Position numbers and translations under genes: made by a program. Below the pieces are notes generated by a model. The model saw nothing but the letters and a program-made list of their open reading frames with translations, had not been told where the DNA came from and searched no databases. A DNA stretch of 64,000 bases from Streptomyces melanogenes (GTDB taxonomy: Bacteria > Actinomycetota > Actinomycetes > Streptomycetales > Streptomycetaceae), in NCBI RefSeq assembly GCF_014649795.1, contig NZ_BMTS01000003.1, positions 434,001-498,000 on the forward strand, read 5' to 3'. Below, piece by piece: positions 1-64,000 of the stretch. Positions within the stretch are counted from its first letter, which is position 1. Every line of letters begins with the position of its first letter.

Positions 1-809
1 TCGCCGGGGCCACGTTCTGGCAGATCGTCGACACCCTGGTGACGGGGATCGCGTTCGGGCTCATCGGGCTCGAACTGCACAACGTGTTCGGCACCGCGAC
101 CGGCCGGGTCGGCGAGATGGCGGGCTGGGGCGCGATCGTGGTCGGGGTCGTCATCGGCGTACGGCTGGTGTGGCTGCTGCCCGCGACCTGGCTCGCCAAG
201 CGGCTGCACACGCGACGGGACTACGACGAGGAGATCCCCACGACGTGGCGGGAGACGATCGTCATGTGGTGGGCGGGGATGCGGGGGGTGGCCTCGGTCG
301 CGCTCGCCCTCGCGATCCCGTTCCGGACCGACGACGGCTCGGCGTTCCCCGCGCGCGACGAGATCGTCTTCGTCGCGTTCTGCGTGATCATGGTGACGCT
401 GGTGCTCCAGGGCCTGACGCTGCCGTCCCTGGTGCGGCGCCTGGGCGTCCAGGCCGACACCGACGCCGAGCGGGCGCTGGAGCGGGAGCTCGCGATCCGC
501 GCGGCGAAGGCGGCGAAGCGGCGGCTGCGGGAGATCGAGGACGTGGAGGAGCTGCCCGAGGAGGTCATGGAGCAGCTGCTGCGGCGGGCGTACGACGTGG
601 GGGCGCGGATCAGTCCGGACATGGTCGACGAGGAGCGGCGGGAGGCGTACGCGAAGCGGGTGGAGCGGTTGCGGACGATCCAGCGGATTCAGCGGGAGAT
701 GATGTCGGCGGCGCGGCATGAGGTGTTGTCTGCGCGGAGTGAAGCCGGCGCGGACCCGGAAATCGTGGACCGGGTCCTGCGCCAGCTGGATGTGCGCAGC
801 CTGCGATGA
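1..809 (+). CDS. Na+/H+ antiporter, CPA1 family (5'-truncated)
   Basis: The gene is cut by the left window edge; the reading frame enters at base 3 and 268 residues are visible. Several hydrophobic helices (GIAFGLIGLELHNV, VVGVVIGVRLVWLL, VALALAIPF, FVAFCVIMVTLVLQGLTLP) are followed by a charged cytosolic tail of about 110 residues. The sequence WAGMRGVASVALALAIP resembles the conserved last-membrane-segment motif of bacterial CPA1 exchangers, and the long acidic/basic C-terminal helix is usual for them. It would exchange Na+ (or K+) for H+ at the cytoplasmic membrane. It ends in a repeat element and converges with the mechanosensitive channel gene. Family assignment is fairly sure; ion specificity is unknown. 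Confidence 0.8.
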   Translation, partial: AGATFWQIVDTLVTGIAFGLIGLELHNVFGTATGRVGEMAGWGAIVVGVVIGVRLVWLLPATWLAKRLHTRRDYDEEIPTTWRETIVMWWAGMRGVASVALALAIPFRTDDGSAFPARDEIVFVAFCVIMVTLVLQGLTLPSLVRRLGVQADTDAERALERELAIRAAKAAKRRLREIEDVEELPEEVMEQLLRRAYDVGARISPDMVDEERREAYAKRVERLRTIQRIQREMMSAARHEVLSARSEAGADPEIVDRVLRQLDVRSLR

Positions 810-952
810 CCCCACCCCGCCCCTTCCCTAAACCCTCCGGGGGTGGGTGGGGGTTGAGGTGGCTTTCCCGGGGGCTTCGCCCCCGGACCCCGAGCGGGGC
901 CTGCGGCCCCTGCACCCCGCTTTCGGGGCTCCGCCCCGGACCCCGTTATCCC
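807..952. repeat. GC-rich intergenic repeat, element type 1
   Basis: This fills the gap between two convergent genes. It holds the block CCCCGCCCCTTCCCTAAAC followed by a GGGGGTGGGTGGGGG run, then stacked short hairpins such as GGGGCTTCGCCCCCGG, GGGGCCTGCGGCCCC and GGGGCTCCGCCCC. The same ordered blocks recur near 15517-15632 and, in the same orientation, inside a coding sequence at 40121-40290. It may act as a bidirectional terminator; that is inference. Confidence 0.75.
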
Positions 953-1977
953 CGGTCCGTATTGATCCTCGGCAACGCCTCCGGATGGTGGTCGTGGAGC
1001 CAAGTGATCATTTGTTCGCGGACCGTGACCCGTACCGTCCAGATGTCGCCCGCGTCCTTCGCCGTGACCGTTGCTCGGACCACGATCGTCGACGGGGTGG
1101 TGTCGGTGACCGCGAGGGCGCTTTCGCGGCCGTCCCAGGCGGGGCATTCGCGGAGGATGTCGGCCAGTTTCTCGCGCATCAGGGCCACCGGGGCCGCGTG
1201 GTCCAGGTGGAAGAAGACCGTGCCGGTCATCTGGACGCCGCCGCGCGACCAGTTCTCGAACGGCTTGCTGGTGAAGTAGGAGACCGGCATCGTCAGGCGC
1301 CGCTCGTCCCAGGTGCGCACCGCGAGGTAGGTCAGGGTGATCTCCTCGATCACGCCCCACTCGCCGTCCACGACCACCGTGTCCCCGATCCGCACCATGT
1401 CGCCGAAGGCGATCTGGAGGCCCGCGAAGAGGTTGCCGAGCGTCGACTGGGCGGCCACACCGGCCACGATGCCGATGATGCCCGCGGAGGCCAGGATCGA
1501 GGTCCCCGCCGTCCGCATCGCCGGGAACGTCAGCAGCATCGACGCCACCGCGACCACGCCCACGACCGCCGTCACCACGCGCTGGATCAGCGTCACCTGC
1601 GTACGGACCCTGCGCACCCGCGCCGGATCCAGCGCGGAGGCCGCGTACCGCGCGTACGACGCCTCCACGACCGCCGCCGCGATCCGCACCACCAGCCAGG
1701 CGCTCGCGCCGATGAGGACGAGGGAGAGGAGCTGGCCGAGGCCCGCCTCGTGGTCCTGGACCGGGGCCCACTTGATCTGGCGGTAGGTGCCTCTCAGCAG
1801 CGCGGTGAGGACGACGACCTGCAACGGGACGCGGCAGCGGCGCAGCAGTCCCCACAGCGGGGTCTCGCTGTGCCGGGCGTCGGCCTGGCGGAGCAGCCGG
1901 TCGGCCAGCCACACGAGGGCCAGCGTGAGCACGACCGAGCCGCCGATGACGATCAACGGACGCAGTGCGTTCTCCAT
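946..1977 (-). CDS. Small-conductance mechanosensitive channel, MscS family
   Basis: 343 aa from the ATG at 1977. N-terminal hydrophobic helices (PLIVIGGSVVLTLALVW, SLVLIGASAWLVVRIAAAV, VVTAVVGVVAVASMLL) precede the MscS pore helix and the start of the beta domain: ASAGIIGIVAGVAAQSTLGN, then FAGLQIAFGDMVRIGDTV and VIEEITLTYLAVRTWDERR. This is the diagnostic TM3/beta-domain signature. MscS channels open under membrane tension and release osmolytes during hypo-osmotic shock. The reading frame extends another 170 codons upstream, but that extension runs over the divergent gene, so the internal ATG before the first helix is preferred. It starts 30 nt from the divergent hydrolase gene, so the two may share a promoter region. 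Confidence 0.88.
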   Translation of the reverse strand: MENALRPLIVIGGSVVLTLALVWLADRLLRQADARHSETPLWGLLRRCRVPLQVVVLTALLRGTYRQIKWAPVQDHEAGLGQLLSLVLIGASAWLVVRIAAAVVEASYARYAASALDPARVRRVRTQVTLIQRVVTAVVGVVAVASMLLTFPAMRTAGTSILASAGIIGIVAGVAAQSTLGNLFAGLQIAFGDMVRIGDTVVVDGEWGVIEEITLTYLAVRTWDERRLTMPVSYFTSKPFENWSRGGVQMTGTVFFHLDHAAPVALMREKLADILRECPAWDGRESALAVTDTTPSTIVVRATVTAKDAGDIWTVRVTVREQMITWLHDHHPEALPRINTDRG

Positions 1978-2007
1978 GCCCCCGACCGTAGCTGGCACCA
2001 TGGCCTC

Positions 2008-2577
2008 ATGAACATCATGCTTTTCCATTCGGCGTACGGCCTGCGGCCCGCCGTGCACGAGGCGGCCGAGCGGCTGCGCGCCGCCGGACACGTGGTGCAC
2101 GTGCCCGACCTCTACGACGGCCGCACCGCCGACACCCTGGAGGAGGGCATGACGATCCGCGACGGGATCGGCAACGACGAGCTGCTCAAGCGCGCGATCC
2201 TGGCCGCCGCCCCGCACTCCGACGAGGGCCTGGTCTACGCCGGGTTCTCGCTGGGCGGTTCGCTCGCCCAGACCCTCGCGCTCGGCGACGAGAAGGCCCG
2301 CGGCCTGCTGCTCCTGCACGGCACCGCCGACATCGCCGAGGGCGCCTCGGTGGACGAGCTGCCCGTACAGCTGCACGTGGCGGACCCGGACCCGTTCGAG
2401 ACGGACGACTGGCTGAACACCTGGTACCTGCGCATGGGCCGGATCGGCGCCGACGCGGAGGTGTACAGGTACCCGGGCGCCGGGCACCTGTACACCGATC
2501 CGGAGCTGCCGGACTACGACGAAGAGGCCGCCGAGAAGAGCTGGGCCGTCGCTCTCGGCTTCCTCGCGTCGCTCTAG
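2008..2577 (+). CDS. Dienelactone hydrolase family protein
   Basis: 189 aa, alpha/beta-hydrolase fold. The start MNIMLFHSAYGLRPAVHEAA leads into the first strand. VYAGFSLGGSLAQTLA supplies a G-x-S-x-G-like nucleophile elbow (GFSLGG), and VYRYPGAGHLYTD supplies the catalytic His region; the Asp is probably in VADPDPFE. Length is typical of short DLH-like enzymes. These often hydrolyse esters or lactones, but the substrate cannot be told from sequence. The upstream open frame is a high-GC artefact; the ATG at 2008 is the sensible start. It converges on the phosphatase gene with only 10 nt between stops. Confidence 0.8.
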   Translation: MNIMLFHSAYGLRPAVHEAAERLRAAGHVVHVPDLYDGRTADTLEEGMTIRDGIGNDELLKRAILAAAPHSDEGLVYAGFSLGGSLAQTLALGDEKARGLLLLHGTADIAEGASVDELPVQLHVADPDPFETDDWLNTWYLRMGRIGADAEVYRYPGAGHLYTDPELPDYDEEAAEKSWAVALGFLASL

Positions 2578-2587
2578 CGCGCGGGCG

Positions 2588-4237
2588 TCAGACCACCGGC
2601 GAGTAGACCCGCTCGGCCTTCTGGCTGCCGTTGAGCGTCCGGTACGAGCGGGTCCACGAGGACGTGGCGTCCTGCTTCCGCTTGTCGGAGACCACGTAGT
2701 AGTCCATCTGCGAGCGCTGGGCGTCGACGTCGAGGACGCCGTAGCCGTGCGAGTCCATGTCGACCCACTTCACATGGCGGTTGGCGGCCTTGATCGCGGC
2801 CGCGGCCACCAGCGACACGGTGTGCGGGGCGACGTGCAGCATCTCGTCCAGGTTGTCGGAGGTCACCGACGTCACCACGAACTCGGTGCCCGCCGACTTC
2901 GACAGCGGGTAGGTGCCCGCCTTCACCGGTACGTCGTTGGCCCACGCCATGTGGATGTCGCCGGTGAGGAACACGGTGTTCTTGATGCCGTTGTCCACCA
3001 GGTGGCCGAGCAGCTCGCGGCGGTCGTCCGTGTAGCCGTCCCACTGGTCGACGTTGATGGCGATGCCCTCCTTGGGCAGGCCGAGCAACTCCGCCAGCGG
3101 CGCGGTCAGTTCGGCCGGCAGCGCGCCGAAGGCGACCGGGGAGATCATCACGGAGGTGCCGACCAGCTGCCAGGCGGCGTTCGAGGCGGAGAGCCCCGAC
3201 TTGAGCCAGTCCAGCTGGGCGCGGCCGGTGATGGTGCGCTCCGGGTCGTCCACCTTGCCGCTGCCCACGCTCGCCTGCTGGGAGCGGAAGGAGCGCAGGT
3301 CGAGCAGGTGCAGATCGGCCAGCTTGCCGTAGCGGATGCGCCGGTAGGTGGTGCCCGCGATGGACGGGCGGACCGGCATCCACTCGAAGTAGGCCTGCTT
3401 GGCGGCCGACACGCGCGTCGCCCAGTCGCCCTCGGTGCCGGGTGTGTGGTTCTCGGCCCCGCCCGACCAGGCGTCGTTGGCGAACTCGTGGTCGTCCCAG
3501 ATCGCGATCACCGGGTGCGCGTGGTGCATCGCCTGGAGGTCCGCGTCCGTCTTGTACTTGCCGTGCCGGGTGCGGTAGTCGGCCAGGTTCAGGATCTCGT
3601 GGGCCGGCTCGTGCTGTCGTACGACGTACTTCGCCTCCGGATAGGCGCCCGAGGCGTACTCGTAGATGTAGTCGCCCAGGTGCAGCACCGCGTCCAGGTC
3701 GGAGCGGGCGGCGAGATGGCGGTAGGCGGAGAAGTAGCCGGACTCCCAGTTGGAGCAGGAGACCACGCCGAAGCGGACGTTGGCGGCCGCCGCGTCCGTG
3801 GCGGGGGCGGTGAGCGTACGGCCGACGGGGGAGAGCGCGGTGCCCGCGGCGAACCGGTACCAGTACGCGGTCGCCGGGCGCAGGCCGCGCACATCGGCCT
3901 TGACGGTGTGGTCGGACGCGGCCGTCGCGGTGGTGCGGCCCTGGGCCACGATCCGCGCGAAGGCCTTGTCCTCGGCTATCTCCCAGGAGACCTCGGTGTC
4001 CTGGCCCTTGCCGGAGCCGGGCACCGCGTCGGGAGCGGGGGTGACCCGGGTCCACAGCAGGATGCCGTCGGGCAGCGGGTCGCCGGAGGCGACGCCGTGC
4101 AGGAAGGCGGGGGCCGCGGCGGGGTCCGCGGCGGCGGCGGTCGCGCCGGCCACCAGGGGCGCGGCGACGACAGCGGTGGCGGCAGCGGCCTTGACGACCG
4201 TGCGGCGGGTGGGGGTTGAGGTGAATCGACTGGTCAC
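2588..4237 (-). CDS. phoD: Alkaline phosphatase PhoD-like, Tat-exported
   Basis: 549 aa from the GTG at 4237. The N-terminus has a twin-arginine signal ([20 protein letters not shown]) ending in an Ala-rich cleavage region, so export is probably folded through Tat. An N-terminal Ig-like PhoD_N region ([20 protein letters not shown]) precedes the metallophosphatase domain, with [44 protein letters not shown] and [13 protein letters not shown] as metal/phosphate ligands. PhoD enzymes are Ca2+/Fe3+ phosphodiesterases/monoesterases that release phosphate from organic phosphates outside the cell. Family members are usually PhoP-controlled, but I could not identify a convincing PHO box upstream. 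Length is usual for the family. Confidence 0.92.
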
Positions 4238-4263
4238 AGCCGCACACCTTACTGATGGGTAGC

Positions 4264-4306
4264 GCGAACGGGCAGACTCGCGGCAAAAGTTTGTCTGCCC
4301 GTTCGC
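4264..4306 (-). terminator. Hairpin downstream of the DsbA-like gene
   Basis: Perfect 14-bp inverted repeat, arms 4264-4277 and 4293-4306 (GCGAACGGGCAGAC), loop of 15 nt. It lies 60 nt past the stop of the minus-strand DsbA-like gene and before the phosphatase start. There is no strong T tract, which is common for actinobacterial terminators. Confidence 0.6.
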
Positions 4307-4365
4307 CGGCGGTCATCTGAGCGCGCGTCAGCGCCCGGACCCGTCGAAGGCCTCCCGGGGAGGCG

Positions 4366-5178
4366 TCAGCCCTTGAGGGCCTTGTCGATGGCGGCGGTGA
4401 ACGCGGCCGGGTCCTGCGGGGCGTTCTTGCTGTTCTCGGCGGTGATCGTCTTGCCGTCCATCTTGAGGGTCGGCGTGGCCGTCACACCGCTGTCGTCGAA
4501 CTTCTTCGACATGGTGAGCGCCCACTTGTCGAAGGTGCCGTCCTTGACCGCCTGCTGGAACTTGGCGTTGCCCTTGAGGGCCGGGACGCTGTCGGCGATC
4601 TCGATCAGGTAGTCGTCGTTCTTGAACTTGTCCGTGGTCTCGGCCGGGTGCCACTTCGCCGAGTAGAGCTGCGCCTTGTACTCCATGAACGCCTCGGGGC
4701 TCACGTTGAGCGCGGCGCCGAGCGCGCTGAGCGCGTTCTTGGAGCCGACCCCCGGGCTGCCGTTGTCGATGAAGGTGGCGCCGATGAACTGGACCTTGTA
4801 CTTGCCGGCGTCGACGTCCTTCTTGACCGTGGCGCCGACCTGCTGCTCGAAGACCGAGCAGACCGGGCAGCGCGGGTCCTCGTACATCTCCAGGGTCTTC
4901 TTGGCGGTGGGCTTGCCGATGACCACCGTGGTGCCGTCGTCGCCCGTGGTGTTGGCGGGCTTGACCAGGGTCTTGTCCTTGGCCGCGTCCCACTCGCCGG
5001 GCTTGTTGCCCTGGACGACCGCGTAGCCGATGCCGCCGGCTATCGCGAGGACGCCGACGATCGAGGCGGCGACGACCACCTGGCGGCGCACCTTGTCCTT
5101 CTTGGCCTGGCGCTCGCGCTCCAGTTTCAGCCGCTCACGGGCGGCTGCCTTGTTGGCCTGGCTGTTGCGCTTGCTCAT
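4366..5178 (-). CDS. DsbA-family thioredoxin-like membrane protein
   Basis: 270 aa. The N-terminus is highly charged and coiled (AARERLKLERERQAKKDKV), then one membrane helix (VVVAASIVGVLAIAGGIGYAVV) anchors an extracytoplasmic thioredoxin-fold domain. The active site is EDPRCPVCSVFE, a CPVC redox pair; TPTLKMDGKTI is the cis-proline region. The architecture fits Thioredoxin_4 proteins that oxidise or isomerise disulfides of exported proteins. The downstream hairpin and the next gene with its own Tat signal suggest an independent unit; the unknown membrane protein just upstream may be cotranscribed. A second paralog with the same layout lies at 34027. Confidence 0.87.
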   Translation of the reverse strand: MSKRNSQANKAAARERLKLERERQAKKDKVRRQVVVAASIVGVLAIAGGIGYAVVQGNKPGEWDAAKDKTLVKPANTTGDDGTTVVIGKPTAKKTLEMYEDPRCPVCSVFEQQVGATVKKDVDAGKYKVQFIGATFIDNGSPGVGSKNALSALGAALNVSPEAFMEYKAQLYSAKWHPAETTDKFKNDDYLIEIADSVPALKGNAKFQQAVKDGTFDKWALTMSKKFDDSGVTATPTLKMDGKTITAENSKNAPQDPAAFTAAIDKALKG

Positions 5179-5268
5179 GATCGTTTTCTCCGTGTGGCAG
5201 GTAGGGCAGGTGAGAAAGTGCTGAGGGGGACCCGATGGGCGGGTCGATGCGCTCGGGAAGGCCGTCGC

Positions 5269-5958
5269 TCAGACGGCGGTGAGCAGCGCGGCGCGGGGCG
5301 GACCCCGCCGCCCCACACAGTGCACCAGCAGCCGGGCGTTCGACGGCGGGCCCGCGCGCCGCACGGGCCGCACCCGCGCCCGTACGGGACGGATCGCGCC
5401 GCCCACCACGGCGACCGCGAGCAGCAGCGGCCGGAACGCCAGCACCCCGACCGTGCGCACCAGGCGCGCCAGGGCGGCCTCGCCGCGCCGCAGCCAGGCC
5501 GCGGCGAGCAGTCCGACGCTCACGTGCGCGGCGAGCAGCAGCCACGGCACGGCCGGCGCGGGACCGGCGAGCAGCACGGCCGCGCCCGCCCGGGACCCGG
5601 CGACGCCGGGCAGCTCGGTGCCCACGCTCCCGCCGCACAGCACATTGACGCCCACCGACCGCAGCGCGCCCGCGACCGGGCCGCCGGAGGGCCCGTAACA
5701 GACGTGCTGGCCGGTGGAGAAGACGGTGTCGGCGGCCAGCTCCAGCGGGACGAGCAGCCCGGCGATCGACCAGAAGCCGCGCTCGCGGCCCGCCAGCGCG
5801 TACGCGATCAGGAACACCGCGCAGGCCGCGCCGGCCACCAGGGGCACCGGCAGCGGGACGCGGGAGAGCAGGACGTGGGACGCGCTGGAGAGCGCCACGA
5901 CGAGCGCCGTGAAAAGCGCCGCGCGTGCCGCTCTGAGCCGGGTCCCTGATACGTCCAT
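5269..5958 (-). CDS. Unknown polytopic membrane protein
   Basis: 229 aa. I do not recognise a family. There are four to six hydrophobic segments (AALFTALVVALSSASHVLL, LVAGAACAVFLIAYALAG, WSIAGLLVPLELAADTVF, VPWLLLAAHVSVGLLAAAWL, RPLLLAVAVVGGAI) and an Arg-rich C-terminal tail, which predicts the tail inside. Cysteines in HVCYG and VLCGG lie in one extracytoplasmic loop, notable because the gene sits 90 nt upstream of a DsbA-like protein on the same strand. A redox-partner role is only a guess; it lacks a VKOR CxxC motif. Confidence 0.6.
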   Translation of the reverse strand: MDVSGTRLRAARAALFTALVVALSSASHVLLSRVPLPVPLVAGAACAVFLIAYALAGRERGFWSIAGLLVPLELAADTVFSTGQHVCYGPSGGPVAGALRSVGVNVLCGGSVGTELPGVAGSRAGAAVLLAGPAPAVPWLLLAAHVSVGLLAAAWLRRGEAALARLVRTVGVLAFRPLLLAVAVVGGAIRPVRARVRPVRRAGPPSNARLLVHCVGRRGPPRAALLTAV

Positions 5959-6013
5959 CGGTGCTGAAGTCTGCCACGCCCCGCCGTCGGCGGGACCTAA
6001 GAATTCCCTGAGA

Positions 6014-7342
6014 CTAGAGACCCGGAATCCGACCGTTACGGAACAGGTCGACGAAGATCTGGTGGTCGGCCCGGGCCCGTGCCCCGTAGCTGTGCGCGAA
6101 CTCCACCAGGAGGTCCGCGAAGCCCTCCTCGTCGGCCGCGATCGCCGCGTCGATGGCCCGCTCGGTGGAGAACGGCACCAGGTCCGAGTGGCCGCTCTCG
6201 TCGTCCGCCGCCGCGTGCATGGTGGCGGTGGCCCGGCCCAGGTCCGCGACGACCGCCGCGATCTGGTCGGACTCGTCGATGTCCGACCAGTCCAGGTCCA
6301 CCGCGTACGGCGAGACCTCGGCGACCAGCTGGCCCGCCCCGTCCAGCTCGGTCCAGCCCAGCCACGGGTCGGCGGCGGCCTGGAGGGCGCGCTGCGAGAT
6401 CACCGTGCGGTGGCCCTCGTGCTGGAAGTAGCCGCGCACCCCCGGGTCGGTGACGTGCCGGGAGACCGCCGGGGTCTGCGCCTGCTTCATGTAGATCACG
6501 ACGTCGTTCTCCAGCGCGTCGCTGTGGCCCTCGAGAAGGATGTTGTACGAGGGCAGACCGGCCGAGCCGATCCCGATCCCGCGCCGCCCGACGACGTCCT
6601 TGACACGGTACGAGTCGGGCCGCAGCAGGCTGGAGTCCGGCAGCGTCTCCAGGTAGCCGTCGAAGGCGGCCAGCACCTTGTAGCGGGTCGCCGCGTCCAG
6701 CTCTATCGAGCCGTCGTCCTCGGAGAAGCGGCGCTCGTACTCACGGATCTCGGTCATCGAGTCGAGCAGCGCGAAGCGCGTACGCGCGCGTGCCGAGCGC
6801 AGCGCGCCGAGGAGCGGCCCCTCGGCCGTGTCCAGCGTGAACGAGGGGACCTCGTCGCCCTTGGCGCCGGTCGCCAGCGCGTGGATGCGCTCGCGGTAGG
6901 CGGCGGCGTAGATCCGCACCAGCTCGGTGATCTGCCCGTCGCTGAGCGCCTTGGCGTGGCCGACCAGGGCCAGCGAGGCGGCGAAGCGCTTGAGGTCCCA
7001 GGTGAAGGGGCCGACGTACGCCTCGTCGAAGTCGTTGACGTTGAAGATGAGGCGGCCGTTGGCGTCCATGTAGGTGCCGAAGTTCTCGGCGTGCAGGTCG
7101 CCGTGGATCCAGACCCGGCCGGTGCGCTCGTCCAGGTAGGGCCCGCCGCGCTTCTCGGCGTCCAGGTCGGCGTAGAACAGGCAGGCCGTGCCCCGGTAGA
7201 AGGCGAACGCGGAGGCCGCCATCTTGCGGAACTTGACCCGGAACGCGGCCGGGTCGGCGGCCAGGAGCTCGCCGAAGGCGGTGCCGAAGACGGCGAGGAT
7301 CTGCTCGCCGCGCTCCTCGGTGGTGTGCTGCGGGACCGACAT
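6014..7342 (-). CDS. DUF2252 family protein, kinase-like motif
   Basis: 442 aa from the ATG at 7342, chosen because AGGAGG lies 9 nt upstream; an in-frame start 75 nt further out has no such site. The sequence reads as DUF2252, whose function is not established as far as I know. Visible motifs are FYRGTACLFYADL, then HGDLHAENFGTY, then FNVNDFDEAYVGPFTWDLKR, and GRRGIGIGSAGLPSYNILLEG. HGDLHxxN followed by N-D-F-D is the order of the catalytic loop and metal-binding Asp in choline-kinase/APH-like kinases, so a small-molecule kinase fold is plausible. It is soluble and divergent from dnaE. Confidence 0.78.
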   Translation of the reverse strand: MSVPQHTTEERGEQILAVFGTAFGELLAADPAAFRVKFRKMAASAFAFYRGTACLFYADLDAEKRGGPYLDERTGRVWIHGDLHAENFGTYMDANGRLIFNVNDFDEAYVGPFTWDLKRFAASLALVGHAKALSDGQITELVRIYAAAYRERIHALATGAKGDEVPSFTLDTAEGPLLGALRSARARTRFALLDSMTEIREYERRFSEDDGSIELDAATRYKVLAAFDGYLETLPDSSLLRPDSYRVKDVVGRRGIGIGSAGLPSYNILLEGHSDALENDVVIYMKQAQTPAVSRHVTDPGVRGYFQHEGHRTVISQRALQAAADPWLGWTELDGAGQLVAEVSPYAVDLDWSDIDESDQIAAVVADLGRATATMHAAADDESGHSDLVPFSTERAIDAAIAADEEGFADLLVEFAHSYGARARADHQIFVDLFRNGRIPGL

Positions 7343-7510
7343 CGCCGGGTGCCTCCTGGTGCGTACGTGCGGGTAGAGATGCGCAACAAATGGGACGGGT
7401 GATTCCGCCCCTTCCAACGCGTGACCGTACCCCGGAGTGCCCGACGGCTGTCAGTGGGTCGACGTAGACTTCCAGGCTGTCCCCCTCTCCCCGCCATGGA
7501 GGCCCCCGCC

Positions 7511-11056
<3,546 letters not shown>

Positions 11057-11079
11057 GCGCCGGCGGACTTTTTATTTCA

Positions 11080-11125
11080 TACGGAAGAGGCGCGTCCAAA
11101 TAGGGCGCGCCCCTTCCGTATTTGT
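11080..11125 (+). terminator. Hairpin after dnaE
   Basis: Inverted repeat with arms 11080-11094 (TACGGAAGAGGCGCG) and 11106-11120, 14 of 15 paired, 11-nt loop, followed by TTTG. It lies between the dnaE stop and the convergent small gene and could serve both. Confidence 0.75.
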
Positions 11126-11147
11126 GTGCCTGGTGCGTGTGGAATTA

Positions 11148-11318
11148 TCAGTTGTGGCCGAAGCGACGCTGGTGCTTACGGGCAACATCCGCCGGGCTGC
11201 CCTGGGCCTGCGCCTGGGGCTGGGACTGCGCTTCCATCGCCTGCTTGACGGCGTCCTGCTGACCGCGCTCGGCCTGCGAGGCGGCCTGCTGCTTACGGCC
11301 GGACTTGTTCTTGGCCAT
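11148..11318 (-). CDS. Conserved small basic/Gln-rich protein (56 aa)
   Basis: 56 aa, starting MAKNKSGRKQQAASQAE and ending ADVARKHQRRFGHN. An AGGAGG lies 9 nt upstream of the ATG, and codon GC bias follows the coding pattern. From memory, Streptomyces genomes carry short proteins of this shape (MAKNK start, ADVARKHQRRFGHN end), here beside dnaE. It is hydrophilic, Gln/Ala-rich and without a membrane segment or signal; probably partly disordered. Function unknown. A larger open frame runs on the other strand over the same bases but has no plausible start. Confidence 0.75.
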   Translation of the reverse strand: MAKNKSGRKQQAASQAERGQQDAVKQAMEAQSQPQAQAQGSPADVARKHQRRFGHN

Positions 11319-11342
11319 GGTGATGCCTCCTGGGGGGACTAG

Positions 11343-11609
11343 GGTCCAGGGCCGCTGCCAGCCTCACACGTCCCGACAAAGAACGCATTTCCGACGATTA
11401 CCGTGCGTAGTCGAACGTAATGGATGCGCAGCGGAAGAGTCCGCCACGCCGATGATCGAGTTCCGGCCGTTAACCCTCGCAGGGTCGGGCAGACTCGAAG
11501 GAAACCCGAAGTACGTTCCCTGATCTCTCGATCTCCTGCACTCTTATCTCCCTGATCTCCTTTGCCTCTGATCTTTTGATTTTCAAGGTTATGAAAGAGG
11601 GTGGAACGC
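11343..11609. other. Intergenic region with GATCTC-type repeats
   Basis: A 267-nt gap, less GC-rich than its surroundings. The part nearest the NYN gene (about 11520-11580) is a pyrimidine-rich run with GATCTC at 11522, 11530 and 11554, TATCTC at 11545 and GATCTT at 11570. No hairpin or coding frame is convincing. It presumably contains the promoters of the two divergent genes. Confidence 0.4.
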
Positions 11610-12863
11610 GTGGACCGCTGCGTCGTCCTTGTGGATGCGGGTTACCTGTTGGGTGCGGCCGCGAGCCTTCTGGCCGGAGAGCCCGCCCGTTCACGGATCA
11701 CCGTCGACCACGCCGCCCTGATCCAGGCGCTGCGCGAGCGTGCGGAGGCCGACACCGAGCAGCCGCTGCTGCGGATCTACTGGTTCGACGGCGCCCCCGA
11801 CCGGGTGCCCCAGCCGGAACACCGCAGGTTGCGGGTGATGTCCCGGGTGACGGTCCGGCTGGGCGCACTGACCCGCAGCGACGGGCGGTGGGCGCAGAAG
11901 GGCGTCGACGCGGCGATGCACGCCGAGCTCACCGAGTTGGCCAGAAATCGCGCCTGCTCGGACGTGGTCCTGGTGACCGGGGACGGCGATCTGCTGCCCG
12001 GACTGATGTCGGCCAAGGAACACGGCGTCGCGGTGCACCTGTGGGCCGTCCAGGCCGCCGACGGCGACTACAACCAGTCCGAGGACCTGGTGGCCGAGGC
12101 CGACGAACGCCGGGTCCTCGACCGCGCCTGGATCACCCAGGCGGTCCGGGTCAAGGAACTGAGCACCATGTACGCCCCGGCCGCGGCCCCCCGCCCGGAG
12201 ATCGCCGCCATCCTCTCCGCCCCGCTGCCCGAGTCGGCGCTCGCCGCCTCCGCCGAGCGGGCCGCGGAGGCCCAGGCCGCGGCCGCGCGCAACGGCACGG
12301 CCCAGGCCCCGGCGGCCGTCGGCAACGGCACGGCGGTCAGCCCCGCGCCCGGCACCGCGGTCAAGGGCGTGCCCACGCCCAAGGACCTGGCGGGCCTGCG
12401 CGGACCCGGCGCGCAGGCCACCTCGCCGCACGCCCCGCACGCGACCCTGCGCTGGTCCTCCGACAAAGGCTGGGTCGAGCGCCCCGGCTCCACGCTCGGC
12501 GAGTCCCCGGAGACCGCCTCGCTGCCCACCCTCGCCCAGCTGACCAGCGCCGAGCAGCGCTGGGCGGACCGCGAGGAGGACATCACCACGGTCGGCGGCG
12601 ACCCGTACGAGGTGGGGCAGGTCTTCGCCCGCCGCTGGATGGAGCGCCTGCCGGAGACCACCCATGTACAGAAGCTGTCCACGATGTACCCGCGCATCCC
12701 GCACCGCATCGACGGCGAGCTCCTGCGGTACGCGGCGCGGTTCGGGCTGCTCGCCCACAAGGACGACCAGATCGACGAGCACGACCGGTACGCGATCCGG
12801 GCGGGCTTCTGGCGGGAGATCGACGTCAGGGCGGCGGCCGAGCGGCAGCCGGTGGGGGAGTAG
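11610..12863 (+). CDS. NYN-domain (PIN-like) protein
   Basis: 417 aa from the GTG at 11610; AAGAGG 9 nt upstream supports this over the GTG at 11601. The N-terminal half is an NYN domain: CVVLVDAGYLLGAAAS (first Asp), WFDGAPDRVP, KGVDAAMHAELTELA, and DVVLVTGDGDLLPG with the acidic pair. This is the PIN-like nuclease arrangement, so metal-dependent RNase activity is plausible. An Ala/Pro-rich linker (residues about 180-260) joins a C-terminal alpha-helical region that I recognise only as conserved, containing PYEVGQVFARRWMERLP. It stands alone, with a terminator hairpin just downstream. Confidence 0.83.
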   Translation: MDRCVVLVDAGYLLGAAASLLAGEPARSRITVDHAALIQALRERAEADTEQPLLRIYWFDGAPDRVPQPEHRRLRVMSRVTVRLGALTRSDGRWAQKGVDAAMHAELTELARNRACSDVVLVTGDGDLLPGLMSAKEHGVAVHLWAVQAADGDYNQSEDLVAEADERRVLDRAWITQAVRVKELSTMYAPAAAPRPEIAAILSAPLPESALAASAERAAEAQAAAARNGTAQAPAAVGNGTAVSPAPGTAVKGVPTPKDLAGLRGPGAQATSPHAPHATLRWSSDKGWVERPGSTLGESPETASLPTLAQLTSAEQRWADREEDITTVGGDPYEVGQVFARRWMERLPETTHVQKLSTMYPRIPHRIDGELLRYAARFGLLAHKDDQIDEHDRYAIRAGFWREIDVRAAAERQPVGE

Positions 12864-12872
12864 GGCGCGGCG

Positions 12873-12901
12873 GGGCGCGCGGCGGGCACCGCCGCGCGCC
12901 C
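12873..12901 (+). terminator. GC hairpin after the NYN gene
   Basis: Arms 12873-12883 and 12891-12901 give an 11-bp GC stem with a 7-nt loop (GGGCACC), 9 nt past the stop. No T tract. Confidence 0.55.
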
Positions 12902-13015
12902 GGCGCCCCGGGGCGAACCGGACGGTTCGGCTCCTCGGTGCCGGTCGTTCGGCGAACGGAACAAACAGGGGTCCGGGCGCGGGGCAGCCCGGCCGACCCC
13001 GTAGGCTCGTTGTCC

Positions 13016-14023
13016 GTGAGTACCGGCACAGCAGCGGCGCGGGCCGGCACCGTTTGCGCGGTGCGGGGCCTCACCAAGACGTACCCCGCCGCGCGCGGAC
13101 GACGCGGCTCGGCCGGTACGCCCGAGATCAGGGCCACCGACGGGATCGACCTCGACGTGGGACGCGGCGAGATCTTCGGCCTGCTCGGGCCCAACGGCGC
13201 GGGCAAGTCGACCCTGGTGCGCCAGCTCACCGGGCTGATGCGGCCGGACTCCGGCAGCGTCGACGTCCTCGGCCACGACCTGGTGCGCCACCCCGAGCGG
13301 GCCGCCCGGCTGATCGGCTACCTCGGCCAGGAGTCCACCGCCCTCGACGAGCTGACCGTGTCGCTCGCCGCCGAGACCACCGGCCGCCTGCGCGGGCTCC
13401 CGGCCAAGGCCGCGCGGGCCGAGCGCGACGCCGTACTGGAGGAGCTCGGGCTGACCGCGCTCGCCGGGCGGCCGCTGAAGAAGCTCTCCGGCGGTCAGCG
13501 GCGGCTCGCCTGCTTCGCCGCCGCGCTCGTCGGCGACCGGCCCGTGCTCGTCCTCGACGAGCCGACCACCGGCATGGACCCGGTGGCCCGGCGGGCCGTC
13601 TGGGCCGCCGTCGACCGGCGCCGGGCCGAGCGCGGCGCGACCGTGCTGCTCGTCACCCACAACGTCATCGAGGCCGAGACCGTCCTCGACCGGGTCGCCG
13701 TCCTGGACCGCGGCAAGGTCATCGCCTGCGACACCCCGGCGGGCCTGAAGGAACGGGTCGCCTCCGAGGTCCGGGTCGAGCTGGTGTGGCGCGAGCGGGC
13801 GCCCGTCGAACTGCCCGAGGTCGCGGCGCTGCGCCCGCGGGCGCAGGAGTCCGGGCGGCGCTGGGTGCTGCGGCTCGGCCCCGACGCCGCGCGCGCCGCC
13901 GTCGCGGCGGTCACCGGCGGGCCCGCGTTCGCCGCCCTCGACGACTTCACCCTGGCCACGCCGAGCCTGGAAGACGTCTACCTCGCCCTCGGCGGCCGTA
14001 CGGAAGGTCTGGTGAAGGCGTGA
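13016..14023 (+). CDS. ABC transporter ATP-binding protein
   Basis: 335 aa from the GTG at 13016. It contains all nucleotide-binding motifs: Walker A LLGPNGAGKST, Q-loop GYLGQES, signature LSGGQRRL, Walker B VLVLDEPTTGMDP and switch His LLVTHN. The C-terminal region after residue 240 is the small accessory domain usual in DrrA-like exporters. It energises the permease encoded immediately downstream (4-nt overlap GTGA), forming a type-2 exporter for an unknown, perhaps hydrophobic, substrate. Drug or lipid export are both possible. Confidence 0.93.
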   Translation: MSTGTAAARAGTVCAVRGLTKTYPAARGRRGSAGTPEIRATDGIDLDVGRGEIFGLLGPNGAGKSTLVRQLTGLMRPDSGSVDVLGHDLVRHPERAARLIGYLGQESTALDELTVSLAAETTGRLRGLPAKAARAERDAVLEELGLTALAGRPLKKLSGGQRRLACFAAALVGDRPVLVLDEPTTGMDPVARRAVWAAVDRRRAERGATVLLVTHNVIEAETVLDRVAVLDRGKVIACDTPAGLKERVASEVRVELVWRERAPVELPEVAALRPRAQESGRRWVLRLGPDAARAAVAAVTGGPAFAALDDFTLATPSLEDVYLALGGRTEGLVKA

Positions 14024-14856
14024 GCGCGTTTCCCCTGGAGGTTTCCGTGGAGGCTCCCCCGGAGGCGCTCGCCGCCCCGGCGGAACGGGCCGGGGCGGCC
14101 GCGCCGCTCGCGCCCCGGGCGCGGCTGCTGCCCGCCCTCTCGGCCGTCTACCGGGCCCAGCTCTCCCGGGCCAAGGTGGCCCGCATCCCGCTGCTGTTCG
14201 TGGCGACCTTCCAGTCGATCGGGATCATGGTCCTGATGCGGGGGGTCGTGGACGGCGGCAGCGAGGCGCGGGCCGTGGTCGCCGGGTCGAGCGTGCTGGT
14301 GGTCGCCTTCGTCGCGCTCAACCTGCTCGCGCAGTACTTCGGGCAGCTGCGGGCGGGCGGCGGGCTCGACCACTACGCGACGCTGCCGGTGCCGCCCGCG
14401 TCCGTGGTGCTGGGCGCGGCCGCCGCGTACGCCTCCTTCACGGTGCCCGGCACGCTGGTGACGGCGATCACCGGCTGTGTGCTCTTCGGACTCCCGCTGG
14501 CGCACCTGTGGGTCCTGGCCGCCGTCATCCCGCTGGCGGGCGCCGCGCTCGCCGGGCTCGGCGCGGCCCTCGGACTCCTGGCCCCGCGCCAGGAACTGGC
14601 GACCCTGCTCGGCCAGTTGGGCATGTCGGCGGCGCTGCTGCTCGGCGTCCTGCCCGCCGACCGGCTGCCCGGACCGATCGCGTACGCACGTGATCTGCTG
14701 CCTTCCACGTACGGGGTGGAGGCTTTCGCGCACAGCTTCGGCTCGCACCCCGACTGGGCCGTCATCTCCCTCGACCTCGCGGTCTGCGCGGCCGTCGGGG
14801 TCGTCTCGCTGCTCGTGGCGACCTGGGCGTACCGCCGGGCGGCGGTCTCCCGGTGA
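14020..14856 (+). CDS. ABC transporter permease (ABC-2 type)
   Basis: 278 aa. After a 45-residue cytosolic Ala/Pro-rich lead come six hydrophobic segments (IPLLFVATFQSIGIMVLM, AVVAGSSVLVVAFVALNLLA, VVLGAAAAYASFTVPG, LWVLAAVIPLAGAALAGLG, LATLLGQLGMSAALLLGVL, SLDLAVCAAVGVVSLLVATW), the ABC-2 membrane layout. Translationally coupled to the ATPase gene through GTGA. Substrate unknown. Confidence 0.9.
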   Translation: MSAFPLEVSVEAPPEALAAPAERAGAAAPLAPRARLLPALSAVYRAQLSRAKVARIPLLFVATFQSIGIMVLMRGVVDGGSEARAVVAGSSVLVVAFVALNLLAQYFGQLRAGGGLDHYATLPVPPASVVLGAAAAYASFTVPGTLVTAITGCVLFGLPLAHLWVLAAVIPLAGAALAGLGAALGLLAPRQELATLLGQLGMSAALLLGVLPADRLPGPIAYARDLLPSTYGVEAFAHSFGSHPDWAVISLDLAVCAAVGVVSLLVATWAYRRAAVSR

Positions 14857-14890
14857 GGCGCCGCACAGGAGCGCCTGGCACGATGGCGGG

Positions 14891-15514
14891 GTGACCGCAC
14901 CTCTGACGCCGCCTCACCAGCAGCCACCGGACGACGACGCCTGGCAGAACTCCGCACACCCCGGTTCCGGGCCGGGTGTCCCCGTACGGGAGGAGGGCCC
15001 CGCGATGAAGGCGGAGCTGCGGGACGCCGTGATCGCGGCGGTCGCGGTGGCGGTCACGGGTGTGCTGCTCGGGCTGCTGTGGGTGTGGCTGGCGCCCCGG
15101 GTGCCGCTGATCTCCGACGACAAGGCCGTGTTCCTCAAGGACACGGAGGGCGAGGAGGCGATCGGGGCGGACGGAACGTTCATCCTGCTCGCGCTGGGGT
15201 TCGGGGTGGTGTGCGCGGCCATAGTCTTCCTGCTCCGCAGGCGCGGCGGCATCCCCCTGGTGGCCGGGCTCGCCGTGGGCGGGCTCCTCGGGTCCTGGCT
15301 GGCCTGGCGGGTCGGGGTGTGGCTGGGGCCGAACCAGGACGTGGTGGCGGCGGCGCGGGCGGCGGGCAAGGGGGTCGTGTTCGACGCGCCGCTGAAGCTG
15401 AACGCGAAGGGGGCGCTGCTGGCGTGGCCCGTGGCGGCGATGGCGTCCCACCTGGGCCTGACGGCCCTGTTCGGCCCCCGCGACCCGGAGCCGTGGCCTC
15501 CTGCGGAGCTGTGA
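14891..15514 (+). CDS. Membrane protein, DUF2567-like
   Basis: 207 aa from the GTG at 14891. A proline-rich cytosolic N-terminus (about 40 residues) is followed by four hydrophobic segments (VIAAVAVAVTGVLLGLLWVW, FILLALGFGVVCAAIVFLL, IPLVAGLAVGGLLGSWLAW, LLAWPVAAMASHLGLTALF) and a conserved-looking loop with ISDDKAVFLKDTEGEEAIG. This resembles DUF2567 membrane proteins of actinobacteria from memory; not verified. It sits 34 nt behind the ABC permease and may be its third subunit or simply cotranscribed. Confidence 0.65.
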   Translation: MTAPLTPPHQQPPDDDAWQNSAHPGSGPGVPVREEGPAMKAELRDAVIAAVAVAVTGVLLGLLWVWLAPRVPLISDDKAVFLKDTEGEEAIGADGTFILLALGFGVVCAAIVFLLRRRGGIPLVAGLAVGGLLGSWLAWRVGVWLGPNQDVVAAARAAGKGVVFDAPLKLNAKGALLAWPVAAMASHLGLTALFGPRDPEPWPPAEL

Positions 15515-15516
15515 GC

Positions 15517-15785
15517 CCCTCCCCGCCCCTTCCCTAAACCCTCCGGGGGTGGGTGGGGGGGGGAGGCGGCTTTCCCGGGGCTACGCCCCGGACCCCTTTG
15601 CGGGGCCTGCGGCCCCTGCACCCCGCTCGCATTCGTCTGCGGGCCGTATGTGGCTGGTCGCGCAGTTCCCCGCGCCCCTAACTACCTAGGGGCGCGGGGA
15701 ACTGCGCGCGCAACCCACCGCGGTCCGCAGCCGAAGCACCCAGCCGCCCGGCCAGGGCTTTCGGGAAGGGGCGGGGTGGGGAAAA
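15517..15785. repeat. Nested palindromic intergenic repeat
   Basis: Fills the convergent gap. Outside are CCCCGCCCCTTCCC (left) and GGGAAGGGGCGGGG (right, near 15768-15784). Inside is a perfect 21-bp inverted repeat, arms 15659-15679 and 15688-15708, reading CGCAGTTCCCCGCGCCCCT on the left. Between left outer and inner arms sit the type-1 GGGG..CCCC hairpins also found at 807-952. Same family as at 25957, 36018 and 60961. Confidence 0.85.
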
Positions 15786-15786
15786 A

Positions 15787-15861
15787 CTACGCCGGGCGGC
15801 GGCCGTGGTTCGCTCGGCCCTTTTTGATTCGCCACTTCCGCTTGCGGGTTCGTTTCGACAT
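15787..15861 (-). CDS. Ribosomal protein bL37 candidate (24 aa)
   Basis: A 24-residue reading frame, MSKRTRKRKWRIKKGRANHG then RRPA. It is very basic, and its ending ANHGRRPA resembles the ANHGKRPN-type tail of bL37, the small 50S subunit protein described in mycobacteria. It is placed directly beside the nested repeat, with the repeat's end only 2 nt past the stop. The ATG is preceded by a purine-poor region and I see no good ribosome binding site, so leaderless or weak initiation is possible. Assignment rests on sequence pattern recalled from the family. Confidence 0.7.
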   Translation of the reverse strand: MSKRTRKRKWRIKKGRANHGRRPA

Positions 15862-15921
15862 GGGGGCAACTTGCTCGCCCCTGAGCGATGTGTCCAGAGC
15901 CCTTACCGGACAACAGCAGAG

Positions 15922-16413
15922 TCAGCCGCGCGCCACCGGGGCGAGGACCGCACCCGTCAGCGCCGCCAGGTCCCCGGGCGCCAGCTCGACCTCCAGGCCC
16001 CGGCGCCCAGCCGACACGCAGATCGTGGCATGGGCCGAGGCCGACGCGTCCAGGACCGTCCGCAGCCGCCGCCGCTGCCCCAGCGGCGAGATCCCACCCC
16101 GGACATACCCCGTCGTCCGCTCCGCCGCCACCGGATCCGCCATCGCCGCCCGCTTGCCCCCGACCGCCGCCGCCAGCGCCTTGAGGTCGAGGGAGCCCGC
16201 CACCGGGACCACCGCCACGGTCAGCTCGCCGTCGACGTCCGCCACCAGCGTCTTGAAGACGCGGTCGGGAGAGACGCCGAGGGCCGCCGCGGCCTCCTCG
16301 CCGTACGACCCGGACGAGGGGTCGTGCTCGTACGCGTGCACCGTGAACTCCGTGCCCGCCGCCGTCAGCGCCACCGTCGCCGGAGTGCCCCCGGCCGCCT
16401 TCTTCTTCGCCAA
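15922..16413 (-). CDS. ybaK: Cys-tRNA(Pro) deacylase YbaK/EbsC
   Basis: 163 aa, the usual length. YbaK enzymes hydrolyse Cys mischarged on tRNA(Pro). Family marks seen: FTVHAYEHDP near the N-terminus, DRVFKTLVADVDGELTVAVV with the conserved Lys of the F-K-T-L motif, GKRAAMADP, and GYVRGGISPLGQRRRL. Cytosolic. It is the last gene of a minus-strand run with the LON-domain gene 17 nt upstream. Confidence 0.92.
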   Translation of the reverse strand: MAKKKAAGGTPATVALTAAGTEFTVHAYEHDPSSGSYGEEAAAALGVSPDRVFKTLVADVDGELTVAVVPVAGSLDLKALAAAVGGKRAAMADPVAAERTTGYVRGGISPLGQRRRLRTVLDASASAHATICVSAGRRGLEVELAPGDLAALTGAVLAPVARG

Positions 16414-16430
16414 CTCAGCGCTTCCTTACG

Positions 16431-17195
16431 TCAGTTGGGGCTCGTGGGGGAGCGGGTCAGGTCCACCGCCGGGAGCGAGGGGAGATGGCGGATCACCGCC
16501 GTCTCCGCGCGCAGCAGCTTCAGCTCCTCGCGCAGCCGCGTCGCCGTGTCCGGCGCCTGGAGCAGCCGCTGCTTCGCCGGGACGTCGAGCACCGCGGCCG
16601 CCGCCACCAGGTACGACACCACCGACGGCTCGTCGGGCAGCTCGGCCGAGCCGGTCACGGACCGCTCGCGCGCGCCCGCCAGCCGCTTCTGGTACGCCCG
16701 GAACGCCCGCAGCACGCCCTCCGCCAGCGCCCCCGCCTCCTCGCCCGGCTCCTCGGGCAGCTCCTCCAGCTCGGCCGTGAGGTAGGGCCCGCTCGCGTCC
16801 ACCGAGAGGAGCTTCACGCGGGTGGTGCCCGTGGCCAGGACCTCGAAGCTGCCGTCCGACCGCTCCCGGATCGTCGCCGCGTCCGCGATACAGCCCACCT
16901 GGTGGAACGCCTGGATCGGGTCGGAGCCGAACCCGGCCGCCGGGCCCTTCTCCGGGATCGCCGTCTGGTCGGGCAGCCCGGGCCCGGTCGGCGCGACCTC
17001 CCGGCCGTCGCGGATCGCGACCACGGCGAACCGGCGCGGCTCGTCGTCGTCGGAGGCGGAGCCGGAGTCCGGGCCGGACTTCAGCAGATCGCGCATCATG
17101 GCGCGATACCGCTCCTCGAACACGTTCAGCGGCAGGACGAGGCCGGGGAACAGGACCGAGTTGAGCGGAAAGAGGGGGAGGCGAGCGGTGGTCAC
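16431..17195 (-). CDS. LON N-terminal-domain protein
   Basis: 254 aa from the GTG at 17195. It holds only the Lon substrate-binding (PUA-like) domain: LPLFPLNSVLFPGLVLPLNV, FEERYRAMMRDLL, VGCIADAATIRERSDGSFEV and a C-terminal helical bundle. There is no AAA+ ATPase and no Ser-Lys protease domain, so it is not a protease itself. Stand-alone LON-domain proteins are common in actinobacteria and their role is not established. Between the upstream unknown gene (5-nt gap) and ybaK (17-nt gap), it is likely part of a three-gene operon. Confidence 0.9.
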   Translation of the reverse strand: MTTARLPLFPLNSVLFPGLVLPLNVFEERYRAMMRDLLKSGPDSGSASDDDEPRRFAVVAIRDGREVAPTGPGLPDQTAIPEKGPAAGFGSDPIQAFHQVGCIADAATIRERSDGSFEVLATGTTRVKLLSVDASGPYLTAELEELPEEPGEEAGALAEGVLRAFRAYQKRLAGARERSVTGSAELPDEPSVVSYLVAAAAVLDVPAKQRLLQAPDTATRLREELKLLRAETAVIRHLPSLPAVDLTRSPTSPN

Positions 17196-17200
17196 AACGC

Positions 17201-18352
17201 TCAAGCGTAATGGTCGCCGGACCGGCTGCGTCCGGGCTTCCCGAGGGCGCCCGCGCCCGGCAGCCCGGCGGCCCGCCCGGGCGCCTTCGCCGGGGGCTGC
17301 CCCGGGGCGTCGACGGGCTCGGCCACAGCGCCCGCGGGGCCGCGTTCGCGCCCCGTCGGAGTCCGCGCCGCGACCTGCCGGCGCACCCCGTCGCGCAGCT
17401 CGGTGAACCGCCCCAGCGGGTCGTCGTCGAGCCGCGCCCACGGGAAGGCCGTGGCGTAGGGGCCGATGCGGCGGAACTGCTCCAGGGCCTCCTCCCACCG
17501 TTCCCGTACGACCAGGACGTACGCCAGCAGGTTGCGCACCTCGGCGGGCCACGGGTCGCCCGGCTCGTACGCGGCGGAGAGCGCGATGGCGAGGTCGGCC
17601 GCCGTGTCGATCCGGTCGCGGAACAGCTCCTGCGGGCTCTGCCTGCCGGTCGGCGCCCCGCCCGGGTCGGCGGCGAGGCAGGCGAACGCGGCCCGCACCG
17701 GCAGCGCCTGGACGAGCGAGCCGGGCAGCGCGTCCGCCGCGGCCTCCTCGGCGAAGCCGAAGCACTCGCGGTGCGAGCCGTACCACTGGGCGGAGAGGTA
17801 TTGCAGTGCGGCGACATGGCAGCCGTAGTGGTGCGAGGAGCGGCCGATCGCCTCCGTCCACAGCGACTCGAAGACGGTGTGCGGCGCGTGCGTGCCGCGC
17901 GCGTGGTCGAGCGCGATGCGCCACGGCACCGGGTCCGCGGGCTCGGCCGAGGCCGCCGCGTCGATCAGCGGCGCGATCTCCCGCAGCAGCTCGGCGCGGG
18001 CGGGCGAGCCCCACGCCCGTACGATCGCCAGCTCCGCCTTGACCAGCAGCGCGTCCGGGTCCCGGGGCGCGGCGGCCAGCCAGTCGGCGAGCCAGTCCGG
18101 GCGGCTGACCGCGAAGGCCGCGAGCCGCATGGTGTAGCGGTCGCGGTTCTCCCACTCGGCCGACTCACGGGTGACGGCGAGCAGCTCGGCCGCCGCTGCG
18201 TACTCCCCCCGGGCGGCGGCCACCAGCGCGGGGCCGAGCCGCCCGTCGGGCGCGTCGAGGAGCAGATCCTCGTCGGCCGGGAGGTCGGCGGCGAGGTGCG
18301 GGGTGTGCCTGACCGCGCGGACGGCACGGAGCAGGGCGCGTACGAATGACAT
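17201..18352 (-). CDS. Helical-repeat protein of unknown function
   Basis: 383 aa from the ATG at 18352 (MSFVRALLRAVRAV); an ATG 12 nt further upstream is possible. Almost entirely alpha-helical, Ala/Leu-rich, with TPR-like helix pairs: FESLWTEAIGRSSHHYGCHV, AALQYLSAQWYGSHRECFGF, LAYVLVVRERWEEALEQF. The last 50 residues are Pro/Arg-rich and likely disordered. No signal or membrane segment, so cytosolic. I recognise it only as a type seen next to the LON-domain gene in Streptomyces. Scaffold function is a guess. Confidence 0.7.
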   Translation of the reverse strand: MSFVRALLRAVRAVRHTPHLAADLPADEDLLLDAPDGRLGPALVAAARGEYAAAAELLAVTRESAEWENRDRYTMRLAAFAVSRPDWLADWLAAAPRDPDALLVKAELAIVRAWGSPARAELLREIAPLIDAAASAEPADPVPWRIALDHARGTHAPHTVFESLWTEAIGRSSHHYGCHVAALQYLSAQWYGSHRECFGFAEEAAADALPGSLVQALPVRAAFACLAADPGGAPTGRQSPQELFRDRIDTAADLAIALSAAYEPGDPWPAEVRNLLAYVLVVRERWEEALEQFRRIGPYATAFPWARLDDDPLGRFTELRDGVRRQVAARTPTGRERGPAGAVAEPVDAPGQPPAKAPGRAAGLPGAGALGKPGRSRSGDHYA

Positions 18353-18460
18353 GGTGTGAACCATTGAAAACCGCAGGTGGGAGCTCCGCCAGAGGTGTGC
18401 GGTGAAGAGTGTGTGGCGGCCGTGACGGTTGTACGGGGGCGGGTCAAGGACCGGCAAATT

Positions 18461-20062
18461 TCAGCCACGCCGCAGCAGGCGCGAGGCACCCGCCGCCACG
18501 GTGGTGGCCAGGATCCAGCCGAGCACGATGAGCACCGCCGAGACCCACTGCCAACTTCCGTGCAGCTTCCAGTAGCCGTCCTGCCCCAGATTGATCACCG
18601 GCACGAGCAGATCGAGGGCGTACAGCGAGGCGTTCCAGTCCGGGTGCTCGTCCGCCTTGATCGGCTGCGGGTCGTAGTGCGAGAACGCCAGCGCTCCCAT
18701 CGCCCACAGCACCGCCATCCACAGCGCCGCCCGCCCCGGCCGGTAGCCGTAGGCCACGGTCAGGTCCTGGAGCACGCCCCACAGCTTCCCCGCCAGCGGC
18801 AGGGTCTCGCGGCGCCGGCGCTGCTTGGCGAGCAGCACCTCGCGCGCGTCCGCGTCCTCGCCGCTGTTGCGCAGCACGGTCGCCAGGCGCTCGTACGGCT
18901 CCGGCGCGTACTCGGGAGTCGCCGCCGCCACCCACTCGAGCCGTCTGGACAGCGGGAAGAGGCCGCGCGGGATCAGGTTGTCGTAGCTGAAGCCGCCCAT
19001 CGCGAGCCCGCCCGGCCCCGGCCAGCTCGTCGACATGTCGACCAGGTTGACGACCCGGGCGCCCGACAGCACCACCCGGCCCCGCTCCGGCCGCTCCCCG
19101 AGGAAGCGCAGCTCCGGCGTCTGCACCCGGCGCAGCGACAGCTCCTGGTAGTCCCGCATCACGAAGCGCGCGCTCTGCAGGTCCACGGCGTCCCCGAACC
19201 GGCCGTCGTCCAGGCGCAGCCCGCCCTCGCAGACGAACGGCTGCACCCGGGTGCCCCGGGCCGGGGTGCCGGAGTAGTTCGTCCCGTACGGCGGGGTGGT
19301 GGTCTCGGTGGCGCCGGGGGAGACGGCCGCCGCCGTCATGTAGAGCGTGCGCTCCACGGTCAGCTGCGGGGCGTTCAGCGCCCGCCGCCCCTCCGGGTTC
19401 ACCAGGCGGCTGCCGCGCAGGCTGAACGTCACCCCGACCTTCGCCGCCCGCAGGCTCACCTCCCCGTACGACTCGATCAGCTCGGCCTGGAGGTCCTGGG
19501 CGACCGAGAGGCCGTCGGCCGCGATCGAGCGGCCCTTGCGGTCGGGGTGGATCACGGCCTGGTTGAGCAGCAGATCGGTGCCGATGTGGGCGTCGGTGAG
19601 CCGGATGCCGCGGGCGATCCGGCAGCGCGGCAGATGCAGATCGCCCTCGGTCTGCAAACGGGCCGCCTCGATCCGCGGGATCGCGCAGTTCACCATCCGC
19701 ACGGTGGTGACCCGGCACTCCGGCAGCAGCACCTCGTTCTCGAACCGGCAGTTGTTCAGCTCCACGTACGGCGTGACCGTGCCGCCCGACAGGTTGAGCG
19801 TCCCGACGATCTGCACGCCGTTCAGCTTCAGGGCCGCGACCCGGCCGGGCAGCGCGGGCGGCCCGTGGAGCAGCAGCAGCGCCACCGCCCGGGCCTTCAC
19901 CTGGCGCTCGGGCCCCCAGACGCGCCCCGAGAACGGGTCGTCCCGCACCCGGCTGCGGGTGCGCAGGTCGTAAGGGCTGCCGTTGCGGAAGTTCTCCCAC
20001 ATCCGCAGCTCCACCGGACTGAACCAGTCCGGGGCCACATCGGCATCCGGCGCCTCGGTCAC
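18461..20062 (-). CDS. Beta-helix-like membrane-anchored protein
   Basis: 533 aa from the GTG at 20062, with GAGGGGGA upstream. Residues about 60-380 form a run of short strands typical of a pentapeptide-like or right-handed beta solenoid (LNGVQIVGTLNLSGGTV, VELNNCRFENEVLLPECRV, MVNCAIPRIEAARLQTEGDL, LRAAKVGVTFSLRGSRL, ALNAPQLTVERTLYM). Then a helical stretch (YERLATVLRNSGEDADAREV) and two C-terminal membrane helices (ALWMAVLWAMGALAFSHY, SAVLIVLGWILATTVAAG). I recall similar proteins being called membrane-associated oxidoreductase in Streptomyces, but I see no cofactor motif supporting that. Divergent from hisD. Confidence 0.7.
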   Translation of the reverse strand: MTEAPDADVAPDWFSPVELRMWENFRNGSPYDLRTRSRVRDDPFSGRVWGPERQVKARAVALLLLHGPPALPGRVAALKLNGVQIVGTLNLSGGTVTPYVELNNCRFENEVLLPECRVTTVRMVNCAIPRIEAARLQTEGDLHLPRCRIARGIRLTDAHIGTDLLLNQAVIHPDRKGRSIAADGLSVAQDLQAELIESYGEVSLRAAKVGVTFSLRGSRLVNPEGRRALNAPQLTVERTLYMTAAAVSPGATETTTPPYGTNYSGTPARGTRVQPFVCEGGLRLDDGRFGDAVDLQSARFVMRDYQELSLRRVQTPELRFLGERPERGRVVLSGARVVNLVDMSTSWPGPGGLAMGGFSYDNLIPRGLFPLSRRLEWVAAATPEYAPEPYERLATVLRNSGEDADAREVLLAKQRRRRETLPLAGKLWGVLQDLTVAYGYRPGRAALWMAVLWAMGALAFSHYDPQPIKADEHPDWNASLYALDLLVPVINLGQDGYWKLHGSWQWVSAVLIVLGWILATTVAAGASRLLRRG

Positions 20063-20178
20063 TGCCGTCCCCCTCGTCCTCCTGCTCGCCCCGCGCGGTC
20101 GCGTGCGGATGTACGTACATGCGTGTGTAACGGAGTGAACGCTAGTGGTCACGGCCGGGGCGCGGGGCGGGCGGGATA

Positions 20179-20197
20179 CGTATCAGCCAGTGATACG
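20179..20197. promoter_or_regulatory. Palindrome upstream of hisD
   Basis: Perfect inverted repeat CGTATCA-GCCAG-TGATACG, 41 nt before the hisD start, in the 175-nt divergent gap. Relatively AT-rich for this genome and well placed as an operator of the his operon. No regulator is identified. Confidence 0.45.
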
Positions 20198-20224
20198 GGC
20201 GATCGGTGGCGCGATGCGGTCTGA

Positions 20225-23258
<3,034 letters not shown>

Positions 23259-23262
<4 letters not shown>

Positions 23263-23423
23263 ACGGCCTCAACACCATCCTCATCGTCCTCGGGCTCTTC
23301 CTCGCGGGCGGCGTCTACTCCTTCATCAAGCAGGAGATGTCCAAGAGCCTGATCACGCTCCTCGCGATCAGCTCGGCGCTCTGCCTGGTCGCGGGCGTCC
23401 TGCGGCTGGAGGTGTGGAATTGA
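23259..23423 (+). CDS. Small membrane protein in the his operon (54 aa)
   Basis: 54 aa from the GTG at 23259, which overlaps the hisB stop (GTGA); its stop overlaps the TTG start of hisH (TTGA). Two hydrophobic helices ([20 protein letters not shown] and [20 protein letters not shown]) are separated by KQEMSKS, giving a helical hairpin. No histidine enzyme has this shape. The tight coupling on both sides and clean codon bias make it a real gene. Function unknown. Confidence 0.85.
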
Positions 23424-24070
23424 GCCCGGGCACCGCCGCCAAGAAGGTCGTGGTCTTCGACTACGGCTTCGGCAACGTCCGCTCCGCCGAGCGCGCCCTC
23501 GCCCACGTCGGCGCGGACGTCGAGATCACCCGTGACTTCGATGAGGCCATGAACGCCGACGGGCTGCTCGTCCCCGGCGTCGGCGCCTTCTCCGCCTGTA
23601 TGCAGGGGCTGCGCGAGGCGCGCGGCGACTGGATCGTGGGCCGGCGCCTGTCCGGCGGCCGCCCGGTGATGGGCATCTGTGTCGGCATGCAGATCCTCTT
23701 CGAGCGGGGCATCGAGCACGGCGTGGAGACCGAGGGCCTGGACGAGTGGCCCGGCACGGTCGGGCCGCTGAAGGCGCCGATCGTCCCGCACATGGGCTGG
23801 AACACGGTCAAGGCCCCCGAGGACAGCGACCTGTTCGCGGGCCTGGACGCCGACGCCCGGTTCTACTTCGTGCACTCGTACGCGGTGCACGACTGGAGCC
23901 TGGAGGTCACCAACCCCAGGATCCGCGCGCCCCGGGTCACCTGGGCCACCCACGGCGAGCCGTTCGTGGCCGCGGTGGAGAACGGCGCGCTGTGGGCGAC
24001 CCAGTTCCACCCCGAGAAGTCCGGCGACGCCGGCGCCCAGCTGCTCACCAACTGGATTGGCACGCTCTGA
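23420..24070 (+). CDS. hisH: IGP synthase, glutaminase subunit HisH
   Basis: 216 aa from the unusual start TTG at 23420; an AGG seven nt upstream and the TTGA overlap support it over the GTG at 23414. Class-I glutamine amidotransferase that feeds ammonia to HisF. Catalytic triad: Cys in [13 protein letters not shown], and His/Glu in [11 protein letters not shown]; oxyanion region [11 protein letters not shown]. Works with hisF at 25196. Confidence 0.95.
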
Positions 24071-24801
24071 TGTCCACCAAGAAGCTCGAACTCCTGCCCG
24101 CCGTCGACGTCCGCGACGGCCAGGCCGTCCGCCTCGTCCACGGCGAGTCCGGTTCGGAGACCTCCTACGGCTCCCCGCTCCAGGCGGCGCTGGCCTGGCA
24201 GGCCTCCGGCGCCGAGTGGCTGCACCTGGTGGACCTGGACGCGGCCTTCGGCACCGGCGACAACCGCGCGCTGATCGCGGAGGTCGCGGGCGCGATGGAC
24301 ATCAAGGTGGAGCTGTCCGGCGGCATCCGCGACGACGCCTCCCTGGAGGCCGCGCTCGCCACCGGCTGCCGCCGCGTCAACCTGGGCACCGCGGCCCTGG
24401 AGACCCCCGAATGGGTGGCCAAGGTCATCGCGGAGTACGGCGACAAGATCGCGGTCGGTCTGGACGTACGGGGCACGACCCTGCGCGGCCGCGGCTGGAC
24501 GCGTGACGGCGGCGACCTCTACGAGACGCTGGCGCGCCTCGACGCCGAGGGCTGCGCGCGGTACGTGGTCACCGACATCGCCAAGGACGGCACGCTCACC
24601 GGCCCCAACCTGGAGCTGCTGCGCAACGTCTGCGCGGCCACCGACAAGCCGGTGGTGGCCTCGGGTGGCGTCTCCTCGCTCGATGACCTGCGGGCGATCG
24701 CGGAGCTCGTGGGGCAGGGTGTGGAGGGCGCCATCGTGGGCAAGGCCCTGTACGCGAAGGCGTTCACCCTCGAAGAGGCCCTGGAGGCTGTGTCCCGATG
24801 A
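24070..24801 (+). CDS. priA: Bifunctional HisA/TrpF isomerase PriA
   Basis: 243 aa (beta/alpha)8 barrel. It isomerises ProFAR (His pathway) and, in Streptomyces, also phosphoribosyl-anthranilate (Trp pathway), because these genomes lack trpF. Catalytic Asp in [18 protein letters not shown] (strand 1) and in [15 protein letters not shown] (strand 5); the phosphate sites are [10 protein letters not shown] and [11 protein letters not shown]. The dual function is family knowledge; no trpF appears among the trp genes in this window. Its start overlaps the hisH stop (TGATG). Confidence 0.94.
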
Positions 24802-25199
24802 GCGACGTACGGCGTGTGCAGAGTGACGTTCCCACCCCCTGGGAGGACACGATCGGCTTCGCGCGCGCCGTCGCCGCGGGCGACCATGTGCATGTCGCCG
24901 GCACCACGCCGTTCAAGGGCACGGTGCTGTACGGCGAGGGCGACCCGTACGAGCAGGCCATGGTGGCCTTCTCGAACGCCCTCGCCGCGCTCGCGGAGTT
25001 CGGGCTCGGGGTCGAGTCCGTGGTCCGCACCCGGATGTATCTGACCCACGCGCGGGACATCGACGAGGCGGGCCGGGCCCACAAGGAGCTCTTCGGCGCC
25101 GTCCGTCCGGCGGCCACGCTGGTCATCGTGTCGGGTCTGGTCGACCCGCGCGTGCTGGTCGAAGTAGAAGTAGACGCTTTCCGAGGAGCCCCCGCATGA
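24798..25199 (+). CDS. RidA family protein
   Basis: 133 aa, YjgF/YER057c/UK114 fold. RidA proteins hydrolyse reactive enamine/imine intermediates released by PLP enzymes. Seen: [40 protein letters not shown] with the candidate substrate-binding Arg, and VEVEVDAF with the Glu. Nested between priA and hisF with 4-nt overlaps, so cotranscribed with the his operon; it may protect PLP enzymes such as HisC, which is inference. Confidence 0.92.
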
Positions 25200-25951
25200 C
25201 CCTCGCGGTCCGAGTCATCCCCTGCCTGGACGTCGACAACGGCCGGGTGGTGAAGGGTGTCAACTTCCAGAACCTGCGCGACGCGGGCGACCCGGTCGAG
25301 ATGGCCAAGCTGTACGACGCCGAGGGCGCGGACGAGCTGACGTTCCTGGACATCACGGCGTCCTCGGGCAACCGGGAGACGACCTACGACGTGGTGCGGC
25401 GCACCGCCGAGCAGGTCTTCATCCCCCTGACGGTGGGCGGCGGGGTCCGCTCGGCGGACGACGTGGACAAGCTGCTGCGGGCCGGGGCGGACAAGGTGGG
25501 CGTCAACACGGCGGCGATCGAGCGCCCCGACCTCATCCGCGAGATCGCGGAGCGCTTCGGGCGCCAGGTGCTCGTCCTGTCGGTCGACGCGCGCCGCACC
25601 CCGTCCGGGTCCTTCGAGGTCACCACGCACGGCGGGCGCCGGGGGACCGGTCTCGACGCGGTGGAGTGGGCGCACCGGGCGGCGGAGCTGGGGGCGGGGG
25701 AGATCCTGCTCAACTCTATGGACGCGGACGGGACGAAGGACGGGTACGACGTCGAGATGATCTCGGCGGTCCGCCGGCATGTGTCCGTGCCGGTGATCGC
25801 CTCGGGCGGCGCGGGCCGCCTCGCCGACTTCGCCCCGGCGGTGGCGGCGGGCGCGGACGCGGTCCTGGCGGCGTCGGTGTTCCACTTCGGGGATCTGCGG
25901 ATCGGGGACGTGAAGGAAGCGCTGCGGTCGGCGGGCCACCCGGTGCGCTGA
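25196..25951 (+). CDS. hisF: IGP synthase, cyclase subunit HisF
   Basis: 251 aa barrel that uses ammonia from HisH to form imidazole glycerol phosphate and AICAR. Catalytic Asp in [16 protein letters not shown] and in [16 protein letters not shown]; phosphate-binding [10 protein letters not shown] and [12 protein letters not shown]. Last gene of the hisD-hisF run; a large nested palindromic repeat begins 6 nt after its stop. Confidence 0.97.
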
Positions 25952-25956
25952 TTTTT

Positions 25957-26241
25957 CCCCACCCCGCCCCTTCCCGAAAGTCCTCTGGCGGACGGCCGGG
26001 TTCGTCGTCTGCGGACCGTGGCTGGCTGGTCGCGCAGTTCCCCGCGCCCCTTGGATGCCGCTGCGCGGCAATCCCCGGGGCGGCCCGGAGGGGCGCTTTT
26101 AGGGGCGCGGGGAACTGCGCGAGCAACCCAGCACGGTCCGCAGAAAGAGACAGGGGGTCCGGGGGCGAAGCCCCTGGCAGCCCGCCCCGACCCACCACCC
26201 GGCCGCCCGCCAGAGGGCTTTCGGGAAGGGGCGGGGTGGGG
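25957..26241. repeat. Nested three-tier palindromic repeat (full copy)
   Basis: The most complete copy. Outer arms 25957-25980 and 26218-26241 are perfect 24-nt inverted repeats; middle arms 26009-26020 (CTGCGGACCGTG) and 26132-26143; inner arms 26031-26051 and 26101-26121 (21 nt, AGGGGCGCGGGGAACTGCGC on the right). The innermost 49 nt contain CCGCTGCGCGG. It fills the gap between convergent hisF and the next gene. Confidence 0.88.
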
Positions 26242-26256
26242 GTCAAAACCCCGGGA

Positions 26257-26889
26257 TCAAACCCCCAGCTTCGCTTCCAGCGCCCGCGTCGTCGCCGACT
26301 TCTCGCCCTCGATCTCGACATCCGCCGCCGCCTGGCGACCCGACGCGAACAGGGCCAGTTCCGACGGCTCGCCCGTGACCGTCACCACGGGCGCGCCCCG
26401 GCGGGCCACAGCCGTCTGGCCGTCGGGGCGCCGCAGCACCAGCCCCACCGGCGACCGCCGCCCCATCACCCGCGCCATCCGCTCCAGCCGCGACCACAGC
26501 ACGTCCGAGAACACCGGATCGACCGGCCGCGGCGTCCAGTCCGGCTGGGCCCGGCGGACGTCCTCGCCATGGACGTAGAACTCGACCGCGTTCGCCCCCT
26601 CGTCCACCTGCTTGAGGTTGTACGGCGAGTACTTCGGCGGCCCCGTACGGAACAGCCGCACCAGCTCCTCGTACGGCTTCGCGGCGAACTCCGCCTGCAC
26701 CCGGTCCAGCCGGGGCTTCAGCGCGCCCAGGATTATCCCGCCGGCCGCGTCGAGGCGGCGCTCGCGGACCACCAGATGCGCCGCGAGGTCGCGCGCGGTC
26801 CAGCCCTCGCAGAGGGTCGGGGCCTCGGGACCCGCCGCCTCCAACAGGTCGGCGAGCAGCAGCCGTTCACGCTTGGCATGGGTCGACAT
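26257..26889 (-). CDS. TIGR03085 family protein (mycothiol-type fold)
   Basis: 210 aa from the ATG at 26889. N-terminal DinB/maleylpyruvate-isomerase-like helical bundle with [20 protein letters not shown] (metal-ligand His), then [19 protein letters not shown] with the second His, and a C-terminal small domain. This pattern fits the TIGR03085 actinobacterial metal-binding family. Function unknown; mycothiol-dependent chemistry is possible by fold. Divergent from hisI with an 82-nt gap. Confidence 0.8.
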
Positions 26890-26971
26890 GGGGGCCAGCG
26901 TACGACCCGTACCCACGTCCGCCCAGTGGACGCACCGCCGGAGCGCCCCCGAGCCACGGCACAATGGGGCC

Positions 26972-27328
26972 ATGACCAGCACTCTCGACCCCGCCGTCGC
27001 CGCCCGCCTGAAGCGGACCGCCGATGGACTGGTCCCGGCCATCGCCCAGCAGTACGACACCGGCGAGGTGCTCATGCTCGGCTGGATGGACGACGAGGCC
27101 CTGCACCGCACCCTGACCACCGGCCGCTGCACCTACTGGTCGCGCAGCCGGAACGAGTACTGGGTGAAGGGGGACACTTCCGGGCATTTCCAGCACGTGA
27201 AGTCCGTCGCGCTCGACTGCGACGGGGACACCCTCCTCGTCAAGGTCGACCAGGTCGGGGCGGCCTGCCACACCGGGGATCGGACATGCTTCGACGCCGA
27301 CGTCCTGCTGCCCGCCGCCGGTCAGTAG
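26972..27328 (+). CDS. hisI: Phosphoribosyl-AMP cyclohydrolase
   Basis: 118 aa, monofunctional HisI (no HisE domain). It opens the purine ring of PR-AMP in histidine synthesis. Zn/Mg ligands: [32 protein letters not shown] and [12 protein letters not shown]. It is split off from the main his operon by the repeat and a divergent gene and is followed 9 nt later by trpE, linking the two pathways at the transcription level. Confidence 0.95.
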
Positions 27329-27337
27329 GGTCGCGCC

Positions 27338-28822
<1,485 letters not shown>

Positions 28823-28831
28823 GCCCGCGCT

Positions 28832-28906
28832 CCTTGGATGGGCCCGGAGGGCCCTCTCAGGGGCGCGGGGAACTGCGCGACCAGCCATCCACGGTCCGCA
28901 GCCGAA
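28832..28906 (+). repeat. Partial copy of the nested repeat (right half)
   Basis: AGGGGCGCGGGGAACTGCGC then GACCAGCC, followed by CGGTCCGCAGCCGAA, equals the right inner and middle arms of the family; the left arms are missing. It lies between two co-directional genes. Confidence 0.8.
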
Positions 28907-28971
28907 CTGTTCCCGCCATAAACCCGCCCCCGGCTGACAAGATCACCGCCGCGCAGGCGATAGTGGAGTAC

Positions 28972-29613
28972 GTGAGTGCCGTACCCGTACCCCAGTCGCG
29001 TGCCGATTCCGCGTCACCCGCCCGCGCCGGAGGCCGTCGCACCCTCGCCGCCGCCCTCCTCCTCGCCGCGGCCGGCGCCGCCGTCGTCCTGCTCGCCTCC
29101 GGGCAGACCTGGGCCGAGGGCCACGCCGCGGTCGGGGGCGGCTCCGTGCCGCTGCGCGCCACCGGACAGAACGTCACGGGCGTGCCCGCCGCGCTCGCGA
29201 TAGTCGGGCTCGCCGCGCTCGTGGCGGTCTTCGCCGTTCGCCGGGCCGGCCGCCTCCTCGTCTCCGGGCTGCTCGCACTGAGCGGCGCCGGAGCCGCGCT
29301 CGCCGCCTTCCTCGGCGCCGACGACAGCGCCGCGCTGGACGAGAAGGCCGCCAGGACCAGCGGCGACGCCGCCGAGACCATCAGCGGCCTCACCCACACC
29401 GCCTGGCCCTACGTCACCTTCGCGGGCGGTCTGCTGCTCCTGATCGCCGGGCTGCTCGCGCTGCGGTTCGGCGCCGCCTGGCCCGCGATGGGCGGGCGCT
29501 ACGAACGCGACGGCAGCCCCCGCGCCCGCAAGCCCCGCGCGGTCAAGGACCCGGAGCGGCCCGAGGAGCTGTGGAAGGCCCTGGACCGGGGCGAGGACCC
29601 GACCGGAGTGTGA
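28972..29613 (+). CDS. Trp-operon-associated membrane protein (TIGR02234)
   Basis: 213 aa from the GTG at 28972. Four hydrophobic segments: LAAALLLAAAGAAVVLLA, VPAALAIVGLAALVAVFAV, LLVSGLLALSGAGAALAAF and WPYVTFAGGLLLLIAGLL, with a charged cytosolic tail. The size, the topology and the place between trpE and trpC match the actinobacterial Trp-region conserved membrane family. Function unknown. Another GTG nine nt upstream is possible. Confidence 0.82.
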   Translation: MSAVPVPQSRADSASPARAGGRRTLAAALLLAAAGAAVVLLASGQTWAEGHAAVGGGSVPLRATGQNVTGVPAALAIVGLAALVAVFAVRRAGRLLVSGLLALSGAGAALAAFLGADDSAALDEKAARTSGDAAETISGLTHTAWPYVTFAGGLLLLIAGLLALRFGAAWPAMGGRYERDGSPRARKPRAVKDPERPEELWKALDRGEDPTGV

Positions 29614-29741
29614 GGCGCCCCACGGGCCCCGGGCTCGGGGCACGCGCGCGGGTGCGCGACAATGGTCGGTGAACGGTCGGCGTCCCCCGGGACGTGGCGG
29701 CCGTCTCCGCGACCCAGAGATTCACCAACGAGGAGCAACTC

Positions 29742-30014
29742 ATGGCGGGCAGCAGCGGCGGCCACGGACACACCCCGGCCGCCTGGACCGGTTCGATCAT
29801 CTCCTTCATCGGGTTCTGCGCGGCCTCGGTCTTCATCGTCGCCGCCAACCCGATCGGCTTCTGGGCCGGTACGGCGCTCACCCTGCTCGGCGCGGTCGTC
29901 GGCGGCATCATGAAGATGATGGGTATGGGCACCCCCAAGGAGTCCGCCGAGATGGCCGCGGCCCGCGAGGAGGCCGGTCTCAAGGCCCGCGCCCGCCTCG
30001 CCGAGGCCCGCTGA
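29742..30014 (+). CDS. HGxxPAAW-motif small membrane protein
   Basis: 90 aa from the ATG at 29742, with GAGGAG 7 nt upstream. It begins MAGSSGGHGHTPAAWTG, the HGxxPAAW signature, then two membrane helices (IISFIGFCAASVFIVAANPI and GTALTLLGAVVGGIMKMMGM) and a charged helix ending EEAGLKARARLAEAR. This is an actinobacterial family of unknown function regularly found in the trp region. A start 48 nt upstream in frame lacks a binding site. Confidence 0.86.
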   Translation: MAGSSGGHGHTPAAWTGSIISFIGFCAASVFIVAANPIGFWAGTALTLLGAVVGGIMKMMGMGTPKESAEMAAAREEAGLKARARLAEAR

Positions 30015-30091
30015 GCCGACGGACGCCGTACGTGGATGAGGCGCGGCCCCCTGGGGCTGCGCCTCTCCGCGTGAACGGGGACAATCACCGC

Positions 30092-30529
30092 GTGGACGCC
30101 ACCCCGACCCCGACGCCCGCCCCGGCGGCCCCCGCCGCCGCGCGCCGGCTGCTCGTGCCGCTGGGCACCCTGGCCGGGGTCGCCGCCGCCTTCGCGTACG
30201 TGGGCGCGGTCGACCCGAACGAGCCCGGCCACTACCCCGTCTGCCCGCTGCTGCGGCTCACCGGCATCTACTGCCCGGGCTGCGGCGGTCTGCGCAGCGC
30301 CCACGACTTCATCACCGGCCATTTCGGCGCGGCCCTCGGGGCCAACGCGCTCGCGGTGGCCGGTTATGTGCTCTTCGCGGTCCTGTGGGTGGTCTGGGCC
30401 GTGCGCGCCGCGCGCGGGCTTCCCTTCCGTGTGGACCTCAAGGACGCCCATTGGTGGGGTGTCGGCGCGCTGCTGCTGGTCTTCTCAGTTGTCCGGAATC
30501 TACCGTTCGGGTCTGTGCTGGCGCCGTGA
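30092..30529 (+). CDS. DUF2752 membrane protein
   Basis: 145 aa from the GTG at 30092 (a GTG at 30071 is the alternative). Membrane segments at [37 protein letters not shown] and [13 protein letters not shown]. The conserved DUF2752 core is [20 protein letters not shown], with four Cys (two in CPGC) followed by HDFITG. Such proteins are widespread and uncharacterised; the CPGC pair could bind metal. Last of three small membrane genes before trpC. Confidence 0.85.
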
Positions 30530-30677
30530 CATTCCGTATATCTCCCCACGTCCCGGCTGTCCGAGGAGTGGGACGGGCGTCAACCGGATGCGAGCCCTTC
30601 GCCTCGGTGCGGATACCATCGTCATGGCTGATCCTGGCCGATCGTCAACGTCACCGTTCTGGAAGGGGGCCGCTCGC

Positions 30678-31487
30678 GTGAGTGTGCTCGACGAGATCAT
30701 CGAGGGCGTCCGCGCCGATCTGGCGGAGCGGCAGGCGCGGGTCGGCCTCGACGAGCTCAAGGAGCGCGCCGCCAAGGCGCCCCAGGCTCGGGACGGCGTC
30801 GCGGCCCTGCGCGGCGACGGCGTCAAGGTCATCTGCGAGGTCAAGCGCTCCAGCCCGTCCAAGGGCGCGCTCGCGGCCATCGCGGACCCCGCGGGCCTCG
30901 CCGCCGACTACGAGGCGGGCGGCGCCGCCGTCATCTCCGTGCTCACCGAGGAGCGCCGCTTCGGCGGCTCGCTCGCCGACCTGGAGGCCGTCCGGGCCAA
31001 GGTCGACATCCCGGTGCTGCGCAAGGACTTCATCGTCACCGCGTACCAGCTGTGGGAGGCCCGGGCGTACGGGGCCGACCTGGCGCTCCTGATCGTCTCC
31101 GCCCTGGAGCAGCCCGCGCTGGTCTCGCTGATCGAGCGGGCCGAGTCCATCGGGCTCACCCCGCTGGTCGAGGTGCACGACGAGGAAGAGGTCGAGCGGG
31201 CGGTCGACGCGGGCGCGAAGATCATCGGCGTCAACGCGCGCGACCTGAAGACCCTCAAGGTCGACCGCACCACCTTCGAGCGCGTCGCCCCCGAGATCCC
31301 CTCGCACATCGTGAAGATCGCCGAGTCCGGCGTGCGCGGCCCGCACGACCTGATCGCGTACGCCAACGCGGGCGCGGACGCCGTCCTGGTCGGCGAGTCC
31401 CTGGTCACCGGCAAGGACCCCCGCGGAGCCGTCGCGGACCTGGTCGCCGCGGGCGCCCACCCGGCCCTGCGCCACGGACGGAACTGA
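30678..31487 (+). CDS. trpC: Indole-3-glycerol-phosphate synthase
   Basis: 269 aa from the GTG at 30678, with GGAAGGGGG upstream. Monofunctional TrpC barrel without a TrpF domain. Catalytic residues: [46 protein letters not shown] and [12 protein letters not shown]. Starts the trpC-trpM-trpB-trpA run. The 148-nt leader carries no Trp-rich leader peptide that I can find. Confidence 0.96.
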
Positions 31488-31494
31488 CCTCACC

Positions 31495-31650
31495 ATGCCC
31501 ATTGCCGCCCGACTCGCCCCCGGCTGCCGCCCCCGCGGCTGCCGCGCTCCGGCGCGCCGGGTGCACGGGCGCCGGGTGCGCTACGTGATCGGCGACGAGC
31601 CGGGCCAGGTCAACGGGATGCGATGGCGTGGTGCCCTGAGCGCCGCCTGA
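31495..31650 (+). CDS. trpM: TrpM, small conserved Trp-region protein
   Basis: 51 aa reading frame 7 nt after trpC, starting MPIAARLAPGCRPRGCRAPA and containing RRVHGRRVRYVIGDEPGQVN then GMRWRGALSAA. Position between trpC and trpB and the block RRVHGRRVRYVIGDEPGQVNG match the small trpM gene of Streptomyces. In S. coelicolor trpM affects growth and antibiotic production, from memory. Very Arg-rich with two Cys; no membrane segment. Biochemical role unknown. Confidence 0.82.
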   Translation: MPIAARLAPGCRPRGCRAPARRVHGRRVRYVIGDEPGQVNGMRWRGALSAA

Positions 31651-31670
31651 ACTGAGCACCCCGCATGCCC

Positions 31671-31745
31671 TTAGGGGCGCGGGGCTGTATCGATATGCGA
31701 CTCCGTCGCGCGGGCGCGACCAGCCCACCACGGGCCTGCAGTCGC
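31671..31745 (+). repeat. Repeat in the trpM-trpB gap
   Basis: TTAGGGGCGCGGGGCTGTAT then CGATATGCGACTCCGTCGCG and GGGCGCGACCAGCC. It starts like the nested family (AGGGGCGCGGGG) and ends with its CGACCAGCC block but has a different centre, so it is a related sub-family. It lies within the trp transcription unit. Confidence 0.7.
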
Positions 31746-31835
31746 GCACTCGGTTCAGTACGGCGGCGCCTGGGCGCACTCGTGACCACACGTAACCCAG
31801 GACCGGGGCCAAACGCGCCCCGGGGAGGTATCCCC

Positions 31836-33079
<1,244 letters not shown>

Positions 33080-33083
<4 letters not shown>

Positions 33084-33895
33084 GCGGGAACGTACAACTG
33101 CTGAGCGACACCCTCGCCAAGGCGAAGGCCGAGGACCGGGCCGCGCTCATCGCCTACCTCCCGGCCGGGTTCCCGACCGTCGACGGCGGCATCGAGGCGA
33201 TCAAGGCCGTCTTCGACGGCGGCGCGGACGTGGTCGAGGTCGGTCTGCCGCACAGCGACCCGGTCCTGGACGGGCCGGTCATCCAGACCGCCGACGACAT
33301 CGCGCTCAAGGGCGGGGTGAAGATCGCCGACGTGCTGCGCACGGTCCGCGAGGCCCACGCGGCCACCGGCAAGCCGGTCCTGGTGATGACGTACTGGAAC
33401 CCCATCGACCGGTACGGCGTGGAGCGCTTCACCGCCGAGCTGGCCGAGGCGGGCGGCGCCGGGTGCATCCTGCCCGACCTGCCGGTCCAGGAGTCCGCGC
33501 TGTGGCGCGAGCACGCCGACAAGCACGGCCTGGGCACGGTCTTCGTGGTCGCGCCCAGCAGCAAGGACGAGCGGCTCGCGACGATCACGGCCGCCGGTTC
33601 CGGCTTCGTGTACGCGGCGTCGCTGATGGGAGTCACCGGCACGCGCGCGTCGGTCGGCGCACAGGCCGAGGACCTGGTGCGGCGCACCCGGGCCACCACC
33701 AGCCTGCCGGTCTGCGTCGGCCTCGGCGTCTCCAACGCCGAGCAGGCCCGGGAGGTCGCGGCCTTCTCCGACGGCGTGATCGTCGGCTCGGCCTTCGTCC
33801 AGCGGATGCTGGACGCGCCGGACCACGCGAGCGGGCTGGCCGCCGTGCGCGCCCTCGCGGGTGAACTCGCGCAGGGCGTACGCCGTACGCCGTAA
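33080..33895 (+). CDS. trpA: Tryptophan synthase alpha chain
   Basis: 271 aa barrel that cleaves indole-3-glycerol phosphate to indole. Catalytic Glu in [19 protein letters not shown] and Asp in [10 protein letters not shown]; the phosphate loops are GVTGTR and [15 protein letters not shown] start overlaps trpB. The ProAspLeuPro loop and length are usual. Ends the trp run, followed by a strong terminator. Confidence 0.96.
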
Positions 33896-33983
33896 GGGTG
33901 TAGGCCGTCCGCCGCAACGCTCCGTAACCCTGCCCGGGTAGGGGCGGACCCGGACCGCGTTAGCTCGTACGGGTGGATATCGG

Positions 33984-34020
33984 ACCGGGGAGGCACGTCG
34001 GTGCCTCCCCGGTTCGTTTT
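33984..34020 (+). terminator. Rho-independent terminator after trpA
   Basis: Perfect 13-bp stem ACCGGGGAGGCAC / GTGCCTCCCCGGT (33984-33996 and 34001-34013), tetraloop GTCG, followed by TCGTTTT. This is the cleanest intrinsic terminator in the window and shows that the next gene is a separate unit. Confidence 0.9.
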
Positions 34021-34026
34021 GCGGGT

Positions 34027-34998
34027 GTGAGCGAGAAGAACCAAGAAGGCAAGAGAACGGCCCGCGAGCGGCTGGCCCAGGAGCGCGAGCGGCAGCGGTC
34101 CCAGGACCGCCGCAGACGCACGATGATCGTCGCCGCGGCGGTGGTGTGCGTCCTCGGGCTGGCCGCCGTGATCGGCGTGATCGCGGCCAACACCAAGAGC
34201 GACGGCAAGAAGAGCACGGCGGGCCCGTTGCTCGCGCCGACCGGCGCCGAGGGCAAGGACAACCTGGCCATCCCGGTGGGCGCCGCCGACGCGCCGTCCA
34301 CGCTCACGGTCTGGGAGGACTTCCGCTGCCCGGCCTGCGCCATGTTCGAGAACAACTTCCGGACCACGCTCCACGATCTGGAGAACAGCGGCCAGATCAG
34401 GGTGGAGTACCACCTCGCCACCCTGATCGACCGCAACCTCGGCGGCAGCGGCTCGCTGCACGCGGCGAACGCGGCGGGCTGCGCCCAGGACGCGGGCAAG
34501 TTCCTGGCGTACCACGACGTGCTCTACGGCAATCAGCCCAAGGAGACCGATGACGCGTTCGCGAAGAACAGCAGACTGATCGAGCTGGCAGGGAAGGTCC
34601 CCGGCCTTGACACCGGCGCCTTCCGCTCCTGTGTGGAGGACGGCAAGCACGACAGCTGGGTCGCCAAGTCCAACAAGGCGTTCGAGAAGGCCGCCTTCTC
34701 GGGCACGCCGACCGTCCAGCTGAACGGGGAGTCGATCTTCCCGAAGAGGGGCGACGAGGAGATCAGCCCGGCGAACCTGAAGAAGTGGGTCGCCGAGGCG
34801 AACAAGGGCAAGCAGCCGGGGACGGTTCCGCCGTCGCAGCCGGGAGCCGCGACGCCGAGTGCCCCGAGCTCGCCGCCGGCGGGGGCGCCCGCCGAGGACG
34901 GGGCGCCGAAGCACGGGCACGCCCCGGGAACGGCCCCGAAGAAGGCCCCGGCGGCGGTCCACCCGAGCAAGGCGGTTCCGGCTCACGAGGCCCCCTAG
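34027..34998 (+). CDS. DsbA-family thioredoxin-like membrane protein (second)
   Basis: 323 aa from the GTG at 34027, 7 nt after the terminator tail, which rules out the longer open frame running through the hairpin. Layout equals the gene at 4366: charged coil (TARERLAQERERQRSQDRR), one membrane helix (MIVAAAVVCVLGLAAVIGVI), then a thioredoxin-fold domain with active site EDFRCPACAMFE (CPAC) and cis-Pro region FSGTPTVQLNG. It differs by a Pro/Ala-rich, probably extended, C-terminal tail of about 65 residues. Likely acts on exported proteins. Confidence 0.88.
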   Translation: MSEKNQEGKRTARERLAQERERQRSQDRRRRTMIVAAAVVCVLGLAAVIGVIAANTKSDGKKSTAGPLLAPTGAEGKDNLAIPVGAADAPSTLTVWEDFRCPACAMFENNFRTTLHDLENSGQIRVEYHLATLIDRNLGGSGSLHAANAAGCAQDAGKFLAYHDVLYGNQPKETDDAFAKNSRLIELAGKVPGLDTGAFRSCVEDGKHDSWVAKSNKAFEKAAFSGTPTVQLNGESIFPKRGDEEISPANLKKWVAEANKGKQPGTVPPSQPGAATPSAPSSPPAGAPAEDGAPKHGHAPGTAPKKAPAAVHPSKAVPAHEAP

Positions 34999-35080
34999 CC
35001 CCTGCCGTCCCGCTCGTTACTCAGAAGTTGCCGGGTGGGTGGTCCGACCGCCCGCCCGGCAAGGTAGCGTCGACCCTGCC

Positions 35081-36004
35081 ATGAACCTCGCCTTCATTCC
35101 CAGCCCGTCCACCGGCGTGATCCATCTCGGACCGATCCCGCTGCGCGGCTACGCCTTCTGCATCATCATCGGTGTCTTCGTCGCCGTCTGGTACGGCAAC
35201 AAGCGCTGGATCGCCCGGGGCGGCAAAGCCGGCACCGTGGCCGACATCGCCGTCTGGGCGGTGCCCTTCGGCCTCGTCGGCGGTCGGCTCTACCACGTCA
35301 TCACCGACTACCAGCTGTACTTCAGCGACGGTGAGGACTGGGTCGACGCCTTCAAGATCTGGCAGGGCGGGCTCGGCATCTGGGGCGCGATCGCGTTCGG
35401 CGCGGTGGGCGCGTGGATCGGCTGCCGCCGTCGGGGCATCCCGCTGCCGGCCTGGGCCGACGCGCTGGCCCCCGGCATCGCCTTCGCCCAGGCCGTGGGC
35501 CGCTGGGGCAACTGGTTCAACCAGGAGCTGTACGGCAAGCCGACCGACGTGCCGTGGGCGCTGAAGATCTCCGAGGGGACGAACCGGGTCGCGGGCACGT
35601 ACCACCCGACCTTCCTGTACGAGTCGCTGTGGTGCCTCGGCGTCGGCTTCCTCGTCATCTGGGCGGACCGCCGCTTCAAGCTGGGCCACGGGCGGGCGTT
35701 CGCGCTGTACGTCGCGGCGTACTGCGTGGGGCGCGGCTGGATCGAGTACATGCGGGTCGACGAGGCCCACCACGTGCTGGGTCTGCGCCTCAACGACTGG
35801 ACCGCGATCACCGTCTTCGTGCTCGCCGTGACGTACATCGTGATTTCTTCGCGGGTGCGGCCGGGGCGGGAGGAAGTGGTCGAGCCGTCCTCCGCTGACG
35901 CGGAGGCGAAGCCGGAGTCGGAGGATGCGCCCTCTGACGACGCGCCCGCCGACGAGGCCGAGAAGTCGATGCCGTCCGAGAACGGAACGCCGAGCAAGGG
36001 CTGA
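35081..36004 (+). CDS. lgt: Prolipoprotein diacylglyceryl transferase
   Basis: 307 aa, polytopic membrane enzyme that transfers diacylglyceryl from phosphatidylglycerol to the lipobox Cys of prolipoproteins. Lgt signatures: IPLRGYAFCIIIGV, VGGRLYHVITDY, the signature AVGRWGNWFNQELYGKPTDV, YHPTFLYESLW, GRGWIEYMRVD. An acidic, probably disordered tail of about 45 residues follows the last helix, as in other Streptomyces Lgt. Its substrates would include the lipoprotein at 57091. Confidence 0.95.
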   Translation: MNLAFIPSPSTGVIHLGPIPLRGYAFCIIIGVFVAVWYGNKRWIARGGKAGTVADIAVWAVPFGLVGGRLYHVITDYQLYFSDGEDWVDAFKIWQGGLGIWGAIAFGAVGAWIGCRRRGIPLPAWADALAPGIAFAQAVGRWGNWFNQELYGKPTDVPWALKISEGTNRVAGTYHPTFLYESLWCLGVGFLVIWADRRFKLGHGRAFALYVAAYCVGRGWIEYMRVDEAHHVLGLRLNDWTAITVFVLAVTYIVISSRVRPGREEVVEPSSADAEAKPESEDAPSDDAPADEAEKSMPSENGTPSKG

Positions 36005-36017
36005 GCCCTTTGAGGCC

Positions 36018-36165
36018 CGGTGTTCGTCTGCGGACCGTATGTGGCTGGTCGCGCAGTTCCCCGCGCCCCTAAGTACCTAGGGGCGCGGGGAACTGCGCGA
36101 CCAGTTGGGGACGGCCCGCAGACGAAATCTCACCCCCCGGAGGGTTAAGGGAACGGGCGGGGTGG
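36018..36165. repeat. Nested palindromic repeat copy
   Basis: Inner arms 36045-36070 and 36079-36104 are perfect over 26 nt, with an 8-nt loop. Middle arms are 36024-36039 (TTCGTCTGCGGACCGT) and 36111-36126, one mismatch. A right-hand outer block with GGGCGGGGTGGGGG follows. It fills the convergent gap between lgt and the lyase gene. Confidence 0.88.
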
Positions 36166-36963
36166 GGGATCCCTCTGGGCCAAGGACAGCGTGCGGCGCG
36201 CAGCCTCCACCACCGCCGCATCCACGAAGCGACCATCCGCCAGCGCCAGCGCCCCCGTGTCGGTGGGCGACGCCGTGAGGATCTCCTCCGCTGCCGCCAC
36301 CTCCGACGCCGACGGCAGATAGGCCCGCTCGATCACCGGCAACTGCGCCGGATGGATCGCCGCGCGCCCCAGGAAGCCCAGCCCGCGCCCGTGCGCGCAG
36401 GACGCGGCGAGCCCCGCCAGATCGCTGATGTGCCGGTACACCGACTGCGCGGGCGGGGCCAGCCCCGCCGCCCGCGCGGCCACCACCACCCGGCTGCGCG
36501 GCCAGTCCAGGCCCGACTCGTTGCGTACGCCCAGATCCGCGCAGAGGTCCGCCTCGCCGAGCGCGATGCTCCGCACCGACGGGTGGGCACAGGCGATCGT
36601 GTACGCGTGCTCCACGCCGAGCGCGCTCTCCAGGAGCGGGTGCAGCGGGACGCCGGGCGCCAGGCCCGCGATGCGCTGGACCTGCTGGGGGTGGGTGATC
36701 TTGGGCAGCCGCAGGCCCGCCAGACCGGGGAGCCCGGCCAAGGCCCGTACGTCCTCCTCCGTGGCCACCCGGACGTGCACCGGCGTGGACAGTGGCTCGG
36801 CGAGCAGCTCCGCCGTCGCCGCCCGCGCGTACTCCTTGCGGTCCGGCGCCACCGCGTCCTCCAGGTCCACGATCACCACGTCCGCGCCCGCCGACAGCGC
36901 CTTCTCGACCACCTGCGGCCGGTCGCCGGGGGCGTAGAGCCAGGTCAGCGGGATCGTCGTCAC
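36145..36963 (-). CDS. CitE-like CoA-ester lyase (HpcH/HpaI family)
   Basis: 272 aa from the GTG at 36963. Barrel with WLYAPGDRPQVVEKAL, VVIVDLEDAVAPDRK, RLPKITHPQQV, HPLLESALGVEHA (metal Glu), IALGEADLCADLGV (metal Asp) and GFLGRAAIHPAQLPVI. Such enzymes cleave or hydrolyse CoA esters of beta-hydroxy acids such as malyl-CoA or citramalyl-CoA; the substrate here is unknown. Its GTG start overlaps the stop of the CaiB gene, so CoA transfer and cleavage could be consecutive steps. Its stop lies in the edge of the repeat. Confidence 0.88.
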   Translation of the reverse strand: MTTIPLTWLYAPGDRPQVVEKALSAGADVVIVDLEDAVAPDRKEYARAATAELLAEPLSTPVHVRVATEEDVRALAGLPGLAGLRLPKITHPQQVQRIAGLAPGVPLHPLLESALGVEHAYTIACAHPSVRSIALGEADLCADLGVRNESGLDWPRSRVVVAARAAGLAPPAQSVYRHISDLAGLAASCAHGRGLGFLGRAAIHPAQLPVIERAYLPSASEVAAAEEILTASPTDTGALALADGRFVDAAVVEAARRTLSLAQRDPPPRPFP

Positions 36964-38147
36964 AGCGCGCCCGCCCCGCGCAGCGTGGTGATCTCCTGGG
37001 CGGACAGGCCCAGTTCGGTCAGGACCTCGTCCGTGTCCGCGCCGTGCGGGCGGCCCGCCCAGCGGATCGCGCCCGGGGTCTCGGAGAGCCGGAAGAGGAC
37101 GTTCTGCATCCTGACCGGCCCCAGCTCCGGGTCGTCGACCGTGGTGAGCGTGTCCAGCGCGCGGTACTGGGGGTCCGTCATCACCTCGCGGATGTCGTAG
37201 ATCGGCGCGATCGCCGCCTCCGCCTTCTCGAACGCCGTCATCGCCTCCTCCCGGGTGCGGCGGGCGATCCAGCCGCCCACCGCCTCGTCCAGCTCGTCCG
37301 CGTGGTCGGCCCGCCCCGAGCCGGTAGCGAACCACGGCTCGCCGATCAGGTCCGGGCGCCCCACCAGCCGCATCACCCGCTCGGCCACCGACTGGGCCGA
37401 GGTGGAGACGGCGAGCCAACTGCCGTCCGCCGTACGGTAGGTGTTGCGCGGGGCGTTGTTGCGGGAGCGGTTGCCGGTGCGCGGCTGGACGTAACCGAGC
37501 TGGTCGTACCAGATGGGCTGGGGGCCGAGGACCGTCAGGATCGGCTCGATGATCGCCATGTCGATCACCTGCCCGCGCCCGGTGGCGGCGCGCGCGGTGA
37601 GTGCGGTCAGGACGGCGTACGCGGTGGCCAGCGCGGCGATCGAGTCCGCGAGGCCGAACGGCGGCAGCGTCGGCGGGCCGTCCGGCTCGCCGGTGACGGC
37701 CGCGAAGCCGCTCATCGCCTCGGCGAGCGTGCCGAAGCCGGGGCGGTGGGCGTACGGGCCGTACTGGCCGAAGCCGGTGACCCGGGCCAGTACCAACCGG
37801 TCGTTGGCGGCGGCCAGTTCGGGCCAGCCCAGGCCCCAGCGCTCCAGGGTGCCCGGGCGGAAGTTCTCGATGATCACATCGGTGGAGGCGGCGAGCCGGA
37901 GGAGGGTCTCGCGGCCGCCCGGCGTGGACAGATCGAGGGTGATCGTCCGTTTGTTGCGGCCGAGCAGCTTCCACCACAGCCCGACGCCGTCCTTGGCGGG
38001 GCCGTGGCCGCGCGAGGGGTCGGGGCGGCGGGGGTGCTCGACCTTGATGACCTCGGCGCCGAAGTCGCCGAGCATCGTCGCGGCGAGCGGCCCGGCGAAG
38101 AGGGTGGCGAGGTCCAGAACCCGCAGTTGTTGCAGGGGAGTCGTCAC
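36960..38147 (-). CDS. CaiB/BaiF family III CoA-transferase
   Basis: 395 aa. LRVLDLATLFAGPLAATMLG and VIKVEHPRRPDPSRGHGP at the N-terminus, LLGRNKRTITLDLSTPGG, VIIENFRPGTLERWG, and ARVTGFGQYGPYAHRPGFG are the class signature. At the position of the catalytic Asp of formyl-CoA transferase (GYD) the sequence reads PGFGTLAEAMSGF; from memory this variant occurs in one large sub-family, so inactivity should not be assumed. It moves CoA between carboxylic acids. Coupled by GTGA to both neighbours. Confidence 0.88.
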   Translation of the reverse strand: MTTPLQQLRVLDLATLFAGPLAATMLGDFGAEVIKVEHPRRPDPSRGHGPAKDGVGLWWKLLGRNKRTITLDLSTPGGRETLLRLAASTDVIIENFRPGTLERWGLGWPELAAANDRLVLARVTGFGQYGPYAHRPGFGTLAEAMSGFAAVTGEPDGPPTLPPFGLADSIAALATAYAVLTALTARAATGRGQVIDMAIIEPILTVLGPQPIWYDQLGYVQPRTGNRSRNNAPRNTYRTADGSWLAVSTSAQSVAERVMRLVGRPDLIGEPWFATGSGRADHADELDEAVGGWIARRTREEAMTAFEKAEAAIAPIYDIREVMTDPQYRALDTLTTVDDPELGPVRMQNVLFRLSETPGAIRWAGRPHGADTDEVLTELGLSAQEITTLRGAGAL

Positions 38148-39049
38148 CGGGCGGTTCCCTCGGCCGCCGCCGCGTCGATCTCCTTGCGGTACGGCATGGC
38201 GGCCACCGCGCCGGGCCGCTGGACCGAGAGCGCGGCGGCGTCCGACGCCCAGGCGAGCGCCTGCGGCATCGCCCGGCCCTCGCCCAGGGCGACGGCGAGT
38301 GCGCCGACGAACGTGTCGCCCGCGCCCGTCGTGTCGACCGCGGTCACCTCCGGGGCCGGGACCGCGACCGGGTCCTGGCCGCGCGCCGCGTACAGGCTGC
38401 CCCGGGCGCCGAGCGTGACCACCACCTCGGGGACGAGTTCGAGCAGCGCGCGGGAGGCCGCCTTGGGGTCGTCGATGCCGGTGAGCGCGGCGGCCTCGTG
38501 CTCGTTGGCCACCAACAGGTCGGTGGCGGCGAGGAGTTCGGGCGGCAGGGGCTGGACGGGGGAGGGGGTGAGGACCGTGCGCACCCCGTGGCGCCGGGCC
38601 GCCTTGGCACCCTCGACGACCGTGTCCATCGGCAGCTCCAGCTGGAGCAGCAGCGACTCGGCGCCCGCGATCAGCGCCTCGTCGCCGGGGCCGAGGTGGG
38701 TGACGGAGGCGTTGGCGCCGGGGATGACGACGATCGCGTTGCCGCCGTCCGCGTCGACCACGATGTGGGCCGTGCCGGACGGCCCCTCGGTGGTGCGCAC
38801 GAGGTCGGTGTCGACACCGGAGCCGTCGAGCGCGGCCCGCAGCCGTACGCCGAACTCGTCCGTGCCGACCGCCCCGATGAGCGCGACGTCGGCGCCCGCG
38901 CGGGCCGCGGCGACGGCCTGGTTGGCGCCCTTGCCGCCCGGGATCGTACGGAAGTCGTGGCCGGTGACGGTCTCGCCGCGGCGCGGGGCGCTCTTCACGT
39001 AGGCGACCAGGTCCATGTTGGTGCTGCCGAGCACCGCGATGCGCGTCAT
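38144..39049 (-). CDS. rbsK: Ribokinase
   Basis: 301 aa PfkB-family kinase. Two signature regions: GGKGANQAVAAARAGADVAL and the C-terminal DTTGAGDTFVGALAVAL with the catalytic Asp; the ribose end GSTNMDLVAYV fits RbsK. Phosphorylates D-ribose to ribose-5-phosphate. It is wedged between ADP-ribosylglycohydrolase genes and the CoA genes with ATGA/GTGA overlaps, and no ribose transporter is near, so its ribose may come from hydrolysis inside the cell (inference). Confidence 0.88.
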   Translation of the reverse strand: MTRIAVLGSTNMDLVAYVKSAPRRGETVTGHDFRTIPGGKGANQAVAAARAGADVALIGAVGTDEFGVRLRAALDGSGVDTDLVRTTEGPSGTAHIVVDADGGNAIVVIPGANASVTHLGPGDEALIAGAESLLLQLELPMDTVVEGAKAARRHGVRTVLTPSPVQPLPPELLAATDLLVANEHEAAALTGIDDPKAASRALLELVPEVVVTLGARGSLYAARGQDPVAVPAPEVTAVDTTGAGDTFVGALAVALGEGRAMPQALAWASDAAALSVQRPGAVAAMPYRKEIDAAAAEGTAR

Positions 39050-40578
39050 GCGCTCCGTACCTCCTGGGGGATGTGGGGTGGGGTGAGCTGTGCGGTCAGT
39101 TCCGCGAGGGTGTCGAAGCCGGTGCCGTCGAAGTCGGCGACGGTGGTGGCGAGGCGGTTCTTGAGCGGTGCGGTCCAGCGGGCGGGCAGGGCGTCCGGGT
39201 GCCCGGCGAGGAGCCCCGCGAGGGATCCGGCGGTGGCCCCGTTGGAGTCGGTGTCCCAGCCGCCGGACACCGCGCGGCAGATGGAGCCGGAGAAGTCGCC
39301 GTCGGCGTGGGTGAGGGCGGCGGCGAGCAGGGCGGCGTTGGGGACGGCGTGCACCCAGTGGTAGCCGCCCAGGGTGGTGTGGAGGTGGTCGACGACGGTG
39401 TCGAAGTCGCCTTCCTGGTGGGCGAGGTGGATGCCGAGGCGTACGGCCTCCGCGAGGCGGGAGCGCGGGGGGATCACCGCGAGGCCGCCCTTCAGGCAGT
39501 CGTGTACGTCGTACGCGCCGGTGGCGGCCAGGGAGATCGCCGCGGCCGTGAACATCGCGCCGTACACGCCGTTGGCGGTGTGGGTGAGGACGGCGTCGCG
39601 GTGCGCCTGCTCGGCGGCGGCCGCGGGGTCGCCCGGGTTGGTCCAGCCGTGGACGTCGGCGCGGATGGTGGCGCCGATCCACTCGCGGAACGGGTTGCGG
39701 TGGGTGGCGGTGTGCGGCGGCTCGATCCCGTCGAGGAGGTTGCGGTACGCGACGCGCTCGGCGGTGAACGTACGGCCCGCCGGGAGCTCGTCCAGCCACA
39801 GCTGGGCGACCTGGGTGGTGGTGAAGGCGCGGCCGTGGCGCTGGAGGAGGAGCAGGCCGAGGAGGGGGTAGTTGAGGTCGTCGTCCTCCGGCATGCCGTC
39901 GATGTTCTCGGCGAGGGAGGTGGGGGCGGAGCGGCGGTTCCAGGGGTACGTGGTGGCCAGGTCGGTGGGGAGGCCGGTTGCGGTGAACCAGGTGTGGAGG
40001 GGCCAGTTGGAGGTGGCCCGAGCGATGGCTCGGATGCCGTGGAGGGGCAGCTTCTCGACGGGCTTGCCGAGCAGGCAGCCGGCGGCGCGGCCTAGCCAGG
40101 CGGCGTGGAGGGCGTGGAGTTCCCCCACCCCGCCCCTTCCCGAAACCCTCCGGGGGTGGGGGTGGGGAAGGTGGTTCTCCGGGGGCTCCGCCCCCGGGCC
40201 CCCAGGCGGGGGCTGCGCCCCCTGCACCCCGCTTGCGGGGCTGCGCCCCTGCACCCCCTCGGGGCTCCGCCCCGGACCCCGGACTGGGCTGTGACTGGTT
40301 GCCGTCGCCGACTTGATCGCCTCGTAGTCCGTCGGTTCAGCCTCACTCAACCGGCAGGGGAGAGTGCCCAGTTCGTCCAGCAGGGCCAGCGCCAGCCTGC
40401 GTAGTTCGGGGGGTGCGGGTGTGGGGGACGCGCCCGCCGATCGAGGGGCCTTCCCGCCGCCCGCTGCCCTCCAGCGTGCCGCGATTCGCCCCGCCTCCCT
40501 GCCGTCCTCCCTCGCCTGGCGGAGTTCGTGGGGGAGTAGGTCCTCCGGCTGGACCCAGGTCAGGCGTAGGGGGGTCAT
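39046..40578 (-). CDS. ADP-ribosylglycohydrolase paralog A, with repeat insert
   Basis: 510 aa. N-terminal segment (residues 1-95, MTPLRLTWVQPEDLLPHELR), then residues about 96-152 encoded by a genomic repeat (SPEGVQGRSPASGVQGAQPP), then the hydrolase domain from LHAAWLGRAAGCLLGKPVEK. Metal motifs: MPEDDDLNYPLLGL (DD kept, Thr replaced) and GGWDTDSNGATAG (both Asp). Predicted cytosolic enzyme that cleaves a glycosidic bond of ADP-ribose or a related riboside. Starts by ATGA overlap with paralog B and overlaps rbsK. The insert is in frame and lies in a linker, so activity is plausible. Confidence 0.85.
   Translation of the reverse strand: MTPLRLTWVQPEDLLPHELRQAREDGREAGRIAARWRAAGGGKAPRSAGASPTPAPPELRRLALALLDELGTLPCRLSEAEPTDYEAIKSATATSHSPVRGPGRSPEGVQGRSPASGVQGAQPPPGGPGAEPPENHLPHPHPRRVSGRGGVGELHALHAAWLGRAAGCLLGKPVEKLPLHGIRAIARATSNWPLHTWFTATGLPTDLATTYPWNRRSAPTSLAENIDGMPEDDDLNYPLLGLLLLQRHGRAFTTTQVAQLWLDELPAGRTFTAERVAYRNLLDGIEPPHTATHRNPFREWIGATIRADVHGWTNPGDPAAAAEQAHRDAVLTHTANGVYGAMFTAAAISLAATGAYDVHDCLKGGLAVIPPRSRLAEAVRLGIHLAHQEGDFDTVVDHLHTTLGGYHWVHAVPNAALLAAALTHADGDFSGSICRAVSGGWDTDSNGATAGSLAGLLAGHPDALPARWTAPLKNRLATTVADFDGTGFDTLAELTAQLTPPHIPQEVRSA
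40121..40290 (-). repeat. Type-1 repeat inserted in a coding sequence
   Basis: On the + strand: CCCCGCCCCTTCCCGAAAC, then GGGGGCTCCGCCCCCGG, GGGGGCTGCGCCCCC and GGGGCTCCGCCCC. It has the same order as the intergenic copies at 807-952 and 15517-15632, in the same orientation on the chromosome. Its length keeps the host gene in frame and adds about 56 codons. Confidence 0.88.
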
Positions 40579-41738
40579 CGGGTCAGCGCCTCGAAGGCCT
40601 TGTGGTGGGCGGACTGGCGGGTGCGGTCCTTCTCGTACACCTCGCGGGTCACCTCCGTCAGGGCCCGTGCGGGGGCGTGCAGGTCCAGGCGGCTGGCCTC
40701 GGCGATCTGTTTGGGCCAGGCGGCGGGGATGGGGGCCTCGCCCCGGAGCGCGCCCGCCAGGGCGCCCGCCATGGTGGCGATGGAGTCGCAGTCCCGGCCG
40801 TAGTTCACCGCGCCGAGGACCGCCGTGCGGTAGTCGCCGTCGGCCACGAGCAGCATGCCCAGGGCGATCGGGAGTTCCTCGATGGCGTGCAGGCGGGACG
40901 GGCGGCGGGCGCCCAGGGACGGGGCGCGGTAGTCCGGGCCGACGGTGTCGAAGGGGGCGATCGCCGCCCGCAGGGGGGCCAGAGCCGACTCGAAGTCCGT
41001 GTGGGCGGAGGCCGTTTCCGCCACTGCCTCGATCGCCGAGCGCGTTCCGTCTTTTGCCAGGGTCAGGCATGTTTCCACGACGCTCGTCGCCGTCGCGTTC
41101 GGTGCGCACGCCGCCGCCACCGCCGCCGCGAACACGCCCGCCGCCTCCCGGCCGTACGAGGACTGGTGCGGGGCCGCCACCTCCAGGGCTTCCGCGTACG
41201 CCGCCGCCGGGTTGGCCGCGTTGACCAGGCCGACCGGGGCCATGTACATCGCCGCGCCGCAGTTGACGATGTTGCCGGTGCCCGCCTCGCGCGGGTCCAC
41301 GTGGCCGTAGTGCAGCCGGGCCACGATCCACTTCTCGGCGAGGAAGATCCGGTGGAGGGGGATCGCCTCGGCTTCGAGCTCCGGGATCCAGCGGGGGTGC
41401 GCGATCAGGTCGGGGACCAGGTGGTCCGCGACCGCGTACGCGTCCAGGTGGTCGCGGACCTGCTCATACACCCGGATCAGCGCGTGCGTCATCAAGGTGT
41501 CGTCGGTGACGTGGCCGTCGCCCTTGTGGTACGGGGCGATCGGCCGCGCCGTACGCCAGTCGTCGCCGTGCCAGGGGCCGACGACGCCGTGGACGCGGCC
41601 GCCGTGCCGCTCCACGATCTGCTCCGGGGTGTAGCCCTCGACCGGGCCGCCGAGGGCGTCCCCGACGGCCGCGCCGACCAGGGCGCCGGTGATGCGGTCC
41701 TCAAGAGTGAGCGTCGTGTACGACGTCGTGAGCGTCAT
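40575..41738 (-). CDS. ADP-ribosylglycohydrolase paralog B
   Basis: 387 aa from the ATG at 41738 (a GTG 15 nt upstream is possible). Domain start LEDRITGALVGAAVGDALGG. Metal motifs intact: HVTDDTLMTHALIRVY (T-D-D-T) and VNYGRDCDSIATMAGALAG (D-x-D-S). Additional helices around residues 90-150 (DLIAHPRWIPELEAEAIPL) distinguish it from DraG. A canonical-looking member; substrate may be an ADP-ribosylated protein, O-acetyl-ADP-ribose, or another riboside. ATGA overlap with paralog A. Confidence 0.9.
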   Translation of the reverse strand: MTLTTSYTTLTLEDRITGALVGAAVGDALGGPVEGYTPEQIVERHGGRVHGVVGPWHGDDWRTARPIAPYHKGDGHVTDDTLMTHALIRVYEQVRDHLDAYAVADHLVPDLIAHPRWIPELEAEAIPLHRIFLAEKWIVARLHYGHVDPREAGTGNIVNCGAAMYMAPVGLVNAANPAAAYAEALEVAAPHQSSYGREAAGVFAAAVAAACAPNATATSVVETCLTLAKDGTRSAIEAVAETASAHTDFESALAPLRAAIAPFDTVGPDYRAPSLGARRPSRLHAIEELPIALGMLLVADGDYRTAVLGAVNYGRDCDSIATMAGALAGALRGEAPIPAAWPKQIAEASRLDLHAPARALTEVTREVYEKDRTRQSAHHKAFEALTR

Positions 41739-41809
41739 GCCGGAATTGTCCACCCTGGACGGTCAGTTCGCGGGGGTTCGCGGCACTTTCGCCTAAAGCG
41801 GTGAAAAGC

Positions 41810-42997
41810 TCAGCCGCCCGGCGGGTGGCGCAGCGTGTCGGCGAGGAGCCCGGCGAGCTCCACGAGGTCGGTGCCGGCCAGGCGCGGGAGGGCGCAGCCG
41901 GACAGGGTGCGGCAGGCGTCCAGCCAGGGGGCGGGGATCGCCGCGCCGCCGCCGAGCGCGCCGGTGAGCGCCCCGGCGAGGGCGGGCGCCGAGTCCGCGA
42001 CCCGGGACAGACAGGCCGCGGCCGGGACCGCCTCGGCGACCGTGCCGCGCGAGGCGGTGGCCAGGGCGAGGGCGACGGGGACGGTCTCGGCGGCGGCGAT
42101 CCCGTAGCTGTAGACGTGGTCCACGATCTGGTGCTCCAGGAGCGGGACCAGGGCGAACGCGCCCGCCGTGTCGTCGGCGAAGTCGTGCGCGAGCTTGACG
42201 GCGTGCTGGGCGTTGCGGCCGATCTCGGTGTCGGGCGGGAGTTCGTCGAGGGCGGCCGCCACGGCGTCCTGGACCCCGGCCCCGCCGAGCGCGGCCGCGA
42301 CCGCCGCGGCGACGGCCCGGGCGCCGTGCACGCCGTCGCCGTCCTGGGTGTACCGGGCGTCGAACTCGGCCAGTTCGGCGGCTTCCCGGGGCGCGCCGGG
42401 GTGGACGACGGCGAGGACGGCGGCGCGTACGCAGGCGGCGTCGTCGAAGTAGTGCGGGTTGTCGTGGCCGGTGGCGGGCGGGCGCAGGCCGGTGGCGAGG
42501 TTGCCGAGGCCCGCGCGTACGGAGATGCGGGCGCGCAGGGGGAGCACCGCGGACTCGACCTCGGGGGCGCGTTCGGCCGCCGCGGCGACCTCGGCGGCGA
42601 GGAGGTTCCAGGCGCGGTCGACGGCGGCGCGGACGCGTCGGGCCGGGGTGAGGTGGGCGAGCAGCGGCTCGGCGGCGGTGAGCACGGTCTCGGCGGCGAA
42701 CGCGGCCCACTCGGCGTCGTCCGACGGGCCCAGGCGCAGCGGTTCGGGGGGCTGGTTGAGGGCGATGGGGACGGGCAGGGTGGTGGTGGCGTTCTGCTCG
42801 GCGAAGGTGTCGAGCTCGCGGGTGAGCCGCCGGGTCCACTCGGGCATCCGCGCGGCCCGGTGCCGCGCGGCGGGCCACCCGGCGGCGTCCCCGGCGGCCA
42901 GGCCGAGCAGGAGGCCCTGGATGCGGTCGGCCTGGGACAGCCCCGGCACCCCGCTGCGGAGCTCCGTACGCCCCTCGGAAACCTCGTCACCCATCAC
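41810..42997 (-). CDS. ADP-ribosylglycohydrolase paralog C (degenerate site)
   Basis: 395 aa from the GTG at 42997, overlapping the stop of paralog D (GTGA). The fold is clear from ADRIQGLLLGLAAGDAAGWP and ALAGALTGALGGGAAIPAPW. The first metal motif reads PSDDAEWAAFAAE (T-D-D-T changed to S-D-D-A), the second LSRVADSAPALAG where paralog D has MGRDADTTAAVAG: the first Asp is Val. It may be a non-catalytic partner of a neighbour. No frameshift or stop; codon use is normal, so it is maintained rather than decaying. Confidence 0.82.
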   Translation of the reverse strand: MMGDEVSEGRTELRSGVPGLSQADRIQGLLLGLAAGDAAGWPAARHRAARMPEWTRRLTRELDTFAEQNATTTLPVPIALNQPPEPLRLGPSDDAEWAAFAAETVLTAAEPLLAHLTPARRVRAAVDRAWNLLAAEVAAAAERAPEVESAVLPLRARISVRAGLGNLATGLRPPATGHDNPHYFDDAACVRAAVLAVVHPGAPREAAELAEFDARYTQDGDGVHGARAVAAAVAAALGGAGVQDAVAAALDELPPDTEIGRNAQHAVKLAHDFADDTAGAFALVPLLEHQIVDHVYSYGIAAAETVPVALALATASRGTVAEAVPAAACLSRVADSAPALAGALTGALGGGAAIPAPWLDACRTLSGCALPRLAGTDLVELAGLLADTLRHPPGG

Positions 42998-43995
42998 GCG
43001 CTCTCCCCTTCCTCAGGATCCGGCGTCAGCAGGTCCGCGATGTCCAGGACGTGGTAGCCGCGCATCTCGGGGAGGCAGCTGCCGCGGACCGGGCCGATCG
43101 CGGAGGACCAGGCGGCGGGGATCGACGCGGCGCCGCCGTACGCGCCGGCCAGGGCGCCCGCCACCGCCGCCGTCGTGTCCGCGTCGCGGCCCATGTTGAC
43201 CGCCGTCAGGACCGACGCCGTGAAGTCGCCCCGGGCCGTGGCGAAGGCGCCGAAGGCCAGGGCGACCGCTTCGGGGGCCAGGTCCGTCCACGGGTAGCCG
43301 CCGATCACCACCGCCGAGCGGACCGCCCGTTCGCCCTGGTCGGCCACCGCCACCGCGCGGCGCAGCGAGCGTGCGGTCCAGGAGTCCATCGGGATCACCG
43401 AGAGGGCCGCCGCGATCACCGAGGTGAGGCTCCCGCCCGTCATCGCCGCCGCTACGCCCGCCGCCACCGCCTGGCCGCCGTAGATGCCCTCGCCCTCGTG
43501 GCTGACGCAGCCGTCGATCGCCACCAGCCGCGCCGCCTCCCTCGGGGCGCCCGCCGCGAACACGCCGAACGGCGCCGCCCTTATGGCCAGCCCGTCGCTC
43601 CAGGCGTGGCGGTGCTGGGCCGAGATCGGCGCGGCCAGGCCCCGGCGGAGGTTCTCCAGGGTTCCGCGCTCGCTGAAGCCCGCGCCCCGGAACGGGCCCT
43701 CGTCGCGGTCCGCGATCCAGTGGTGCCAGGCGTGTTCGACATGGGTGACCGTGAGCGCCGAGCCGTGCCGGGCGAGCAGCAGGCCGGAGAAGATGGCGTA
43801 CTCGGTGTCGTCCGTGCCCGCCGGGTCGTCCGAGACGAAGCCCTCGATCCGGCCCCAGCGGGCCCGGATCTCCGACGGTTTCATGTTCTCGGCGGGGGCG
43901 CCGAGCGCGTCCCCCACCGCGAGGCCGAGCAGCGCGCCCCTGGCCCGCTCGCGGATGGCCTCGGCCGTGCCGGGGCCGCTGGCGATCAACTCCAT
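42994..43995 (-). CDS. ADP-ribosylglycohydrolase paralog D
   Basis: 333 aa from the ATG at 43995. First gene of the seven-gene minus-strand operon. Domain start IRERARGALLGLAVGDALGA; first metal motif PAGTDDTEYAIFSGLLL, second AVNMGRDADTTAAVAGALAG, both intact. Closest in layout to DraG-type enzymes, which remove ADP-ribose from Arg of dinitrogenase reductase; no nitrogenase is expected here, so the target is something else. The longer open frame upstream lacks a good start. Confidence 0.9.
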   Translation of the reverse strand: MELIASGPGTAEAIRERARGALLGLAVGDALGAPAENMKPSEIRARWGRIEGFVSDDPAGTDDTEYAIFSGLLLARHGSALTVTHVEHAWHHWIADRDEGPFRGAGFSERGTLENLRRGLAAPISAQHRHAWSDGLAIRAAPFGVFAAGAPREAARLVAIDGCVSHEGEGIYGGQAVAAGVAAAMTGGSLTSVIAAALSVIPMDSWTARSLRRAVAVADQGERAVRSAVVIGGYPWTDLAPEAVALAFGAFATARGDFTASVLTAVNMGRDADTTAAVAGALAGAYGGAASIPAAWSSAIGPVRGSCLPEMRGYHVLDIADLLTPDPEEGESA

Positions 43996-44236
43996 GGGAG
44001 GCCTTTCGACGTCGCCGGATCCTTCGCTTGATCTCTGCCACGCCGAACGAGCCGGGAGTCCATCTGTCACCCTCCCGCCACATGTGTGCAAGACCGGCCA
44101 CGAATGAGCACAACACCCCTCTGACCTGGGTAAGTACGGCCTGCCTTGCTAGCGCGGGGCTTACATCGAGCGTAATTTCGACGGAGAAGAGGGGGGCGGG
44201 ACGCAAGCGCCCGCTGCTGAACGCAAGGGGAGAGCT
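43996..44236. other. Divergent promoter region, ADP-ribosylglycohydrolase operon / VIT1
   Basis: A 241-nt gap between two divergent starts, less GC-rich in its middle (44080-44165). It must hold both promoters. I see no convincing operator; a stretch at 44129-44152 loosely resembles an iron box but matches too few positions. Confidence 0.35.
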
Positions 44237-44968
44237 GTGTCCGTCATCAACACCGAAGCCGCGCTGCACGAGGCGCACCGGGACAACCACACGCACCGGG
44301 ACGTCAACGGCGGCTGGCTGCGCCCCGCCGTCTTCGGCGCGATGGACGGGCTCGTCTCCAACCTCGCCCTGATGACCGGCGTCGCGGGCGGTGCCGTCTC
44401 GCAGCACACCATCATCGTCACCGGCCTCGCCGGTCTGGCCGCCGGGGCCTTCTCCATGGCCGCCGGCGAGTACACCTCCGTCGCCTCGCAGCGCGAGCTC
44501 GTCGAGGCCGAACTCGACGTCGAGCGCCAGCAGTTGCGCAAGCACCCGGTGGACGAGATGGAGGAGCTGGCCGAGCTTTACGTGTCGCGCGGTGTCGAGC
44601 CCGCGCTCGCCCGCGAGGTCGCCATGCAGCTCTCCCGCGACCCCGAGCAGGCGCTGGAGATCCACGCCCGCGAGGAGCTCGGCATAGACCCGGACGACCT
44701 GCCGTCGCCCGCCGTCGCCGCCGTCTCGTCCTTCGGCTCGTTCGCCCTGGGCGCGATCCTTCCCGTACTGCCGTATCTGCTCGGCGCGACCGCACTGTGG
44801 CCCGCCGTGCTGCTGGCGCTGGTCGGTCTCTTCGCCTGCGGCGCCGTCGTCGCCAAGGTCACCGCGCGCTCGTGGTGGTTCAGCGGGGTGCGCCAGCTGG
44901 CCCTCGGCGGCGCGGCCGCGGCCCTCACCTTCGGCCTCGGCTCGCTCTTCGGTACAGCGGTGGGCTGA
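44237..44968 (+). CDS. VIT1/CCC1 family Fe/Mn transporter
   Basis: 243 aa from the GTG at 44237. Family marks: WLRPAVFGAMDGLVSNLALM and GLAAGAFSMAAGEYTSVASQ in the first two helices, then a charged cytosolic metal-binding insert (EAELDVERQQLRKHPVDEM, with many Glu) and three C-terminal helices (FALGAILPVLPYLLGATALW, AVLLALVGLFACGAVVA, LALGGAAAALTFGLGSLF). It moves Fe2+ or Mn2+ by proton exchange, usually out of the cytosol. Starts divergently from the glycohydrolase operon. Confidence 0.92.
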   Translation: MSVINTEAALHEAHRDNHTHRDVNGGWLRPAVFGAMDGLVSNLALMTGVAGGAVSQHTIIVTGLAGLAAGAFSMAAGEYTSVASQRELVEAELDVERQQLRKHPVDEMEELAELYVSRGVEPALAREVAMQLSRDPEQALEIHAREELGIDPDDLPSPAVAAVSSFGSFALGAILPVLPYLLGATALWPAVLLALVGLFACGAVVAKVTARSWWFSGVRQLALGGAAAALTFGLGSLFGTAVG

Positions 44969-45001
44969 CCGGCACCCCGGCCCCGCCGGCACCTCTCGCC
45001 C

Positions 45002-45043
45002 CGAAGGCCCGCCCCGACGTGCACCCGTCCGGGCGGGCCTTCG
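45002..45043 (+). terminator. Hairpin after the VIT1 gene
   Basis: Arms 45002-45014 (CGAAGGCCCGCCC) and 45031-45043 pair perfectly over 13 bp, 16-nt loop, 34 nt past the stop. Confidence 0.6.
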
Positions 45044-45383
45044 CCGTGCGCCCGGGTGAGTCCGGGGTCACCATGTGACCTACGTCCTGCGCGGGACCGC
45101 CCCGCCACCCGTAAGATGCGGGAGTATGCAGGACCCCACATAACTAATCGTTACTGGGCGGTTTCGCCTCTTCGACCACCGGGCATAGGCCGTACACACT
45201 CCGCTGCCGCAGGCAATGAAGCCTGCCCCGGAAAGCGCGGCGAGCGCCGCCCGAGTGTCCGCATGTTGGAATGGACTATCCAGTTCCCGAGATCCGTCCC
45301 ATCATGTAACCTGCACGAAATTTCGCAGAGGGCCAACGTCGTCCCTCGGCTGTGTATATGCCACGACGACGACGGGAGAGCCG
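45044..45383. promoter_or_regulatory. gltB leader region with two palindromes
   Basis: A 340-nt gap. It contains GGTCAC-CAT-GTGACC (45066-45080, perfect) and CGAAATTTCG (45316-45325, perfect), the latter 58 nt before the gltB start in a relatively AT-rich stretch. Either could bind a nitrogen regulator; neither fits the GlnR consensus clearly. No open reading frame here has a ribosome binding site. Confidence 0.4.
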
Positions 45384-49935
<4,552 letters not shown>

Positions 49936-49943
<8 letters not shown>

Positions 49944-51396
49944 CCCCAAGGGCTTTCTCACCACCGGTCGCGAGGTCGCGCGGACCCGCCCCGTGGCCGA
50001 GCGCGTCAAGGACTGGAACGAGGTCTACGTTCCCGGCTCGCTGCTGCCGATCATCAGCAAGCAGGCCGGGCGCTGCATGGACTGCGGCATCCCGTTCTGC
50101 CACAACGGCTGTCCGCTGGGGAACCTGATCCCCGAGTGGAACGACTACGCCTACCGCGAGGACTGGTCGGCGGCGTCCGAGCGGCTGCACGCCACCAACA
50201 ACTTCCCGGAGTTCACCGGGCGGCTGTGCCCGGCTCCCTGCGAGTCGGCGTGCGTGCTCGGCATCAACCAGCCCGCCGTCACCATCAAGAACGTCGAAGT
50301 CTCGATCATCGACAAGGCATGGGACAGCGGCGACGTCACCCCGCAGCCGCCGGAGCGGCTCTCCGGCAAGACCGTCGCGGTCATCGGCTCGGGCCCGGCG
50401 GGCCTGGCCGCCGCCCAGCAGCTGACCCGGGCCGGCCACACGGTCGCGGTGTACGAGCGCGCCGACCGCATCGGCGGTCTGCTGCGCTACGGCATCCCCG
50501 AGTTCAAGATGGAGAAGGTGCACATCAACCGCCGCATCGAGCAGATGCGCGCGGAGGGCACCAAGTTCCGCACCGAGGTGGAGATCGGCGTCGACATCGA
50601 CGCGGTGAAGCTGCGCCGCCGCTACGACGCGGTGGTCATCGCGGCCGGTGCCACGGTCTCCCGCGACCTGCCGGTCCCCGGCCGCGAGCTGAACGGCATC
50701 CACTTCGCGATGGAGTACCTGCCGCTGGCGAACAAGGTGCAGGAGGGCGACTTCGTGGCGCCCCCGCTCACCGCCGAGGGCAAGCACGTCGTCGTGATCG
50801 GCGGCGGCGACACGGGCGCGGACTGCGTGGGCACCGCCCACCGCCAGGGCGCGGCCTCGGTCACCCAGCTGGAGATCATGCCGAGGCCCGGCGAGGACCG
50901 GAACGCCAACCAGCCCTGGCCGACGTTCCCGATGCTCTACAAGGTCACCTCGGCCCACGAGGAGGGCGGCGAGCGGGTCTACTCCGTCTCCACCACCCAC
51001 TTCGAGGGCGACGAGGACGGCAACGTCCAGTTCCTGCACCTGGTCGAGGTGGAGTTCGTGGACGGCAAGCTCACCCAGAAGCCGGGCACCGAGCGGAAGA
51101 TCCCCGCCCAGCTGGTCACCCTCGCCATGGGCTTCACCGGCACCGACCAGTCCAACGGCCTGGTGGCGCAGTTCGGCCTGGAGCTCGACGAGCGCGGCAA
51201 CGTCGCCCGCGACGCCGACTTCGCGACGAACGTCGACGGAGTGTACGTGGCCGGTGACGCCGGGCGCGGCCAGTCCTTGATCGTCTGGGCGATCGCGGAG
51301 GGCCGTTCGGCAGCACGGGGTGTGGACCGGTACCTTACGGGGAGGAGCGCACTGCCCGCCCCGATCCGTCCGACGGACCGGGCGCTGACGGTCTGA
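49936..51396 (+). CDS. gltD: Glutamate synthase, small subunit
   Basis: 486 aa. Carries electrons from NADPH to GltB. N-terminal 4Fe-4S cysteines: [20 protein letters not shown] and [17 protein letters not shown] site [22 protein letters not shown] site [14 protein letters not shown]; second FAD contact [20 protein letters not shown]. Length is usual. The 8-nt overlap with gltB keeps the subunits in step. It converges on the exopolysaccharide-like cluster. Confidence 0.97.
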
Positions 51397-51418
51397 GTCC
51401 GCTCCACCCAAAATCGTT

Positions 51419-51436
51419 CCGTACAACGGTGTACGG
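51419..51436. terminator. Short hairpin after gltD
   Basis: CCGTACA-ACGG-TGTACGG, perfect 7-bp arms, 22 nt past the gltD stop, in the convergent gap. Short stem without T tract, so a modest terminator candidate. Confidence 0.35.
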
Positions 51437-51529
51437 GCTGCGCAGGATCGGGGGACGCCCCCGGGCCCCCGCAGCGCGGCGCCTGCCCCACTGTCCCCGA
51501 CCGGACGACCGGGTGGGCGCCGCGGCGCG

Positions 51530-52246
51530 TCAGCCCTTGCCGCCCTCGGCCCGCAGCTGCCGGAACTCCACCCGCGCGTCCTCCGTGTACGCCCCCAACG
51601 CGCCCTGGAGATAGGGGCGTTCGGCGTCGGTGAAGTCGGCGAGGCCCGCCGTGTCGACGGCCACTTGGAGATGGGCGCCCTGCTGCACGACCCGGACCGT
51701 GTACCACGTGCCGACCGGGAAGCCCCGCTCGCCCGTCGCCAGGAAGCGCTGGCCGCCCGGGTAGGCGGGATCGCGCTTGCCCAGCTCCCAGCCGTTGGGC
51801 TTGAGAGTGATGTAGTAGAAGTGCTCCGGGTCGGTGTACGCCCACACCAGCCAGGCCACCTCCCAGGTGTTCGGCGCGGGCGTGCGCAGCTGCTCGACCG
51901 TGCGCATCCGGGCCTCGTAGCGCACGTCGCCGTAGACGGCCCGGCTCACCACGAGGCCCGCGTGGGTGGTGCCCGGGTCGGTGGCCCGCCGCGGCGCCAG
52001 CTCCAGGGAGTGGTCGTCGCCCGTGTTGACGCCGTGCCCGTTGAACACCGACTGCCAGGGGCCGTGCGCCGTGCCGTCGGCCCAGGACTCGCGCGGCGCC
52101 GGGCCCCCGCCGCCCACGCACCTGCTCAACCCGAAGGCCCCGGCCGCCAGCAGGGCGGTGGCCAGGACCAGAGCGGTGGCTCTGCGTCTGCGGCCACCCG
52201 GCCCGGTCGGCGGGACCGGGCGCCGCAGACGCGGGGCTGTCGTCAT
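51530..52246 (-). CDS. Membrane-anchored LamG-like (DUF1080-type) protein
   Basis: 238 aa. Arg-rich cytosolic start, one hydrophobic helix (ATALVLATALLAAGAFGL), then an extracytoplasmic beta-rich domain: SWADGTAHGPWQSVFNGHG, DVRYEARMRTVEQL, NTWEVAWLVWAYTDPEHFYY, ITLKPNGWELGKRDPAY, FPVGTWYTVRVVQQGAHLQV, LGAYTEDARVEF. This strand order fits a LamG/3-keto-disaccharide-hydrolase-like jelly roll that binds carbohydrate. A Cys follows the helix (LSRC) but is not a proper lipobox. Start overlaps the epimerase stop by 4 nt, so it belongs to the same operon. Confidence 0.72.
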   Translation of the reverse strand: MTTAPRLRRPVPPTGPGGRRRRATALVLATALLAAGAFGLSRCVGGGGPAPRESWADGTAHGPWQSVFNGHGVNTGDDHSLELAPRRATDPGTTHAGLVVSRAVYGDVRYEARMRTVEQLRTPAPNTWEVAWLVWAYTDPEHFYYITLKPNGWELGKRDPAYPGGQRFLATGERGFPVGTWYTVRVVQQGAHLQVAVDTAGLADFTDAERPYLQGALGAYTEDARVEFRQLRAEGGKG

Positions 52247-53442
52247 GCCGTCGAGTATGGACCCGGTCCGCCGGCTACGGGGGGCGCGGGGAGCAACGGC
52301 ACGGGGGCGGACGGGACTTCCGCCGCGAAGTCCTCACTCAGCTGGGTGACGATCCGCGCCGTCGCGCCGCCGTCCCCGTACGGATTGCCCGCCGTCGCCA
52401 TCCGCCGGTACGCGCCGGGGTCGTCCAGGAGCGCGGCCGCCGCGGCCACGATGGCCTCCGGATCGGTGCCGACGAGCCGGGCCGCCCCGGCCTCCACCGC
52501 CTCCGGCCGCTCGGTGGTGGTCCGCAGCACCAGTGCGGGCTTGCCCAGGCTGGGGGCCTCCTCCTGGATGCCGCCGGAGTCGGTGAGCACCAGGTCGCAG
52601 CCCGCGAGCGTGGCCGTGAAGTCCGGGTAGTCCAGCGGCTCGACCAGGGTGATGCCCGCCCGGCCCGTCAGCGGCAGCAGCGCCTCGCGCACCGCCGGGC
52701 TCTTGTGCAGCGGGATCACGATCTCCACGTCGCCCCGCTCGGCGAGCCGGCTCAGCGCCCGGCCCATCGCGTGCATCCGGGCGCCCTGGTTCTCCCGCCG
52801 GTGCAGGGTGACCAGGACCCGCCGCCGCGCGGTGCGGAACGCACAGGTCCCGATCCCCTCGGCGAGCGCCCAGTGGAGGTTGTCGATGACGGTGTTGCCG
52901 GTGGTGAAGATCTGGCCCTCGGGGATGCCCTCGGCCCGCAGATGCCGGGCCGCGCGCTCGGTGGGGGCGAAGTGCCAGCGCGCGATCCGCCCGATGAGGC
53001 AGCGGTTGAGCTCCTCGGGGAACGGGTTGTCCAGGACCCCGGTGCGCAGCCCCGCCTCGACGTGGGCGACGGGAATGTGTTCGTAGAAGGCGGCGAGCGC
53101 CCCGGCCAGCGCGGTCGTGGTGTCGCCCTGGACCACGACCAGGTCGGGCCGCTCCCTGCGCAGGAGCTGGCCGAGCCCCTCCACCAGACGGGACGTCAGA
53201 TCGGAGAGCTGCTGGCGGTTGCGCATCACGTCGAGCGCGTGGCGGACGTCGACCCCCAGCAGGCCCAGCATCTGGTGGAGCATCTCGCGGTGCTGGCCGG
53301 TGGTCACGACGACCGGCTCGAACTCCGTACCGCCGGCCAGCGCCCGGGCGAGCGGCGCCAGTTTGATCGCCTCGGGCCGGGTGCCGAGCACCAGCATGGC
53401 GCGCACGGGCGCACCGGAAGGAAACGAAGGCATGGCAGACAT
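52243..53442 (-). CDS. wecB: UDP-GlcNAc 2-epimerase (non-hydrolysing)
   Basis: 399 aa. Converts UDP-GlcNAc to UDP-ManNAc. Motifs: MLVLGTRPEAIKLAPLARAL, VVTTGQHREMLHQML, VVVQGDTTTALAGALAAF, VAHVEAGLRTG, NPFPEELNRCLIG, TLHRRENQG, LTDSGGIQEEAPSLGKPALV and LRTTTERPEAVEAG. All catalytic acids are present. An internal ATG at 53433 is a possible alternative start. Together with a processive synthase upstream it suggests a polymer containing ManNAc. Confidence 0.93.
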   Translation of the reverse strand: MSAMPSFPSGAPVRAMLVLGTRPEAIKLAPLARALAGGTEFEPVVVTTGQHREMLHQMLGLLGVDVRHALDVMRNRQQLSDLTSRLVEGLGQLLRRERPDLVVVQGDTTTALAGALAAFYEHIPVAHVEAGLRTGVLDNPFPEELNRCLIGRIARWHFAPTERAARHLRAEGIPEGQIFTTGNTVIDNLHWALAEGIGTCAFRTARRRVLVTLHRRENQGARMHAMGRALSRLAERGDVEIVIPLHKSPAVREALLPLTGRAGITLVEPLDYPDFTATLAGCDLVLTDSGGIQEEAPSLGKPALVLRTTTERPEAVEAGAARLVGTDPEAIVAAAAALLDDPGAYRRMATAGNPYGDGGATARIVTQLSEDFAAEVPSAPVPLLPAPPVAGGPGPYSTA

Positions 53443-53519
53443 AGGTCCCCCCTATGACAAGGACGAGCACGATGAGAGAAGTGAGAGGTGCGCCCACGGG
53501 CCCGGCGCGGGACCGCCGC

Positions 53520-54764
53520 TCAGGTGCGGGCGGTCTTGAGCCAGGTGCGCTTGCCGGTCGCCATCCGCCACAGCCCCCACCAGCCGGCGGCGAACCAGAT
53601 GTAGCCGTAGAACACGAAGACGTGGGCGACGAGCACCGACCGCACGAGCCCGAGGTCCCGCTCGCGCTTGGCGTACACGAAGCCGTACGCGTACGCGGCG
53701 GTGAAGGAGAGCACGTACGGGCCGAGCAGCCACATCGGTGACACCAGCGCCCTGCCCGCCTCGACGGAGGCGAGGGCGGTGCCGCCGAGGGCGACCAGGA
53801 ACGACAGCGGCAGCAGCGAGGTGAGCAGGATCAGCACCGGGCTGGAGAGGTGGTAGAGCAGGTCGAGCGCGGGTCGGGTGGGGACCTCCCGCAGGATGAG
53901 CGGGACGAGTCCGGCCGACTGGAGGTGGCCCTGGAACCAGCGGGATCGCTGCCGTACCAGGCGCCGCAGGCTGAGAACGGCCTGCTGCGAGACCGAGGCG
54001 GTGGTGCAGTGTTGGGTGGCCCAGCCCTTCGCGATCAGCCGTACGCCGAGGTCCAGGTCCTCGGTGAGGCTGTCGCTCCAGGGGCCGCCGGGCCCCAGGG
54101 TGTGCAGCGCCGACAGCCGCATGAACTGGCCGTTGCCGCCCATGCCGACGCTTCCGATGAACCGGCGCGCGCTCTGGAAGACGTCGCCGTAGACGACGAA
54201 CTCCATGTCCTGGAGGCGGGCGAGCAGTCCGGTGCCCCGGTTGTACATCCGCACGCAGATCTGGGTGGCTCCGGTGCGGGGGTCGTCGAAGAACGGGTCG
54301 ACGGACTGGACCACATGGCCGTCCAGGCGCCCGTCCGCGTCGACCACGCAGACGATGACGTCGTCCGGATCGTGCCCGTCGAGCACACCGGATTCGGTCA
54401 GGAACCGTACGCCGTCGTTGAGCGCGGCGCCCTTGCCGCGCCGGGCGTCCGGCAGTTCGCGCCGGTGCAGCAGGACCCGGTCGGGGCCCGCCGCCCGGGC
54501 TATCTCGGACGTACGGTCGTCCGAGGCGTCGTCGATGACCAGGGCCAGGAAATTCCCGGCGGGCAGTGCGGTGATCCGTGCCAGGCTCTCGGCCAGCACC
54601 TGTTCTTCATTGAGGCAGGCGAGGAGGAATATATAGAGCCTTTCTTTGCGCGGTCCTTTTCTGCGGGGCGCCCGGCGCCTGGAGAGCAGAAAGAGACCGG
54701 TGTTGTAGCAGCCCGCCATGAGGATGATGGAAATGCTGGACCACAGGAGCAACTCTACGATCAT
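53520..54764 (-). CDS. Processive GT2 glycosyltransferase (polysaccharide synthase)
   Basis: 414 aa. N-terminal membrane helix (LLLWSSISIILMAGCYNTGL), cytosolic GT-A domain, then three C-terminal helices (PVLILLTSLLPLSFLVALGG, SPMWLLGPYVLSFTAAYAYG, LVAHVFVFYGYIWFAAGWWG). Catalytic D, DxD, D, QxxRW set is complete: VIDDASDDRT, VCVVDADGRLDG, SLTEDLDLGVRL, RQRSRWFQGH. That set is typical of processive synthases such as PgaC, HasA and cellulose synthase, which polymerise and extrude the chain. Sugar donor not known. ATGA overlap with the small gene upstream. Confidence 0.9.
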   Translation of the reverse strand: MIVELLLWSSISIILMAGCYNTGLFLLSRRRAPRRKGPRKERLYIFLLACLNEEQVLAESLARITALPAGNFLALVIDDASDDRTSEIARAAGPDRVLLHRRELPDARRGKGAALNDGVRFLTESGVLDGHDPDDVIVCVVDADGRLDGHVVQSVDPFFDDPRTGATQICVRMYNRGTGLLARLQDMEFVVYGDVFQSARRFIGSVGMGGNGQFMRLSALHTLGPGGPWSDSLTEDLDLGVRLIAKGWATQHCTTASVSQQAVLSLRRLVRQRSRWFQGHLQSAGLVPLILREVPTRPALDLLYHLSSPVLILLTSLLPLSFLVALGGTALASVEAGRALVSPMWLLGPYVLSFTAAYAYGFVYAKRERDLGLVRSVLVAHVFVFYGYIWFAAGWWGLWRMATGKRTWLKTART

Positions 54765-54997
54765 TTCCGCCCCAGGTCGTCGGGGCGTGCCCCGTCGGGC
54801 TGAACATTCGAACCGGTGCGCCAGCGGAGTCGAATTCTGATCGATATGAGGATGCAGGCGATCAGGCAGTAGAGAACGAAGCCCGCACCCGCTGTGGCCT
54901 GCAGAGCCTTGGCCAAAGGTAGGCCCGGCACGGCCTCGGGTGCCGCCGCCATCCCCGCCAGCGGCAGCACTGTGCCCAAGGCAGGTTTTCCGTACAT
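54761..54997 (-). CDS. Small membrane protein heading the synthase operon (78 aa)
   Basis: 78 aa from the ATG at 54997, with GGGGGGAA upstream. One strong helix (AGAGFVLYCLIACILISIRI) with a preceding weak one (LGTVLPLAGMAAAPEAVPGL), then a basic cytosolic tail (RLRWRTGSNVQPDGARPDD). Its stop overlaps the synthase start (ATGA). Such small partners exist for other synthases (PgaD with PgaC), but there is no sequence evidence for homology. Confidence 0.72.
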   Translation of the reverse strand: MYGKPALGTVLPLAGMAAAPEAVPGLPLAKALQATAGAGFVLYCLIACILISIRIRLRWRTGSNVQPDGARPDDLGRK

Positions 54998-55267
54998 GGG
55001 TTCCCCCCCATTTTTACCCACACGTCTCCGCGTGAGATGGCGAACGTAGCAGGTTCGGACAGGGCCGTGAGCGCGAAGTTAAAAGTTCATGGATCGAATC
55101 AGGGGGCGCGGGGCGCATTCAGAATGGGAGGCCGTGCGCCATTGACATGCTTTGCGGTCGGCCAGAAGAATCGTGGCCCTCATTCGACCAGGGTCCCGGT
55201 CGGAAAAACCGGCAAGGGTCCCTGGTTTTGCCATTCTGTGGCGAAGAGAAGAGGGGGGCAATCACTC
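54998..55267 (+). promoter_or_regulatory. Divergent promoter region of the polysaccharide cluster
   Basis: A 270-nt gap with lower GC than its surroundings. A perfect -35 hexamer TTGACA (55142-55147) is followed after 18 nt by AAGAAT (55166-55171), a candidate sigma-70-type promoter for the deacetylase gene about 97 nt upstream of its start. No operator palindrome is convincing. Confidence 0.35.
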
Positions 55268-57094
55268 ATGAAATCCCTGAAAAGAGCGACCGTGCGCGGG
55301 CGGCGGGGCCGGCGCCGCATCTCCGTCCTGTTCCTGGTGCTGGCCGTGCTGGCGGGCACCGCGTTCGCGGCCTCGGCCGCCGGGCCGGACGGCCGCCGGC
55401 CGCGGCCGGAATCGCTCGCACCGGCGGCGAACGTCAGCCGGGTGGGCCTCGCGGACTGGGCGAAGGCGCACCTCGCGGCGGACACCCGGCGCCGCGCGGC
55501 ACCGCCCCCGATCGTCAAGACGCTCCTGTCGACCGTGACGGACACCGTGCGCCGGCTCCTGGATGCGGCGCCGCCCGCCACGACCTCGACCTTGGTCCTG
55601 TACGACACCACGGGCCCCTACGGCTACCTCGGTGAGCTGTACGCCATGGCCACGGCGAACCTCGGCGGCCACTTCGGCACCGTGACCGCCAAGCCGGTCT
55701 CCCAGTACACCGCCGGGATGCTCGGCCAGTACACGGCGGCCGTCTACCTCGGCTCCACCTACTACGGCGGTGGCATCCCGGACGCCGTACCGGCCGCGTT
55801 CTACCAGGACGTGCAGGCCTCCACGACCCCGGTGACCTGGGTCGGGGACAACATCTGGAACATGGGCAACGCGGTGGGGGTCGCCCCGTTCACCCAGAAG
55901 TACGGCTGGGACCCGACCACCTCGTACTTCGAGGACGGCGGCTCCGTCGGCAACGTCACCCAGGTCACCTACGGCGGCCAGACCCTCACCCGGACGATCC
56001 CGGCCGGGCAGGACGGCGGTGTGCTGCGCCCCAACATCCTGACCGGGGCGGGTTATCCGGCGGTCACCAAGGTGGCCGAGGCGCTGGACTCGGCGAGCGG
56101 GAAGACCTTCCCGTGGGCGGTGCGGTCCGCCAACCTCACCTATGTCGGGGAGCTCCCCTTCGTGTACGTCTCCGAGAGCGACCGCGTGATCGCCTTCGAG
56201 GACATGCTGTACGACGCGCTGGCCCCCGGCACCGCCGCCCGCCACCGGGCGATGGTCCGCCTGGAGGACATCAGCCCCGACTCCGACCCGGCGCAGCTGC
56301 GGGCGATGGCGGACTACCTGTACTCCCAGCAGATCCCGTACGGCATCAACGTCATCCCGGTCTACACGGACCCCAGGGGCGTCTACAACGGCGGGACCCC
56401 GCAGACCGTGACGCTCGCGCAGCGGCCGCAGGTCGTCTCGGCGCTCCAGTACATGCTGGCGCGCGGCGCCGTGCTGATGGAGCACGGCTACACGCACCAG
56501 TACAGCAACGTCGACAACCCGTACACCGGGGTCACCGGCGACGACTTCGAGTTCTACCGGGCGCACGTCGACGCGGCGAACAACGTGGTCTACGACGGGC
56601 CGGTGGCCGAGGACTCCACGGCCTGGGCCCAGTCCCGGATCACCGCGGGCCTCGCGGCGTTCACCGCGGCCGGGCTGCCGCGCCCGCAGCTGTGGACCAC
56701 CCCGCACTACGCCGCCTCCGCCACGGACTACCACGTCTTCGCGCAGAACTACCCGTCCCGGCTGGAGCGTTCGCTGTACTTCGCGGGGACGCTGAGCGGT
56801 GGTACGGCGGACCCGAACCGGTTCATCGGCCAGTTCTTCCCGTACGTCGTCAACGACGTGTACGGGACGAAGGTGCTGCCCGAGAACATCGGGAACTATG
56901 AGCCCGTGGCGTACAACAACCATCCACCGCGGCTGCCCGCGGACCTGATCGCGTCGGCCAAGGCCAACCTGGCGGTCCGGGACGGCTTCGCGAGCTTCTT
57001 CTACCACCCCTACTATCCGGTCCAGCCGCTGAAGGACACGATCGACGGTATCAAGGCCCTCGGCTACACCTTCGTCAGCCCCGCGGCGCTGTGA
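55268..57094 (+). CDS. Secreted DUF2334 polysaccharide deacetylase-like protein
   Basis: 608 aa from the ATG at 55268, GAGGGGGG upstream. Sec signal peptide: Arg-rich start, helix ISVLFLVLAVLAGTAFAASA, cleavage near ASAAG. Then a linker, a domain with TLVLYDTTGPYGYLGEL, and the DUF2334 core: MVRLEDISPDSDPAQLRAM (metal Asp), GINVIPVYTDPRG, LMEHGYTHQYSNVDNPY (metal His pair), TTPHYAAS, FFYHPYYPVQPL. This family shares the carbohydrate-esterase NodB-like barrel and is found with exopolysaccharide genes. Likely deacetylates an extracellular amino-sugar polymer. Confidence 0.88.
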   Translation: MKSLKRATVRGRRGRRRISVLFLVLAVLAGTAFAASAAGPDGRRPRPESLAPAANVSRVGLADWAKAHLAADTRRRAAPPPIVKTLLSTVTDTVRRLLDAAPPATTSTLVLYDTTGPYGYLGELYAMATANLGGHFGTVTAKPVSQYTAGMLGQYTAAVYLGSTYYGGGIPDAVPAAFYQDVQASTTPVTWVGDNIWNMGNAVGVAPFTQKYGWDPTTSYFEDGGSVGNVTQVTYGGQTLTRTIPAGQDGGVLRPNILTGAGYPAVTKVAEALDSASGKTFPWAVRSANLTYVGELPFVYVSESDRVIAFEDMLYDALAPGTAARHRAMVRLEDISPDSDPAQLRAMADYLYSQQIPYGINVIPVYTDPRGVYNGGTPQTVTLAQRPQVVSALQYMLARGAVLMEHGYTHQYSNVDNPYTGVTGDDFEFYRAHVDAANNVVYDGPVAEDSTAWAQSRITAGLAAFTAAGLPRPQLWTTPHYAASATDYHVFAQNYPSRLERSLYFAGTLSGGTADPNRFIGQFFPYVVNDVYGTKVLPENIGNYEPVAYNNHPPRLPADLIASAKANLAVRDGFASFFYHPYYPVQPLKDTIDGIKALGYTFVSPAAL

Positions 57095-58140
57095 GCACCA
57101 CTCGAAAGAAGGCGGTCGCGGCTCTCGCCGCGGCCGCCGCGCTCGTGCTCGGGGGCTGCTCGGGGGAGCCGGGCGACGACTCCGCGCCCGGCCCGAGCCC
57201 GTCCGGGTCCGCCGCCGACGGGCGGGTGCGGGGCATGACCCTGCCGTCCTGGTCGGCGGACGACTACGACAGCCCGCGCGCCGAGGCGTATCTGCGGGAC
57301 ATCGCGCACACGGGGGCGCGCTGGGTCGTCTTCACGCCCACCTGGTACCAAACGAGCACCAAGGATTCGGAGCAGCGTCCCACCGAGGAGACCGCGAGCG
57401 ACGCGAGCGTGCGGCGGATCACCGCCCTGGCGCACCGGGCCGGGCTCAAGGTGATGCTGAAGCCGCACGTGGACCTGGTGGACGGCACCGACCGGGCGGA
57501 GATCCGCCCCGCCGACCGGGCGGCCTGGTTCGCCTCGTACGAGAAGTTCATCACGCACTACGCGGAGCTCGCGCGGGACACGGGCGCCGAACGGTTCGTG
57601 GTCGGCACCGAACTCGCGGGCGTCTCGGAGGACTTGGCGGCCTGGCGCAAGGTGATCGCGGCGGTCCGGGCGCGCTACCGGGAGCCGCTGACGTACGCGG
57701 CGAACTACGACGAGTACGCGCAGGTCCCCTTCTGGCCGGAGCTCGACGTCATCGGGATCGACGCGTACTGGCCGCTGGGGTCGGCCCCCACGGCGGACGC
57801 GGCGAAGCTGGGCCGGGCCTGGCGGCCGGTCGCGGACGAGCTGGCGGCCTTCTCCGGACGGCAGCACCGCAAGATCCTGTTCACCGAGGCCGGCTACACG
57901 AGCCAGCGCGGCTCGACGACGGCGCCGTACTCCTGGACGGTCAGCAAGCGCCAGGACACCGACGAACAGGCCGCCGGATACCGGGCGTTGCTGGACGCCT
58001 TCACGGACCGGGACTGGTGGGCCGGGGTGTGCTGGTGGATGTGGGACGACTGGCCGGACAGCGGGGAGACACCGGCGGGGCTGGCGTACACACCGCACGG
58101 GAAGCCGGCGGAGGAGGTGCTGCGGTCGCGCTGGGGGTGA
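57091..58140 (+). CDS. Glycoside-hydrolase-like lipoprotein (GH113-type barrel)
   Basis: 349 aa. Lipoprotein signal AAAALVLGGCSGEPG with lipobox LGGC. A TIM-barrel domain follows: VRGMTLPSWSADDYDSP, GARWVVFTPTWYQTST, LKVMLKPHVDLVDG, FVVGTELAGVSED (candidate acid Glu), LDVIGIDAYWPLGS and ILFTEAGYTSQRGS (candidate nucleophile Glu), WAGVCWWMWDDWPD. This resembles GH113 mannanases and related hydrolases. GTGA overlap with the deacetylase gene. It could trim or recognise the polymer; exact activity unknown. Confidence 0.85.
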   Translation: MSTTRKKAVAALAAAAALVLGGCSGEPGDDSAPGPSPSGSAADGRVRGMTLPSWSADDYDSPRAEAYLRDIAHTGARWVVFTPTWYQTSTKDSEQRPTEETASDASVRRITALAHRAGLKVMLKPHVDLVDGTDRAEIRPADRAAWFASYEKFITHYAELARDTGAERFVVGTELAGVSEDLAAWRKVIAAVRARYREPLTYAANYDEYAQVPFWPELDVIGIDAYWPLGSAPTADAAKLGRAWRPVADELAAFSGRQHRKILFTEAGYTSQRGSTTAPYSWTVSKRQDTDEQAAGYRALLDAFTDRDWWAGVCWWMWDDWPDSGETPAGLAYTPHGKPAEEVLRSRWG

Positions 58141-58156
58141 TCTGACGGCGCCACTA

Positions 58157-58171
58157 TTGACTAAAAGTCAA
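58157..58171. promoter_or_regulatory. AT-rich palindrome TTGACT-AAA-AGTCAA
   Basis: Perfect 6-bp arms around AAA in a very GC-rich context, 55 nt before the start of the 72-aa gene. Looks like an operator of a small regulator; identity unknown. Confidence 0.4.
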
Positions 58172-58226
58172 ATCGGTCGCACGCTCGGGACCGGACCGAT
58201 GCCGCCGCTGTCGCCGGGAGGTTTCC

Positions 58227-58445
58227 GTGAGCACCGAAGCGCTGTCACGACTGGGTGCGGAGCTGGGGGCGCCGCCACCGGAGGCCCTGGCGTCCCTGAC
58301 AGAGGATCAACTGGCGCTCCTGGCCTCGGCCTTGCGCGAGGAGCGGGCCTCGCGGGCCGCCGGTCTCGGCGAGGCCGCCGAGGAGGCGCTGAAGCTCGTC
58401 CCCGCGCTCGCCCGGGGTCCCGTCCGCCGCATCCTCTTCAAGTGA
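58227..58445 (+). CDS. Small helical protein (72 aa)
   Basis: 72 aa from the GTG at 58227, GGGAGG 7 nt upstream. Acidic/Ala-rich helices (LSRLGAELGAPPPEALASLT, QLALLASALREERASRA) and a basic end RGPVRRILFK. Four nt separate it from the solenoid gene, so the two are cotranscribed. No recognised domain; perhaps the partner of the next protein. Confidence 0.7.
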   Translation: MSTEALSRLGAELGAPPPEALASLTEDQLALLASALREERASRAAGLGEAAEEALKLVPALARGPVRRILFK

Positions 58446-58449
58446 GCCG

Positions 58450-59559
58450 GTGACCGACATGGACAAGCTCCTCGGCCGCGCCGAGACGGAGAAGATCGCC
58501 CGCCTGCTCGGCCGTGAACCGGACGAACTCGCGTTCCTGGCCGCGCTCCCCGCCGACGACCTGCGGCGGCTGCGCGAGCAGACCGTGGCCGCGCTGTTCG
58601 ACGGGACGCCGGAGATGCTGGACCGGATCGCCCGCGCCACGAAGCTGGTGCCCGCCGGGGTGGCGGCCGCGATCTCCCAGAAGGCGCTGGGGCCGCGGCT
58701 GGCGGCGGCGGTGGCGGGCAAACTGGAACCCGCCCGGGCGGCGGACATCATCGAGAAGCTGCCGGTGTCCTTCACCGCCGAGTCGTGCGCACACCTGGAC
58801 CCGCGCCGCATCCCCGGCATCGTGGACCGCCTCGACGAGAACCTCCTCGTACGCGTCTCGGTCGCCCTCGCCGAACGCGGCGACCACCTCACGATGGGCC
58901 GCTTCGTGGGCCACCTGCGCGACTCGGCCCTCGAACGGATCCTCCCGCAGGTAGAGGACAAGGTGGTGCTGAAAACGGGAAGCGTGATCGATCTCCCTCA
59001 ACACCTGAACCGCATAGTCGACTTGATGGGGGAGGAGCGCCTGGCGCGGGTCGTGGCGTCGGCGGCGGACGGCCTGTGGCCCGAGGCGCTGGCGGTCGCG
59101 GGCCTGGTGACGGGCGACCAGCGCACCCGCATCGCCACGCTGGCGGCCCGCCAGCCACCGGAACGCCTCGACTCACTCGTCCGCACGGTGGCCGCCCAGG
59201 ACCTGTGGGAGTCCCTGCTCCCCCTGGTGGCCCTCCTCTCCGAGGACGACCGCCGAGCAGTGGCCCTCCTCCCGTCCCTGAGCGACCCCGAGATCCTCAC
59301 CGGAATGGTCCCGGCGGTGGTGTCGACGGGCCTCTGGGCGGAGTTCCTCCCCCTGGTCGAGCTCCTCCCCACCGCCTCCCGCCAGACGATCGCGACCTCC
59401 GCGTCCACCCTCACGGACGACGACCTGGACGCGCTCGCCCGCGAGGTCGACAAACGCGACCTGTGGGAACTGGTGCTGCCGCTGGTCGAGTTGATGGACG
59501 ACGCGGCGAAGGAGCGGATCTTCACCCTGCCGTCGTTCCAGGACCAGACGCCCGGCTAG
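58450..59559 (+). CDS. Alpha-solenoid protein with 43-residue repeats
   Basis: 369 aa. N-terminal half has helix pairs reminiscent of the MgtE intracellular N domain (LAFLAALPADDLRRLREQTV, AADIIEKLPVSFTAESCAHL). The C-terminal half has four units with Leu-Trp at residues 209, 252, 295 and 338, an exact 43-residue period: LWPEALAVAGL, LWESLLPLVALL, LWAEFLPLVELL, LWELVLPLVELM. Soluble, no signal. The membrane domain of MgtE is absent, so it is not a transporter. A protein-binding scaffold is the safe description. Start could also be the ATG at 58459. Confidence 0.75.
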   Translation: MTDMDKLLGRAETEKIARLLGREPDELAFLAALPADDLRRLREQTVAALFDGTPEMLDRIARATKLVPAGVAAAISQKALGPRLAAAVAGKLEPARAADIIEKLPVSFTAESCAHLDPRRIPGIVDRLDENLLVRVSVALAERGDHLTMGRFVGHLRDSALERILPQVEDKVVLKTGSVIDLPQHLNRIVDLMGEERLARVVASAADGLWPEALAVAGLVTGDQRTRIATLAARQPPERLDSLVRTVAAQDLWESLLPLVALLSEDDRRAVALLPSLSDPEILTGMVPAVVSTGLWAEFLPLVELLPTASRQTIATSASTLTDDDLDALAREVDKRDLWELVLPLVELMDDAAKERIFTLPSFQDQTPG

Positions 59560-59641
59560 CCGGGACCGCTGCCGTACCCCTTGGCGTACGCTCTGCTCTT
59601 CCGCCGTACGCCCCGGGGTTCCGTGAACGGAGACGAGCAGC

Positions 59642-60361
59642 ATGGCAGCGATTTCCCTGCGGAAGGTCGAGCAGACCGCGCCCACGCTCGTCTCCCTCTA
59701 CAAGGCAGCCGCCGTCTCGCTGGAACACCACGGCTTGGCCGACGAGGAGGCCGCGGTCTACCTGGTCGTCGACTACTCGGGCTCGATGCGCCCGTACTAC
59801 AAGAACGGCAGCGTGCAGGCGCTCGCCGACCGGGTCCTGGGCCTGTCCGCGCACCTCGACGACGACGGCCGGGTCCCGGTGGTGTTCTTCTCCACGGACA
59901 TCGACGCGCAGGCCGAGATCGGCATCGAGAACCACCACGGCCGGATCGAGCGCATCGTCGCGAACCTCGGCCACATGGGGAGGACCAACTACCACCTGGC
60001 GATGGACGCGGTGATCGACCACTACCTGGAGAGCGGTGCCACCGCCCCCGCGCTCGTCGTCTTCCAGACCGACGGCGGCCCGAGCAGCAAGTTCGCCGCC
60101 GAGCGATACGTCTGCAAGGCTGCCGGGCTCCCGATGTTCTGGCAGTTCATCGGCTTCGGCGACCCCAAGAGCCGACAGTTCGACTTTCTGCGCAGGCTCG
60201 ATGAGCTGGCGGTCCCGGCGTTTCGCCCCGTCGACAACGCGGGGTTCTTTCATGCGGGCGCCGATCCGCGCCGGGTGACGGACGCGGAGCTCTACGACCG
60301 TCTCCTCGGGGAGTTCCCGCACTGGCTGAAGGCCGCGCGGGCGCAGGGGATCGTCCGGTGA
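59642..60361 (+). CDS. vWA-domain protein, TerF/TerY-like
   Basis: 239 aa, ATG with GGAG 9 nt upstream. Single von Willebrand A domain of the kind found in tellurium-resistance proteins: AVYLVVDYSGSMRPYYKNGS (MIDAS D-x-S-x-S), LGHMGRTNYHLAMDAVIDHY (MIDAS Thr), VVFQTDGGPSSKF (MIDAS Asp), FWQFIGFGDPKSRQFDFLRR. All metal-site residues are present. A role in stress response is inferred only from the family. It follows the solenoid gene by 82 nt. Confidence 0.88.
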   Translation: MAAISLRKVEQTAPTLVSLYKAAAVSLEHHGLADEEAAVYLVVDYSGSMRPYYKNGSVQALADRVLGLSAHLDDDGRVPVVFFSTDIDAQAEIGIENHHGRIERIVANLGHMGRTNYHLAMDAVIDHYLESGATAPALVVFQTDGGPSSKFAAERYVCKAAGLPMFWQFIGFGDPKSRQFDFLRRLDELAVPAFRPVDNAGFFHAGADPRRVTDAELYDRLLGEFPHWLKAARAQGIVR

Positions 60362-60413
60362 TGGCGGAGTAATCCAGACAGAAGGTGTCGGGTATCTGCG
60401 GTTTGCTGGGTGC

Positions 60414-60935
60414 ATGGCATCGCAGACGCAGACATTCCGCTGGAAAGAGTTCGAGGCCGCCGAGCCGTTGTTCGCCGAGGTCGTGCGGGAGCGCTTCCTC
60501 CTGTACAAGCACCATGTCCTGGCGACCCTGCGTGCGGACGGCAGCCCCCGGGTCACCGGTCTTGAGGTCGAGATCCGGGGCGGCGAGCTGTGGCTCGGCA
60601 TGATGCCGAACTCCCGCAAGGCGTACGACCTTCGCCGCGACCCGCGCTTCGCCGTGCAGGCGAATCCGGGGCCCGACGCGGAGATGGCCGACGGTGACGT
60701 CCGGATCAGCGGACGGGCGGTCGAGGTCGTCGACCCCGGGGAGCTCGCCCGGTACGCGGACGAGGTGCATCCGCCCGAGCCGTTCCTCCTCTTCCGGGCC
60801 GAGCTGACCGAGGTCGTCCACACGGGCATCGACAAGGAGACGGAGGAGATCGTCCTGCGGGCGTGGCGACCGGGGTCCGCTCTGCGGACGATCCGGCGGG
60901 GTGGTGGGATGGAGCCGCCTCGCGAGATCGCGTAG
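60414..60935 (+). CDS. Pyridoxamine-phosphate-oxidase-like flavin split-barrel protein
   Basis: 173 aa. FMN/F420-binding split barrel: ERFLLYKHHVLATLRADGSP (strand 1-2 with the R-x-D-G-S-P turn), VTGLEVEIRGGELWLGMMPN, SRKAYDLRRDPRFAVQA (phosphate-binding SRK), VRISGRAVEVVDPGE. Probably an oxidoreductase or cofactor-binding protein; it is not a true PdxH. Preceded by a 52-nt gap and followed by a repeat. Confidence 0.85.
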   Translation: MASQTQTFRWKEFEAAEPLFAEVVRERFLLYKHHVLATLRADGSPRVTGLEVEIRGGELWLGMMPNSRKAYDLRRDPRFAVQANPGPDAEMADGDVRISGRAVEVVDPGELARYADEVHPPEPFLLFRAELTEVVHTGIDKETEEIVLRAWRPGSALRTIRRGGGMEPPREIA

Positions 60936-60960
60936 GCGCTCCGCTGGGAGGGCGGTTATT

Positions 60961-61108
60961 CGTCTGCGAGTCCGCTGTGGCTGGTCGCGCAGTTCCCCGC
61001 GCCCCTGAAGATGCCGCTGCGCGGCAATCACCTGGGGCGCCCCGCAGGGGCGCATTTAAGGGGCGCGGGGAACTGCGCGACCAGCCACCCACCGGCCCGC
61101 AGACGAAC
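60961..61108. repeat. Nested palindromic repeat copy
   Basis: Inner arms 60979-61006 and 61059-61086 are perfect over 28 nt. The centre CCGCTGCGCGG is as in the copy at 25957. Outer arm right GGCCCGCAGACGAA. It fills the gap between convergent genes. Confidence 0.88.
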
Positions 61109-61114
61109 GGCACT

Positions 61115-62113
61115 CTAGGGGTGCGCCGCCAGTATCTCCGCCCGGCACTCCGCCGGTGTGCCCCACGCGTCCCGTAGCGGCCTGGCCTTGCGTAGCCACA
61201 GGGAGAGGTCCAGTTCCTCGGTGTATCCGATCGCGCCGTGGAGCTGGAGCGCGGCCCGGGACGACGCGTACGCCGCCTCGCCCGCCGCCGCCTTCGCCGC
61301 CGCGAGGTCGGCCGGGGCGAGGGTGAGCGCCGCCCCGTACACCAGCGGCCGTGCGAACTCCACCGCCAGCAGCGTGTCCGCGAGGCGGTGCTTGACCGCC
61401 TGGAACGAGCCGATCGGCACGCCGAACTGGGTGCGCTGCTTGACGTACGCGACCGTCCGCCGCAGCAACTCCTCCGCCACCCCGACCGCCTGCGCGGCCG
61501 CCGCCAGCCGCGCCCAGCGGACCGCGCACCCGACCGCCTCGGCCAACAGCGGCCCGGCGGCGAGGAGTTCCCCGCCGGGGTCGGGGCGGGCGAGCCGCCG
61601 CGCCGGGTCGAGGGACGGGTGGACCGGCCCGTGGCCGGGGGCTAGCCGGAGCTCGGGCCCGGTCGCTCCGGCCTTCACCACCAGCACCACATCCGCCCCC
61701 TCCGCATCCAGCACATACCCCCCGCCCCCCGGCACCCCCAGCGTGACCACACTCTCGCCCGTCAGCACGCCCGGCAGCAGGCGCTTGGCCGGGGCGGGGT
61801 CGCCCGCGTCCGCCAGGTGGGACAGCAGGGCCGTCACCGCCGCCGTCTCCACCAGCGGGCCCGGTACCGCGTGGCGGCCCAGCTCGCGGTAGGCGAGGGC
61901 CAGTTCAACCGGGAGGCGGCCCATGCCGTCCTGCGCCTCCGGGGCCGCCAGCGCGAACACCCCCGCCTCGGCGAGCCGCGCCCACAGCGCCCGACCGGGC
62001 CCCGGGTCCCCGGCCGACCAGGACCGTACGACCGAGGGGGTGTCCGAGGCGGTCAGGAGGGCGTCCAGGGAGCGGGTGAAGTCGCGCTGCTCGGCGGTCG
62101 GCAGAAACCTCAT
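61115..62113 (-). CDS. Acyl-CoA dehydrogenase, short subunit
   Basis: 332 aa, clearly shorter than the 380-aa standard. ACAD marks remain: FALAAPEAQDGMGRLPVELA, WARLAAAAQAVGVAEELLRR, TVAYVKQRTQFGVPIGSFQAV and LQLHGAIGYTEELDLSLWL. The middle domain is reduced. Its ATG overlaps the stop of the full-length ACAD gene (4 nt). Adjacent long/short ACAD pairs in actinobacteria form alpha2beta2 enzymes, often acting on steroid or other bulky CoA esters; the substrate here is unknown. Confidence 0.88.
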   Translation of the reverse strand: MRFLPTAEQRDFTRSLDALLTASDTPSVVRSWSAGDPGPGRALWARLAEAGVFALAAPEAQDGMGRLPVELALAYRELGRHAVPGPLVETAAVTALLSHLADAGDPAPAKRLLPGVLTGESVVTLGVPGGGGYVLDAEGADVVLVVKAGATGPELRLAPGHGPVHPSLDPARRLARPDPGGELLAAGPLLAEAVGCAVRWARLAAAAQAVGVAEELLRRTVAYVKQRTQFGVPIGSFQAVKHRLADTLLAVEFARPLVYGAALTLAPADLAAAKAAAGEAAYASSRAALQLHGAIGYTEELDLSLWLRKARPLRDAWGTPAECRAEILAAHP

Positions 62114-63255
62114 CGGCGGCCCTTCGGGAGGCCGAGCAGCCGCTCGGCGACGATGTCGCGCTGGATCTCGTTCGTACCGGCGTAGATGGGGCCGGCGAGC
62201 GCGAAGATGTATCCCTCTCCCCAGCCGCCCGCCAGATCAGTCAACTCGGCCTCCGCGCCCAGTAGTTCCAGCGCCGTCTCGTGCAGCTCTATGTCGTACT
62301 CCGACCAGAACAGCTTGTTCAGGCTCGACTCCGCGCCCATCTCCCCGCCCGCCGCGAAACGGGACGCGCCCGCGTACGTGAACAGCTGGTAGGCCCGCGC
62401 CCCGATCACCGCGTCCGCCACCCGGTCGCGCGCCCCCCGGTCCTCGCCGCGCTCGCGCCACAGCCGTACGAGCCGGTCGGCGGCGGCCAGGAAGCGGCCG
62501 GGGGAGCGCAGGGTCAGCCCGCGCTCGTCGCCGGTCGTCGACATCGCGATGCGCCAGCCCTGGCCCGGCTCCCCGATGACGTCCTCGTCGGGGACGAACA
62601 CCTCGTCCAGGAACAGCTCCGCGAACGCCGGTCTGCCGTCGAGGCGGCCGATCGGGCGGACGGTCACCCCGGGAGCCCGCAGGTCGAACATCAGGTAGGT
62701 CAGGCCCTGGTGGGGCCGGGGCGCCACCGGGTCCGTACGGAAGATGCCGAAGGCGCGGTCGGCGAACGCGGCCCGCGACGACCACGTCTTCTGCCCCGTG
62801 AGCAGCCAGCCCCCGTCCGTGCGCACGGCCCGCGACCGCAGCGACGCCAGGTCCGACCCGGCCTCCGGCTCCGACCAGGCCTGCGCCCACACCACCGCCC
62901 CGCGCGCCATCTCCGGCAGGATCCGGGCGCGCTGCTCCTCGCTGCCGTGGTCGAAGAGCGTCGGCGCGAGCAGGCTGATGCCGTTCTGGGAGACCCGGCC
63001 GGGCGCGCCCGCCGCCCAGTACTCCTCCTCGAAGGCCAGCCACCGGAAGATGTCGGCGCCCCGGCCCCCGAACCGCTCGGGCCAGGAGACGGCCGACCAC
63101 CGCCCGGCGTACAGCTCGGCCTCCCACTCCCGGTGCGCGGCGAAGCCCTCCGCCGTCTCCAGGGAGGGGAGCGGTGCATCCGGCACATGGGCCGCGAGCC
63201 ACTCGCGCGCCTCGGCGCGGAAGGCGTCCTCCTCGGCCGTGTGGTCCAAGTCCAT
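62110..63255 (-). CDS. Acyl-CoA dehydrogenase, full-length subunit
   Basis: 381 aa. FAD-dependent dehydrogenation of acyl-CoA. Seen: VSWPERFGGRGADIFRWL, WAQAWSEPEAGSDLASLRSR, GWLLTGQKTWSSRAAFADRA, GWRIAMSTTGDERGL, and the end AGPIYAGTNEIQRDIVAERL. Where MCAD has the catalytic Glu (YEGT) this reads YAGT, so the base must come from elsewhere or from the partner subunit, as in heterotetrameric FadE enzymes. Divergent from the SDR gene across a 77-nt gap. Confidence 0.9.
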   Translation of the reverse strand: MDLDHTAEEDAFRAEAREWLAAHVPDAPLPSLETAEGFAAHREWEAELYAGRWSAVSWPERFGGRGADIFRWLAFEEEYWAAGAPGRVSQNGISLLAPTLFDHGSEEQRARILPEMARGAVVWAQAWSEPEAGSDLASLRSRAVRTDGGWLLTGQKTWSSRAAFADRAFGIFRTDPVAPRPHQGLTYLMFDLRAPGVTVRPIGRLDGRPAFAELFLDEVFVPDEDVIGEPGQGWRIAMSTTGDERGLTLRSPGRFLAAADRLVRLWRERGEDRGARDRVADAVIGARAYQLFTYAGASRFAAGGEMGAESSLNKLFWSEYDIELHETALELLGAEAELTDLAGGWGEGYIFALAGPIYAGTNEIQRDIVAERLLGLPKGRR

Positions 63256-63300
63256 TGCGGGGCCCGCCCCTTCGCGACCGTTCCCTGACCCAGCCGTTCC

Positions 63301-63318
63301 CTAACAAGTGTTTGGTAG
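63301..63318. promoter_or_regulatory. Candidate TetR-type operator
   Basis: CTAACAA-GTGT-TTGGTAG: arms match at 6 of 7 positions. Lies in the 77-nt divergent gap, 15 nt before the SDR start. Similar sites are bound by TetR-type regulators of lipid catabolism, which fits both flanking genes. Confidence 0.5.
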
Positions 63319-63332
63319 GTTAGCCTGCGGGC

Positions 63333-64000
63333 GTGACCGACAACAAGGTTCCGTACGTGCCCGGGCACGGCCTCCTCGACGGCCGCACCGCCGTCGTCAC
63401 GGCCGCCGCCGGGGCCGGGATCGGCGGCGCGACCGCCCGCAGGTTCCTGGAGGAGGGCGCGCGGGTGCTGGTCAGCGACGCGCACGTACGCAGGCTCAAG
63501 GAGACAGAGGAGGCGCTCGCGGCCGAGTTCGGCGCCGACGCCGTGGCCGCGCTGCCCTGCGACGTCACCGACGACGCCCAGGTGCGCGTGCTGTTCGCCG
63601 AGGCGGTACGGATCCACGGCCGCCTCGACGTCGTCGTCAACAACGCGGGCCTCGGCGGCACGGCCGAGCTCGCCGACATGAGCGACGAGCAGTGGGACCG
63701 GGTCCTCGACGTCACCCTCAACGGCACCTTCCGGTGCACCCGGGCCGCCCTGCGCGCCTACCGGGCCGCCGGTCTCGGCGGCGTGATCGTCAACAACGCG
63801 TCCGTCGTCGGCTGGCGCGCCCAGGCCGGGCAGGCCCACTACGCCGCCGCGAAGGCGGGCGTCATGGCGCTCACCCGCTGCGCGGCGATCGAGGCCGCCG
63901 TCCACGGCGTACGGGTCAACGCGGTCTCGCCGTCCCTGGCCCTGCACCCCCACCTCGCCAAGGTCACCTCGGCCGAGCTCCTCGACGAGCTCGCCGCCCG
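63333..64000 (+). CDS. SDR family oxidoreductase (3'-truncated)
   Basis: About 222 residues visible from the GTG at 63333; the gene runs past the right edge. Rossmann-fold NAD(P) site TAVVTAAAGAGIGGATARRF (TAAAGAGIG rather than the usual TGxxxGIG), NNAG motif VVVNNAGLGG, catalytic Ser in IVNNASVVGW and YxxxK in HYAAAKAGVMAL. The partner of the acyl-CoA dehydrogenase pair in a degradation pathway is plausible through shared control. Substrate not known. Confidence 0.9.
   Translation, partial: MTDNKVPYVPGHGLLDGRTAVVTAAAGAGIGGATARRFLEEGARVLVSDAHVRRLKETEEALAAEFGADAVAALPCDVTDDAQVRVLFAEAVRIHGRLDVVVNNAGLGGTAELADMSDEQWDRVLDVTLNGTFRCTRAALRAYRAAGLGGVIVNNASVVGWRAQAGQAHYAAAKAGVMALTRCAAIEAAVHGVRVNAVSPSLALHPHLAKVTSAELLDELAA

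Follow-up and report, generated by a model that had tools for sequence, protein, structure and literature searches.

The locus described here raises the question of why four ADP-ribosylglycohydrolase (RGH) genes, from a family known to strip off ADP-ribose tags, lie in a single run with genes for a ribokinase, a CoA-transferase and a C-C lyase. In the window (the whole 64,000-nucleotide stretch of Streptomyces melanogenes DNA that was analysed), seven genes occupy positions 43995-36145 of the minus strand in the order R4-R3-R2-R1-RBK-CAI-CIT. With moderate confidence, we read them as the intracellular part of a cassette for the catabolism of a glycoside taken up by the cell, probably a riboside; its acid part would be activated with CoA and cleaved.

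Layout and recurrence of the gene block

The operon and the element that follows it comprise these features:

42994..43995, minus strand: R4, first gene, PF03747 protein of 333 aa (Pfam 200.2 bits)
41810..42997, minus strand: R3, PF03747 protein of 395 aa (Pfam 120.9 bits)
40575..41738, minus strand: R2, PF03747 protein of 387 aa (Pfam 172.9 bits)
39046..40578, minus strand: R1, PF03747 protein of 510 aa (Pfam 160.1 bits, residues 159-466)
38144..39049, minus strand: RBK, ribokinase-family sugar kinase of 301 aa (PfkB 231.3 bits)
36960..38147, minus strand: CAI, CoA-transferase family III protein (CaiB/BaiF type) of 395 aa (PF02515, CoA_transf_3, 408.8 bits)
36145..36963, minus strand: CIT, CitE/RipC-type C-C lyase of 272 aa (PF03328, HpcH_HpaI, 98.7 bits)
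36023..36126, no strand assigned: palindromic element lying where the operon and lgt converge, with two 52-nt arms that are 85% complementary

The coordinates bear out the layout given in an earlier note on this DNA. Neighbouring genes overlap by 4 nt at five of the six junctions, as GTGA (R4/R3, RBK/CAI and CAI/CIT) or ATGA (R2/R1 and R1/RBK), and the sixth junction, R3/R2, is a 71-nt gap. Pfam scores likewise agree with the parts that had been named, i.e., four RGHs, a ribokinase, CaiB and CitE. One flank carries genes that we take to be trpA and lgt, the other a VIT-family gene (PF01988) and a presumed gltB. The palindromic element appears terminator-like, and the genome contains 500 exact copies of a 20-nt piece of its core.

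The association extends well beyond the window. Among 74 loci found with CIT, 50 have CAI and CIT beside at least two RGHs; these represent 15 named genera and include 23 Streptomyces loci, as well as two loci that look frameshifted (L052 and L059). The other 24 were set aside as non-cassette: one at a contig end (L010), L069, and 22 distant CIT relatives without RGH. Of the 296 genomes of the class, 46, spanning six families, have an R1 that scores more than 560 bits. In these 46 genomes, to which the co-location counts are confined, CIT lies within about 7.5 kb of R1 in 44, and a weaker CIT adjoins R1 in a 45th. Key counts were repeated with tblastn. Compared with three Streptomyces relatives, all seven genes have dN/dS values of 0.16-0.43. 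This conservation, together with the recurrence in 50 of 74 loci, indicates that the block is more than a chance arrangement. Gene calls outside the window came from a codon-usage caller that missed low-GC loci and sometimes misplaced starts, so junction lengths there are approximate.

Cassette architecture varies between genomes. R2 is the sole RGH present in all 50 cassette loci. Some loci are reordered, such as L145 with CAI-CIT ahead of LacI-ABC-R2-R1-R4, and L159 keeps R3 and R4 along with fragments of R2 and R1. The core is retained even in a genome of 1.8 Mb (L143). In G121, a transporter-RGH block has no adjoining CAI-CIT.

The RGH proteins and the loss of a metal ligand in R3

All four R proteins pass the Pfam cut-off for the RGH family (PF03747), scoring 120.9-200.2 bits against 26.2. 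The RGHs miss the NCBIfam equivalog cut-offs for DraG (best 78.1 against 337.05) and Tri1 (best 53.2 against 490), and R3 and R1 match neither model. R1, R2 and R4 carry complete N-terminal (T/E)DD and C-terminal DxD(T/S) motifs, which we take to hold the metal ligands; R3 does not. The R4 motifs, TDD and GRDADT, fall in columns that are invariant among 14 aligned sequences. Those of R2 (TDDT and GRDxDS) are intact in an alignment of 16, and R1 (15 sequences aligned) combines PEDDD and DTDS with a conserved N-terminal extension and a variable linker.

In R3, Val, Ile or Leu, and in one sequence Tyr, takes the place of the first Asp in the C-terminal GxDxD(T/S). The metal ligand is thus lost from 20 of 20 sequences, comprising 17 of 17 alignment rows and three fusions. 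Because the change is found in all 20 and R3 has a dN/dS of 0.16-0.28 against three Streptomyces relatives, sequencing error and gene decay were rejected as explanations. An AlphaFold model of R3 (pLDDT 80.8) had MJ1187, Tri1, DraG and ARH3 as its top structural matches. Considering the consistent ligand loss and the fusion of R3 to R4 in three genomes, R3 is probably a non-catalytic partner of R4. The four tandem paralogs of the earlier note hold up as members of one family (4/4 in PF03747), but not as equivalent enzymes.

Transporter linkage and the sugar and acid branches

At all 27 non-Streptomyces RGH loci, a gene for a sugar-type ABC binding protein (SBP) lies upstream of the RGHs. Two permease genes are present in 25 and 26 of these loci, and 11 have a LacI-like gene inside the examined flank. 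In the subset scanned with Pfam, the permeases were BPD_transp_1 and the SBPs SBP_bac_1 proteins. Oligosaccharide binders are among the solved relatives of one SBP, and we assume the transporter to be CUT1-like. An FGE-domain protein is also encoded at ten of the 27 loci; in the one protein that was modelled, the N-terminal part is similar to GH13-type barrels (E 4.8e-10) in a weak model (pLDDT 63; query TM 0.27-0.35 among the matches listed).

Neither the window nor any of the 23 Streptomyces loci has SBP and permease genes next to the operon. The window genome has an unlinked SBP orthologue on another contig (G000:C22). Within the genus, an unlinked orthologue (E <= 1e-167) is present in 15 of 22 operon-bearing genomes, missing from the other seven, and present in none of the six operon-free genomes (one-sided Fisher p 0.0046, a test that ignores relatedness). 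Among the 22 is G269, where R1 and R2 are fragments only, and among the six is G153, whose genome carries a CAI-CIT-cyclase-PrpD locus together with a weaker R1-like gene. Part of the system probably lies outside the window, with a predicted transporter encoded on G000:C22. The linked SBP provides a direct handle for fishing out the cassette substrate.

RBK scores narrowly above one NCBIfam ribokinase cut-off (TIGR02152, 306.2 against 299.65) and below a second (PRK11142.1, 264.2 against 341). Its nearest solved structures are ribokinases, and it contains GGKGANQA and GAGD segments, presumably ribokinase signatures. Membership of the ribokinase family, as first claimed, is upheld. The naming of the sugar as ribose fares less well: "ribose" derives from family names only, and the absence of RBK from 7 of the 50 cassette loci makes ribose release a non-obligatory reading.

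Neither CAI nor CIT reaches any NCBIfam cut-off; the best matches were succinate--glutarate CoA-transferase (237.5 against 750) and RipC_Ccl (135.6 against 375), respectively. For this reason, naming the acid from enzyme family was abandoned, and we give it as a class guess only. CAI has Asp168 within a GLADS segment, which we equate with the catalytic Asp of CoA-transferase family III, and its nearest solved structures also back this family type. Those of CIT are acyl-CoA lyase beta chains, and its residues R65, E112, E137 and D139 are invariant among 15 aligned sequences. Of 16 inspected loci that have CAI and CIT relatives but no RGH beside them, 11 carry organic-acid genes, namely PrpD/MmgE and a cyclase in eight and DctM in three. 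L069 has only CAI-CIT, with an IclR-like gene. L151 and L152 share a recurrent cluster of RGH-like, RBK-like, two permease-like and LacI-like genes without CAI or CIT.

Proposed pathway and alternative explanations

In the proposed pathway, a sugar-type (CUT1-like) ABC transporter, encoded elsewhere in Streptomyces, would import a small glycoside or oligosaccharide. Its glycosidic bonds would be split by R1, R2 and R4, acting as Mg-dependent sugar hydrolases rather than ADP-ribosyl hydrolases, with R3 as a degenerate partner of R4. The pentose set free, most likely ribose, would be phosphorylated by RBK. For the acid left over, we predict a 2-hydroxy-dicarboxylate of the malate/citramalate/citrate class, which CAI would activate and CIT would then split into an acyl-CoA and a 2-oxo acid. 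The outline of sugar release, phosphorylation and a CoA-dependent step on the acid, already suggested by the earlier note, gains support from the SBP linkage (27/27) and the acid genes (11/16); by inference, the aglycone would be the substrate of CAI and CIT. We identified no natural compound in which ribose is linked to a 2-hydroxy-dicarboxylate-type acid, and the pathway, if true, would point to an unrecognised natural sugar-acid compound. A wider reading, which we regard as possible but doubtful, is that a branch of the RGH superfamily consists of glycoside (ribofuranoside) hydrolases in nutrient uptake. These would belong to a dedicated actinobacterial pathway, ranging from soil genera to a 1.8 Mb genome, for importing and degrading a natural conjugate, common but unrecognised, that links a pentose to a 2-hydroxy-dicarboxylic acid. 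R4 and R3 would form a catalytic/pseudoenzyme pair in it.

Parts of the cassette resemble known systems. Like sugar ABC-transporter/LacI loci, it unites two permeases, an SBP, hydrolases, a sugar kinase and in some loci LacI in one run, but its hydrolases have the RGH fold and a CoA-dependent acid branch is added. The CAI-CIT pair recalls what we take to be its parallels in the itaconate/citramalate and malyl-CoA pathways, where a CoA-transferase III lies beside a CitE/RipC-type lyase; unlike these, the window operon has no hydratase gene, its CIT scores 135.6 against the RipC cut-off of 375, and RGH genes are attached. Among the matches listed from the open-access PMC literature, no title or abstract joined these activities, and the available portions of PMC13432705, PMC9007349 and PMC5036795 contained nothing on the operon.

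The genes might instead form two independent catabolic modules on one transcript, RGH and RBK acting on a sugar conjugate and CAI and CIT on an unrelated, co-encountered organic acid. Transporter and RGH genes without CAI-CIT do exist (L144), as do RGH-free CAI/CIT relatives with acid genes (L069, L161, L162, L179-L182, L184, L186, L187 and L191). Still, RGH and CAI-CIT stay joined across six families and in reordered loci such as L145, the core persists even in the 1.8 Mb genome, and we consider such independence unlikely. Salvage of nucleosides or modified nucleosides, with RGHs as nucleosidases and RBK recovering ribose, seems the least probable explanation. We know of no role for CaiB and CitE in base catabolism, and the transporter associated with the cassette is of the sugar ABC type. 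In favour of salvage, E. coli yegTUV likewise combines a transporter, an RGH and a sugar kinase, with YegT a predicted nucleoside:H+ symporter (PMC10819704). yegTUV differs from our operon in having one RGH rather than four, an MFS symporter rather than an ABC system and no CaiB/CitE, and its authors link it to glycogen and ADP-glucose.

Less likely than two modules, though not as improbable as nucleoside salvage, is that the RGHs take ADP-ribose off proteins, nucleic acids or small molecules, as papers on S. coelicolor suppose, and that RBK, CAI and CIT are neighbours with other roles. On context, we rank both this and nucleoside salvage below the catabolic cassette. From their consecutive tags and their position near gltB, we take S. 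coelicolor SCO2028-2031 to be probable orthologues of R4-R1. The available text of two papers names SCO2028-2031 (PMC9411070) and SCO2028-2030 (PMC5087735) among uncharacterised DraG/ARH homologues. The R proteins share fold and Pfam family with this group, both metal motifs are intact in R1, R2 and R4, SCO2028-2031 form a run of four consecutive loci, and the R3 and R1 profiles match ARH3, DraG or related PDB chains. Conversely, one metal ligand is gone from R3, R1 is extended at its N-terminus, and the setting of operon and transporter is catabolic, with CIT close to strong R1 in 45 of 46 genomes and an SBP gene upstream at all 27 non-Streptomyces loci. Pfam scans of a subset of the neighbours revealed no ADP-ribosyltransferase, NUDIX or macrodomain. 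According to the portion available of PMC13036486, purified SCO2028 and SCO2030 had no activity on U-alpha-ADPr. As other ARH-like S. coelicolor proteins in that report (SCO0086 and one printed as SCO5909) were also negative, this result does not single out the operon, and it bears on that one substrate only. Eight DraG/ARH homologues were counted in S. coelicolor (PMC9411070), and PMC5087735 read the number of putative ADP-ribosyl hydrolases as a hint that ADP-ribosylation metabolism is lively there. Should four of these eight prove to be part of a catabolic cassette, only half of this inventory would be left, and carbon nutrition would be added to the roles of the superfamily.

We also considered, and dropped, the idea that one operator serves both the operon and the unlinked transporter. 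No exact gapped palindrome (half-sites 5-6, gaps 0-8) reached 3 of the 20 R4 upstream regions and 2 of the 8 permease-gene regions; owing to start calls, two of the R4 regions (L011 and L052) begin within the gene or at a great distance from it. TGTCA-N6-TGACA was present in 14 of the 20 R4 upstream regions and in that set only.

Gene content and conservation of the block

We confirmed the seven-gene operon described in the earlier note: on the minus strand (window 43995-36145), four ADP-ribosylglycohydrolase (RGH, PF03747) genes, R4, R3, R2 and R1, are followed by genes for a PfkB/ribokinase-family protein (RBK), a CoA-transferase III (CAI) and a CitE-like lyase of the HpcH/HpaI type (CIT). 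Five junctions overlap by 4 nt and one is a 71-nt gap, as that note had read them. The operon is flanked by what we take to be trpA and lgt on one side, and by a VIT-family gene (assigned with Pfam) and a presumed gltB on the other. Of eight PF03747 matches in this genome, four are R4-R1 and one other has internal stops.

Both edges of the operon carry further elements. Between convergent genes at window 36023-36126 lies a palindrome with 52-nt arms that are 85% complementary. A 20-nt piece of its core matches the genome exactly at 500 positions (249 plus, 251 minus; reversed control, 0), and among the matches listed many are facing pairs; this is a very abundant terminator-like repeat. Window 43996-44236, which separates R4 from the divergent VIT-family gene, includes a stretch conserved across Streptomyces, which we take to resemble an iron-regulator box.

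With CIT as the query, pattern-based scanning of GTDB genomes gave 74 named loci, 50 of which combine CAI and CIT with at least two RGHs (cassette loci). R2 is present in all 50, R1 in 49 and RBK in 43. Streptomyces accounts for 23 of these loci. The others come from Streptantibioticus, Allokutzneria, Actinosynnema, Microtetraspora, Sphaerisporangium, Streptosporangium, Actinoallomurus, Actinomadura, Actinocatenispora, Pseudactinotalea, Georgenia, Arachnia, Actinotalea and Cellulomonas, all of which, like Streptomyces, we take to be Actinomycetota. Among the Streptomyces loci, all 23 have lgt, 22 have trpA, and VIT and gltB were each found in 20; the three without VIT and gltB are L019, L028 and L026, the last on a short contig. 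None of these four flanking genes had a clear match in the 27 non-Streptomyces cassette loci, which argues that the RGH-CAI-CIT block is conserved as such.

Within the class, 46 of 296 genomes contain R1 above 560 bits. CIT lies within ~7.5 kb of R1 in 44 of these, and tblastn detected a weaker CIT in another, G262, so that G121 is the sole strong-R1 genome (n = 46) lacking a nearby CIT. Strong R1 was found in 21 of the 28 Streptomyces genomes in this sample, and one more, G269, keeps a damaged block. The seven-gene block is real and conserved, and is most likely a catabolic cassette; no description of a cassette of such composition was found in the open-access literature searched.

Two loci stand out in their composition. 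In G269 (L159), only short adjoining fragments of R2 and R1 are left, while R4, R3, RBK, CAI, CIT and an unlinked transporter are still present. The 1.8 Mb genome G262 retains LacI-ABC-R2-R1-FGE-CAI-CIT in a locus of 47% GC (L143), and the 14 kb retrieved there showed neither a ribokinase nor R3 or R4.

Transporter and FGE-domain proteins

A sugar-type ABC substrate-binding protein (SBP) gene is located upstream of the RGHs in all 27 non-Streptomyces RGH loci, with permeases in 25 and 26 of them. In 11, the flanking sequence retrieved also includes a LacI-like gene. The transporter proteins scanned with Pfam matched BPD_transp_1 (permeases) and SBP_bac_1 (SBPs), and for one SBP the relatives of known structure include YesO and a protein that binds arabino-oligosaccharides.

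In Streptomyces the orthologous SBP is unlinked, and was identified in 15 of 22 operon genomes versus none of six without the operon (threshold E 1e-40, all 15 matches <1e-167; one-sided Fisher p = 0.0046, ignoring relatedness). The 22 include G269, and the six include G153, which has a separate CAI-CIT-cyclase-PrpD locus. The window's genome contains this SBP on another contig:

G000:C22:98515-99780, SBP gene with two permease genes beside it

No catabolic gene was recognised at this locus, nor were obvious ones found near the unlinked transporter in the eight loci compared (L171, which is the C22 locus, and L172-L178). An RNase_T-family gene is nearby in all eight and a SAV2148-like HEPN/DUF5919 gene in seven; neighbours in L172-L178 were identified by homology to L171 proteins scanned with Pfam.

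An FGE-sulfatase-like domain protein is added in 10 of the 27 non-Streptomyces loci, nine of these loci being in one family and the tenth being L035, and in L146 such a protein is fused to RBK. When one was modelled, its N-terminal barrel resembled GH13 enzymes (E 4.8e-10). Because the model has a pLDDT of 63 and a query TM of only 0.27-0.35, we label it a glycoside hydrolase tentatively.

Two modules and a possible pathway

The operon is the union of two modules that are found separately elsewhere. For the acid branch, we inspected 16 loci in which relatives of CIT occur and no RGH adjoins them. In eight (L069, L162, L179, L181, L182, L184, L186 and L187) a putative cyclase accompanies PrpD/MmgE. 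Five of the eight have an IclR-like regulator and three an MFS carrier; CAI and CIT are apart from each other in L182, L186 and L187. Relatives of CAI, CIT, cyclase and PrpD/MmgE recur together in this group, in what looks like a cluster for organic-acid catabolism. DctM occurs in L161, L180 and L191, two of which have a GntR-FCD-like regulator. The remaining five either differ from these or are more distant: PrpD and a distant CAI occur in L183 and L185, the latter adding mesaconyl-CoA-hydratase-like and acyl-CoA dehydrogenase genes, and the others are L188, L189 and L190 (MatC/citrate-carrier type gene). Together, the RGH-free loci fit hydroxy-dicarboxylate catabolism as a class rather than any particular acid.

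The RGH side likewise occurs without CAI-CIT. L144 consists of LacI-ABC-R4-R3-R2-R1 alone, and two loci of G134 (L151 and L152) have RGH-like, RBK-like, permease-like and LacI-like genes. One of these two also has a gene of the alpha-amylase family, along with a further PF03747 protein of 651 aa.

In the proposed pathway, a substrate would be imported and then hydrolysed by R1, R2 and/or R4. RBK would phosphorylate the released pentose, and the acid would undergo CoA transfer and then C-C cleavage by CAI and CIT. Gene content and linkage are direct observations, and the chemical steps are inferred. The two pointers to ribose as the pentose are the RBK family call and the known ribosyl chemistry of the RGH family.

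The RGH proteins

Both metal motifs are intact in the aligned sequences of R1 (15), R2 (16) and R4 (14). In R3, the first Asp of the C-terminal motif is replaced by Val, Ile or Leu in 17 of 17 sequences, and by Leu or Tyr in three R4-R3 fusions (two from Allokutzneria, one from Actinocatenispora). By profile alignment, this position falls on the leading Asp of the GGDTDT segment in ARH3. The fold of R3 is retained in its model (pLDDT 80.8; best PDB matches MJ1187, Tri1, DraG and ARH3) and its dN/dS is 0.16-0.28. The simplest reading is that R3 is a non-catalytic partner of R4.

In Streptomyces coelicolor, SCO2028-2031 are probably the orthologues of R4-R1. Since apparently only two locus tags remain before lgt there, this species may be without one of RBK, CAI and CIT. 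Two papers list SCO2028-2031 (PMC9411070) and SCO2028-2030 (PMC5087735) among uncharacterised DraG/ARH homologues. Purified SCO2028 and SCO2030 had no activity on the ADP-ribose substrate U-alpha-ADPr in PMC13036486; this negative is not operon-specific, as SCO0086 and a protein printed as SCO5909 were inactive there too. Escherichia coli yegTUV, which is similar to the operon in make-up, has no clear function according to PMC10819704.

An N-terminal extension of R1 is conserved in an alignment of 15 sequences. The variable linker of R1 (window 40100-40330) contains four in-frame copies of a GGGGCTCCGCCCC-type repeat, a 21-nt piece of which occurs five times in the genome. A mobile or intergenic repeat may have turned into coding sequence here.
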